NCBI RefSeq assembly: GCF_001625215.2
Contig: NC_030385.2
Location: 41,379,598 to 41,443,597 of the forward strand
DNA length: 64,000 bases
Reading direction: 5' to 3'
DNA from: Daucus carota subsp. sativus
Lineage: Eukaryota; Streptophyta; Magnoliopsida; Apiales; Apiaceae
Shown here: one piece after another, positions 1-64,000 of the stretch
How the letters are laid out: each line of letters opens with the position of its first letter
Position numbering within the stretch: position 1 is the first letter of the stretch
Program-made: the position numbers and the translations under genes
The notes under the pieces: model-generated
What the model saw: the letters and a program-made list of their open reading frames with translations, nothing else
Databases searched by the model: none
What the model was told of the DNA's origin: nothing

Positions 1-745
1 CCCTACTCCCTCGAGCCTAAACCCTAATTAAGCGAGGCTGAAGGGCCGAAGGCCCTGAAGCCGAGACGCCGGCGGAATGATAATTTTATAACCGTTAACA
101 TTGAGGGTTTAGGTTTGGGTTTTAGAAAGATTAATTCATACTGTATATAAATTGGCCGACGGTTAGGGTTTAGGATCGAGGGTGTAGGGCCGGTAGGCCC
201 TACTCCCTCGAGCCTAAACCCTAATTAAGTGAGGCTGAAGGGCCGAAGGCCCTGAAGCCGAGACGCCGGCGGAATGATAATTTTATAACCGTTAACATTT
301 AGGGTTTAGGTTTGGGTTTTAGAAAGATTAATTCATACTGTATATAAATTGGCCGACGGTTAGGGTTTAGGATTGAGGGTGTAGGGCCGGTAGGCCCTAC
401 TCCCTCGAGCCTAAACCCTAATTAAGCGAGGCTGAAGGGCCGAAGGCCCTGAAGCCGAGACGCCGGCGGAATAGGTAAATTTACAACCTTTAACATTCAG
501 GGTTTAGGTTTGGGTTTTAGAAAGATTAATTCATACTGTATATAAATTGGCCGACGGTTAGGGTTTAGGATTGAGGGTGTAGGGCCGGTAGGCCCTACTC
601 CCTCGAGCCTAAACCCTAATTAAGCGAGGCTGAAGGGCCGAAGGCCCTGAAGCCGAGACGCCGGCGGAATAAATAAATTTACAACCTTTAGCATTCAGGG
701 TTTAGGTTTAGGTTTGAGGGTGTAGGGTCGGCGGAATGATAATTT
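1..745. repeat. 197-bp tandem repeat, four copies, with telomere-like motifs
   Basis: Units begin with CCCTACTCCCTCGAGCC at 1, 198, 395 and 593, giving a period of 197-198 bp. The first three copies are nearly identical and the fourth decays after about 710. Each unit holds a GC-rich part with small palindromes (for example GGGCCGAAGGCCC) and several CCTAAACCCTAA / TTAGGGTTTAGG stretches that resemble the plant telomere repeat TTTAGGG. The array is cut by the left window edge, so its true length is unknown. It could be a satellite or the subterminal repeat block of the adjacent Mutator-like element; I cannot decide between these. Confidence 0.9.
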
Positions 746-973
746 TATACTTTAATTTAACTTAAATTAATGCAAGGTTTTAATTCAAATTTCCATAAAA
801 AAAGATTTGATATTTTTACAAATCATTTTTAATATACATTTTTAATTTAATATACATTTTACAAATTCAATATACATTTTACAAATCATTTGTAATTCAA
901 ACAAATGTGTTTTTAAATTAAAAGAAATTAAAAATCAGCGTTTTAAACATTTTTAAAAAAAAATAATTAGAAG
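746..973. other. AT-rich spacer without a gene
   Basis: A- and T-rich DNA between the tandem array and the first AACGCTA palindrome. It contains a short local repeat of the type AATATACATTTTACAAAT (about 830-900). I see no coding frame. The 5' terminus of the Mutator-like element may lie here, but I could not find an inverted copy of its 3' end. Confidence 0.5.
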
Positions 974-1200
974 AAAACGCTACAGCTAGTAGCGTTTTGT
1001 TTTAAATTATAATTTATATATTACCTAGACGCTAATGCGTCTAGCGTTTTGATTTTAAACATTTAAAAAAATAATTAGGTTAAAACGCTACTTCCAGTAG
1101 CGTTTGGTTTTAATATATTACTCAGACGCTATTGCGTCTAGCGTATGGCATATAAAATATAATTTATGTATTAGCTAGACGCTATTGCGTCTTGCGTTTT
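974..1200. repeat. 5' block of AACGCTA/TAGCGTT palindromes
   Basis: At least five imperfect hairpins, spaced about 35-50 bp apart, start near 974, 1028, 1082, 1125 and 1175. Typical arms are AACGCTAC and GTAGCGTT, or GACGCTA and TAGCGTT, around a 4-8 bp loop. They end just before the transposase leader. The matching block downstream of the gene makes them candidate subterminal transposase-binding repeats, which is inference. Confidence 0.8.
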
Positions 1201-1355
1201 CTTTTTTTTGGTTCTTATCCCAGAACCTATACACACTGCCAAACACACACTGCCATACACTAACATAACACACTGCCATACACCCAAATTTTGTTGTGCC
1301 CTAATTCCCCAAAATCTGCCCTAATTCATATTTCAAACCTTTCTTAGATACAATC

Positions 1356-3741
1356 ATGGCTTCCGGTTCGGGTTCGGGCTCGGGTTCGAAAGCTGGGAAT
1401 ACGGTTGTTGGATGGATATACCATGACGGTAATATTATCGAATCTCAATTAGAAGGTTTTATTTATGATAAACCTGTTTCAAAGCATGTTAAGCTCGATT
1501 TATCTATGAATTATGCCAATTTATGTGCTTTGTTACATTCCAAGTTGAAGATTGATAGTAGTAGTAGGTTGAGGATATTTTATAGGTCTAAAAATCCCGA
1601 TAATTTGAAATTCGGGATTATACCTATTGAGGATGATGATGATGTAGAATTAATGTTTGGTGTTGTGGTGTCAAAAGGGATGCCATTTTTTGTTGAACTT
1701 TATGTAGAGAAATTGTCTTGTGATGGAAATTTGGTAAGGAGTAGTTCGAGTGTGGGGGAGAAGAGTAGTGGGCGTGATTCGGGGGGTAGTCATTTTAGAC
1801 ATGATCAGGATGTGGGTGATAGCTTTATGTCTGTGGATACTTCCCATTTAGAGAGGATGACCTCATTCGACGATGTCGAGGTTGAAAATAATGAGGTCCC
1901 GTTGGAGTTGAAGGAGGGAAGGTTATTTAGCACGAAAGAGGATTTGATGCATGTGGTGAAGCAATACCACATTCAGAATCACTTAGAGATTGGAGTGATA
2001 CGATCAGATCCGAGTAGTTGGTATGTTGCTTGCAAGTATAGAAATGATGGTTGTATTTGGAAGTTGAAAGCTAGAAAGAGGACTTCACATGGTAAATTTC
2101 AAATCATGGAGAGTGTAGGACCACATACTTGCTTGAGCACTACCATCACACGAGATCATCCCAACTTGACAGCCTCGGAGATTGCTGGAGTGATTAAATC
2201 TCAAATTGTTGCTGATCCGACAATTAAGGAGAAGGTGTTGTTAGCCACTGCTAAAGATAAGTTTGGATATGAGCCGGGCCGAAAGAAGATTAGGAATGCA
2301 AAGAAGATTGCATTGGAGGATATTCATGGCTCGTGGGAAGGATCATATGAGGACTTGCCACATTTGATGGAAACTCTTCAGTCCTTCAATGTGGGCACGA
2401 AGGTGGAGTGGTGCTTTAAGGAGGATGATGCAGAGCACCTAGAGGTATGTTCTATCACCGTGTAATTTAATTCATTTTCATTAAGTATTTGGACTCCGTT
2501 ATTCATTTTCTAATGTAATGTTTGTTATTTATTTGGAACAGGAAGTGACATTTAGGAGATTGTTCTGGGCTTTTAAGCCATGCATTGATGGCTTCGAGTA
2601 TTGCAGACCCGTCATACTGATAGACGGGACTCATTTGTATGGACCATATCCGGGTGTTCTTCTGAGTGCAACAGCTGTAGATGGTTTTAGTCACATTCTA
2701 CCATTGGCGTGTGCTATAGTGGAGTCGGAGAACAACTCTAGCTGGGAGTGGTTCATGGATAGGTTGAGGAGCTTGGTGGTTGGTCGGAGGCACGGGATAT
2801 GTATCATTTCTGATAAACATTTAGGGATCATGGCAGCTATGCAGAAGGAGGGATGGTGTGAGCCACTTAATCATCATCGGTACTGTGTGAGACATTTTGC
2901 CACAAACTTTGCCACCAAATTCAAGAAAGCTGGATTGAAGGATAGATTGGTTGAGTTGGCATATCAAGTCCAGCCTAAGAAATTTGAACTACTATGGGGT
3001 GAGTTGTTGGCACTAGAGCCTCGAGCACTTGCATGGTTTGAGGACAAACCAGTAAGGAACTGGTCACTGGCACATGACTACGAGCATCATCGTTTTGGCA
3101 TCATGACTACCAACCATGCTGAGAGTTGGAACAATGCAATTGTCGATGCTCGGAGGCTCCCGCTTACTTCATTGGTGCGAGTACTATTCCATAAGACGGT
3201 TGAGTACTTTGATCAACGTCGCCTTGAGATTGCAACACAAGTATCGAAAGGTAATATTTTCACCAAATATGCATCCCATCTCTTGAACCGTGCTGTAAGA
3301 CGTTCCACGGGTCATAGTGTGAAGATATTTGATCGGGGGACTTGGTTATTCCAAGTAGTTACAAGGAAGGATGGGTTGAAAGGGGGAAACACACACACGG
3401 TTCGTCTTATGGAGTCTAGTTGTACTTGTGGAAAATTTCAAGCTTATAGAATCCCTTGCTCCCATGTAATTGCATGTTGTTCACATGTGAGGATGGACTT
3501 CCATGGGTTTGTTGGTGATTGGTATAAGTTAGAGAACCAATCGAAGATTTATAATGGTATCTTTGAGCCAATTCCAAACAAGGGTGATTTTCGATATCCT
3601 ACCGAGCTTGCTTTCCCGAGAGTTGTGCATGACCCCGATATGGAGAAGAAGAAGGGCCGAAGAAAATCAACGAGGTACAAGAACGAGATGGATTTCCAGA
3701 GCCGGGGAAAGCATGGAGGGACTTCATCGAGAGATAGTTGA
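1356..3741 (+). CDS. Mutator-like (MuDR-type) transposase, two exons
   Basis: This encodes a transposase that should bind the ends of its element in the nucleus and cut and insert it. Exon 1 is 1356-2444 and exon 2 is 2542-3741; the donor AGAG|GTATGT and acceptor GAACAG|GAAG join in phase 0 to give 762 residues. Residues about 16-120 form a plant MULE N-terminal region. Residues about 186-260 are a MuDR/FAR1-like zinc-binding domain (C226, C233, H257, C259 visible). The MULE DDE domain carries VILIDGTHL (D391) and IISDKH (D454), with a glutamate candidate in FELLWGELL. A SWIM zinc finger lies at C657, C659, C669 and H671 (CTCGKF...PCSHV). No stop interrupts the reading frame. A domesticated relative is possible, but the flanking palindromes favour an active-type transposon. 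Confidence 0.9.
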
Positions 3742-4500
3742 TTCTCTAGTTGTTTTTATTGTTGTAGTACTATGGTTCAAGTACAATTTGATATGGTTGT
3801 TTGAATTTCGCGAAAATTGGAATTGTATGAATGATTTATGATATAAATTAAATTTTATGTTGTTATGAATTAGTTTATATTGTCCATGCAATTTACATTG
3901 AATTGGTGTTGTAAAGTTTTGGTTTTTAAGTTGCGGTTGGAGTTTTGGTTTTTTAGTGGCAGAAGGCAGTAGCTTCTGCCTTGTTTTCAAAAATTTAACA
4001 GGACAACGCTATTAGGTGTAGCGTTTTAGTGTTTTTATTGAACTTAGACGCTGCACGGTGTAGCGTTTCCGCTGTTTAACAAAAAATCTATATTTAGAAC
4101 TGAGACGCTACACCGCGTAGCGTTTTTGTTGATTTAAAGTCGACCCCGGTAACAAAGAAGGAATCCATAAAAACTTAGGATCCGACACCATGATAAAATA
4201 CTACCCTCATGATTAGACCATGTCCCTGAGATTTGATAAAAGAAAGGTGCATTAGCGGTTAATACGTTGTAATTGGATAAGTTATTAGGAATATGACGGA
4301 ACGAAAGACCAAGGAAAGAAAGAAGAATGCACCAAAATGCAAGTGCTGCACCAAACACTGGTGGTTGTTTCTTGACGCTATACGATGTAGCGTTTGTTGT
4401 TTTAACAAAAAAAACAACTTTTTTGTAACTTAGACGCTACACGATGTAGCGTTTTTGTTGTTTTAACAAAAACGCTACTCTAAAAACGTCTCTACTGGTT
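3742..4500. repeat. 3' block of AACGCTA/TAGCGTT palindromes
   Basis: After the stop codon and about 250 bp of untranslated AT-rich DNA, hairpins of the same class as the 5' block occur near 4003, 4045, 4101, 4374 and 4431, with a last half-unit near 4466. The loops differ from the 5' set: GTGTAGCG and GATGTAGCG arms dominate here, while GCGTCTAGCG dominates upstream. The ccmFN fragment sits between the third and fourth hairpins. Confidence 0.8.
4139..4373 (-). pseudogene. ccmFN: Fragment of mitochondrial ccmFN (cytochrome c maturation) in nuclear DNA
   Basis: Read on the minus strand, this stretch is open and encodes a recognisable piece of plant mitochondrial CcmFN, the haem-lyase-like membrane subunit of cytochrome c maturation. 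Telling segments are [31 protein letters not shown] and [14 protein letters not shown], followed by [12 protein letters not shown]. The match begins just inside the GACGCTA hairpin at about 4374 and stops near 4139. It covers only about 78 codons near the N-terminal part of the gene, with no start codon of its own. I recognised it from the known protein family; no search was run. It is a nuclear copy of mitochondrial DNA or a fragment carried by the MULE, and it is not expected to be functional. Confidence 0.88.
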
Positions 4501-6201
4501 ATTGAGGGCCATCTTCCGGGTATTTGGTTATTTAGGGCATTTTGAACCTAAATATGGTTATATGGGGCCAAAACCCCAATTTCAGAGATGGGTTTGGGAG
4601 TAATCTCATTTTACTTGCTGCTTAATACTCGAGGGTAATTATACTAGCAACGTAAATCTAAATTTTATTTAATTATCGCATAAATTATTGTGGATTTTTT
4701 GTCAGGTAAAAATGATATTGAATTTAGATGAGATGGTTAACTAAATAATTTAATTTAATTTAAAGTTAGTTTAAAAAATAGTGATTGATATTAGTTTATG
4801 TTTGATGTTGTGATTATATGTGAATGTACATGTGAATTGTGAATTCATATATCATTTTATGTCATAATATTGAAATGTTTTGTTTAAGACTAATGTTCTC
4901 AAATACATACTTGTATTCCATCAAAAAAATACACACTCAGTATTATATAAGTCGGAGAAATATTTTAATGTGAATATTATGTAATTTAAAATTTAGACTA
5001 AAGATTATGAAATTATAAATAAGTGCATATTGATCTTGCTTGTCAAAAGATGTGAAGAAAATGATCGCAAATATAAATGCAAATATAAATATCAAGATAA
5101 TTTCGATCTATCGCTTTATAATCCAAAATTTTTTGTTTTTTTTCAGCATTACATGATCCGTCTTTTGAAGCCCTAAACACTCTTTTATACCTAGTTTTAC
5201 TTTTAAAACATAAGATTTTGTTACATTTTGTTATAATTTTTAGATTTAAACGTGACGTGATTTTTTTTTTTGCAAAAAAGAAGATATTAAGCTATGTAAC
5301 GTTAATAAATGATATTTTTGGGAAAAAATTTACAACTCTGCGGTTTTGGATATTACTATATATTTTGTGTTGTATGAGACTTTTTCTCTAAATAAATTGT
5401 ATTATATATTTAGATAACTTATCTAAATACATATTTAGAAATAATTTTCTTTTTTTATAATACTTGATTTTCTGATTAAATATAAAATCAGACGAAGCAT
5501 AACATGAGGATCGAGTCTCTCGTATCTTTATTTGTTCATGCATTTAACGGTAATATTTGTAATTTCCTATAGGTCCAGTCTAATAAACTGTTGTAGAGCA
5601 TGTTCAACGGTGTAAATTGGACCTATCAGACATAAAATTTGTTGAATCTATAAAACATAGTCACAAGAGAAAGTCTTGTATGCTTTTGTTGTAATTCTTT
5701 TCATCTCATCCATAACTAAAGCACTAAAGGCTGTTTGGGTTATCTTAAACAAAATGACTTCTTGTTTAAACTACAGAAGTGGAGTAGAAGTGAGAAGTAG
5801 AGATAAGCTAGCATTCTCGGTAAAAATGCTTATACTTTTTTACACAAACAGGTCAAGAGAAGCAGTAGCCAGAAGCATTCTGCTTCTCTCAACCAAACAG
5901 GCCCTGAGCCTATTGCTGTTTCTAGATTCTAGTCATATTAATAATTCAAGCACTAAGCTTATCACAGTAATCATTAACTTGTTGACCTTCATTGATATTC
6001 ATCGATTCTCAAGTGTTTACTTGTCAGTTGTCACCTTCATTTTGTGAACTTTGCTCAGTGGAATCACACCATGAATCATTTGATTAGCTCTCACTAAGTG
6101 AGCTATCAACTGTTGAGCCAACCTTGCAGTGTTTCCACTTATAAGTTGACGCAACTTCCAGCTTAAAAAACAAGTTTGGGTGCCGATTAAGAGTAAGAAA
6201 A
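4501..6201. other. Intergenic region between the MULE and the first UGT gene
   Basis: AT-rich DNA. The first about 110 bp, with GGGCCAAAACCCC near 4566, may be the outer 3' end of the MULE. An open frame at 5676-6047 has no recognisable domain and overlaps a MITE, so I do not call it a gene. The last 240 bp (from about 5960) are the 5' part of the inverted UGT duplication and should contain the UGT promoter. Confidence 0.6.
5729..5903. mobile_element. hAT-like MITE
   Basis: About 175 bp with inverted ends GGCTGTTTGGGTT (left) and AACCAAACAGGCC (right), plus inner inverted pieces of the AGAAGCAG / CTGCTTCT kind. The GGCCTGTTTGGTT terminus is typical of small plant hAT-derived elements. I did not find a clear 8-bp target duplication. 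Confidence 0.5.
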
Positions 6202-8190
6202 ATGAAGAATGCAGAGATAATATTTGTTCCTGCCCCGGGAAGAGGACACCTAATCTACATGGTTGAGTTAGCTAAGTTATTCATCCAGAGAAATGAATCT
6301 GTTTCTGTTACAATTTTCATCATCAAGTTCCCTTTTGACACAGGCGTTAGTTCATATATGAAATCGCTTTCAAACCACCCTATGCCGAGATTTACCATTC
6401 TAGAAATTCCGCCAAGCTATTCAGAGTTATACAAATCTCATAATTTCCACACATTGTTCTCAGCTTTTATTGAAGGCCATGTGACAAATGTGAGGGATCA
6501 AGTTATGGCGATGAGGCAACCTGATTACCCTACTCGAGTAGCTGGATTGGTAGTAGACATATTTTGTGTTTCGATGATTGATGTGGCTAAAGAATTAAGC
6601 GTTCCCACGTATGTTTACTCGGCCTCAGGGGCTGGTTTTCTAAGCATTGTTTTACATCTCCAAGCCATGACGGATTTTCAAGAGGAAGATATTAGTGAGT
6701 ATGAGAATTCGGATGCTCAATTATCAGTTCCTTATTTCAGAAACCAGGTTCCTGCTAAGGTCTTGCCAGCTATATGTCTGGACAAGGCAGGATCTCAACT
6801 GATGTTACTGTGTGCACGCAAGTTCAGAGAGACTAAAGGGCTAATTATTAATACATTCGCGGAGCTGGAGACGTATGCTGTTGAGTCACTGATGACAGAT
6901 AATAAGATCCCTCCTGTTTATGCTGTGGGACCAAACCTAGATATCAGTGCTGGAGATGAAGATTGCGATGAAGTTGCAGATATTCTGAAATGGTTGGATG
7001 AAAAGCCTCTCTCATCAGTTGTGTTCTTGTGCTTTGGGAGCTTTGGAAGTTTTCCTCAAGATCAGGTTTATTTCTTATTGTATTATTATCTGTTATGTTT
7101 AAACTAACTGCCTCCATTAAGCAAGGACCAAGAACATGACAATCTTCAATTACTGGAACAGTTGAAGGAGATTGCACTTGCTCTGGAGCACAGCGGACAC
7201 CCCTTCTTGTGGTCGCTACGTCCTGTTTCAACAGAAAGCCACCTTAAAAAGTACACAGATTTGGATGAAATTCTCCCTCCTGGATTCTTGGAAAGAACAT
7301 CAGGAACTGGAAAGATTATCGGATGGGCCCCACAAGTTGCTGTGCTGTCACACCCTGCAGTAGGAGGCTTCGTCTCCCACTGCGGTTGGAACTCTATACT
7401 GGAGAGTGTGTGGTTTGGAGTGCCCATGGCAACGTGGCCATTGTACGCGGAGCAGCAACTGAATGCTTTTGAAATGGTGAATGAGTTGGGAATGGCAGTG
7501 GATATTTGCATAGACTATGAACATCATGTATTTTATAAAGGTGAGGTCAAGATTATCGATTCTAAGATTGTTGAGTCAAAGATAAGGGAGGTAATGGAGG
7601 ATGGAAGTGATATAAGGAAGAAAGTGACTGAGATTAAGGGGAAGAGCAGGAATGCTATGGCAGAGAATGGATCGTCATGCATTAATTTGGGGCGGCTAAT
7701 TGAGGACATCATAGCATCATAAAATTAGTCGTGTCTAGCTGCCAAATTTCTTTCTTGCTTATAAGTGTATGTTTACCAAGTTTATAAGTTCAGAAACAGT
7801 CCTGTCAATAACATATCAATACTCTAGAATCAAACCAATATTGCATCGGGGATGTACTTGACTACTTGTATGACAAAACATATAGGCGCTGGTATTCTCT
7901 ATAACACCACCACGTCCCCCTCCACCGTCATTGGTTGTAGAGTCAATAATATATCCAGGCATAATATCATTTTAGATTTATCTGTACTTATAAAATTTGT
8001 TTTGAGTTGTAACAAAGAAGTCAAAATCTTGATGCAATAATCCATATACTTTTTCATAGACATTGCAGAAAACATTTTATCTCAGACATATCAATGACCA
8101 AATTCTTCTACTGAATCTCAACAAGCAATTAGCTGAATCTTGTCGAAGAAGATGATCAGCCCATACTGTTGGTGCGACCTAGCAGCTAGC
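5960..8190 (+). repeat. Left arm of an inverted duplication containing UGT copy 1
   Basis: The arm matches 11750-14230 in inverted orientation. Shared tracts lie upstream of the gene (CTCAAGTGTTTACTTGTC and TGTTGAGCCAACCTTG), through both exons, in the 3' UTR (ATAAGTGTAT region near 7760), and beyond it (TTTTTCATAGACATTGC near 8050 and GAAGATGATCAGCCCAT near 8150). Between the upstream tract and the ATG the left arm is about 350 bp shorter than the right arm. Confidence 0.85.
6202..7722 (+). CDS. UDP-glycosyltransferase, UGT71-like (copy 1)
   Basis: This is a cytosolic family-1 enzyme that moves a sugar, usually glucose from UDP-glucose, to a small hydroxylated acceptor such as a phenolic or terpenoid; the acceptor cannot be read from sequence. 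Exon 1 is 6202-7065 (288 codons, ends TTTCCTCAAGATCAG|GT) and exon 2 is 7162-7722, phase 0, total 474 residues, normal for the family. The catalytic His is H16 in PAPGRGHL and its partner Asp is D119 in LVVDIF. The 44-residue PSPG sugar-donor box runs from WAPQ (343) to the final Gln (386), with HCGWNS in it. Exon 2 starts with TTG (Leu) where paralogues have GTG (Val). Intron position and sequence agree with the UGT71 group, but the subfamily number is not assigned. It is the only + strand copy of four. Confidence 0.93.
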
Positions 8191-9417
8191 ACAAAACTTA
8201 AAGTGAAAAGGATCCCTTTAGAACAGCATGCCAGTTCCCTTGATTATTAACTTCCAAGCTAACTATCCATTTTATGAATTAGTTGTTTGTATTTGACATA
8301 GAACATGCAAATAAATCAATTTCCCAGCAACTTCGGATTTTAGGAGAGTTGTAAGTTAATCTGGTGCCAGCTCAACCGACCCCTTCTTAACAAACTTTAA
8401 GTATAATCCATCCGCTAATGCCTAATTACATGTCATGTGTGGTCACACACAGTTTTGAGTATCTGGTATCTATCTGATCCAGAAGTAGATAACCTCCTAT
8501 CCAGGACATATTAGCTGGAAAAATGGTGGGCTTGTGAGATATTGCTGAGTGGTTACAAGCTAAGTATCTAGACAATAATTACAATAATTCAGATTAAGCG
8601 CTAGCAGGGGACATTATTATTAATTAATTTTGTCCAGGCATACTTCACATGAAATACCTTCTGAGGGGTGATGATCAAGTGATCTGGACTTTATGCTATG
8701 AATAAGGTTTTGATAACTTGCATGTTAAATCTATATTCAGAAAAGGTAAAGGATCATGTTTTATTCTTTCTGAAATAGAGGCAGGTCCTGCTTGGTGCAT
8801 GATCAAGTGTCTACTTGTAATTGTTCGAACCTTCAAAATAATTTACATGCAAAATGAGGAAAAATGTGTGTAGTATTATTATGAAGAGCATATATTGATA
8901 TAAAATGGCAATGAGAAAAATGATAAACCAGGAAAAGTGGGTGGTGGGATCATGTGGATTGCAGTTAGACACTACTGGCATATTCAATACTTTAATTCTC
9001 ATCATCCTGCACTATCTTGTAAATGAAACAAAATACATATGAAACTTAAAATTACAAAGACTTTTAGTTGAGATGGTATGGTCACACACACAAAAAGTAG
9101 GTTTTACACATTCTTTCCCCTACTGTAAAACAGGAAAACCAATTGATAGTAACAAGAAAAGAATGCCCTTTCAAGCACTTTTTACTATCTTGGTGTAAAG
9201 AACATGCTATAAAAAAATATTCCTTTAAAAACATTTACAATATTACCTGGAAATATAATAAAGAATTAATAAATTCTTCGAAGAATTCAAGAATAATTGT
9301 AGTAAGTATGCTAGAACATAATTCACAATGTTAGTGAATTGTTAAATCATAAGATCTTTAAAAAGTTAAGATTAAATGATATGTATAAAAGAAGGGGGAA
9401 AATACTCCTGTTAATGT
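8191..9417. other. Spacer between UGT copy 1 and the zinc-finger gene
   Basis: No gene seen. AT-rich non-coding DNA with short random frames only. The part nearest 9418 is likely 3' UTR of the zinc-finger gene on the minus strand. Confidence 0.6.
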
Positions 9418-10506
9418 TTAGTGTTGACAATCAACCAATGTTGGTGCAGCTGCTAAAACCAGAGAAGTCTGTTTCTGTTGTTGCTGCGGTTGTTGCTGTT
9501 GCTGTTGTTGCGGGTTCTGCTGCTGTGAAGAAAATGAATAAGAGGGTGATTCGAGGTTTTGCTTATGATGTTTATTTTCATCTTCTGTGGCAGCAGGAAG
9601 GTTGAGATCCAAGGACAAATTGACAGGACTACTAGTCTTGAGTTTCTTGGTTTCTTGATGATAATCGATGGGATCAATGGCAGAGATTGGATTTGGACAG
9701 AATGGTAGCAATGGCAGAGTCTTGGTGCTGGTGTTAGTAGTTGTAGCTGTGGCATTGCTGCGGTTGACAGGGGCGCCTCCACGATGGCGCCTCATGTGAC
9801 CACCTAAGGCCTGTCCGGATGAGAACTCTGTCCCACAAATCGCGCATTCATGTACCCTGGGGGAGTACTTGTTGTAATCCGCGTTGGTGAATGGTACATT
9901 AGGCCTAGTTGTTAGTTGAAGAGACAGAGAGGAAGCGGAGAAACTTCTCTTGAATGGTGGTGGCTGATCTTCGTCTTCGTCTGAAATTATAAGCCTCGGC
10001 TTGTTCTCCAAGGCCGCGTTAACGTTCTTAGGCTTGCGGTGACTAGCCCGATGACCTCCTAGAGCCTGGAAAGAAGGGAAGGTTCGGTTGCATGTTTTGC
10101 ATTGGTAGACATAAATGCCTGTTTTGCCATTAGTACTTGTGCTTGTTTCCAAGTACTTTTTGCTAGTGAATTTATAAGGAACTAGCCCGAAATGTGAATC
10201 ATTTTTGGGACCACCTTGCGCCAATAGCAACAAGCATTTGGCCATGTCTTCCTCCTCCTCCGTGGTGCCAGGCCCAGCCGAGTCCTCGTCGCTCGTGGTG
10301 GTGCTAGTCACATAATCCCCTCCTGCATTGTTGCTTGAAGAATTTGCAGGTGCAACTGAGAATGGTAAGGGTGATTGTGGCCTCTGTCTCTTAGTCCGCT
10401 TCCCTTTCAAGATATTGGAAGGCGTGCTCATCGCGACAGGATCACCTTCTCGGGCTTCATGTTGCTGTGCATTGTGTTCCTCCTCCTCCACCATGAGCAA
10501 AGACAT
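9418..10506 (-). CDS. C2H2 zinc-finger transcription repressor, ZAT-like (C1-2i class)
   Basis: An intronless gene of 362 residues. Two plant-type fingers carry the QALGGH signature: C136-H156 (CKTCNRTFPSFQALGGH...) and C221-H241 (CAICGTEFSSGQALGGH...). A basic nuclear signal KGKRTKRQRP lies at about 34-43, an acidic/leucine stretch EEEDMAKCLLLLAQ at about 84-97, and an EAR repression motif LSLDLNLPA at about 297-305. The C-terminus is rich in glutamine (residues about 328-346). By family it would bind DNA in the nucleus and repress stress- or development-related genes through EAR co-repressors. Most similar in layout to ZAT5-type proteins, by inference. The start at 10506 is the first Met in frame; Met5 or Met26 are alternatives. 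It lies alone inside the spacer of the inverted UGT duplication. Confidence 0.93.
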   Translation of the reverse strand: MSLLMVEEEEHNAQQHEAREGDPVAMSTPSNILKGKRTKRQRPQSPLPFSVAPANSSSNNAGGDYVTSTTTSDEDSAGPGTTEEEEDMAKCLLLLAQGGPKNDSHFGLVPYKFTSKKYLETSTSTNGKTGIYVYQCKTCNRTFPSFQALGGHRASHRKPKNVNAALENKPRLIISDEDEDQPPPFKRSFSASSLSLQLTTRPNVPFTNADYNKYSPRVHECAICGTEFSSGQALGGHMRRHRGGAPVNRSNATATTTNTSTKTLPLLPFCPNPISAIDPIDYHQETKKLKTSSPVNLSLDLNLPAATEDENKHHKQNLESPSYSFSSQQQNPQQQQQQQPQQQQKQTSLVLAAAPTLVDCQH

Positions 10507-11749
10507 TGTAGAGACAAGTGGAGGAAGAGAGAATGAAGAGAAAAAAAGAGAGGAAGATAGGAGAGAAAAGAAAAGTGTGTTGGGGGAGGAAAAAAAAACA
10601 AAGTCAATAAAAAGAATAGAGAGTAGAGGTTAAATATGTAGGTATGTATATATAGCTTGTGTGTTAATATATAATTATATAGAATTGAAATAGATTAGAG
10701 GTTTAGGAACCAAAAATTTAGACCTCAAGTAAGTAAAATGTGGATGGATTAGTTGTTCCAAAATTAGGAAATGGGTGATGCTAATTCAGGAGTTTTTGAG
10801 GTTAATATTAAATGACAAGTCCTTATTACACTCTCTTTCTCTCCCTTGTTAATCCTTCTCTTTCTTAGTTACTGATTAAGATAGAATACAGCTATTAATA
10901 AAGAATCTAGTGGGGATATAATGATCAGCTATATATCTGGAGGAGTGTGTGAACACCAGTGATGTACACATATAACATATCCATACACATGTTCAAGACC
11001 CTCACTCTTGTTTTGTTTAAGCCATGCATCTTTTATTGTTCTTGTACTTTTTAGAAAGAGAATTTGTCATAGGAAAAAATCATACATAGCTTTTTGTCTA
11101 TTATATATTTATATTTTATATTTTTCAATTATTCTTATCTTTCTAAAATAATTAACATGTCTATTATGTATTAATATCCATTCATTAATATATATTTATT
11201 ACCTTATAATTAAAATTTTAATTCATATATCTAATATAATATTTATGAAGAAAGTTATAATCATTTTTACCTTCACTACTAAATAAGAAATTATTATAAT
11301 TGTGAAATCAATAATTTGCAAATTAAATAATTATATAAAATATTTATCCACGTCGGCAACAAAAAATCATATGTGGGTTTTTCAAAACATTTATATTATA
11401 TTGACAACATTTTTACATTCACCTTGAGATCGTCAATAAAATCTTTATAAACTATATCAATAAAATTTTTAAATACTCTTCCTCTTTATTTTTTATAATA
11501 TTATATGCAAGGTTTTATACTGCATAGTAAGGTATGTGATAGTCTAGTTTGCATGTGTGTTTATGCCATAACAGTGATTCTCACATTACTTGCCTCTCGT
11601 CAAAGTGTACTTCCTAAATTTCTGATTTTCTCTCCTAAACTTCAGTTTTTGTACAAAAGCTTGAGCTGAAGATCTTAACATAAGGCTGGATGCATCTATG
11701 CAATGGCTTGTTGGGCCTTGCTCTTTTTCTTTGGGGCTGCTGTTCTAAT
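10507..11749. other. Promoter side of the zinc-finger gene and AT-rich spacer
   Basis: 10507-10640 is purine-rich leader (GA tracts) of the minus-strand zinc-finger gene, with a TATATATAG stretch near 10649 that could be its TATA box. From about 11040 to 11520 the DNA is very AT-rich without features I can name. No gene. Confidence 0.5.
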
Positions 11750-14230
11750 GACATCCTTTCTTCAAGCTATGCTAGTTGCTTGGACGCACCAACAGCATGG
11801 GCTGATCATCTTCTTCCAAAAGATTCATCTATGTATATATATATGACAAGAAGCAATGTCTATGAAAAAGTTTATCTAATGCTTGGGTTATTGCATCAAT
11901 AAAGACTATTGTGGAGTACAATCACCTTGTGAGATGACATTTGGCAAATAGACAATTGACCATCCCACTAAACACGACATTCTTGAAATTATATTATTGG
12001 TTGCTTAACATACATTGGGGTTATTAAATTTGCAAGAAAGATACACTTATATGTAGGAAAGAAATATAGCAGCTACAAGAGACTACATGTTATTAGTTTC
12101 TTATGATGCTATGATGTCCTGAATTAGCCGCCCCAAATTGATGTAAGACGAACCACTTTCTGCCATGGCAGTCCTGCTCTTCCCCTTAATCTCAGTCACT
12201 TTCTTCCTTATATCACTTCCTTCCTTCATTACCTCCCTTTCTTTGACTCAACAATCTTAGACTCGATAATCTTGACCTCACCTTTAGATAATACATGATC
12301 TTCATAGTCTATGCAAATATCCACTGCCATTCCTAACTCATTCACCATTTCAAAAGCATTCAGTTGCTGCTCCGCGTACAATGGCCATGTTGCCACAGGC
12401 ACTCCAAACCACACACTCTCTAGTATGGAGTTCCAACCGCAGTGGGAGACAAACCCTCCTACTGCAGGGTGTGACAGCACAGCAACCTGTGGGGCCCATC
12501 CGATAATTTTTCCAGTTCCTGATGTTCTTTCCAGGAATCCAGGAGGGAGAATGTCATCCAAGTTTGTGTACCTTTTCAGGCGGCTTTCTATTGAAATTAG
12601 ACGCAACGCCCACAAGAAGGGGTGTCCACTGTGCTCCAGAGCCTGTGCAATCTCCTTCACCTGTTAGTAATTGAAAATAGTCATGTTGCTCGTTCTTACT
12701 TAATGGTTTCAGTAAAGTATACAATTCAGGGAGACCGAGGGAGTAACTGATATAATAAGAAATAAACCTGATCTTGAGGAAAACTTCCAAAGCTCCCAAA
12801 GCACAAGAACACAGCAGATGAGGGAGGCTTTTCATCTAACCATTTGAGAATATCTGCAGCTTCATCGTAATCTTCATCTCCAGCACTGATATTTAGGTTT
12901 GGTCCGACAGCATAAACAGGAGGGATCTTATTATCTGCCATAAGTGACTCCACAGCGTAGGTCTCCAGCTCCACGAATGTGTTCACAATAACCCCTTTAG
13001 ACTCTCTTAACTTGCGTGCACACAGTAACATCAGTTGAGATCCTGCTTTGTCCAGACATATAGCTGGCAAGACCTTAGCAGGAACCTGGCTTCTGAAATA
13101 AGGAACAGATAATTGAGCATCCGAGTTTTCATACTCACTTATATCTTTGTTTTGAAACTCCGTCAGGTCCTGGAGATGTAACACAATGCTGAGTAAACCA
13201 GCCCCAGAGGGTGAGTAAACATACGAGGGAATGCTTAATTCTCTGGCCACATCAATTACCGGAACACAAAATATGTCTACAACGAATCCAGCTAACCGAG
13301 TTGGGTAATCAGGTTGCCTCATCGCCATAACTTGATCCCTCACATTTGTCACATGGCCTTCAATAAATGCTGTGAGCAAAGTGTGGTGATTATGAGATTT
13401 GTATGATTCTGAATCACTCGGTGGAATTTCTAGGATGGTAAATCGTGGAATAGGGTGCTGTGAAAGCGATTCCACATATGAATTAACGCCTGTATCAAAA
13501 GGGAACTTGATGATGAATATTGTAACAGATACAGATTCATTTCTCTTGATGAATAACTTAGCTAACTCAACCATGGATATCAGATGTCCTCTTGCCGGGG
13601 CAGGCACAAATATTATCTCTGCATTCTTCATTTTTCAGGAGATCAGTACAAAACTATTTGTGACAACAGATTCACTATATTTTATAGTCTTGCAAATTGA
13701 ATGATTAGATCATCAGATTAAACTAATCAGCAGGCTCGAAGGAACTTCAGCTCTTCAGTTACAGATATTGACACGTGCTAAACGACGAATGGATGACACA
13801 AGTGACGTAATTATTCATCTTAAAACATTTGTTTAACACACACAACATAGTAGTTGCTCCTTCCTTGATTCCAGGATATCGAGATTTCTCCAAATGGAAG
13901 CAAACATGTGAGACAACGTTGAGAGATTCCCTTTAGTAGTTTTTTACTGTATGTCATCTTAATACAATGTTTCTTTCGAATCTTACAAAGAGGGACAGCT
14001 AGCAGAGGCCTTCTAGAATGACTTCGCCATCACTAACCTTAGCCACAAACTTGAAAGTTAAAACACAAGGTTGGCTCAACAATTGTTAAGTCGATCAGTG
14101 AAAGCTAATAAGACGATACTTTGTCTAAGATATGGACAAAAAGTTTTATTCATACATAATCAGCTGTGGCATTGTGATTTCCACTAGGCAAAGTTTACAA
14201 AGTGAGATTGATCATAGACAAGTAAACACT
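11750..14230 (-). repeat. Right arm of the inverted duplication containing UGT copy 2
   Basis: Inverted counterpart of 5960-8190. For example ATGGGCTGATCATCTTCTTC near 11798 is the reverse complement of the tract near 8150, and CAAGGTTGGCTCAACA near 14067 matches the upstream tract near 6110. The spacer between arms is about 3.5 kb and carries the zinc-finger gene. Confidence 0.85.
12101..13631 (-). CDS. UGT71-like glycosyltransferase (copy 2), frameshifted near the C-terminus
   Basis: Closest paralogue of copy 1. Exon 1 is 13631-12768 (288 codons) and exon 2 starts at 12660 with GTG after ...TAACAG. The catalytic His (PAPARGHL), the Asp in FVVDIF and the whole PSPG box are intact. Compared with copies 1, 3 and 4, one A is missing at about 12239-12240 (CCCTTTCTTT where copy 4 has CCCTTATCTTT). 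This shifts the frame and ends the protein at residue 431 (stop at 12229). The old C-terminal 46 codons still follow in another frame to 12101. The lost part is the C-terminal helix that packs back on the N-terminal domain in known UGTs, so activity is doubtful. A sequencing error would give the same picture. If the base is restored by resequencing, it is an ordinary 474-residue UGT. Confidence 0.85.
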
Positions 14231-15713
14231 TGAGCTCAACGTGGGGTTGAGGTGTTACAAACTCCCCGCTTACATCTAATATCTATTCGAGGAATGGGCC
14301 CACCTGTATATTATGTAAAAAAAAATTGTACACAATTCTGCATACCTAGCACTACTCGACATTGAGAGTCTTTCTTGGAAAATTTGGTCAAGTCTTGAAT
14401 TTCGAATCCGAAAATAAGTAAAAGTACTATATGCTGATCAAACTTTTGAGAGTTGACTTTGATAATAAGTGTGATAATCCTTGTCAGATCCTGAGTCTTT
14501 CTCGGAAAATCGGATCTAGACCCAAATTTCGAATTCAAAAATAAACTGATATACACTGGCTCCAAAATACCATCATGTATTTGATATACTCAAATTTAAC
14601 ACCATGGCTTAAACTGATGGGGTAGGAAGTATAAGATGATCTGCTATTTCTGTGAATTTACAATTGTTGGCCCTGGAGCAGTGGACCTCCCTTGTTGACT
14701 TGGATCCGAGTGGGGGTGAAAAGATAGATCGACTTTAGGGGGAGTGGGGACGCCCTTGGTGGGAGGCGTCTTTTTCTCGACTCTGTACCCTAGTGATCCA
14801 CCTCTCAGGGAGTATTGAGACTACTTGATTATTCTCATTATGCTACAGATTTTTTTAAAAAAATTTGTCATGTAGTCTGGTAGGTTATTACAAGTCCTTG
14901 TGTTGGGACGAAGTCATGTCACTGATTGTCATCAAGAATCCAAATCCAATTATGAATATAACACATTTGTTTTATGCTGGAAGATGAAAAATATAAATTA
15001 CAGATTTTAGGTTATAAAGAAATTGGTTTAGCACCATATTAAGGGGTGTTTAGCGACCAAATTGCATATAGAAAGAAAGTAGGTCTAAATTCGAGTCTAG
15101 TGTTCAAGCAACTACTCAGAGTTCCCAGAGCCCCTTTTAAGGCTTGTTGGAAACCCATGTAGCAGCTCACCGATGTACCTGCATTTAGGGGATGCACAAT
15201 GTGAACGACGGCACAGGACCCTGGATGTATCATGGCTTTCATTATATATTTTGTAAACTTTGATGCATGTTCAGACAACACTGCTCAATCTCATTCTAGA
15301 TTTATAGTTCAGACACCAGTACCAAAATCTTAAATGCATGTCTTTTTCTACACCAAGTTGTGCCTAGTGCACAAGACTCTTGTATCAACAAAGTCTCAGT
15401 GACGTGACAAATAACAAGTAGACACTTGATCATCACACAAAACATCATTTTATATAAAAAAAATAATTGCTTGCTGACATACATTGTGACTTCTCACTTC
15501 TTAATACAGATAATTATGTAAGTCCAGGTCGATTTTGGATGACAACTCAAAGCGGTCATGATCCAAGTTGAAGCATGTTGTACATGCTATTATTTGCTAA
15601 AGAATTGAGGACTCAATCTGGCTACAACCTTTGTCCACTGAGATATCAGATTGAATAGATCATAACAAGTACTGTTTCAGAACTTAAAAACTCAAGAAAG
15701 ATAATGTGTGATA
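14231..15713. other. Spacer between UGT copies 2 and 3
   Basis: No gene seen. A diverged direct repeat of about 125 bp is visible, with TCTTTCT(T/C)GGAAAAT at about 14369 and 14498, each followed by a tract with TTTCGAAT. A GC-rich patch at 14695-14820 contains the hairpin GACGCC...GGCGTC (about 14749-14769). The remainder is unremarkable. Confidence 0.5.
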
Positions 15714-17206
15714 TTATGTTGCTAAGATGTCCTCAATTAGCCGTCCCAAATTAACATAAGACGATCCATTCTCTGCCACTGCAGCGCGGCTCTTCCCCTT
15801 GATCTCAGCAACTCTCTTTCTAATGTCACTTCCATCTTTCATCACCTCATTTATCTTTGACTTAATGATCTCAGCCTCAACAATTAGCTCACATTTGGAA
15901 AATCCATGATGCGCATAGTCCATGCAAATATCCACTGCCAATCCCAACTCACTCACCATTTCAAAAGCATTCAATTGCTGCTCTGCATAGGAAGGCCATG
16001 TCGCCATGGGGACTCCAAACCACACACTCTCTAGTATGGAGTTCCAACCGCAGTGGGAGACGAAGCCTCCCACTGCACGGTGTGAGAGCACCGCCAGCTG
16101 TGGAGCCCATCCAATGATTTTTCCAGTTCCTGATGTTCTTTCCAAGAATCCAGGAGGGAGAATATCATCCAAGTTTGTATATTTGCTGAGGTGGCCTTCT
16201 TTTTTTACTGGACGTAGCGACCACAAGAAGGGGTGTCCGCTATGCTCCAGAGCAAGTGCAATTTCCTTCACCTGTTCCAATAATTAAAGTTAGTCATTCT
16301 ACAATGCAAGATGACAAAAATGTAGAAAAATTAGAAAAGCACCTGATCCTCTGGAAAACCCCCAAAGGTCCCAAAGCACAAAAACACTACAGATGAGAGT
16401 GGTTTCTCATCCAACCATTTGAGAATGTCTGCAGCTTCATCCGAATCTTGACCTCTACTGCTGAGATTCAGATTTGGTCCGACAGAATAAACTGGAGGGA
16501 TCCTGTCATCCGCCATAAGTGATTCAACAACATATGCCTCCAGCTCCACAAATGTGTTCACTATAAGCCCTTTAGTCTCTCTGAACTTGCGCCCCCACAA
16601 TAGCGTTATTTCAGACCCTCCTTGGTCCAGACACATAGCTGGCAAGACCTTAGCAGGAACCTGGTTTCTGAAATAAGGAACAGATAATTCAGCATCCGGA
16701 TTCTTGTACTCGCCCATATCCTTGTTTTCATAATCCTTCATGGCTTGGAGATGTAATAAAATGCCAAGATAATCAGCACCAGAGGTTGAGTAAACATATG
16801 ATGGAATGTTGAGCTCCTTGGCCATATCAATCATTGAAACAGCAAATATATCTAGAATGAATGCTGCTATCCGAGTGGACTGATCAGCCCGAGTCATGGC
16901 AACAACTTGGTCTCTCACATTCGTGACATGGCTCTTCATAAAATTGTAGAAAACGGTGTGGTGGGACTGAGACTTGTATGATTCAGAATCGCTTGGTGGG
17001 ATCTCCAGAGTGGAGAGTCTTGGAGTAGGGTTGTTGGAAAGTGATTCGACGTAGGATGTTACACCCATGTCATAAGGGAACTTGATGATGCAAATGGTAA
17101 CTGATAGAGATTCATCTCTACTGATGAGTGTCTTGGCCAACTCAACCATGGATATAAGGTGTCCCATGGCTGGGGCAGGAACAAATATCAGCTCCGCATT
17201 CTTCAT
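15714..17206 (-). CDS. UDP-glycosyltransferase, UGT71-like (copy 3)
   Basis: Intact. Exon 1 is 17206-16343 (288 codons, ends GAGGATCAG|GT) and exon 2 is 16271-15714; total 473 residues. I chose the ATG at 17206 (MKNAEL...) because all paralogues start there; an upstream in-frame extension to 17230 has only GTG. Catalytic His in PAPAMGHL, Asp in FILDIF, and a complete PSPG box (WAPQLAVLSH...HCGWNS...EQ). The intron is short, 71 bp. It differs from copies 1 and 2 mostly in the N-terminal acceptor-binding half (for example the stretch after TSYVESLSNN), so a different acceptor is plausible. It looks like the least damaged minus-strand member of the cluster. Confidence 0.93.
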
Positions 17207-18401
17207 TTCTCTAGTCCCGAATCCCTGCACAAGATTTCAAGATACTAGTACAGATGAATCGAGCTCTGAGATGCTTTTTAGGCCTTTTGCTAGTAAACTT
17301 GAACCACGGAACTAATCCTCTTTATAATGACTTGACAAATACTACCTCTGTCACTTTCTTTTCCGTTATATCAATTTCTGTGGTTCAAATTGAAGTAAAA
17401 CATTCAATTCTAGAAACCGTGTTAATCAAACTGGCTCATATTAACACGAACTTGCTTTTTTAGTCTAAGGTAGCCTACGGAAAATAATGAAATTGGTCTT
17501 TATTTGTGAACTGCAGCAGTGAAAGATAGTGCAATGATTCTTGTTTGAGAAATTGACAAGGAGACTAATTCAAATATCGAGTCCCAGACTCAAAGTTTGC
17601 TTTCCACGAACCAAAGTTCACAATAGCAACACGTCTCGTGTAAAATTTGAACCATCAAATATGCTGTCTCATACTTCCGTAAGTTCACAAACGAGTGCAC
17701 AAAAGCACCAGCGTTGAGGGGACCAATTTTATTTATTTTTTATTTTTTGGTTTGACGCATGACAGTTCATTTACAAAGTTGACAACTACATATTTGATCC
17801 TGAGCACACAAAAAAAGATATTCATAATGGGTAACTTTCAGAGATGTTAACATCTTGGATTTCCCCATGCAAGATGCAAGCAAGCATGCATGTCTAATGG
17901 GTGAGTCCTGGACCAGTAACCCCATACTGCTCTTGTGGGTAATCGAATTTGAAAATGTTGGCATAATAAAATTCGAAGTAAATATAATATTCGAGTTGAA
18001 TTCAGAGAATAATTCAGTGGAATTTAAATCATATCAGCGTGCAGATTAATTTATGGATTGATGGTGCATCTGTGTGATGTGTTTGTATCCAAATCTCTGC
18101 ATTCAGATCGTGCATGGAGGGCTCTAAATTGATCAGGACTATCCGGTGTCTCGGGGCCAAGCATACTCTAAAACTATCAAAGAGAAGAATGCAATCAAAT
18201 TGCACAAAACAAAAAGAGAAGATGAATATACAGAACTATATAGTATACAAGGCATCAACCAATGACAGAGGCAAGGAAGTAAAACAGATATGACATGTAT
18301 TTTAATCTTGTTCTGTAATAAACATATATTCCAAGAATTAAACATGAATTGCAGTATAAAACTTATGAAACTCAAGAACGAATCGAAATATTGGCAGTAT
18401 C
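17207..18401. other. Spacer between UGT copies 3 and 4
   Basis: No gene seen. Short frames on both strands near 17770-18050 overlap each other and have no protein features. Upstream elements of copy 3 should lie in the first few hundred bases. Confidence 0.5.
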
Positions 18402-20102
18402 TTATGTTGCAATGATGTCCTCAATTAGGCGGCCCAAACTAATGTAAGATGATCCATTCTCTGCCACTGCAGCTCTGCTCTTCCCCTTCATTTCACTTAC
18501 TCTCTTCCTTATTTCACTCCCATCTTTCATTACCTCCCTTATCTTTGATTCGATCATCTTCGCATCAATAACTACTGCAATTTTGGAGAATAATTGGTGT
18601 TCATAGTCTATGCTAATATCCACTGCCATTTCCAACTCATTTACCATTTCAAAAGCATTCAGTTGCTGCTCCGCGTACAATGACCAGGTCGCGACAGGCA
18701 CTCCAAACCACACACTCTCTAGTATGGAGTTCCACCCGCAGTGGGAGACGAAGCCTCCTACTGCAGAGTGTGACAGTACTGCAACCTGGGGAGCCCAGCC
18801 GATTATTTTTCCGGTTCCTGATGTCCTTTCGAGGAATCCAGGAGGGAGAATATCATCCAGGTTTTTATACTTGTTTAGGTGGCTTTCGATTCCAAGTGGA
18901 CGTAGTGACCACAAGAAGGGGTGGCCGCTGTGCTCCAGAGCAAGTGCAATCTCCTTCACCTGTTCCAAAATAAATAAAGTTAGTCATGTTGCACTTTGCT
19001 ATTTTAATACAGAACTTGGTTCTTTTTTCGGATTCCTAAATCATTTTTTGATGAACTAAGTTTATGTTAGAATATTATATGATCCTGCTAAGCCCCTTTT
19101 CTAAAACCTTGAAATTTGGGGAGAATTGGACAATTGGTGACTTAACATGGAATCAGACCACTCTCGACCTAAAAATAGGCTTTTGAGTGAGGATGAATGT
19201 CAGAACACTATATGAATGTTAGAACTATTTTGGATATGAAAAAAAGCACCTGAACTTCAGTAAAACTACCAAAGCTTCCAAAGCACAAAAACACTACTGA
19301 CGATACTGGTTTTCCATCCAACCATTTCAGAATCTCTGCAACTTCATCGCTATTCTGCCTTGCACTGGTAAGATTCAAGTTTGGTCCCACAGCATACACC
19401 GAAGGAACCTTATCATCTGCCACAAGAGACTGAACAGCAAACGTTTCCAGCTCCGCAAACGTGTTCACAATAATCCCTTATAGTCTCCCTAAACTTGCGT
19501 CCACACGATAACATCACTTGAGACCCTTTCTCATCCAAACATATAGCTGGCAAGACCTTAGCGGGCACCCGATTATTAAAACAACAAACAGACAATTCAG
19601 CATCCGAATCCTTGTACTCGTAAATATCCTCATTTTCATAATCAGTCAATCCCTGGAGATGGAACAGAACGCCAAGATAACTCGCGCCTGAAGTGAAGTA
19701 AACATACGAAGGAATGTTCAATTCCTTAGCCATATCAATCATCGAGACACAGAAAACGTCCAGGACTAATGCAGCCACTGCGCGATCAGGCTGAGCCATC
19801 ACTGCATTTTTCACAATTGTAACATGGCTGTCAATAAAAGTGGGGATCATGGTGTAGTAAGACTCGAACTTGTAGGCCTCAGAGCTGCTAAGTGGAACTT
19901 CCAAAATGGCGAGCCGCGGAATAGGATTTGTTTCCAGTGATTCGATGTAGGAATTCACCCCTGTATCGTAAGGGAACTTCATGATAAAAATTGTAACCGA
20001 GAGAGATTGATTCCGAGATATGAGTAGCTTGGCTAACTCCACCATTGAAATCAGGTGTCCCCTTACAGGAGCAGGAATAAATATCAGCTCTGCATTCTTC
20101 AT
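18402..20102 (-). pseudogene. UGT71-like glycosyltransferase (copy 4), broken by a one-base insertion
   Basis: Same two-exon plan as its neighbours: exon 1 20102-19250 and exon 2 18959-18402, with a 290-bp intron. The PSPG box ([10 protein letters not shown]...HCGWNS...EQ) and the N-terminal catalytic His (PAPVRGHL) are present. Near 19480 an extra A (CCCTTATAGTC where copy 3 has CCCTTTAGTC) shifts the frame after RKFRET, so translation stops after residue 229 at 19413. The rest of exon 1 (NTFAELETFAVQSLVADD...) continues in the next frame. All else is well preserved, so the break is recent or is a sequencing error. As written it would not make a donor-binding domain. Confidence 0.85.
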
Positions 20103-21039
20103 TTTTCTTTCCTCTCTGAATCTTCACTCTTCATATGACAATATTTCAGGATATTTATAGTAGTATGCAGAGATGAGAGACTCTAGCTTGCATGTTTGCA
20201 GGCTGCTGTAATAAGTTTACCATTTCCCGAGGTTGGATCTGCACGCAATACTCGGGAAAAATAATAAATATTTCTTCATCCCAGATTAAAGAACTTGTTC
20301 ATTTTGGAAATACTCTCCCATAAAAAGGGTCATATTTGATTTTGTGTCGGTCAAATTAACTAGACTTTGACCGAAGTTTATTAATATTTTATCAATTGAT
20401 AAAATAAAAAAATATGTCAGTAGAAATAACTTTTAATCTACCTTGAGATGTATTTTTCAGTTTTTTAAAATAATGAGCGAGTGATTTATAATCTTTGATC
20501 AAAACTTAGTCAATTTGATTAATAGAAATAAAAATGCGACAACTAAAAATAGACTAAGGGACTATAGTTTAAGATCTATTAACGGTATAACTATATTGTG
20601 AACAAAGTCTTTGAGTATAAAATTCTTATTCATAAAAAAATTTAAAAAATTACGAAAACGAACAATAAATACACTAATTTGATGTTCAAATTCAACTAAT
20701 TTACATAATTTTTTTTTTTTTTTGAAAATGAGAATAAATCTCAACAATATGAATCAGCAGTTCACCGTGATAATTCTTTCATTCAAGAAAGCTTATTATC
20801 TAACCGTCGGACATGCAAGATGACCGGGGAAATTTAGACAATAAAACTTTAATGTCCGAAAAGAAAAACCCGTCTTCTTCCAAGAATCCTGAGAATAAAA
20901 GATAGAAAACAAGAATAATATAAGTCGACATATATAACACATTATATATATTATAAAAATAAAAGATAATATATCCAATAGTTAATTAATATTAAAATCA
21001 CGTGTATATTGCATGAGCTGATCAAAAAATTCCCACAAT
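20103..21039. other. Intergenic, degenerate MITE-like AT-rich DNA
   Basis: No gene. Positions about 20285-20565 look like a worn Stowaway-type element: CTTCATCCCAGATTAAAGAAC near 20275 at one side and GACTAAGGGACTATA near 20550 at the other, with TTTGACC/GGTCAAA tracts inside. Boundaries are uncertain. The rest is AT-rich. Confidence 0.4.
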
Positions 21040-21245
21040 TATGATAACTCATAATTGAGACAATTAAGCTCTTAATTAAGGTACAATTAATAAAATATTA
21101 ACGCCCTTAATTAAGACACAATTAACGTCCTCAATTAAGGCCAATTAACACCTCAAATAAGGCACAATTAACTCCATCAATTATGGAGCACAAATTACGC
21201 CCTCAATTAAGAGGCACAATTAACGCCTTCATTAAGGCACAGTGA
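21040..21245. repeat. Minisatellite, about 24-28 bp units
   Basis: Degenerate tandem copies of ATTAACGCCCTCAATTAAGGCACA-like units, at least seven, with variation in spacing (ATTAAGACACAATTAACG, CTCAATTAAGGCCAATTAAC, CATTAAGGCACAG). It ends at a sharp change to GC-richer sequence (CGCCTTCC...CCGGATCGC) at about 21248. Such blocks are common in or beside transposable elements, but no element ends were identified. Confidence 0.7.
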
Positions 21246-21930
21246 AGCGCCTTCCTTTTTGAAACCGGATCGCATGCTGATCCCGGAACTACCGTCGCCA
21301 TCGTCACACTCGGCCACCAAAATGGTATATAGATTTAAATGCATTCATTTACAAGATTCAAAATTCAAATAACCCATAAATGGTACAAATAGATTTAAAT
21401 GCATTCATTTATAAGATTCAAAATTTGAATCTTTTAATTAATCTTCTAATTACTACATAAAAGTTCAAATTAAAGTATGAAGAGAAAATTCAAATTTTAA
21501 AACCAAATAAATTAAAAGAGTCAACTAGCCATTCGCAAAAACTAAATTAAGACCTACATTAACTACTATTAAAAAAATCAAATAAATTCCAAATTTTCAA
21601 ATCTAAACTAAAATCATGCAATAAAATAAGTCAATCAGAATAATCTAATATCAAAGCACGCGCTAATTAAGCGCCATTACACCACCTCCACCGTCACCGT
21701 GCAAGAACCGGAAAAACGCAAACATTTATCATGTACACTAGCGAAAACTAAAAATCGAAAATGCGAATCCAAAACTCAAAAATGTAACTAATCATGTGAT
21801 ATAAAAATGATTACATATACCCAATCTCCTCCGAATCAGGCAAAATAGATCAAGAAATGACAAAATAGGATACAAAACACATACACTAATAGATTCAAGC
21901 ACACCACATCATTATACTTAATCATGAAAA
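21246..21930. other. Short direct duplication and AT-rich DNA
   Basis: A stretch of about 60 bp containing AGATTTAAATGCATTCATTT occurs twice, near 21330 and 21391. The rest holds no feature I can name. It could be the intron or downstream part of the orphan coding stretch at 22021-22300. Confidence 0.4.
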
Positions 21931-22020
21931 TTATGAGCCACATATTATAATATATACTGTGAATTCATAAATAATCACATAACCATAATCATGAAGTTTT
22001 ATGTATTGGAAAGATCGCAC

Positions 22021-22300
22021 CTTGTCGAAAAGACTAAAAGCTTCTTGAAACTCGACAATCTTATTTGGAGGAATGGCGCGACCGGGATTGTTAAGCATGA
22101 TCCGACTAACAATAGATCGTATACGATCATTGTCATTCCCACTCCACACGAAGTCATAACACGGTAACTTGATGAAGAATTGATCTTCACACGGCGTAAT
22201 CGGATACCAACTCACCGCTTTGGGATCAAACACGTCATCATAATTGGTAGAAAAATCGAAACTGGCTTGACTAGCCTCTTGGATGCATCGGAAGTGTGTT
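22021..22300 (-). other. Possible orphan exon, unrecognised
   Basis: The minus strand is open from about 22330 to 21931. The part from about 22300 to 22021 reads like real protein: KTHFRCIQEASQASFDF, then VFDPKAVSWYPITP, KLPCYDFVWSGNDND and IVSRIMLNNPGRAIPPN, ending EAFSLFDK. A candidate splice donor AAG|GTGCGA falls at 22021/22020. There is no upstream ATG in frame and no obvious partner exon nearby. I do not recognise the family. It may be a captured exon, a gene relic, or chance. Confidence 0.35.
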
Positions 22301-22330
22301 TTGCCGAAAAAAGAAATAAGAAAAAGATGG

Positions 22331-23540
22331 CAAGAGTGTTTTTATCATCTCAAGGTTTTAGATGAGCCTGTTAACTACGGGAGTTTAGAGAACTGATTGG
22401 TAGACGAAAGGGGGATTTGCAGATGTCACTAATTTACATAATTTAGTACGGAAAAAATTGAAAAATTCAGAAATGGGACAAGTGGTCGGAAGCGTTCTAG
22501 AATGAATTGACTTTTAGAACAGAATCACGAAATGATTTGTTAACAAATAAAAATATTGTATCTGTGGTATCCTAAAACACGGTATGGGCCATTGGGTCAA
22601 CAAATCTTAAATTTTTTTTGACAAAGGGTCAACAAATTTTAACCTACTATTGTATGGGTGCACGCTAAGCTCTTCCTCGTTTAAAATACAACAATCATAA
22701 AACAAAGGTTACGGCGGCGGTGATTTTGAAGGTAAAGTCCCTTAAGAAAAATAATGAAACTAAAATGTTACAGAATTGAAAAGAAAATACTATGCGTACT
22801 GTACCTATTTTAATATTGGAATATTTTGAAAACGTCAGAATATTCACAGCTAATTATACAGTCGTTTTCAGAAATTATACAGTCGACACTCAACAACTAA
22901 ATCTTTGGTATTAAATTCAAGATACTATATAGAAATATTCACAGCTCTTAAATTTCATTGGATCACGCGTATCTGCGTTTCGGATTACAATCAATTTCTC
23001 GAAAGAAATTGTGTTTCGCTGTGACCGGATATGTGGATTCTTTTAAGATCATGAAATTCAAAATGAATGAAATTAGCTGATTATAATTATTAATTGGGTA
23101 TAATAATATTAAATAATTATAGGCCATGTTATGTTTCCTCTCTTCTTCTATTTTCCTACTAATTTTAAAATTCAAATCTATATGAATAGTTATATTTAAT
23201 ATTTTAAAAAGTCATAAAAATGTATTTTAATATTTACCAACAAAGTATTGAATTTTGATTTTTATAATATTAATCATAAAATATATACTCCTGACAATGA
23301 AGTTGTGTTCTACTTTAAATTTATTAAAAACTATAAAATCAAATATTAATGAAAAAATAGACCATTTAATATTAATTAAGCTATAACCCTACTAAAAAAA
23401 TCAGATTATAAAAGTAAACTAATCTTAAAGTATGATTGGAGACCCCTGGCTTTCAAATCTACATCCGAAAATAGCCATGCATGGTAAAAATTTTGTTCAA
23501 CTTAATTTTGCTGCAACCTCACTTGAACATTAGTAACAGG
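22331..23540. other. Intergenic, AT-rich
   Basis: No gene or clear repeat. Small open frames on both strands lack protein features. Confidence 0.5.
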
Positions 23541-23709
23541 GGGTGTTTGGGGAGAGTCGGGATCTTCTGTCCCCTTTTTGTGTCTCCTATGTATCCCCTC
23601 ACTCTAATTGGTCAGTTGTTTACTTATCACGTGATCAATCATTCTTATTTATTCTTTCTTGCATCGTTTCTCATCAGAATTTATTTAACCTTTTCAAATC
23701 TATAGAACT

Positions 23710-25010
23710 ATATCTTAATTATTTAAATATCTTTTTCCATATAATACCTAATTAACTATAAATATTGTTTACATAGACATAAATATAATATTATATAGTA
23801 ACTTTAATTTTATGTTTTCTATATGAAATAATTAATTAAAATGTTGAAAAGTTCAATATTATTAAATTTAAAGGCAAAAAAAATACTTTACTTACGTATA
23901 TCTTAATTATTTAAATACCTTTTTCATATAGTACGTAATCAACTAAAAATATTTTTTACATGGTATAAATATAATATTATATAGTAATTTTATTTTGGGA
24001 AATCTACAAAACTACCTACCTTTTCTTTTATTGTTTTCAAAAATACTACCTTTCAGAATTATTTTTAAAAATACCTTTTCATAAAATTGTTTTTTCAAAA
24101 ATACTGTTTGCAACTTTTGCAACCTCATTTGCAACTAGCCAGCCGTGTTGCAACCTCTTTTGCAACTTCATCTGCAACTGAATTTCTGATTTCAAGTTCC
24201 AGTTTTCAAATGTCATTTTCGACCTCATTTTCGGAATCGATATATATATATACATATATATATATATATCAGTATTCAGTTGCATATGGTTGCATTCAGT
24301 TGATTCTATTGTGATCTAATGGCCCCGCCAGGGGCACACCATACATCTGTTGTTACTTACAGTTTTCAGTTGCATTTGGTTGCAACTGAGGTTGCAAATG
24401 AGGTTGCAAAAGTTGCAACTGCGGTTGCAACCTCATTTGCAACTTTTGCAACCTCATTTACAACTATATATAGTTTTCAGTTGCATTAAGTTGCAAAAGT
24501 TGCAACTGCAGTTGCAACTTCATTTGCAACCTCATTTGCAACTTTTGCAACCTCATTTGCAACTTTTGCAACTTACTGTTTTCAGTTGAACTAGTTGCAA
24601 TTGCAGTTGCAACCGTTGCAACAGTTGCAACTTTTCATTTTTATTTGCAACCTCATTTGCAACTTTTGCAACCTCATTTGCAACTTTTACGGCTGCGCCG
24701 CCCAAGGTTGCAAATGAAGTTGCAAAAGTTGCAAATCGTATTTTTGAAAAAAAATATTTATGAAAAGGTATTTTTAAAAACAATGAAAAAGATGGTAGTA
24801 TTTTTAAAAAAATGATTTTACAGATGGGTATTTTTAAAAATATCCCTTTTATTTTTATGTTTTCTATATTAAATAAGTAATTAAAATTTTGAAAACTTTA
24901 ATATTATTAAATTTAAAACAAAAAAAACACTTTATTAATGACTTAAATTATATTTAAAAATTGAGATTTTTTATATAGTATTTAATCTACTAAAATTAAA
25001 TTTTATATAA
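23710..25010. repeat. AT-rich direct repeat, two copies of about 190 bp, second one interrupted
   Basis: Copy 1 is 23710-23898. Copy 2 starts at 23901 with the same TATCTTAATTATTTAAATA and runs to 23996, then resumes at 24847 to about 24945. The shared path includes AAATATAATATTATATAGTAA, TTTTATGTTTTCTATAT and CAATATTATTAAATTTAAA. The gap in copy 2 is exactly the 850-bp TTGCAAC element. Confidence 0.8.
23997..24846. mobile_element. TTGCAAC-repeat element, 850 bp, with 9-bp target-site duplication
   Basis: Termini are GGGA...TCCC. The outer about 110 bp on each side are inverted copies of each other (CAAAAATACTACC, AAAATACCTTTTCATAAA, then TTTGCAAC). Immediately outside both ends is TTTTATTTT, a perfect 9-bp direct repeat (23988-23996 and 24847-24855), the target-site length typical of Mutator-like elements. 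The core (about 24105-24740) is a dense array of TTGCAACCTCATTTGCAAC and its reverse complement, including many palindromic GTTGCAAC octamers, plus one (TA)n tract (24239-24270) and a small hairpin GGCTGCGCCGCC (about 24691). No coding capacity; frames through it are just translated repeat. Confidence 0.8.
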
Positions 25011-25179
25011 TGAATTTTTTTTAGTAAAGCAAATATATTGGTATATGAAAGAAATTCATGGGTACATTTTTTGATAAAACAAACTGTAAATCATAGAGTT
25101 AATATTTAATGCAACAAAAAAGCATGACTGGGAATTTATAAAATTGAAGGTGTACATCGAGAAGAAACAGATTAAGCCT

Positions 25180-25580
25180 GCAGCTAAAAAAGATTTATAT
25201 TTTATATCAGAGTTCAGTGCACAAATAATACTTATTGGATTCTACCATCCACCAAAACAAGCTCCTGCCCAGCCTGTCCATTATCCTTCGGTACTGCTTG
25301 AACTCCTCCATGTCTTTGGAGTATATTTTCTCGTCCTTCCTTCATCAACATGTGTTGCTGATTCTGACTATTTACCACTGTAGTAACCCCTGCATTTCCT
25401 GATTAGCATTGGCAAGCAATTCCACAAATGTCTGCCTTGAAGTTTGATTTGGCATTGTACTGAGAATTGCTGGTTGAAAAATATTCTGGCTAGGAAAAGT
25501 ATTATAGGATGACGGCACAGAACCTAAAGATTGAATACTTGAGTTTAGCATCAGTGCCTGCAGTTTAGTGACAAAATTAG
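25180..25580 (-). other. Coding-like fragments, probably captured or decayed exons
   Basis: On the minus strand, 25558-25372 follows a good splice acceptor (AACTGCAG|GCACTGATG) and reads ALMLNSSIQSLGSVPSS ... TSRQTFVELLANANQEMQGLLQ. A second stretch, about 25317-25200, reads YSKDMEEFKQYRRIMDRLG then RSLFWWMVESNKYY in another frame. Both look like protein but are not joined in one frame and no family comes to mind. Position between the inverted arms of the 23.5-26.0 kb element suggests transposon cargo or a relic of its own gene. Confidence 0.35.
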
Positions 25581-25990
25581 TTAATATTTCATCAAAAATA
25601 TGTAGCCTAGTCAGATATAAATTTACAAACTTCAGAGACAAATGAACAGATCATATTCACTATTATGTTTCTATGTCTTATTGTACGACGTATACCAACT
25701 ATGAACTAAATAATTTGTGAGTGGACTACATCACTTTTGGAAGACAGGAAGTGATGCAATTGAATCAAGTTTGTTATGCAAAGTAAAACCCTCTTGATAT
25801 ACCAGAGTTTGAGATATACTCACGATTTGTAAGTAGTTTATTTGTTTTCTGCAATAATATTCAAAATATATCTTAATTAAAACTAATAAAATTTTGAAGA
25901 GGAGAGATCACGTGAAAAATAAAAAAACTGACCAATAAGAAAGAGGGGACACAGAGGGAGACATAAAGAGGAGACAGAGGATCCAGACTC

Positions 25991-26233
25991 GTTTTGGGAG
26001 GGCTTAAAAGTCCGGCTTCTGAATTATAAGTTAGAAGCACTTATTTGTACCGTTTGTGTAAGAAGTCAAGAAGCACTTATAAAAAGTTAGGAATGCTAAC
26101 TTTTGTTTCAGGACTTCTGCTTATTTGCCAAACACTTTAACCACTTATAAATTTTAATTTACTTCTAATTTCTTCACCACTTCTTTACTTTAAGCAAAAA
26201 GCACTTATTTTAACCTTACCCAAACGCCCACAT
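25991..26233. mobile_element. hAT-like MITE with AAGCACTT inner repeats
   Basis: Ends GTTTTGGGAGGGCTTAAAA (left) and TTAACCTTACCCAAACGCCC (right, inverted match to GGGCGTTTGGGTAAGGTTAA). The interior has AGAAGCACTTAT on both sides in opposite orientation. It abuts the right arm of the composite element directly. The same class of element appears again at 38.1-39.1 and 48.5 kb. Confidence 0.6.
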
Positions 26234-26430
26234 AATAAGATCTACAATACAGTGAAGTAGCTATTTTATCAAGCTATAACATTGCCTTAATTTATTCCAA
26301 CTACTTCTTTGTCTTATAAATGTTGTATATGCATTGTTAAAAAATACAGAATTTGTAAGCTCATGGGGGAGCAGAATTAGCATAAGTTGTAGTATAATGT
26401 ATTATTAATCTGTCCATGGAAAACATTTTC

Positions 26431-28916
26431 TCATGCTCCACTCTGTACTGCTGGTGCTGGAGCAAATGCATCACTCAAAATTCCTGCAGAGAAATGGGTG
26501 ATTAATTGTCAGAATAATGTCCGAGTTTCACGTATAGTAAAGATACTTTAACGATGCTTTAGGAGAAAAAATGATGGAAATACTTCAATTTGATGACTCG
26601 AATAGAGAAAGACTTACCACAGAGAAGAAGGTTTTGAGGTGGTGGTTGTTCTTTGGCAGGGTTAGGATCGTTGTTATGAACTCTGATATAGAGTTCTTCA
26701 CCGCTGTACCAGTGCTTCATGTGTTGTGATCTTAAGTTCCACATTCCTGGATTGTCCAGAAATGTGTAAACTGCAGTCCATCCTCCAGGGTAGACTTGAA
26801 CCGTGGAACGAACAACTGGATCAAAGAGATTGTAGGTGCTCCGCGAGTCTGATGTCCATTCTCCGTCTCCAAACCTGTACAATGTCATGGTTCCCGATCA
26901 TAATATATCTTTCTGATTCTTTGACAATTTCATTTTATTTTTTGTTCTGCATAGTACAAGGTCATTCTGGTTTTTGGACCAGAGGCCTAGCGGATATACG
27001 ACGATGATTGAAATTCAGTGGACCTTATTACATGTGTCTTTATGGGAAAAGCTTACCCAACCACGTAGAATCCGAAACCATCCAGATGCCAAGAATCCAT
27101 GACATTTAGGTTATTCCTGAAAACAATTTCATGCCAGCCTTTGTGAATTCCAGTAGCAACAAAAACCCCATATACAGCAGCATTACTGACAGAGTCGACA
27201 GGAAACTCATCAAGGGTGTAAACACCAGTTCCGTTGACAAAGTAATCTGCAAGTTTTACTGGTGTATTCGGTGTAAAGTACGATACATTGTTCACTACAT
27301 AGCGAGGATCTCCGTTGATGTTAGAGATTGATCCCTCAAGGATAAAGGTTTGTGACAGAGTTACATTTGTTACGTTGAAAGTTCCTTGTGGATTTGGCCT
27401 TGCAGCACCAGCAGTCATATTCCACCTATAGTATTGGAATATTACAAACAATAAGATGTTAGCTAGTAGATCCTCGTAGTTAATATGTTTAGCATCTTTA
27501 AATCAAGATTTACCTGATACTTTTTGCTTGTTCTACAGAAAAATCTACGTCGAATGGATCAGGGCCACTGGGAAGAGTGCTGCTAACCGACGAGGCAGAG
27601 TTAGAATAATGTAGCACCCCTTTTGCCACGAGGGCACTGTCATCTGTGGTGTTAAGCATTTTTGGGGAAGCGACAATGTTGTAATCAGCATCATCTTGAT
27701 TGGCTGTGACAAGAACTGAATAGGACTGGCCAACGTGCACATCAAGAGAGTCTAATGTGATCTGACTAGTATAAGAACCTTCTGTTTCGACTACCACCAT
27801 TTGATGGTTCTGTATCCTGAAGTTAAAACTCAATGTTGTCCCGACGTTCGCTACTCTAAATCTGTAAGTTTTTCCTGCATAGCATAATGCAAATTCTCAG
27901 AATCCAAACACTTAAGGCCTGCAGGCAGCAATGAATGATCTGACTTGCAATGCCACTAACCTTTTGTTACCGTGAATGACTCGGAACTTTTTGTACTCGT
28001 GTTCCCATAAGGCCCTTTACCATTCATCAAAAGAACATCTGGAACGTTAGCAGATGACATTAGACTGCTTTCCACCGCAGATCTCAGTACCTTTTATAAT
28101 TGCATGGTAAACAGAAGAGGACGCAGGTATATTAAAATCCGATGAATACAACTAATCATCTTCATTTATACTAAAGAGATGCACGTCAGTATCAGTCACC
28201 TTGTAGTCCGTAACAAACCAGTCACCAATGAGAAGATCAAATTCTGCTTCTGGTTTCGGGAAAGGAACATTGATGACAATCCGGTTATTTATTCTTAGTG
28301 GTCCAAAGCCTCCAGCAACCTTTTGATAATTGATTGATGGAAAGTACGTAAAAGTTCCAATCTGATCTTTCGTCTGAAACACATATGTCCAGTTTGTTCC
28401 TGCTTGAATTGGGCAGTTAGTTCCAGAAACTCCGTCTTGCCATGAATTAAGCCTCTGCTGTATGCCACTCCTGCAAAACCGTTCAACTATTTAACATAAT
28501 GAAGGGATTCACAATCTTTATCTAGCTTCTTGAATGAATTAGTTTTTGCAGACATGTAATATACCATGTAATGAGTAGTGGCTCATCCATATTGTTGAAT
28601 ACGTTCACATGAACAACATCATTAGTCGTGGCATTGATAAGGGGTCCTGGAAACATTCCATTGATGGTGATAACCTGTAAGCACACAATGGTTTTGCACA
28701 CTTTCAGCAGACAAAGCATAAACATTGTTCAACGATATAATGTAATATCACAATGACTTGGTTACTTACAGGCTGAGATGAAGTAAAGGGGTTGATCGTC
28801 GTGTCAACAGCAACAACCCATTCTAGAAAGATATCAGCACTATTGGCTCCAGAAAGAAAGACAGCCAACAAAGCAACAATAACAGTTTTCCACCGGAAGG
28901 CGCCATACGATGCCAT
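26431..28916 (-). CDS. SKU5-similar (SKS) multicopper-oxidase-like secreted protein
   Basis: Eight exons: 28916-28770, 28674-28565, 28470-28200, 28090-27961, 27874-27514, 27425-27057, 26874-26618, 26483-26431; all GT-AG and in phase, giving 565 residues. A signal peptide covers residues 1 to about 26 (KTVIVALLAVFLSGANSAD). Three cupredoxin-like domains follow, with family marks GMFPGPLINATTND, GPLRINNR, NGKGPYGN, DSWHLDGFGFYVVG and PGMWNLRSQHMKHWY. The copper-binding His motifs of true ascorbate oxidases are replaced (LLITWSGIQQ where oxidases have HWHG, GTFTYFPS where they have HSH), as known for SKU5/NTP303 proteins, so no oxidase activity is expected. Relatives act at the cell wall in directional growth and pollen tubes. 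The end, APAPAVQSGA, shows no GPI-anchor hydrophobic tail, unlike SKU5 itself. Confidence 0.93.
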
Positions 28917-30008
28917 TGTAAGGTGTGAAGCTGCAATGAGGTCTTCTTCTTGTGCCTCTTGGAATCAGACAAATAAATGCATGAACAAGTAAATGATATC
29001 GAATAATATAGCAAATAGGAATTAGCCTGCATAAGACAACAGTTAAATGGGTGAAAGTTCCTAAGAAAAGAACAAGAATAGTGAATAACAATGGTTAGAC
29101 AATTGCACTGCTGTCATCCAATGTATATAATAAGCCGGCTTAACTAGGAAAACAGATGCTATACTTCTGTAATACCTGATTATTCATACACAAGTTGACC
29201 AAGCCATTGCAGCCTGACGGGCTTATGACATGGTCTTGAGCACAAGGAAAAACTGTCTGTCGACTATCGAAAAAACCAGATGACATATGTCGGCTGCTTA
29301 TGATAAAAATTTCCAAGAATCCCAGAGGGCCATGGTATTAACGCCAATTGTTGCATTAATCAGATACAAAAAAGGAGATTATTCTCAACATATCATAGAC
29401 AAGTGAAGTTCCTCTACAGAGCTACAGAGTCTGAAATTTAAAATCAAAACATCACTGATATTTTTTCTGATATTGAATGTGTACTCTTCTGCAGTATTAT
29501 ATAAGTTCTCTCACAGGCCGGATTCTCTAGGATACTGTGTCTCAGGCGTGGGGCAAAGTCTGCGTGCATCTCACCCTCCCAAGTCCCGTACGAGTGTAAC
29601 ATTTCATACATTACACCACAAAACAATTGCTAAGGTGTAAAAACATGTTTATTTTACATACAATAGTTTTGTGTACAAAATATACAACCGTTCAGTAAAT
29701 TACTATCGCCTAGTACACACTGTCGTTTATCTTTCATTTTTTAGCATCTATACTTATCAAAAAAGACCATGCGCTATTCACACATGGACTACAGAATCAA
29801 AAGATAAAGAACAAAGTACAGATCATCTCAAATATGAGCCCCTCTATGGAAAAGCTTTCAATGTACAGGATTGTACCCCACTGGGTTTTAGGAAGACCAA
29901 ATCAACAAGCACCATGGCATCGAGAGATATCAATGATTCTAGTCTCACCATTTGAGACGACGTTGTGTGAGACTCTGTGCTTATAAAACCAATTTTATTC
30001 GACTTCAA
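28917..30008. other. Spacer between the SKS and RAB genes
   Basis: Promoter side of the SKS gene (28917 on) and 3' side of the RAB gene (up to 30008). It contains a short SINE remnant at about 29505-29605. The open frames here have no protein features. Confidence 0.5.
29505..29605 (+). mobile_element. Au-SINE-like remnant
   Basis: GGCAAAGTCTGCGTGCATCT followed by CACCCTCCCAAGTCCCGTACGAGTG closely resembles the conserved 3' body of the plant Au SINE (GTCTGCGTACA...ACCCTCCCCAGACCCC...GTGG). The A/B promoter boxes and the T-rich tail are not clear, so this is a truncated or worn copy. Recognised from memory of the family; an alignment to the Au consensus would settle it. Confidence 0.5.
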
Positions 30009-33000
30009 CTAGGAGCAGCAACTTTTGTGTCTTTCCTGATAAAATTGCTCCTGCTTCAAAATCTGCCGCTTCACTACCAAAGATCCTTGCTCCAACAGAC
30101 TAGGTCTCTCAAGTATCTGCACGCTATCCGCAGTTATTAGAATATATACCATCCCCCTCATTATAAAACTATACGGATAGGAATTCTATTGAAATTCAAA
30201 GTATTAAAAATGATGACGAGAGGCATTGATTGATGCAACTGAGCTCGGACACTATCTTATATTTCAACTATCACTGTTCTGTTTCATGGACTCGGATCCC
30301 TGTGAGTTTCTCAAATTGGACTATCTAATTATATAAATATGCACAGTATGTTAATCTACTTTGAAAGTGTTCACTGGTGCGTTTCAAAATTCGTATACTC
30401 AACTGAGTAAATTACATGAAGATCTTATATGCCTTTAAGTACACTTTATTAAAATGCTCTCCAAAGTAGGCTAAGAGTTACTGTTAGGTTCTATTCCTGA
30501 AGAAAGAGAATAGCATGATGATGACTTTTGATATCAAGCTACTAATGTTGTGTCACTTAGAAAATATATAGAAGGGAAACTCGAAAAATGCATGAATAGC
30601 TCAGAATGACTCAACAGTCTCTTTCGATAACTATTCCTAGCCAGATGTTTTCTATTTAGATCAAGTGCTATAGACATTGATGCTGTCCATTTGCACGATA
30701 TGCATATACCAACTCCGGAATGGCCCCTGATGTAAAAATAACAAGAAGAAAATTGTCCAACATCAACTTTTGTGGAGTGTTAGATTTAAAACCATCTCAG
30801 AAACGATATACCTTTAAAGTGAGATCTTTAAAGCACTGCTGCACATTTTCCCTTGTTTTTGCACTACATTCATAAAATATACATTTATGCTCTTGTGCCA
30901 GAGCCAGTCCCTCTTGTCTTGTTACAGCTCTTTCACTCTCCTGGAAAACAAACATATGCATGTCACTGATACAGGAGGAATCTATAATTCACTCAAAAAC
31001 AACAGAAGTGTTAGCTTTTTATATACACTACAGCTTCCACCTAAGTAGCAAAAGTTTGCAATTCCGAGCTTAAAGAAACTCTTAATCAAGGTAGGTAGCT
31101 ATATTGATATATAAACAGCATGTGCTAGACGTACCCTATCAACTTTGTTGCCGACGAGTATCTTGATGCATTCCTCATTTGTAGAGTAGAGATCTACTTC
31201 CTTTGCCCATATATTTGACAAGTTTGTAAAAGTTTCTCGGCGTGTTACATCATAAACTGCGAGAAAAAGTAAATAAACTCTAGTTACTAGACAACAAGTT
31301 GTCTCACATTTCATTTCATGGTCAGAGGCAATTGAAAGGTAGGCAGTGGTCATTCTAAAGATGAAAACGTAAAATAAAATAGCAAAAACCATTAGATATA
31401 GTATATGTATAAGACCATCTCATACTTAGTATGAGCATATCTGCGGGTAAAATTAACAAGAATTTGTTTAATAGACCGGGAGCTGTACATTTTAACAGGA
31501 TTTTCTACATTTTTAATTGACAGGAGGAGTTATACAATGACTTAAAATTTTAAAATGTTTATTCGATTATTTTTAATAACTCAGTCCCCAATATAAGCTG
31601 AAAACTCGAACCAAGCAAAATAATTATATATCTTCAATACCCCCAGAACTAATCTGAAAATAGACAGGCATACCAAGAACTATCCCATGTGCACCTCTGT
31701 AGTACGAGCTTGTCAATGTACCAAACCTCTCTTGTCCAGCTGAAATTGAAAACAACTGTGATATATCATGCACAAAATTACTTAGAAGGAAAACAAAACC
31801 ATCTCATCACTTGCTAATCACTACATGTTTGCATTTCGATGTTACTTTTCGACTGTTGATGTATGGTAATTGGTAACTACTGAACATATTTTATTATATT
31901 TGGTCATGAGTACTATATAATTTGGTAAGATTCTCAAGAGTTTCTTGTTTAAATATCCTTTGCATCCATAACAGCACCTAATATGCTAGTAAAATTGTGT
32001 TGATCATAATAAAAAACTGATTCAGTAGTGAAACATATCTGCATGTTTCACATTTTGCTAGTGATTATATACAATCAACATGAACTAGTAATTGCCTCAC
32101 TAAACAGTAAGATAACAGCTGCCCTACCTTTCATAAAAACCGGTATGCTCAACAATCAACATACTGTTATTCATTTATCGCAATAAAGATTATTGAAAAC
32201 TAAACAATGGGTAGTTCAGTTCAAGTCATCAATCAGTTTAATTACCTGTGTCCCATATAGTTAGTTTTAACCGTTTTCCAGCATTTGTGAGGAACTTAAT
32301 CTTGAAATCTACTCCTGAAATGGTAAATAAGCAAATAATTAAGGAAAGAATAATCTCAATTACAACAAAGATTCATACGACAGAGTACTCCTAATTAAAC
32401 CTACTTCGAAAGAATTATATACCATTACAAGATGTTGCTAACTACCAGGGGTGTATTCGATTGGGATTTTAATGCATTGTTTTTAGTCTATGGATTTTAA
32501 TGGATTGTATGGGATTCTGATTTTTTGCGGATTCTTCATGAAATGTCGCAGAGTTGATAGGATTTAGGTACAATGCTTCAAAATCCCATTGAATTTGGTG
32601 GGATTTCAAAAAACTTAAAATACACTGAAGAATGCCACAAAATCCATCATTTTATAAAATGAAAAAAAATCCATCAGCATTTGAATACCATCAGATTTTA
32701 ATGGATTTTAAACAATCCCAATTGAATACCATCGGATTTTAAAGCATAATTTAAAATCCCAATTGAATACCACTAGATTTTGTAGCATAGTTTAAAATCC
32801 CAATTGAATACCTCAAGATTTTAATGGATTTCAAACAATCCCAATCGAATACCCTCGGATTTCATGAATGCAAAAAAATGCTTTAAAATCCCAATCCAAT
32901 ACACCCCTCTACAATTAACTAAGACATAGACACTAATTTATCAAGAACAATTATGTAACAAGTGATTGACCAATTACGGAATTCAATTACCTTATTGGAG

Positions 33001-33568
33001 ATGAACATACAGGGAATTCAAATCGAAAACAATAATTAAAAAGAAAAATACACCTGACCTATCTCAAGATCTTGGTAAATAACAGACTCAAACTTTTTAG
33101 CATGGTTAAATTTTGATTTTCAAATACTGTAGTAATAATCTCTCTCTCTCCACATCCATCTCTCCCCTCTCTCTCGCCCTCTCCCTCTCCCTCGGTCGCC
33201 CTCCCCCCCTCTCTCTCTCGCCCTCTCCCACTCTCTCCCCCCCCCCTCTCTCCCGCCTTCTCCCACTCCCCCCCTCTCTCCCCATTTCTCTCTCTCTCGC
33301 CCTCTCCCACTCTCTTTCCTCTCTCTCCCACACCCACACACAAACAAACAAACAATAAATAAAGATAATAAGAAGTACCTATGGTAGGGGAAAGATCTTG
33401 AAGAGAATACTGACAATCCGAGATCATGAAACTAAGCAGAAGACTACTCTTGCCCACACCAGAATCACCAATCAACAAAATCTTGAAAGAATAATCATAA
33501 CTACTTGGACTTATACTCCCCCCTCCATTCCCTCTACTAACCAACTTCTTCGACGAAGAAGAATCCAT
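30009..33568 (-). CDS. RABC1: RAB GTPase, RABC/RAB18 class
   Basis: A small GTP-binding membrane-traffic switch. Six exons: 33568-33379, 32314-32246, 31739-31674, 31256-31135, 30940-30812, 30116-30009; phases agree and give 227 residues. G boxes: GDSGVGKS (P-loop), PTIGVDFK (switch I), WDTAGQE (G3), NKVD (G4) and ECSAK (G5); the C-terminus CCS is a double-Cys prenylation site. [23 protein letters not shown] and [15 protein letters not shown] place it nearest Arabidopsis RABC1. Start: ATG at 33568 (MDSSSS); upstream frame has only GTG. Two oddities are four extra residues before switch I ([16 protein letters not shown]) and Gly for Arg in QERFGTL (usually QERFRTL). The long open frame through intron 1 is an artefact of the CT repeat. 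The gene symbol is by family resemblance. Confidence 0.92.
32447..32910. mobile_element. MITE in intron 1 of the RAB gene, with internal repeats
   Basis: Inverted ends AGGGGTGTATTCGATTGGGA (left) and TCCCAATCCAATACACCCCT (right). The interior repeats a unit of about 50 bp, AATCCCAATTGAATACC followed by GATTTTAATGGATTTAAA-like sequence, four times between 32690 and 32870. This makes the element partly a tandem array of its own termini. The end sequence suggests a PIF/Harbinger- or hAT-type MITE; I could not define the target duplication. Confidence 0.75.
33139..33352. repeat. CT-rich microsatellite in intron 1 of the RAB gene
   Basis: About 200 bp of imperfect (CT)n with CCCTCTCTCTCGCC-type units, ending in (CACA)n and (AAACA)n. 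Long frames on either strand here encode only low-complexity Arg/Glu or Leu/Ser/Pro and are not genes. Confidence 0.9.
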
Positions 33569-34683
33569 CACACAAATCACAATCCCCACCCAACAATATC
33601 TATATCCTCTCTATACTCATCACCAGCTACTATCTTCTTCGACAAAAACAATATTATTTTCCACAACCAAAAATATTATACTACAACATAAAATGAAATA
33701 AATCTTAGGTTGTTTTGTGTGTAGAAGTACAAATCAAAAGGGGAGAAAAATATTGTAGTGAACAAGTTGAAGCTATACATGCAGACAGAGGATATATAGA
33801 GAGGCCAAGTACTATGTATGTTGTGGACAAATGTTTTCTTTTTCTAAGGAAACGGTTGTAATGACATGATCCAGAGGGGCCCGCATGACCCCTTTTTCGG
33901 CATTGTTTGTTTGTCATCTTATTTCATCCATATGGCTGTTTCTTTTGTTATTGGTTTCTCGTTTCTTAAAGTATTGAGCCGAACAGGCCCTTTCAGCTTT
34001 GTTCCCACCGTGTCTCGCTTTGCTACCAAAATATTTAAGTTTTGATTTGATGCTACGCCGTATACACTCGAGATACTCCTGTACAGTTTTGCAAGTCGAT
34101 CGTTTGATTTTTTTTTTTCATTCAACTTTCAAAAATTTAAGTATATGTTTAATATTTTTCAAAAAAAAGTATATATTTAATATTTTAATATTTTTTTATT
34201 TTGATAAAAATAAAATAGAATACTCCTTCCAAGTATATATGAAAAATTTTTAATCTCTTAATATTTTGATTTTCAAATTTTCATATTCAAGAGTTTCTAA
34301 TATCATTCTATTAAATACTAGTTATATATTCACTACTTACTTTTACATTGTTTTAAAGAAAATAATTTAAAATAAAAATAAAATCGAACTCTTTGATTTT
34401 CAACATTTTTCTCGGAAACAATCTAAGAAAACTTACCTTCTCAATTTCTTTTATAAATTTCAAAGTTTCCCTGTAGACTTGGACATCAAATAAGTTTCAA
34501 TGCAATCAAATCTATTTACGAAACTGTGATCGGAATCTTATTTGTTTCAAACGGTGATGTATACTATATTTGTAAATTATTACAAATTTGGCTTTTAATA
34601 GTTAAATTTTTTTAATATTTGAAGTACATGTGCAGGAGTAGTAAATTGACTGGTTTGACCAAGAGAGTAGATAAGGAAAAAGA

Positions 34684-34832
34684 TGAGTCATGCATGCAAA
34701 AGGGCAGAGGCCTAGTGAGTGGTGACACGTACACGTATGAGGGGCACCTGTCCCGAGTTGACTCATCATCTGGTTCGGACAGTGACTCGGTAAACATGGG
34801 AAGAAGCAAGTCACGTACACAAAAGCCACGTG
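34684..34832. promoter_or_regulatory. Cluster of ACGT-core and TGA(G/C)TCA sites
   Basis: Within 150 bp there are four ACGT cores (34727, 34733, 34813 and the G-box CACGTG at 34827-34832) and two GCN4-like sites, TGAGTCA (34684-34690) and TGACTCA (34759-34765). Both classes bind plant bZIP factors. The patch is less AT-rich than its surroundings and open on both strands, yet reads like no known protein. It is 1.1 kb upstream of the RAB start. Function is inferred only from motif density. Confidence 0.35.
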
Positions 34833-36299
34833 TTGTGGTTTGAATGACAAGCGTATCACCAGCTTCATGGGATCAGATTATCTTACCAACTACTCTCTAC
34901 CTACGGCACCATATTAGCGTATATAAATGGAATTACAAATACTGTATTTTAAAACAAATTGACAAGTGTCCATGTATTCGACATTGATAATACCTTAATT
35001 AAACTAATAAACTTTTCGGATTCTAATAGTTTCAATCGATTGATTAGTAAATAACGGGGAAAATAACCTTTTTATATGAATACATTTTTGATATTTCAAG
35101 TTAGTAGTTAGATATTTTTACGATGAATGTTCAACGAAATCTGTTATGAGTAAGTCAAATATATTATATAGTTGTTAGCGGAGGATTTTGATTAACAAGT
35201 ATTATATGAATTTGGGGATTAGGGTTTATGAAAAGACAGGGGTTGAGCTTGATAGATGTCTCGTGTTTGTTAGGATTGCACCTATCTTGAGAGACTTTAG
35301 GGATAAGAAACGTTAAATGCTAAACTAATTGATTTTAATCTGATATAATCTTTGAGTTGTGATATCTTTCTTGATTTACAAGATATCGTTTGGAGATATT
35401 TTCTGTAATAGTTGATTTCCTGGTTTCAGAGGGAGGATAATTACTTGTGGCCAAGTAATTAATTATTATTCTGAATTAATAAAAAAATTTGGAAGATAAA
35501 TATGAAAATAGGCTATGCCAAAATATGACATAACAATAATCAATATTTTTATTTCAAAAAAAAACAATAATCAATATTTTATACTTTATATACCACCTCC
35601 ATCCCAAATTAGATGACCCCGTTGACTTTGAGCACGTAACTTAAGGTGCATTGACCGTCTAGTTCTGAAATTTATTTTTTAAAATTTTCTTTTGTAAATA
35701 AAAATTTCATATATTAATTTTTATTTACAATTCAAATTTCATATATTTTGGGCCAATTCTCTCGAATTCAATTCAAAATTCTATTTTAATGACTATTTAT
35801 TTAATTTGAATACACAAGTGCCAATAAATCGTATAAACAAGAATAAAATTAAAAATAATTTAAGCATGAAATTTTCAGCCCTACTGGACACTGGTGTGCT
35901 AGCACTCTCCGCTGAAACATGATTACGTCCAGCCTGGGCTACCGCAGCTGCCGAACAACTAGCATCCTACTATGTTCATATAGTCTGCAACTAGATTTTA
36001 TGCTTCCAGTCGCATTACAAATTCTATACACAATTCTATTTTTTAAATTATATGAAATTATGTATTGATATAAATTAGTTAAATCATTTCAGTGCGAAAC
36101 ATATTTAAAAAATAAACAGAAAACTATATTTCTCCTATAAATGCAGAATTATCTTTTTCTCCAATCTTTTTAGCTTATTAAGAATCAACGGACGTCTTAA
36201 TTTTTTGTTAAAAAAAATAATGAGCTATTTAACATCTTTTCAATAAGCACCAAGCTTTTTTCGTAACTGCTTAACCTTTCGAATTTTTTCACAATAATA

Positions 36300-36690
36300 T
36301 TATGGCCGACTTTCAATATATTCATAAATAACATTTTTTATAAATTATTTAAAAAATTAAACCTCCAACTTCTGCAGCTTTATTTGCAACTACATTTTGC
36401 AACAGTTGCAAATAAGAAATTCATTTGCAAATCTGCAACAAATACAACTTTCGATTTCCACAACCTCGTTTGCGGCACCATTTTGTAACAATTGCAAATG
36501 AAATTTTTTATCTATAACTTATGTAACTCATTTGCAACAGTTGCAAGTCGTATTTTTTGTAATAATTTGTAAAAAATTGTATTTTTAAAAATATTTCAAC
36601 TTTTGTAAGAAAACGACTTTAATGGTATTTTTATAAATAATTTGTAAAAAATTGATATATTTATAAATATTTCAACCTTTTTCGGTCTAA
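36300..36690. mobile_element. Degraded relative of the TTGCAAC element
   Basis: Repeats of TTTGCAACAGTTGCAAA, ATTTGCAACTACATTTTGCAA and CAACCTCGTTTGCGG, flanked by AAATAA(C/T)...TTATAAATTATTTAAAAAATT on the left and its inverted counterpart AATTTGTAAAAAATTG...TTTATAAATA on the right. The plan is as in the 850-bp element at 23997-24846, but it is shorter and much more diverged. Ends are approximate. Confidence 0.6.
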
Positions 36691-37058
36691 CTTTTACGTA
36701 TCTATTCTTAAGTCTGATACAAAATTTTCAGATTAGCCGGATCGGACGAGAAAACATAATTTGAAAGTATAATATAATAAAACCCCTGAAAATTTAAACA
36801 AAAAAAAATAAATCGAACAAAACTAATATTCTCATTTTCGTGTCCCGACTAAAATATTCAAATTTCACCAGCGTACGAAAGTAAAAAAAAAACACAAACG
36901 AGGCTCAGATATTTTCTCGAAAAGTAACCTCGATTACCGTGTCAAGCAAGCTTCCCACTCCCCACATCTTTTGCCCCAAGCCTCCCCTCAATTATTATTA
37001 CTCCTCCCCCAAACATCCCCTCTGTTTTTTCCCTTTTCCTGACCCGACCCGTTTCGCC

Positions 37059-40000
37059 ATGGACCCAGAACTCTCAATTGCGCCGGCGGTACACACCCCC
37101 ACCGTCGTTCCGGCGAGTCAACCGAAATGCCTGGCACCTGGGTTCAGGTTTCACCCGACTGATGAGGAGTTGGTTCGGTATTATTTGACCCGGAAAGCTT
37201 GTGGGAAGCCCTTTAGGTTTCAAGCTGTTTCTGAGATTGATGTTTATAAATCTGAGCCTTGGGAACTTGCAGGTCCTTTTTCTTACATTCATATACCCAA
37301 AAGTACACACATACACGTGATTAATTTTTTTTTTTTCTAAAAATTATTAGTTTAAGGTTTTTTTTTTTTTAATTTTTTGTTTGGTATTTTAATGACATTT
37401 CGGTTTATGTAAGTAAAGGTGTTGAAAATGTTGTAGTTTGTTTAAAGGTTTGATTTTTAATGTTTTCAAGTCAGAATCTGTTGTTTTTAATCAAAGATTG
37501 TTTTGTTTTTGAGTCTGTTGTACTATTTCTTGTCAACGCAAGTAAAGGTGTTGAAAATGTGGTAGTTGTTTGTTTGAAGTCTTGATTTTTAGTGTGTTCA
37601 GGGAATTGGGTATGTGGAAATTGTGGTATCTATTTGGTGTTTTAGAGGTTGACAAAAATGGACGTCTTGGGCGGAAGTATATGTTTTTTTAATGAAAGTT
37701 GTGCCATGAGGATTCTAAAATGCGGTAAAGATTTAATGTTTAAATTTTTACTGTGGTGAAGAAATTTTTTCAGGAAAGGTTTTCAGAATTGGTTCGAGGT
37801 TCGAGAATATTTTTTTCTGTGGAATTTTAGGAAGGGAAACTTGAAAGGATTAAAGGTTTGGAGTAAATGTTTTGTTCTTGTACAATAATATTAGTTTCGA
37901 GAAAATGTATATAGAATTTGTTTTTGTGTGGAAATTTGGGACTAAGATACTTCAAAATAGAGTACTGGTTTCTTTTAAATACATTAAGAGTGTTTTTGAG
38001 ATTTTTTATTTTTATTTATATCGTTGGAGGATATTTGTATATATGTTTCTCTATGTACGTCCAGAAATTTGTAACTTGGAGATTTAGAGCATGTTTGGGT
38101 AAAATTAAATTTATGACCTACTGCTTATAGTGATTTAGAGTTTGTTAGAGTAGGCTTAAAATAATGACTTATTCCCTGGTACATAATGTGATAAATGTTC
38201 AGCTTAAATTGTGTGTTTGGGTAATTTTAAATTAATATGTGATTTATGATATATTAAAAATATAATACTATTTATTTTAGTGTTGAAATGGTTTACTGAA
38301 AAAATATAAAAATAAAATAAGTTGTTTAAAAAAGTACATCCTACCAACTTGTAGTTTTGAATAAGTTTCTGGTTTACTTTTAACTGTATGCCAACTTTCG
38401 ACTTATAATGCACATTTTCAGCTTAAAATCGAAAATGGAAGTCTCGACTTTAAGAATAGGCAAACAGACTCTTAATGTGATAAGTGTGCCTTTTAAATAG
38501 TCTGTTTGGGTAATTTAATATCAGAGGTGACTTATGAGTTACTTCCTCTGCCCCTCTCATTTCTTTACGGTTACTATTTTGGGATGTCCCTCTCATTTCT
38601 TTACGTTACTATAAATAGTAAGTTTTTCCCATCATTACACCCACTATCTTCCCCTACTATCTCATATTTAACAATAAAAACTACTATTACACCCACTACT
38701 TTCATCCACTATCTCAAATCTGTTATTAAATATTGATAGGTCCCACCACTTTACCCACTTTTCATCTAACTTTACTCATTTTTTATACATTGTCTTGGTC
38801 TCCGTGTCCCCCTCCAATGTAAACAATTGAGGTGGACGGAGGGAGTATAAATTATAAGCAATGTCATAATAAAAATAAATTTGACAAGTCAGTTAGTTGA
38901 TTGATGAAATTGACTTTTATAAAAAAAATCATAAATATAAAATAAGATGTTCAAAGAAGTACCAACTTGTGACTTTAAGCCCTTTTTTGGCTTATTTTTA
39001 AATTTAAGTCAGTTTTTAACTTTAAGCCAGTTATCGACTTATTACGCAAACAGACAATTTTCAGCTTAAAGTTGAAAATGTCTTTAAGCTCAGGGTGTAA
39101 AGCCCAAGCAAACATGCTCTTAGAAATGGAGTTAAGATATTGTACTCCCTCCGTCCCACCCAATTCTTTACATTGGGTTTGGGCACGGAGATTAAGAAAT
39201 ATGTATAAAGTAGTGGAAAAGAGAAGGAAAAGTGGGTGAAGTGGTGGGACCCATTGATTTTTAATATATAAAAGGGAGTTGGTGGAGTAAAAGTAGTGTG
39301 AAAAGGAAGAAAAAGTGAGAAAGTGATGGGACCCATTAACTATTTTAGGAAAGTTTTGTGATGTAAAGAAATGGGTGGGACGGCCAAATAAGGAAACTGT
39401 AAAGAATCTGGTGGGACGGAGGGAGTATATATCAAATACAGTGTGACAGGTAATAGAATTCTTAAGGGGTCTAGGTATGTTGAAGTAGATGAATGTTTTC
39501 GTTATTGCTTTGTAACCCCCCCCCCCCCCCCCCCCCCCCAACCCCAATCTTGTTATATTTGTAAATTATAAAAGGTAGCAATGCATTATCTTGGATTTGT
39601 ATTCCCTAAATAATATGAAGAGTTCGTGTATGGTTCCTTTAGTTTGAGCTACCATAGACTTTAAAGTACAAGCTAATGCTACTGTTACGGATCTGTTTCA
39701 AGGTAAGGGTATCTTTAAAGGGCGTGGTTTTCATTTTCTTAGGAGAAAAAGGGGGATATTTAAATGGTGTTAGATGCCTTTGTAATTTTTTGTTTATTTT
39801 TTTGTTCTTTCACTCTGCAGAGAGTGTTGCGAATGTACTTGTGCCATCTTGTTGGTGGGCTTCTGTATTTTTCTTTAATCAAAGATTGTTAATGAAGTAC
39901 TGTGATGTATATGGTATATAGGTTACTCATCACTGAGCAGCAGAGATTTAGAATGGTATTTCTTCAGCCCTGTAGATAGAAAGTACGGCAATGGATCTCG

Positions 40001-42042
40001 ACTCAACCGTGCCACTGGCAAAGGATATTGGAAGGCAACTGGTAAGGACCGGTCAGTACGTCATAAAGGTCAAACAATTGGAATGAAAAAGACACTGGTC
40101 TTTCATAGTGGGCGAGCACCTGATGGGAAGCGAACCAACTGGGTGATGCATGAATACAGACTTTCAGACATAGAATTGCAGAAATCCGGGGTAGCACAGG
40201 TGCGAGTTGTGGTGATTTCAAATCAACTATCTATTATGGTATAAATCTTCTGTTACAAGTTTGAACTCACAAGATTTTTTTTTCTTGTCTGGGAGGAAAA
40301 GGACGCCTTTGTGCTGTGCAGAATTTTCGAGAAGAGTGGTTTAGGACCACCAAATGGGGATAGATATGCGCCATTCATTGAAGAGGAATGGGAGGATGAT
40401 GCTGCCCTTTTGGTTCCTGGAGGGGAGGCTGAGGAGGAATTGGCGAACGGTGATGATGTGAGGATTGGGGCCAGTGACTTTGAAAAGGTTTGTTTTTCTT
40501 TTTCTTATATGTATAGTGTACTGACTCTTAGCTGGTGTTGTCATTACTTATTATACACGGGTACATGTATAGTGGTAGTCTGCTCAGAGTTTTACATGGT
40601 AATACTTTTAGAATATAGCTTGTGTCTTCTTCACTCTTCAGTTAGCCAACTAAGTGTATTGTTTAAAATGTTTGTGTCTGTGGGAATCCCTTGGAAACTC
40701 AAGGAGCTACAATAAAGATGTATTATAGAATAATAGCTTTCATGAATTTCCCAGATCATTTCGTCTGGCCTATGATATCCTCCTCACATCAATCTGGTTT
40801 CTTTTGTTAATCTGTCAAGAAAGCTTCTGTTTGCCAAGTATACGTTTAATGCATTGCTAATCTTAAATGTTCTACCTGCAACTTAGGGAGGTTATATGAC
40901 TGGGAGTTTATTTTGTACTTATGGAGGTTGCAATATTTTTGCTTGATAGATTTGTTAGTGGTTTATACCTATCTATGTGCTATGGTTATGGGTTTTATTT
41001 GTTCACAACCCGTAAAGTAATGCACATTATACCAATTATATAATAAAAGTATCATCATAATATATTAATATGTTATAATATAGTAAAATTGATTATTTAA
41101 TTTAAATAATTTTTATACTTAGATTATTATTATATAAAATAATAAAATTTACTATTTAATTTTTAAAAAAAAATTATACTTGGATTATTATAATATAAAA
41201 TGTTGAGTTGTGGACTGATCAATCTGGCTGACTGGCTCTGCATCTACCTCAACTTGGTCCTAGTTGCTGTAATATTTCCTTTCTTTTAAGATGTTTAAAC
41301 TTCAGGTATCATAAGTGTTTGATTGCTAACTGACATCAAGGGTCTGCTATACTCTATAAGACTGCACGTCGCACTAGTATATACTTGTTTCTATATGACT
41401 TTCAAGTAGGAACATGTTGGAGTATTAGATGCTAAGAAATATTTTGTACTGTATCTTTATAAGTTTAGTCCAACATTCTTTTTGTTTTAGCAGCTGAACT
41501 GATAACTTCTGATATTATATCAGTTTATACAGGATGCAAACAAGGCATCGCATTCTCCCAGTGAAATTCCAATGGAATCTCTTAGTATTCCTTTTGGTTG
41601 CAAGAGGGAACGAACGGATGATTGCCCCATTAACGGTGAGGCTGAGCTAGAACCAGTTCAGATGTTTGAAATCAAAAGGTCAAAGCATAGTAATCCATCC
41701 TCAGAAGATTCAACTACAACGAGCCACGATCTTCCAGCAGGGCCATCTACGAATGGTACACTCCTGGAATTTCCGTTGTTGGATTCAATCGGGAACAGAG
41801 AGAGCCATCAATCCAGCATCACACTTACGTTTGATGCCTCTAATCTTGAAAAATCCGTGCCCCCAGGATACCTGAAATTTATAAGTAATTTAGAAAATGA
41901 AATCCTCAATGTTTCAATGGAGAGAGAGACCTTGAAGATTGAAGTGATGAGGGCCCAAGCCATGATTAACGTCCTTCAGTCGCGCATTGAATACCTTAAC
42001 AAAGATAATGAGGAGTATCGAAGAATGATCCAGGGTAAATAG
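37059..42042 (+). CDS. NAC transcription factor, NAC082/NAC103-like (NAC gene 1)
   Basis: Four exons: 37059-37272, 39922-40199, 40302-40487, 41533-42042; 395 residues. The ATG at 37059 (MDPELS) is the first Met in frame; an in-frame GTG at 36939 would add an unlikely leader. The NAC domain begins [19 protein letters not shown] and carries the A-E subdomains through [34 protein letters not shown] and [13 protein letters not shown]. After an acidic stretch ([11 protein letters not shown]), the C-terminal exon ends in a helical segment with [20 protein letters not shown] and [17 protein letters not shown], features I associate with NAC082 (VNI1)/NAC103 proteins, nuclear factors of ribosome- and ER-stress responses. 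No membrane segment, unlike NAC gene 2. Intron 1 (2.65 kb) is full of MITEs. Confidence 0.92.
38086..38473. mobile_element. MITE, TGTTTGGGTAA family (copy a), in NAC gene 1 intron
   Basis: Begins GCATGTTTGGGTAAAATTAA and ends ...CTCGACTTTAAGAATAGGCA with CAAACAGACTCTT. Inner marks GTGATTTATGA and TTTTCAGCTTAAAATCGAAAA recur in copy b and near 48.5-48.8 kb. A hAT-like origin is likely, from the ends. Confidence 0.6.
38501..39121. mobile_element. MITE, TGTTTGGGTAA family (copy b), split by a Stowaway element
   Basis: Begins TCTGTTTGGGTAATTTAA and ends AAGCCCAAGCAAACATGCTC. Its interior (TTTTCAGCTTAAAGTTGAAAA near 39057) matches copy a. A Stowaway-like MITE (38541-38847) has inserted at a TA inside the left part, so the order of events is readable: copy b first, Stowaway later. 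Confidence 0.65.
38541..38847. mobile_element. Stowaway-like MITE nested in copy b
   Basis: Ends ACTTCCTCTGCCCC on the left and GGTGGACGGAGGGAGTA on the right, flanked by TA on both sides. The right end is the classical CTCCCTCCGTCC terminus of plant Stowaway elements; the left end has drifted. Confidence 0.7.
39143..39428. mobile_element. Stowaway-like MITE
   Basis: TACTCCCTCCGTCCCACC at the left and GGTGGGACGGAGGGAGTA at the right form perfect 18-bp inverted ends, flanked by TA. About 285 bp, well preserved, so a recent insertion. It lies in intron 1 of NAC gene 1. Confidence 0.88.
39516..39539. repeat. Poly-C tract of 24 bases
   Basis: An uninterrupted run of 24 C in an AT-rich intron. 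The length is probably inexact, because homopolymers of this kind are hard to sequence. Confidence 0.9.
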
Positions 42043-43355
42043 CTATGCTGGTGACACATAACAGTGAGCTTTCTAGTTCTAGCTTTGTACTCTTAATCTT
42101 AACTTTCATTTGTAGTTGCATTTTGTTCATCTGTTTCCACCGAGTGCAAATGAACGCTCCCTAGTTGTTTTAGAGCATGCATGTCATCTGAACTGCCTCT
42201 TTGAATCAAAAACGTCTTAGACGATTATTCGATGCTCAATGCTAGATGGTCATTGGAAACCCAATTTCTTGAGATGTTTGTCATAGTAGTTGAAAACTCA
42301 CATAAGCCCTATGAATCTCCAACCGCGTTCAATATTATTCTCCGGTATCCCTGATTTATTTAAAAGATCTCTGATAATTTTTTGATCAACTAATTAGTTT
42401 TGATTTCCAATTCCTACCGCCATACTTACAGGAAAGTGGAAAAGTATACGATAAGGACAGGAAAGTTGAATTCCCCAGTTGGAATATACAGATGGTGGTC
42501 GTACTATTATTATACTTTGCAATTTTTTCTTTGTTCTTTGCTATTTCTAAAAGATCATTCTTTTCGCTTTGTTATTTCAATGTTTCAATTTCACTTCTGT
42601 CCAGTAAGCAACTCTGATTTTTAAATATTATCTTTCGAAATAGATCAACGAATTTTGTATTGCTGAAAATTAATGGCGTTTGGAAGCCGGTATGAAAGGA
42701 GGTTGGGGAATCATTTGACTTGCGTGAACTTTCAATTATAAACAAACAAATAAATAGTCATTGAAACCAGAATTTATCTATAAGAAAAATGCTCAACTCA
42801 AAGTAATTTTATAGAACGTATCCAAGTGTTTTGCATGTTTTAGTGATAAACATGTAAACTTTTCTCAAGTTATAAATTCACTTATTCATGTATTAAACAA
42901 CTTATTAATATCGATGTTGATCAATAATATTCTTTCCAACCATAAAAATTTAAAATGAGTAAATTTTTCACGAAGTTTTTTTTTTTTTTTTTGAAGGATT
43001 TTTCACGAAGTTATGTGTTCACATCAAAAATTTTACGTTAATATTTTCGGTGAGAAAAAATCTAATTGGTCGGGTTCCTCTTAATATTATTAACTTATAG
43101 GAAGTTATTAAACAATTAAAATTAGACTATTTTTTATTAAATTAAAATCAGACTATTGAAAAAAAACAATTAAATGAGAAAATTAGCTAGCAAAACTCAA
43201 CTAAAACACCTACACGAGTGACGAGTGACAGGCTATAAAGTACTTACATACACAAATTATCATCCTCCAGAAGGCGTAAGCCTCTTTTTCCCCAATATAA
43301 ATTCCATCTATTTTGAAAACCCTAGCTACCTATATATAATCATCATCACCAACCT
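42043..43355. other. Spacer between the two NAC genes
   Basis: 3' UTR of NAC gene 1, then AT-rich DNA, then the promoter and leader of NAC gene 2 (a TATATATAATC stretch near 43331 is close to the start). No gene or clear repeat. Confidence 0.5.
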
Positions 43356-46300
43356 ATGCACACAACATCTTGTATGGATATAGATTCAACTTCACTTGCT
43401 CCGGGCTTTCGATTTCATCCTACCGATGAAGAGCTCGTGCGTTACTATCTTCGTCGCAAGATCTGTAAGAAGCCGCTGCAAGTCGACGCCATTTCCGAGA
43501 TCGATATTTATAAACTCGAGCCGTGGGATCTGCCAGGTCTTTTTTTAGTGGTTTTGTTGTTTTGGTCGGTTTTTGTGGTTCAAGTTTCGAGTTTTCTTTC
43601 AGTTTGTTTGATTTCGATGTTTTTCGTCAATCGCGGTGTCGAATTGAGTTGTTTTTCGTGTTTGGATTGTGATTATATGTTTAAAGTTGTGTGCTCTATT
43701 TGGATTGTGTAATTGATGGCGCAATTAGCTTTTTCGATGATGTGTTGAATTTACGTTGCGATTGTATGGATGTTTTCGAAATGATTTGGTGAATGTAGCT
43801 GTTGCGATTGTAGCTTTGCTTAGTTTCTTGAGTTAGGTTAGTATTTGGAGAGACACAAATTACAAATGTATATATTGGTTAAGGTTGGGGTCGACTAGTT
43901 CTCTATTCGCTTTGTTGTCATTAAATATAAGTAGTGGCTTTGACTTCTGGCGAATTGCATTACTGATTTACTATTGTTTTCAGAAATTTTCTGTTTGGGT
44001 GATTTTTGAGTTTCAGGTTATGGTTTAAAAAAGGAACACAAGATTATAATGTTGATCAGTTCTAGACATGTTTGAGTTGCCATTTACTATGTCTGTCAGT
44101 GATCTTGATAAGAGACTATTGTTTTGCTATATGTATGGTATATGTTGAATTCTTAACTTTTTTTCATCAAAAATTTCTTTTGGCTAGCCTATATGAACAT
44201 CGTGACAAATTGCATCTGGGTTGTTCTCAGTTGCAACATCCATTGTCTCCAACTCAACCTTTAAGTGCCCTCCTCCCTGCCCCATATCAGTCAGGGTTGC
44301 AATTTGGCGTTTTGGGCACTTACAGGATTTAGTTGGTGGAAAACTACAAGTAACATAGTATCTTCGTGTACTGGTATGTTCTTCTCTGTGCGAAGTCTTT
44401 TAATTTGTATCTATGCACTATGTACACTAGAAATCATGATCTCAGGTTATTGAGGGATAAAGTCGGGGTATGTTCTGTGTGCAGTAGTAATAGTAAATAT
44501 TGTTTTGTTATGCATTTAAAAGGAGTATGTGACATATCTCTTGTTTTCTTCCCCCTCTTTAAATTTTTAGTACTACCCAAATTAGGTGATTTTCTGTTGG
44601 TCATTTCAACTTAAAAGTTTGGAATCAACACACTCTCTTTTAATAATTATATTCAGGTTTTGGACTTGATTTTTTAAATCCATTTTGAAGGTCTGTTTTG
44701 TGTCATTCTTTAGCATGTGATTTTGTAATGGTGACAGGTGTGGTGATACGTGGTCAGATTTAATATAATTGTATTAATGTCGAAAGACATGAGCAGACTT
44801 GTGTAAATGTCTGTAGACTCGGTACACATGTGTAATTAACATCTTATGTCTTACAGATGAGTGGTGACTCTATTTGATGGATCATGACATTTTGTTTTAC
44901 TTAATTTAAAGAATATATTTATGTGGGCAATACTTTTGGTGAGTTAGTACTGACTTGTACCGTATATCCTTTTAATTATCTGCTTGTTTCTCTGTCATTC
45001 ACGGTATCTCTCTGGAAGCAATATATAATCTATTAGCATCCTTTTCAGTCCTTAATTGTTTGTGTGAATGTTGGGGTTCAGGTAAATCTAGGCTGAAGAG
45101 TAGAGATTTGGAATGGTATTTTTTCAGTGCACTTGATAAGAAGTACGGAAATGGTGCTAGGACGAATCGTGCAACTGATCGAGGGTATTGGAAGACCACT
45201 GGTAAGGACAGGGCTGTTTACCATAGGAATCAGGTTGTCGGGATGAAGAAAACTCTGGTGTATCACAGTGGTCGGGCTCCTCAAGGAAAGAGGTCTAATT
45301 GGGTCATGCATGAATACAGACTTGTTGATGAGAACATGGAAAAGTCTGGATATATGCAGGTGGGTTGATGTAATTTTTCAGTTCAGTAATTACCTCTTTT
45401 GTAGTCAAGTGCACATTCAATGAATTGTGTTGGTTTTAAGATGAAAAATATGAAATGTTGATAGAATTAGAACTGCTCATGAGGTATAGTAATGGTTCAA
45501 GAGCCTACAGATGTATCCTTCTTGGTGTAATAGTTGCCATATAGATTCCAAGTTGGGATCCTAATTTCTTACATTTTTTTTTTTTTAAAATTAGCAGGAT
45601 GCATTTGTTCTGTGCCGGATTTTTCAGAAAAGTGGTTCGGGGCCTAAGAATGGAGAGCAGTATGGGGCACCATATCTTGAAGAAGAATGGGAGAATGATG
45701 AATTGGCTGTAGTTCCTAAGGGTGATGATCAGGCAATGGAACTACCAGCATGCGATGGTGCCTATCTGGATGGCATTGATCTTGAGCAGGTTTGTAACTA
45801 TGTTATGGTATTCCTATTTTATGTACTTGTTTTGTTAAGAGCATGTCAACCGTAGTAACACTGATGTGGAGTACAAGTTCTCTATATATTTAAAGAGCTA
45901 AATTTGTTGTAGTGATATAACTAGTAGGTAGTATTAACCAGTTTGGATTAGATTGACTAGTTCCTCAATATTGGCATCTTTGTTCTGTAATCTTCATTAT
46001 CTGATAGTTGAACTTGATTATATCAGTCAATAAATAGTTTAGAATTAATTTTATGATTTATGGTGGATTCTGCCGATTCTCTCTCATTCTCAACCCATTC
46101 TTTCCTTTTCCTGCCTGGCCTTCTTATAGTAGACAAGCATCAAATAAGCTCTTACAGTAAAAGTATATATCATAGACAATAAGCCCAAAGGCCTATCCAG
46201 TCCTTGAGTGCAGCATTACAACTATATGACAAAGGCACTGGCAGTCATTAGTGTAACACTGTGATGCATTTCAGCAAAAAAGAACATAGTGGTGTCATTA

Positions 46301-48318
46301 CTCTATTAGTCGGTCTCATTCATTAGTTGTGACTTCTTTAAAAGGGAAAAAAATGTGTTTTACGTGTACATTATGTTCTTGGTTTCCGTAATTGTGGAAC
46401 TTAGGGAGTATTTAGGGCATAGCCCTTGATTTTGGATAAGATTCAAGAAGAGTGTAAATAATCAAAAGATAAGTTTTTGTCAAAATATTAAATGTAATTG
46501 TTTTAATTCTTTTCTCTGCGGCTCTTGTTGCAATTTTATGACTTGGGAGGATGTTATGCCTCACTTAAAATACATGATGACATTTTTATGACTCAGATAC
46601 ACATTTTTAATAAAAATTGGCAGATATGATTAAATTTTAACAAGTTGATGTACCAAATAGAATGTTTAGCATGGTATAAATGGGGTTAAGTATTTGTTCA
46701 ACTACATAAGTAATAAATGTTTAAAATAGAAGTTACAAAGTTCAAATGATGAAAGCCTTGGAGATGGAAGTTATTTTATTCCCCAAGTCCAAATGGTGAA
46801 CCCGGCCACGAATTAAAAGACTATCTGATTTACATGATATTTTTATAAATGTATGTACCTTAAGTTCCAAATGGTGAGCCCATTAACATAGATATAACCA
46901 AGGTCCAACACATGTGTATTCATCTGTTGAACCCTAGTGGCCTTGTCATATCTATAATCTTTTGCAAGTATTGAGCTTATATAAAGAATAATAGAAGGTT
47001 TTTTTTTTGTACTGTTTGAAGATTCTACATAGTATAAAATTTCTTACAAAATGGTTATTATTTCATTTTTTTGCAGATTCTAAATGCAGTTGATTCTTCA
47101 AATGTTGCTCCTGTTCCCGCTAACTCATGCCCTTGGAATGGAAATGATTGTGTGAATGAACTTATAAACTTCACTGATAACGCACAAGAAGCCTGTGTTG
47201 TTGATGACAATAATTTTATTCAGGAGCAGCCTGATACAGGAGCTATCTATAATTTGCCAGTGCCTTACAACACGGATGGGATGCCTGTCAAGCATGAATA
47301 TCTTGGGGAGCCAAGCAATAATGGTGGACAACCAAGCAACACTGCAAATCCTGTAAATGTGGACCACATTCCTGATTTATCCTTTGTAGATGCCACTGAT
47401 ACTCTTCAATCCAGTGATGGAGCATTTATTGAGACTTATGATCTTCAGCAACCTTTCGACTGGGATGATTCTAGCTTTGACATGTTAAATGAATACCTTC
47501 AGTTCTTTGATGCTACTGATGACAATTTGCAAAATATGGGCTTCGAGTACTCGGATATATTTGGAAGTGAAGAACCTCTTCCTGATTCTGCAGCATTGTT
47601 ACCCAAAAAGGTAATGTTGCACACAAATTTACGACCTGATTTTGTTTGACATCCGGTACTGACTGTTTAAGTAATAGCTCTACTTTCAGGATGCAAGCGA
47701 AGGAGCCAAGCAAGAGAATGGTGGAAAACAGCAATTTGATGGGATTAGTAAGGATTTTGCATCTTCTTCAAAAGAAGCACAGGCAAAATGTCAATCAGGT
47801 TACAATACAGAGTGCTGCCATTAATTAGTGTCATTGCGCTAGCATCAAAAAATGCATTCTGCCATTGGGTGATTAGCAGTTGCACTTGTTAATTATTCTT
47901 TTTTCTTATTGCAGATTCTCAGTATCAATTTCTCAAGCAGGCTAGTAATCTGCTGGGGGATATTTCCGCACCTCCTGCACTTGCTTCAGAGTTCCCAACC
48001 AAGGATGCAACTCTGCGACTGAATGCTGCTTCTGCCAGTTCGTTCCGTGTTAGTGCTGGTATTTTACAAACAAGGCATGTGACTTTGGGTCGTGCAGGAG
48101 TTAAGTGGTCATATGGTAAACATGACCTGGCCAACATTGTCCTCTCGGTTGGACTGTCAAGGGGTGATGACTATTCTGCAGCCCTACAACCATCATCTGG
48201 TACGATCTCAGAGACATCCAACTCCGCTGTTTCTTGGGGCTGGTTCTACTACCTATTCATGTGGGTGCTTGTGCTAAGCACGAGTTTCAAGATTGGGACT
48301 TATATCTACTCAATTTAG
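43356..48318 (+). CDS. Membrane-tethered NAC transcription factor, NAC053/NAC078-like (NAC gene 2)
   Basis: Six exons: 43356-43536, 45082-45359, 45598-45789, 47077-47610, 47690-47798, 47915-48318; 565 residues. Start at 43356 ([11 protein letters not shown]) or at the inner Met 43374. The NAC domain runs from [18 protein letters not shown] through [30 protein letters not shown] and [20 protein letters not shown] long acidic region follows, then a single hydrophobic C-terminal helix ([15 protein letters not shown], exon 6), which is the tail anchor of NTL-type NACs. In Arabidopsis, NAC053 and NAC078 are released from membranes to drive proteasome and oxidative stress genes; the same role here is inference. 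The first three exon junctions match NAC gene 1 exactly, fitting an old tandem duplication. Confidence 0.93.
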
Positions 48319-49445
48319 TCTTTCATGGATTCCAGTCTGGTAGAAGTCTTATGGATGCTGCTGGTCTTTAGGCTCAGGAAACTATATATAAATACCTAAT
48401 ATGAACATGTAGAATCTCTCTTTCTTTTTTTTATGGTCTTTGGTTTGTACTACATTGCCACCTTGGTATTTGCTCCAGTTATTGAGGATGCTTAAACTCT
48501 TAAACCTGCAACTGCCTCAATTACTGAATAAGTTTTTTGACTTGAGACGGTTTGAATAATTTTGATTTATTAATAATTTATGGATTATTAAAACTATAAA
48601 GATGAAAATAATAGTGTTTATGAGTAATTTATGATTTATGTGGAATTTTTGTCCAGAAAAAAGTTTTGAAAAAATAAGTCAGCGGAAAAAGTATCTTAAA
48701 CTAGTTTTTGGTTTATTTCTCATTTTAAATCAACTTATAATTTGTTATGCTTAAAGTGGAAAATGCAAGTCCGGACTTTAAATTCAAACAAACATGCTTC
48801 ATGTCAAACAGGATCTACCAAAATTACATTTAATCCAAACGATAGCCTGTTGGAATGAGGTTCACATTCAGGTTATCCAGATTTCAACCCTGACATCCAC
48901 CTACTGATTCTTTCAAGAATGCAAGGAACAATTAAGCTCTTGTTCGAATATGACATGCAACTTGGCAAATCATCCATTCATAACACAACAGAAGATCGGG
49001 ACACACAAGCAAGAAAGGAATGATTCTTTATTTTTGCCAAAAGGGACGCAAACATGATCAATCAATGCTATTCACGGGATGAAACAACGATTAGCAATCC
49101 CGTGTACCATTGTTTGGAGATAACAGCCCAAGTCTAAAGGACCTAGAAGAAGTTGGTTCGAGTCAAATACTCCAACCAAGTTCAGACTTTCATAATAACT
49201 GAAATCATGAAATGGTTTGCGTAAACAGCTAAGGCTGGTGGGCTTCGAAAGATCAGCTTATCCAGTTGAAAACCACACAATAACTAATCATCTATTTGAT
49301 GTTTTTCTACTAGAAGCTGAACAGTATACTGAAATAACATACATATTAATAACCTGACAGATGAAAATCACATTGCCACTGCTTCAGTAAACAGAACCGG
49401 CTTCCTTCAACCCCGTAAAATTGACAGTGTTGAGAGGTTTAGACT
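48319..49445. other. Spacer between NAC gene 2 and the SWC5 gene
   Basis: 3' ends of two converging genes. About 48540-48805 is a worn copy of the TGTTTGGGTAA MITE family (TTATGCTTAAAGTGGAAAATG, CGGACTTTAAATTCAAACAA near the right end). No gene. Confidence 0.5.
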
Positions 49446-52400
49446 TCACATATCTGCTTTCCTCTTGGCTTGCACCGCCAGTCGTGCATCTCTCTCCCGC
49501 TCAAATTCTCGATAATCTGCTCGCTGCAAGAATGAAACCTTCTCTAAATATTGATTTCCACTCTTCTTGTAAGCATCCAGCTCATCTTCCAAGCCCTTGT
49601 TTTCATCTTTATACTCTCCCCAATCCTTTTTAGTTTTGTCAAGCACACTAAGCTTTGGTTTCTTTTTGATTTGTTCAAGAATAGAGTCTATTGCAGACGG
49701 GGCTCCACCCGCAGCTTTAGCTTTTTCTGCTGCTTCTTTTGAATCAGCATCGACAAGTTTCTTTACCTCAACTTCTTGGCCTGCAAAGTCCCGAACCTCT
49801 GTGATCTGACAAATGACAAGACACTTTTCAGGACAGAGACACAAAAGAAATAGAATACAACTGAGTAATCAATAGGACATCGTGAAGACAAGCAAGCAGC
49901 TGCTATTACGTAGTAGGAAGAACATGTCATCACTCTGGATAATAACTTGGTGCTAAGAAAACCAAAAATATTATAGTTAACACACAAACTAAAGAAAAGT
50001 AAAATAATTCTTACTTCAACTTTCCCTCTTCCTGAAGGTCCAGCCATAGCAGCAGAATCTTTGACAGCTGAAAGTGCTGCAGCAGCAGCTAGCTTCATTG
50101 ACTCGTCGCTGGAGCCATTCTGGGTTTTATCAGGCTTTTTATCAAGTGAAACTCCCTGATGCAACACCTTCTGCTTTGGTCCTAGACCAAGTTGTGTCAT
50201 CCAACTCTGCAAACTTCCAAAATTTACAATAATATTCTAGGAAATTACTTTTAATTTATTTAGTATTCATCAATGTAGAAGAAGGGTGAAGTTGTTAATA
50301 CAGGAGACACTTGGGAGGAAGATTTCTTAGGCGTCTTGTTCACAGTTGTTTTATGCTTGTTTAATATTGAATTCAGCTTCTCTGATGATACTCCTTTATT
50401 CATCTGTTGCCATACAGCATTAACCTTATCTTCCTTTTCTGATACAGCTGCACACACAACATTGGTCCACCAGACAAACTTCTCAGTAAAAGGTGTCATA
50501 ATTCATACAAAAATGATTATGTTAATATAATTTGCGAGTGCAGAAAATGAAACCACATATCTCTGCATGTATGTAAACACACACATGCATGGTCGTGCAG
50601 AGTCAACAGTGCATGCAAGTGGCAAGCATTCAATAAAGTAAAAGATGATAGTCATAAATAATTAACCACAAACATATTCTGAATCTAGAAATTTGATAGT
50701 TACTACATACCAGTTTCCGCAGGATTTGCCAATGAGCTTGCTTCACGAGGTACTTCTTGTTGTGGCTCAACGCTGCGTGAATTACTTTCCCCTGTAATAT
50801 TGCATATCAATCATTAAAAAAGTAGTCTGTCAAACTTAGACGTTGGACCTACAGCCATAACAACCCAAAATAAATAAAGCCCAAGACAATAATGAATAAA
50901 CATTTAGAAGAAGTATAATACTCCTACATTTGTCAATCTTTTCCTTAAGCTCTATTGGACTTTATCGAATTATCATAGTATTCAACTTGCACAAGAGGAA
51001 TAAGCATAATTACAATTTGTTAGGAAAAGACTGGAAGAGGATGGCATCTAATGGAATTAGGGAGTGAAAGCGAGACAATCAGGGAGAAGTGGAGGACCAG
51101 GAAGAAACTAAGAGAACTTAAGAGAAATTCCGCAGAGATCGATGGAGATTGAGAGTACTACATTTCCATCTAAAGTGTTGAAGGTAATTTGTTGGATAAT
51201 GTCATAGTCAATCGTTTTTAAGTAAGCAAGTATATGAGACAGCTTTTTCACCATCAGAGATGTACAATTCATGAAACTGAGTGAAGGATTTGCCAAATCA
51301 AAGAATCCAAAGCAAATCGAAGAATAGACCCATTATTCAACAGATGTTCAGTCCTGCTGTCTTAGCCTTAATTTCATAGAGAGATTATTTCCATTTCACA
51401 TATCTGTGACCTAGCATCTCAACCAGCATCATATCAAGAAAGATCAAACTCCAAAGGGCCCACAAATGAACTTTCACAGTTGCACCACCAATTTTCGAAG
51501 AAGAGGAAATGGCTGACTCAACAGATAGTCACTTGCTTAATTGCTCAATCGTAGAAAGGCAAGAAAGGTTGGTGGAGAACAAGTACACAATTTTAAGGAT
51601 CGGAGAAAGAAATGAATTAGTGAGGCTTTTTTAGTTCCACTTAAAAGGCTAAAAACCATAATAGTTTTCTTAAGAGCTCCCTCATAGCTAATACCAAGAA
51701 CAATTTGTCTCAACACCAATCATGAATATGATCCCCCAGAACAAGACAATTACGAATCCTTAACTTCTGTGGAAGAGACAAAAAACCTTGTGGGAACTGT
51801 GAAACTAAATCTACCAAACCTAATTGAGTCAAACTGTCAAGACATAATCTTATGATAGCTCGTGACAACAATGGAAACTGGAGAGACTAATGATAGCATA
51901 GAACTAAACCACGTTGCGGGTGGGATAATGATATGCTAATGAATTTGATAGCACCTGTGGACTTCAAAGAGTGGCGACAAATCCATTGACAACGCTATAA
52001 TATAATCAACAACCTACAACCACATATAGTAAGTCACCAAGACCTATGAGGCTAACGACCTTTGTCCAAGGCTATGCCAGGTAGCCGCAATTACATCCAT
52101 CTAGCAACATTGAGCCGATTCAGGTGTGCCATGAAAACTAATCTAGCATGATGTTTCTTAACCAGCGATTCCCTAACATACAGACAAGACTCGAGAGCTT
52201 AACACCAATGGCCTTAACCCTCAGTATCAATCTATTCCCTAAAAGGTCACTTCCCAACAGCATATTAACAAAAGCTAATTTCCAAATAAAATAACGATAA
52301 ACCTTAAACCTTCACTCGGAAAACAAAACCAACATGACTACAATACAAACCTTCATTAAGAAATTTCAGTCAATCAAAGCTTCTGTTACATAACTGGGCA

Positions 52401-52893
52401 AAATCACATCTTTATCTCATCTTGATCTTTTACTTAATAAAAACCACATCTTTATGCGTTGTAACCATTCAAAAATCAATCAAAAACACATTCTAATTAC
52501 TCCATAATAAACATCATATTTCGATTTTCCAATAAAATCAATACAGCCTCCACAAACCTTTCCACACAAAAATTTAAGACAACATAAACACACCTACATC
52601 AAGAAAATTAAAAGGGCCATAAGCATATGCTCCATAACAGTTAAAAATCACATCTTTATGTATTGTTACCATTCAATGAACAAAACCCAATTGCATTATA
52701 ACTCAAAATTAACCAAAATCACTTTGTAATTACTCAACCAATGAACATCACTCATCCATGTATCAAATCTTGAAAAAATATAATCAGCTCAAATACACAG
52801 AAAAACACAACTAATACATTGACTATAATCAAGAAAATAACAAAAACAGATAGCCATGTTCATGGATCAAGATTTACCTTGAGCTGCAGCCAT
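49446..52893 (-). CDS. SWC5: SWC5 / Bucentaur (BCNT-C domain) subunit of the SWR1 chromatin complex
   Basis: Five exons: 52893-52878, 50791-50711, 50447-50302 (or 50311), 50206-50015, 49805-49446; about 264 (or 261) residues. Exon 1 holds only MAAAQ plus one base, and intron 1 is 2.1 kb. The C-terminal exon carries the BCNT domain: SILEQIKKKPKLSVLDKTKK, then DWGEYKDENKGLEDEL, YLEKVSFLQRADYREFERER. This domain defines SWC5 in yeast, CFDP1 in animals and SWC5 in plants. The protein helps the nuclear SWR1 complex exchange H2A for H2A.Z. The middle part is variable, with an alanine-rich stretch (KLAAAAALSAVKDSAAMAG). The exon 3 donor is uncertain: CCT|GTATTA or CAA|GTGTCT both keep the frame. Start chosen by the single ATG that joins in phase. 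Confidence 0.9.
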
Positions 52894-54577
52894 TATTCCC
52901 AACAAGATAAAGAAACAAGAGGGTGGTGGTTTATATAATATTAATATATGTGTTTTATGTGTATATATTAAAGCCCAGAAAGAAAGAAGATAATACAGGA
53001 GAGATGAAAGAAATAGAGAGACGGCAAACTGGGATTAAAGATAGATAGATACAGAAGCGTGTGTGTATCTGTGTGTGTTGACGAGAAACTCAAAGCATAA
53101 CTCTGAAAAGTGAAAGCCTATGTGTTCGAAGTACATCAGTACTTGGAGGTTTTTTATTTTTCGGTCCGCTTAATAGCATATAAATTCAAAAATAAAATTT
53201 AAACCTTTTAATTATAAATAAAATTTGATATTTGAAACTTTTACATATAATATGTTTAGCATCTTAGTATATGCATAAAGTGTAAATAAACGAATAATTT
53301 GGAACAAAGAGGATATTATATATTCAACAAAAGGTTTTTCAATTGATACAATCTAAATTTAGTAAATTAAATACTTTACACATTTCATGATGTAATATAA
53401 AGATAAATAAGATTATAATTATATATATAGGTATGGAGAAATATGTTAATTTGAATTAGAATTTATGATAATAATATTACATGAAAAAAGAGCTAATGCT
53501 ATCAAGAAATCATGAAACAACTGAGATCGTTAGAGGTTTTTGGATTTTCAAATATCTAATAAAATATTAGATATTCGATTAAAATTTTAAATTATTTTTA
53601 TATTTAATTAGAATTATTTATAACTCAACAAAATATAATAATACTTGAATTGAATAAAAAAATTTAAACAGTATAAAATTACGCTTTGTTCATTATATTT
53701 TATGCATAAAAGTGTTCATAATTCATAAAATATTGTTTAAATCTTGAAAATTCTATATTGACATTTTATATGTCCTGTTACACATGTAAAAATGTCGTGT
53801 TTATGTATTATATTTTAAAATTAATTTTAAAGAACATGTATTTTGGTTTAGATCTAAATCTGAAAATCTATTTAAAATTTAAATTTCTACGGTACAACTT
53901 TAATGATTTTAAGGATGAAGTAGAGATAAATAGCATGGACAAAATTACATACCCAAGCAGAGATAAATAGCATGGACAAAAGTTTGTCGAGCCATTTACA
54001 TACAAAACTATGTGTCCCACCTATAAAATTGGCTACAAGCAAATGTGACTTCACAGAGAACCAGATTTGTGTTCTATGTAAACAGTACATGCTTTAATCA
54101 CATTTATCCTAGTTTCACATGCTCTTTCCTACGTCAAACCATGTACACACAGGGGGTAGAATAACTGAGAACTACAGATGCATAATATGAAATGTCCCTC
54201 TGGCTCTTCTTCGAAGCCATTCATCATTCACTGACCACCCCAGATTCAGTAACTGGGGTTATACAAACTATCTACTCACAGCCCATCTATATATCCCAAG
54301 TGAAGCTTTCACTATTTACTCAATAATTTCTTCAGTGTACAGCTTTAAAACACTCCGTGTAAGTAATGCTTAAACATCGCTTTTGGGTTGCCAAGATAGT
54401 CAAAGGTCAGCATTCCAGTGCGACCATCTCGGTTCACTCAAGGAACCTGTCAACTGGAAGTCGGACAAAATTTATTTATAATATTATAATCCGAAAACTG
54501 GACTGATTTGCAATTTCTGAGTTCTTACCAGCACCTGCTGCATGTCCTTTACATGATCATGATAAACCTGGTGGCTT
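52894..54577. other. Spacer between SWC5 and SGR2
   Basis: SWC5 promoter and leader (GA-rich near 52980-53040), then AT-rich DNA without a gene. A 23-bp word, AGAGATAAATAGCATGGAC plus AAAA, is present twice at about 53923 and 53960. The 3' UTR of SGR2 should lie at the right end. Confidence 0.5.
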
Positions 54578-57500
54578 TCACCCCTTAATAGCTCTTTTGG
54601 CTTTTCGGCAGAAGTCTTTCACTGAGACTTTATCAGCAAATGTTAGAGGAAGTTCTTCATCAGCAAGCTCTCTTTGGTCATACCAGCATTCTGAAGCGCT
54701 TCTATGTTTTGAGCTATTTTCCTCATCAGATTCAACACTTGAGCTTGGTTCTTCTGGTGTATCACGGTATAAGTGTTTCAACATGAAAAGCGCAGTATCA
54801 TAATCTCTCCAATAATTCCTGTGGAAAAACAATCAAGAAAGATAGTAAATAAACTACAGGAATATTGTCATAGGGTCAAATTAGTAACAAAATGTCAAAT
54901 AAACTTTTTTCCCCAAATTTTAGTAACAAAATATATAATATAATATTGATACCACATAGGCATGCATTTTAATTTAAAGCCAGTCACAACATTCAGGAGA
55001 GAAGAAATAATAAAATGCATCAATGTTTTATACTCGCTAAAGAGCAATAATCAATTTTTGATCGATCATATACCCTCAACCTCGTATGAAGGGAGTGAGA
55101 CACTGCTAGACCAAGATGCTTTTGTCATTCCATCATTCAGATCAATTTTGACTGGGAAAAAAATAAAACAATCTGCCAGAAACTAAACTGTAGATGTATA
55201 AATAGCAAAATTGCATACCTCATGCATACAACATATCAACTCAATGCGGACACAGAATCAAAATCATGTATAAGACATTGGCTTACACCTTCCATATATT
55301 TAGGCCACACTAGTGCACAATAAAATCAAGTGAATGGAATTTTAACAGATCCGCTGTAACTTTTTTCCTTATAAAGGGTTGGGTTCCAGTGGAGTAATTT
55401 TCATAAAATTCAGTAAACAAATCCTAAAATTCTACAAGATGCAATGCTACTTTAGACAGGAAACTCTTCTAGTTGTAGCATCATAAACTATGTGAGATTA
55501 TTAATTATAACACAATATTGCTTGTAAGCACTATTTCAGTTGCTAATGTGCAAAACTGGACCTCAGATGTTTCAGTTATTTGCACCAGACACATCAAGGT
55601 ATCATAGTTTCCTCAACTAATGAACATCACATTTCTCAGTTGGAGGCATATTTTTGTTTGCCAATTCAAATAACTAATACTTACGTATGTGCTCCAACTG
55701 CTAATATATATGCATGCTGAAATGTTTTGTCCTGCACAATTACACCAAAATGAGCGCAAAAGTCAAATGCAGCAAGATATTTATTACTCATTTACAATCA
55801 AATTATACTATGGGATCTTATCCTACCCAACTATATGTTAATTCGCTTTGTTTAGTGGAGAGCTTTAAAGTGGAAAGAGCAAGGAAATTAAAAGACAATG
55901 AGACAAGCATAGAAAAGTGTCAGAAAATAAGAAGAATTTTGCGAATTAAGCAGAAGCTCTGTACATTAAACACAGAATGTCTTGTTAAAATCAGTCGAGA
56001 GGCATGGAAATTCACAGGCTAATATTAATTGCATAAAATTAGAAGAATTTTGCGAATTAAGCAGAAGCTCTGTACATTAAACACAGAATAGAATGTCTTG
56101 TCAAAATCAGTCGAGTGGCATGGAAATATCACAGGCTAATTGCTGTCTTCACAGTATCTATCTAATATTAATTGCATCAAATTATATAATAAGGTTGCGG
56201 TCATGACTATATATTAGTTGAACTCAAGCATAAGGGTGTAAAGAAGTAACTGCATAATTAAAGCGTGAGTAAAAGAATGAACAGAAATCAAGTAGAACAT
56301 TCAGCAGAATGACTTCAAATTGGACGCCTGCAATGCAATCTTCTAATTTTGTTGCAAAAACAAAAATGAAATTGCTAAATCAGTACTCACAAATTCCTAT
56401 TTTATTACATTTATGCGTCAGTTTCTTGCTAAATAGCGATGAAAAACTATAATACAAGTGGTACAGGATAAAAATTAGCACAATTGGGGAGATGGAACTA
56501 AAATGGTTTAACCGCACAGAAAATTTAAGTACAACAGGTAGAACAGGAGAATGATCATCCAAATGGTGTGCCTAACAGCCTAATTAGAAACCACATGGAA
56601 ATTAAACTAATTCAATTTCAACATTGTAATTGATAATTTTTTCACATAAACTTATAAGTGATTTTAGAATTAATTGAAGATATATACTCCCTCCGTCCCC
56701 CACAATTGTTTATATTGGGGGACAGTCTCGGCACGCATTCTAATGCTCTCATAAAGTATAACTTGATATATTATTTTGAACTTTTTTTTCTTTTGAATAA
56801 AAGTTCAGTATCTAAATTTTTATACAAAAAAAGAATATTTTTGAAAACAAGTTATGGAACTATGTTTTATATGCGTCTTAAAATGCGTGTCGAGCAGTGT
56901 AAAAAAACTGTAAACAAATGAGAGAGACAGAGGGAGTATTTGATTTTCTACAGCGAGGATAGTTTATATGCCTTGTCATTCTTATGTTCAACTTTTTTCT
57001 ACCTTCTCAACCTTTCGCCTGCTTCAGTGGCCTTTCAGATGTTGCCATGGAAAAACTAGACCCACTGACTGGGGAGATAGAGAGTAAAAGCCTACCCTAA
57101 AGCAATAATTACTCAATGTTGCTATGAACCAAAGTGTTAGTGCTTTGTGTTCTGATTTTTGGGCTATCATGTTAATGTACCATAAGCACTGTTAAGGATG
57201 GACTGTAAAAAGGCCACATATAGAGAGCGTAGATGCTTTCATGCTTCTACAATGAAATTGAAACAATGTCGCATGTATTTGTTAGGGAACAGACACATAT
57301 GCACTGCTTTTAATGTTAAAAAATTACAGTGCTAGAAACCTGTAGATAATGAAACATACCTGAAGCACATGATCAACTCGACCTTTTTCGCTACCTGTTA
57401 ATCTCTCCAACATTAATGAACCATAAGACCTCTCTTCTTCAGTAACTTCTGATTCTTCTGAAAGATAAACAAAATAACCAGGACACTAATATGATCACCT

Positions 57501-60500
57501 GTTAATTTAAAGGCCACCATAGATCAAGTGGTTTTAATTTGAACTGAAAATGAGTGTTTAGGCATTCTTTTTACCCTCGTTGCTATCATCGTTCCTCGAT
57601 TGACAGAGTGTGACCACTTTTACCTAATCAAATAAAATGTAGTCAGGAAACTCACTCATATATCAAAATCAAACACGCCAAGACGTGACGAATAGGTCTG
57701 AATCATGGGTAATGGGTAAAACTTAGTTAGTGAAGGTAATCTTTGAAGAATGAATGAGGTGAATATTAGATAACGTGCTTTCACATTAATATGTTTTTAA
57801 ATGTTGGTTCGGATGTCAATCTACGTCATCATACAGCTGACCAAATAAGGATCTAGTCATATAAGTTGACAGAAATTAACACGAGTCAGGTAAAATCTCA
57901 CATTAGTCAGGTAGATTTTCGTGATATATGTAATTTGATGATGATTATAAAATAATGACAAAGCATAATGTAACTGCAGTAAGGAAACTGCATTATGTAA
58001 TCGGTCCTACACTATTGGAGCCATGTACATACAATACAACCCCTTTAATAAGTTTTATTAGTAGGTTCTTAAATTTTTAAATAAACATTGGCGACTCGAC
58101 AATGGAACTATCTACATAAGTAATCAAATCACAAAGACCAAAGGACACCAATAATAATTATTTTTCACAGCAGTACCCCACCTTTATGGATCCTATCTGA
58201 TCAAACACTTCTTGAGAACGTGTAGATAACTCTTCAGCAAATTCCTGTAAGAAGCATATTGAGGTCACAACAGCAAACAGATAAATGCCACTTTTAAATG
58301 TAAAAGACCTTACCCGGAATCCTATATGCAACCTCTTTCCACCTCTGTGGTATGGGATAATGACGGGTCTTCTGTTAATATATTCTTTACACACAAGTGG
58401 TTCTATCCTGCAAAACAAAAATTACATCAGCTGCATGTAAGATATGAGCTGTATTATTTTAACTGTTCCTAAATGGAGGATCAGCCTCATCTTACATAAA
58501 ATGTTCACATACATGTTTCTCTAAAGGAGAAGCATCGGGAAAATGACACTGGTGATTGAAAAACTCAAAAACTCCTCTGATTATTAGTGATACAGAATGT
58601 TACACGGGGTCATGGCTCAGCATGCAAAACAGAGTGGTGTCTGCCTAGTGGTCAGAGCTTTAACCAATACGATACAAAACCACCAAGAAGGTCCAAAAAC
58701 TAGATGTACTTATTTACAACTGAGACACATATGCGTTCACGCCTTGGGGTTAAGGGTCAAAGTGTGCACAGGGACAAAGTGAAATATCTAGTGTGGTAAT
58801 TTTACAAACAGCAGTAATAGCAGCATAACAGAAAGTTTAAAATTTATAAATGTATTTTATGGGCAAAGTGCCGTAAGAGATTTTTATATGCTTATGCAAT
58901 TAATGTACTATATGGACTCCGTGACATTATAGCCAAAAAAAATTAAAACCTTACTACATATTGCTCAAGGATAAACAGTATTAACCAATAACCATAACGC
59001 AGGTATTGGGCAGGACAAGGTAAAAAAAAGTAGAACTAGAGTTTAAAAGCCACTGGAAGCCTAGCTAGAAAGTTTGGAGCATACAATTTAAAAAGGAACT
59101 ATGCAACAGCCTAATACCAGCACCTTTTAGCATTAAAGGAATGCTCATCAGTATAACAACTAGATGTACTTATTTACAACTGAGACACATATGCGTTCAC
59201 GCCTTGGGGTTAAGGGTCAAAGTGTGCACAGGGACAAGGTGAAATATCTAGTGTGGTAATTTTACAAACAGCAGTAATAGCAGCATAACAGAAAGTTTAA
59301 AATTTACAAATTTATTTTATGGGCAAAGTGCCGTAAGAGATTTTTATATGCTTATGCAATTAATGTACTATATGGACTCCGTGACATTATAGCCAAAAAA
59401 ATTAAAACCTTACTACATATTGCTCAGGGATAACCAGTATTAACCAATAACCATAACGCAGGTATTGGGCAGGACAAGGTAAAAAAAAGTAGAAGTAGAG
59501 TTTAAAAGCCACTGGAAGCCTAGCTAGAAAGTTTGGAGCATACAATTTAAAAAGGAACTATGCAACAGCCTAATACCAGCACCTTTTAGCATTAAAGGAA
59601 TGCTCATTAGTATAACAAAATTGGTGGCAAGTCATTATGCCGCCCAAGATACTGAATAGCTACAATAACTACCTGACATGGTCCATACAGATGAAATTAG
59701 AACCCTATTATCTATTTTACTCAATCCCGGCGGTCAAGTACATAAGAATAACATAAAGTTTGACATGACTAAAGCAACAGAACCGATGTAAAGCCTTGCT
59801 AAGTATAGACATGAGGTAATAAACGGCTTTAAGTAATGGGCAAGAAGCCAAATATAGGATCAGGTCTGCTCTAGCATCTCACGAACTAGCTTTATAATAT
59901 CACTAGTACATTTTAAAGACAGTAGAGGATCTAGACTTGTATAATTCCTGCTCATCTCTCCTTTGCATGATCCATCCCAACCAACACGTATAATTCATCT
60001 TAAATGAGTCTTGAAAGAAGGCCGAATTTATTTTTTAGAGATTTAAGTTCAAATGAACAGGAGCTATCATTAAGCCTACAACCCATAGTAAAATGACGCA
60101 ACCTATATGTTGATTGGATTGGAACAGGTGAATTGGGATACAAGTTAGATATGTGATGGCATGACTACATACCAGTATTATCAGTCACTTGGATTTTCTC
60201 TGTACATTAATCAAACACAATTTCTATTTAAGAAAACACATCAGGGACATGGGAAGAGACATGATATCAAGCAGCTCTACTGAAACTTCAAGACCGCCAA
60301 ATACATGCATATTTACACAGAGATGGCAGTATATAATTAAAGAAATAGAGACTAGGAAAAACCTATATGCTACAGGATCAAAAGGATGAAAGATGTTGAG
60401 CATTTGTCGGCAAGCAGGCATCTCCTCTCTTATATTGTCCTCGTCCCAATAATCATGGCCTTCGCCTGAACAAAGAGAAAAAAATTAAAGGGGTTAGGAG

Positions 60501-63500
60501 TTAGGACTTAAGCTGCTGCTTAGGATGAAGGCAATAGTAAAAGAAACAAGAATAATTCAATGGGACGTGCTTCAGAGAAGTAATACCATGTGCAAAACAA
60601 TAAGGTCTATAGAGTGTGAAATTGCATACAACAAATATCTCTACATTCTTATATATACTTTTGAATGACTAAAAGATGTATGTATGTCGCGACTTGTCGA
60701 CCTTTTTCAACTAGTCTGATGACCTGTCAATCAATTCCAAGGTACCGGGGCGCCGAGGCTCGACTTATTACCATAATAACCTTGTATATAAGTAATGATG
60801 CAGATTTGTGCTCTGATTTTGAAGGATTATTGAAGATTGTAAACAGCTTTTGCATCCCTAAGTAATGTTTCTTTACATTAAAAGCTCTGCTAATTCTCGC
60901 TCATTACATGGCTACTGGCTAGAGCCTCGCGTTTATATGCTGGCTGCCCATTTTTTGGAATTAAATGTCCAGGACTACAGGTGATATTTTGCTATTGTAA
61001 AGACTGAGTTGGTTTAGTAAAATTAAAAATTTAAAGGTTTAAAAAAAAATTGTGCGCATAAACACGAAGTTATTAGTACATAGCACCTGGTAAATGTGTA
61101 GGACATTTGCTTCTCTGGTTCTCACTGGGAGCAGAATACTATTTGTATACATAACTTACACACAGACCAAGAAAATCCATATAATTGAATTCAGTTCTGA
61201 AAGACTTGGATTCTTTAATTTTGCGGAAGTCATAACATCTCGACATAATCTAATTGTTTAACGATAACATTAACAAAAATTATATATTCAATAAAGTCAG
61301 AATTTAAATATTAAAAAAATGACTTCTATTGATTCTGATGGCTATTATGATTATGACATGAAAGACTACTCTGGTTGAGTTACAATACACAATGAAACAT
61401 AACCAGCACAATAGACACACACACACATACATACATATGTGTTTGTGTGTGCGTGTGTGTGTTCGTTCAGAGAACATCGTGTAAGCACCAAGGAAAAAAC
61501 ATATCTGCTATAAGGGAAAATAAGTATTACTGCTACCTATTCCTAAACGAACGTTTCGGAGGGCGAGAAATACACCAAGAGGAGATCCAACGGCAAAGAA
61601 TGTGTCAACCTGAAAAACAAAATAAGGTGATAGGCAGATACTTTCAAAGATTATGTAAGAAATCACACCTGGCAGATAAAGGCCAGGTGTAGAAGAAACT
61701 TGTATGCATCATTCTTTACGGCTCAATAGAGGGAAACAAAAAAGTAAGTTAGAGCAGTTTGTAAAAAAATGTATCTGGCATGCAATTAGAAAAATGTATG
61801 CAACTAGCATGCAAGCAGAAATAAGGTACCATAGCATGCAGATTGGAGCATACATATTTATACCAAGTATTAGTGGCGTTGGCTAGGAAATTAAGACTGA
61901 TGAGGACAGGTGATAGGGAACTGTTTCTAGACATGTTTAATTTCATGCATAAAAAATTTGGGATTTGGAATAATTAACCCATTATATTTTATACTGCCTA
62001 GATTTTCAGAAAAATAAGATGATTAATAATCCTTGAGTGACATATTTCAGAAGAAAATGAAATATCTGATGGATTATATAGAACTTGATACGCCAATATG
62101 GTATTACATAATAAACCAAAATGCAGAAACAGGTACCTCAACTCATCAAAAAAATGACTAGAGAGAAGCAGTCACCTTTATTTACTGAATGTGTGTGTTG
62201 TAATTTATATAAAATTCAAGGGACTCCACAAACTACTGTGTCCATTCCCACACTACGAAACTACATGTTGATATTTGTTCCACAACTTTAGCGTTATAAA
62301 TTATCGCTTTTATGTTTATTATACTTGAACAAACATTTCAGTTCAGGATAACAAATATTACATTATGACATCCACACTCTACTCTGACATAAGTGGCATA
62401 GAATTGAGGTTATCTATCAATATCCATATTGACTACTGTTTGCCGATCTGCTTTTAAACTAAAAACCTAATCCTTAAAAATAAATGTTGAAGCATCACAA
62501 ATATAATGTTATAATGCAGTACCAGTCATCATCACAGGAGTCAAGTAATACATATTTCCCCGGAATACAAATCAGAGGACAATATTAGCTATATATCTCT
62601 GTCCAGGATGCATGGGACAAGGGACACATCTAAACTCAACTAGCTATCCCTCCAGATGTGTCTATAATTAGAAAACAGAAACACCTAATGGTTAAAATGG
62701 TGAACAATGTCTTACTTTCAAGAAAGTATTACTGTTTGCACACTTTGTATTCAACTCTTTAAACTACCTTAGGAAACTATTATTTATTTCAATTTCTACT
62801 TTCAAGAAATGAAAGCCCCCGCCTCCGTCAAGGTGGAGTTACATGCTTAGTAGTATTTGACAATAAAAAAATCACTTAGACAAACATACACGTGAAGCCT
62901 AATAATAATTTAATATGGTTGGAACTATTGAAGCTAACAGACCAGATCAAGCATAAATTTAGTAGATAACATATACTCTTCTTACAGATATAACAGGCTG
63001 CAAAGATATAATGATTTGACGCATATACCATGATATTAAAGATGTATGGTACAGATTAAATGTTGCAGACTATTCAGGCTAGGTGCTGACACTATATAAA
63101 CGGAGATACACATGTAATCCTAATCACATACTTCCAATGGTGCACCACCCACAAGTGCTTTCTATTTTACAAGAATATTACCTTAAATTTCAACTTCGTG
63201 TAGTTTATGTAATGTGTATAAGTCTTCTCAGTAATATTCTTCCCAGGTGGAGGCTTCTCAGAAGCTGGTTGACCAGTCAAAGATGTTTCCTTCTCGGCTC
63301 CTGATCAAAGATCCGCTAAGAAAGTTTGTGACGACGGTATAAAAACTCAAACAGCCAAGCAACTTGGTAAAACAAATTAAAACGCCCGAAAGACAAAAGA
63401 TAATAAACACATGAATCTATGTTAAGATGAAAACCTCGGTTATCTAATACTGAGATCTGTACCTTTAGCCCCAGTGTGAGATTCCAGTTCTCTAATTCTA

Positions 63501-64000
63501 TCCCGTAGGGCTATGATCTGGATGGGTAAGGGCAAAGTTAGATGACACAGACAGAGAAAGAGAAGCATGTCTAATCTTATCAATTAAGAATATCATTCCC
63601 TTTCTTCTTGTTTTTCATATCAAGACTTATGGTATCAATCTGTATATGTATAAATTATTTAAACTAGGCGTAAATAAATAGTCACATAAAATGTAAATAT
63701 CATAACCTCTTTCATCAGTGCATCAATTGACTTCACTTCAATGTTCTCAGACACTTCTGCAGTGTTTCCCATAGAGCAGCCAACTAAATTTTCACTGATC
63801 CCATCCTTTTCTTCTGCTAAATCACTATTTCTGTTTTCAGATTTATTTGATTCATCCCTTACGTCTGCTAGAATGCTACAGTGATCAAGAATAGGTGGAG
63901 TGATATTATTATCAGATAGTGAGTAATCATTTGGCTCAGACCCCCCCACATGTACAGGTGGATTTTCATCAGATGCTGATACTAAATGTATAGCAGGGAC
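54578..64000 (-). CDS. SGR2: SGR2-like DDHD phospholipase A1-type protein, partial (N-terminal part beyond the window)
   Basis: Eleven exons seen: 64000(cut)-63707, 63517-63463, 63300-63182, 61609-61537, 60465-60363, 58407-58314, 58244-58182, 57623-57575, 57457-57360, 55731-55685, 54818-54578; every junction is GT-AG and in phase. The product closely follows Arabidopsis SGR2 (SHOOT GRAVITROPISM 2): VDTFFAVGSPLGVFLALRN, EEMPACRQMLNIFHPFDPVA, KEYINRRPVIIPYHRGGKRL, ERSYGSLMLERLTGSEKGR, AVGAHTNYWRDYDTALF, ending DEELPLTFADKVSVKDF. The DDHD-domain acidic and His residues (FHPFDP, VDHVL, GAHTNYWRD) are kept; the lipase nucleophile GxSxG region lies outside the window. SGR2 acts at the vacuolar membrane of gravity-sensing endodermal cells. 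The introns hold two tandem duplications and a MITE. Confidence 0.95.
55931..56191. repeat. Tandem duplication of about 111 bp in an SGR2 intron
   Basis: GAAGAATTTTGCGAATTAAG starts copies at 55931 and 56042. The copies share the path through CAGTCGAG(A/T)GGCATGGAAAT to CACAGGCTAAT. Copy 2 carries about 35 extra bases (GCTGTCTTCACAGTATCTAT) before the shared ATATTAATTGCAT. Confidence 0.85.
56685..56938. mobile_element. Stowaway-like MITE in an SGR2 intron
   Basis: TACTCCCTCCGTCCCCCACA at the left and GAGAGACAGAGGGAGTA at the right, flanked by TA; 254 bp. Right terminus is partly worn compared with the copy at 39143. Confidence 0.8.
58701..59620. repeat. 460-bp tandem duplication in an SGR2 intron
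   Basis: TAGATGTACTTATTTACAAC begins copies at 58701 and 59161. The copies run in register to GGAATGCTCATCAGTATAAC / GGAATGCTCATTAGTATAAC and differ at only a handful of bases, so the duplication is recent. It lies between the exons ending 60363 and starting 58407. Confidence 0.93.
61415..61463. repeat. CA/TG microsatellite forming an inverted repeat
   Basis: (CA)n, (CATA)n and then (TG)n adjoin around ACATATGT, giving a near-perfect palindrome of simple repeats in an SGR2 intron. Confidence 0.85.

Follow-up and report, generated by a model that had tools for sequence, protein, structure and literature searches.

A short piece of mitochondrial ccmFN interrupts the palindrome array of a MULE and is probably a NUMT

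The window, which is the whole 64-kb stretch of DNA that was analysed, looks like nuclear plant DNA, judging from its content of a MULE transposase gene with accompanying palindromes, several UDP-glycosyltransferase open reading frames (ORFs) and a zinc-finger ORF. The window begins with a tandem array (positions 1-715) with a period of 197 bp, comprising 3.6 copies with 97% matches, and its units contain telomere-like stretches such as CCTAAACCCTAA. This array stops about 260 bp upstream of the first MULE palindrome. The UDP-glycosyltransferase ORFs form a cluster at 6202-7722 on the plus strand, and at 15714-17230 and 18402-20102 on the minus strand. The Pfam family UDPGT was found in three of these ORFs (7162-7722, 15714-16280, and 18402-18968), and the neighbouring ORFs 16331-17230 and 19413-20102 showed no Pfam match. 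ORF 6202-7107 gave no Pfam match either, but UGT71G1 (E 1.4e-62) is among the plant glycosyltransferase structures that it matches; UGT71AP2 was also among the plant glycosyltransferase matches of one UDP-glycosyltransferase ORF. The zinc-finger ORF, of the C2H2 type, is located on the minus strand at 9418-10506, encodes 362 amino acids, and contains, at 9469-9526, short tandem repeats of the CTGTTGCTG type. Further downstream, between 24378 and 24688, several short arrays of TTGCAACC- and GGTTGCAA-like words were found, with units of mostly 12 and 21 bp, which are possibly the repeat-rich end of another element. Finally, a minus-strand ORF at 33059-33589 overlaps a C+T-rich tandem array at 33139-33327. 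The start of this ORF is in part Ras/Roc-like, the Ras match (E 9.4e-5) lying just above its cut-off and the Roc match (E 5.1e-5) below its own.

The MULE transposase gene lies on the plus strand and is predicted to contain two exons, at 1356-2444 and 2542-3741, separated by a GT-AG intron (2445-2541) that we infer from the splice signals and the reading frame. The first exon encodes a MuDR-type DNA-binding domain (PF03108, E 7.3e-7), and the second exon a MULE domain (PF10551, E 5.8e-18) and a SWIM zinc finger (PF04434, E 2e-8). When joined across the predicted intron, the exons give a protein of 762 amino acids with no internal stops, in which the presumed catalytic D, D and E residues are in place. 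By its sequence, the element around the ccmFN fragment looks autonomous, with an apparently intact transposase. A search for exon 2 in viral_contigs gave a single pattern match, which remained unconfirmed.

A palindrome of the form ACGCT-(9)-AGCGT occurs five times upstream and five times downstream of the transposase gene. When one mismatch was allowed, ten such palindromes were observed in the 64 kb compared to 0.32 expected, and there were none elsewhere in the window. The 5' palindromes (977-1197, plus strand) start at 977, 1029, 1085, 1126 and 1179, the last one with a single mismatch, which amounts to start-to-start spacings of 52, 56, 41 and 53 bp. Those on the 3' side (4006-4452, plus strand) start at 4006, 4048, 4105, 4375 and 4434, with spacings of 42, 57, 270 and 59 bp, and it is this array that is interrupted by the ccmFN fragment. 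Seven of the ten palindromes, two of them from the 5' side, were folded as single strands, and all formed hairpins (-5.2 to -10.5 kcal/mol, with z values between -1.6 and -5.6). The first-pass annotation had placed the fragment between hairpin palindromes downstream of a MULE transposase, and this was borne out, since it sits between the third and fourth palindromes of the 3' side. By analogy, the palindromes are probably protein-binding sites, with the transposase or an accessory protein as candidate partner: transposase-recognition motifs have been suggested in MULE flanks (PMC4334395, available text), and VANC motifs are found in MULE flanks as well (PMC13317346, available text).

The palindromes had also been called terminal, which is too strong a term. 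A search for flanking pairs and inverted repeats did not convincingly locate the ends of the element, terminal inverted repeats, or a target-site duplication. The scan for target-site duplications around the MULE returned 392 candidate pairs; the best of these were A+T-rich, and none was convincing. An exact 11-bp pair at 852/4748 may be due to chance, the end bases being alike at only 7 of 20 positions, and the best inverted match outside the palindromes was an A+T-rich stretch of 21 bp (E 0.003). Non-TIR MULEs lack long terminal repeats. Because the ends of the MULE were not found, the palindromes are better termed flanking or subterminal.

The ccmFN fragment covers positions 4139-4373 on the minus strand. 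Its 235 bp comprise 78 codons and one further base, with neither stops nor frameshifts, and the direct translation, read from 4373 to 4139, ends with FLLCYRGR. We take the fragment to agree with residues about 23-100 of dicot CcmFN. The G+C content is 39.6%, compared to 35.6% for the 64-kb window. The open frame alone is no proof of identity, since stop-free stretches of this length are common: 257 of the 1276 windows of 235 bp sampled from the same 64 kb were free of stops in one of the six frames. The fragment matches the NCBIfam profiles TIGR00353 (CcmF/NrfE; E 6.7e-5) and TIGR03145 (E 6.9e-5), in both cases over the initial fifth of the profile and with scores far under the whole-protein cut-offs, as can be expected for a query of only ~79 amino acids. 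PRK10369 was the third profile match (E 0.012), Pfam Cytochrom_C_asm gave a sub-threshold hint (E 0.026), and a search of the PDB with the fragment matched nothing. Comparison with a plasmid collection by tblastn gave 147 records at E <= 1, with a top E of 4e-9. Among the best 20 of these 147 places, ten were annotated as heme lyase CcmF/NrfE, seven had no listed feature and three were in unannotated records. The identity to bacterial CcmF was 33-43% in the best 20 of 147 and below 60% in all 147, and this low identity indicates that the fragment is not bacterial and rules out bacterial contamination as its source. Searches for plant mitochondrial ccmFN in viral_contigs and genome_contigs gave 15 and 89 pattern matches, respectively, none of which was confirmed by tblastn.

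The identity of the fragment could also be assessed using the positions of known RNA-editing sites. A maize ccmFN table lists six sites that lie inside the fragment, 137 (Pro to Leu), 176 (Ser to Leu), 181 (Arg to Cys), 190 (Pro to Ser), 287 (Ser to Leu) and 302 (Pro to Leu) (PMC8949463, table as available), and this table, which contains the sites changed in one mutant, is an incomplete list of maize editing sites. Two of these positions, 287 and 302, appear as maize ccmFn editing sites in the available part of PMC7727260 as well. For rice, the accessible text of PMC7600565 gives codon 51 (Pro to Ser) and codon 88 (Pro to Leu), matching maize codons 64 and 101 in both spacing and change; its numbering of the first rice site is inconsistent, since the text has 121 where a figure legend has 151. 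In one register, the codons of the fragment are the right ones, either edited or unedited, at all six maize sites, and no other register gives more than two. As background, 1268 further strand stretches from the window were scored in all registers, and five matches were reached once, at most four in the other 1267, and six never, whereby it should be noted that the test was run after the fit had been spotted by eye, and that the background stretches were unmatched for open frame or composition. The matches to the CcmF family and the editing register together rule out a chance open frame at this position. The first-pass annotation had read about 78 minus-strand codons of CcmFN here, and that reading stood up to database search, both with the CcmF/NrfE profiles and with tblastn, and to the comparison with the six editing sites. 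At the sequence level, it is thus confirmed that the minus strand of 4139-4373 is a piece of plant mitochondrial CcmFN, derived from the mitochondrion. At sites 137, 176, 181, 190, 287 and 302 the fragment has T, C, C, C, C and T, respectively. In the codon numbering used for the fragment, which runs 13 below that of maize, these sites fall in codons 33, 46, 48, 51, 83 and 88. The C at four of the six sites points to DNA rather than to fully edited RNA, which would have T at all six, and the fragment probably came from mitochondrial DNA and not from edited mRNA.

The left junction of the insert is located at 4138/4139, directly after the third 3' palindrome and its remaining spacer (4105-4138), and the right junction at 4373/4374, where the segment containing the fourth 3' palindrome begins (4374-4395). 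These two palindromes are 270 bp apart, compared to 41-59 bp for the other seven spacings. Removal of the 235-bp insert leaves a spacing of 35 bp, which is shorter than any of the other seven, and the flanks joined without the insert align as one array unit with a shortened spacer. This remainder suggests that the spacer either has lost about 6-24 bp or was short from the outset; such an outcome can arise when filler is inserted at a double-strand break. As to a flanking duplication, a search for exact direct repeats of 3-11 bp lying no further than 3 bases from the two junctions gave none. The 64-kb window contains no second copy of the fragment, the best other match having an E-value of 0.14.

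The simple interruption of the array, the lack of a flanking duplication, the apparently missing spacer, and the fact that the whole insert consists of ccmFN all favour a later landing of the fragment in the element. On prior grounds as well, we consider it likely, with a probability of roughly 0.75, that the fragment is a short NUMT that was joined in during the repair of a double-strand break in the 3' palindrome array of the MULE. Such a break would have been repaired by end joining, with ~235 bp of mitochondrial DNA used as filler, and, going by the other seven spacings, the spacer would have been shortened by about 6-24 bp. The hairpin-forming palindromes may favour breakage at this spot. 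In primates, deletions flank 41 of 90 numts and are usually small, and insertion is mostly accompanied by the loss of no or 1-2 flanking bases (PMC2567098, available text), so that a deletion exceeding a few bases would rank among the larger ones. This possible excess over the primate norm, and the T at two of the six editing sites, count against a short NUMT. The junctions are also not decisive between landing and capture, since capture during MULE gap repair is expected to leave similar ones. Of the two routes considered in the first-pass annotation, later landing, as a NUMT, agrees with the plainly interrupted array, and capture by the element was left without positive support. The fragment is probably a passive passenger, which would move along if the MULE transposed.

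Capture by the MULE (transduplication) would mean that the element took up the piece in the course of gap repair, with a nuclear NUMT or mitochondrial DNA as the source, and that other copies of the element may carry it. We regard this as unlikely, even though the transposase of the element is apparently intact, the piece falls in the region bounded by the two palindrome arrays, within that on the 3' side, and MULEs are described as taking up host gene pieces (review PMC13317346, available text). No further copy of the piece is present in the window, nuclear flanking DNA from a donor locus is not evident, and the piece lies within a repeat array. Captured pieces in MULEs are usually located in the internal space, which counts against capture here. 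It is more doubtful still that the element gained ccmFN while moving, with arrays that break and are patched with any DNA, and that autonomous copies sharing these junctions are now taking mitochondrial DNA to new sites in the nucleus. The earlier suggestion that the MULE, if related copies share the fragment, has been spreading mitochondrial DNA found no positive support, with a single copy of the fragment in the 64-kb window.

Some NUMTs have turned out to be assembly artefacts (PMC7139807, available text), and mitochondrial reads could have been wrongly joined to nuclear sequence in the assembly or the library. For the fragment described here this is improbable, since both flanks belong to one repeat array of one element, and two false joins would be needed. 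Codon 28 of the fragment encodes V where, as we assume, A is usual, which resembles a decaying nuclear copy and also counts against such a chimera. An RNA-mediated retro-insertion of a ccmFN transcript would account for the T at sites 137 and 302, as edited RNA would have, yet these may be plain genomic T in the mitochondrial gene of this plant, and with C at the other four sites and the lack of a flanking duplication, we give this explanation very little weight. That the piece is a coding part of the MULE, within an open minus-strand frame of 100 codons (4436-4137) that stays open into the adjoining palindrome, is the least credible of all, since stop-free frames of 235 bp are frequent here, the frame lies downstream of the transposase in antisense orientation, and its openness is mostly inherited from ccmFN.

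The fragment resembles plant NUMTs in being a short part of a mitochondrial gene, for the most part unedited, that lies in apparent nuclear DNA without a flanking duplication, and in its location in a transposable element (compare the available text of PMC7037861), but differs from the plant NUMTs compared in that it lies within a MULE palindrome array. With Pack-MULEs and the Ulp1-carrying VANDAL/Kaonashi elements (PMC13317346, available text) it shares the presence of a foreign gene piece in a MULE; unlike these, the element described here keeps its transposase, and the piece is organellar, is situated in a repeat array, and occurs once in the window. The element itself is similar to non-TIR MULEs (VANDAL type, CitMule) in having a MULE transposase and no long terminal inverted repeats that could be found. 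As in CitMule (PMC4334395) and the MULEs with VANC motifs (PMC13317346), as far as the available texts describe them, motif clusters are present in the non-coding flanks, but here these motifs are palindromes of ~19-21 bp, five per side, and the likeness is one of features, not of a tree-based class.

MULE-captured mitochondrial DNA is not described in the titles and abstract openings that were surveyed, which is weak evidence of absence, and words for mitochondrion, organelle, chloroplast or plastid do not occur in the available main text of two gene-capture papers (PMC13317346, PMC8903248). The likely carriers are retrotransposons according to the review PMC7037861, in its available part. 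If copies of the element with identical junctions exist, this would be a DNA transposon multiplying organelle DNA. As it stands, the ccmFN insert is a common kind of event, one more short plant mitochondrial insertion, in a mildly curious place, where the regular palindrome array reveals both the site of the insertion and its rough size without the need for a relative.
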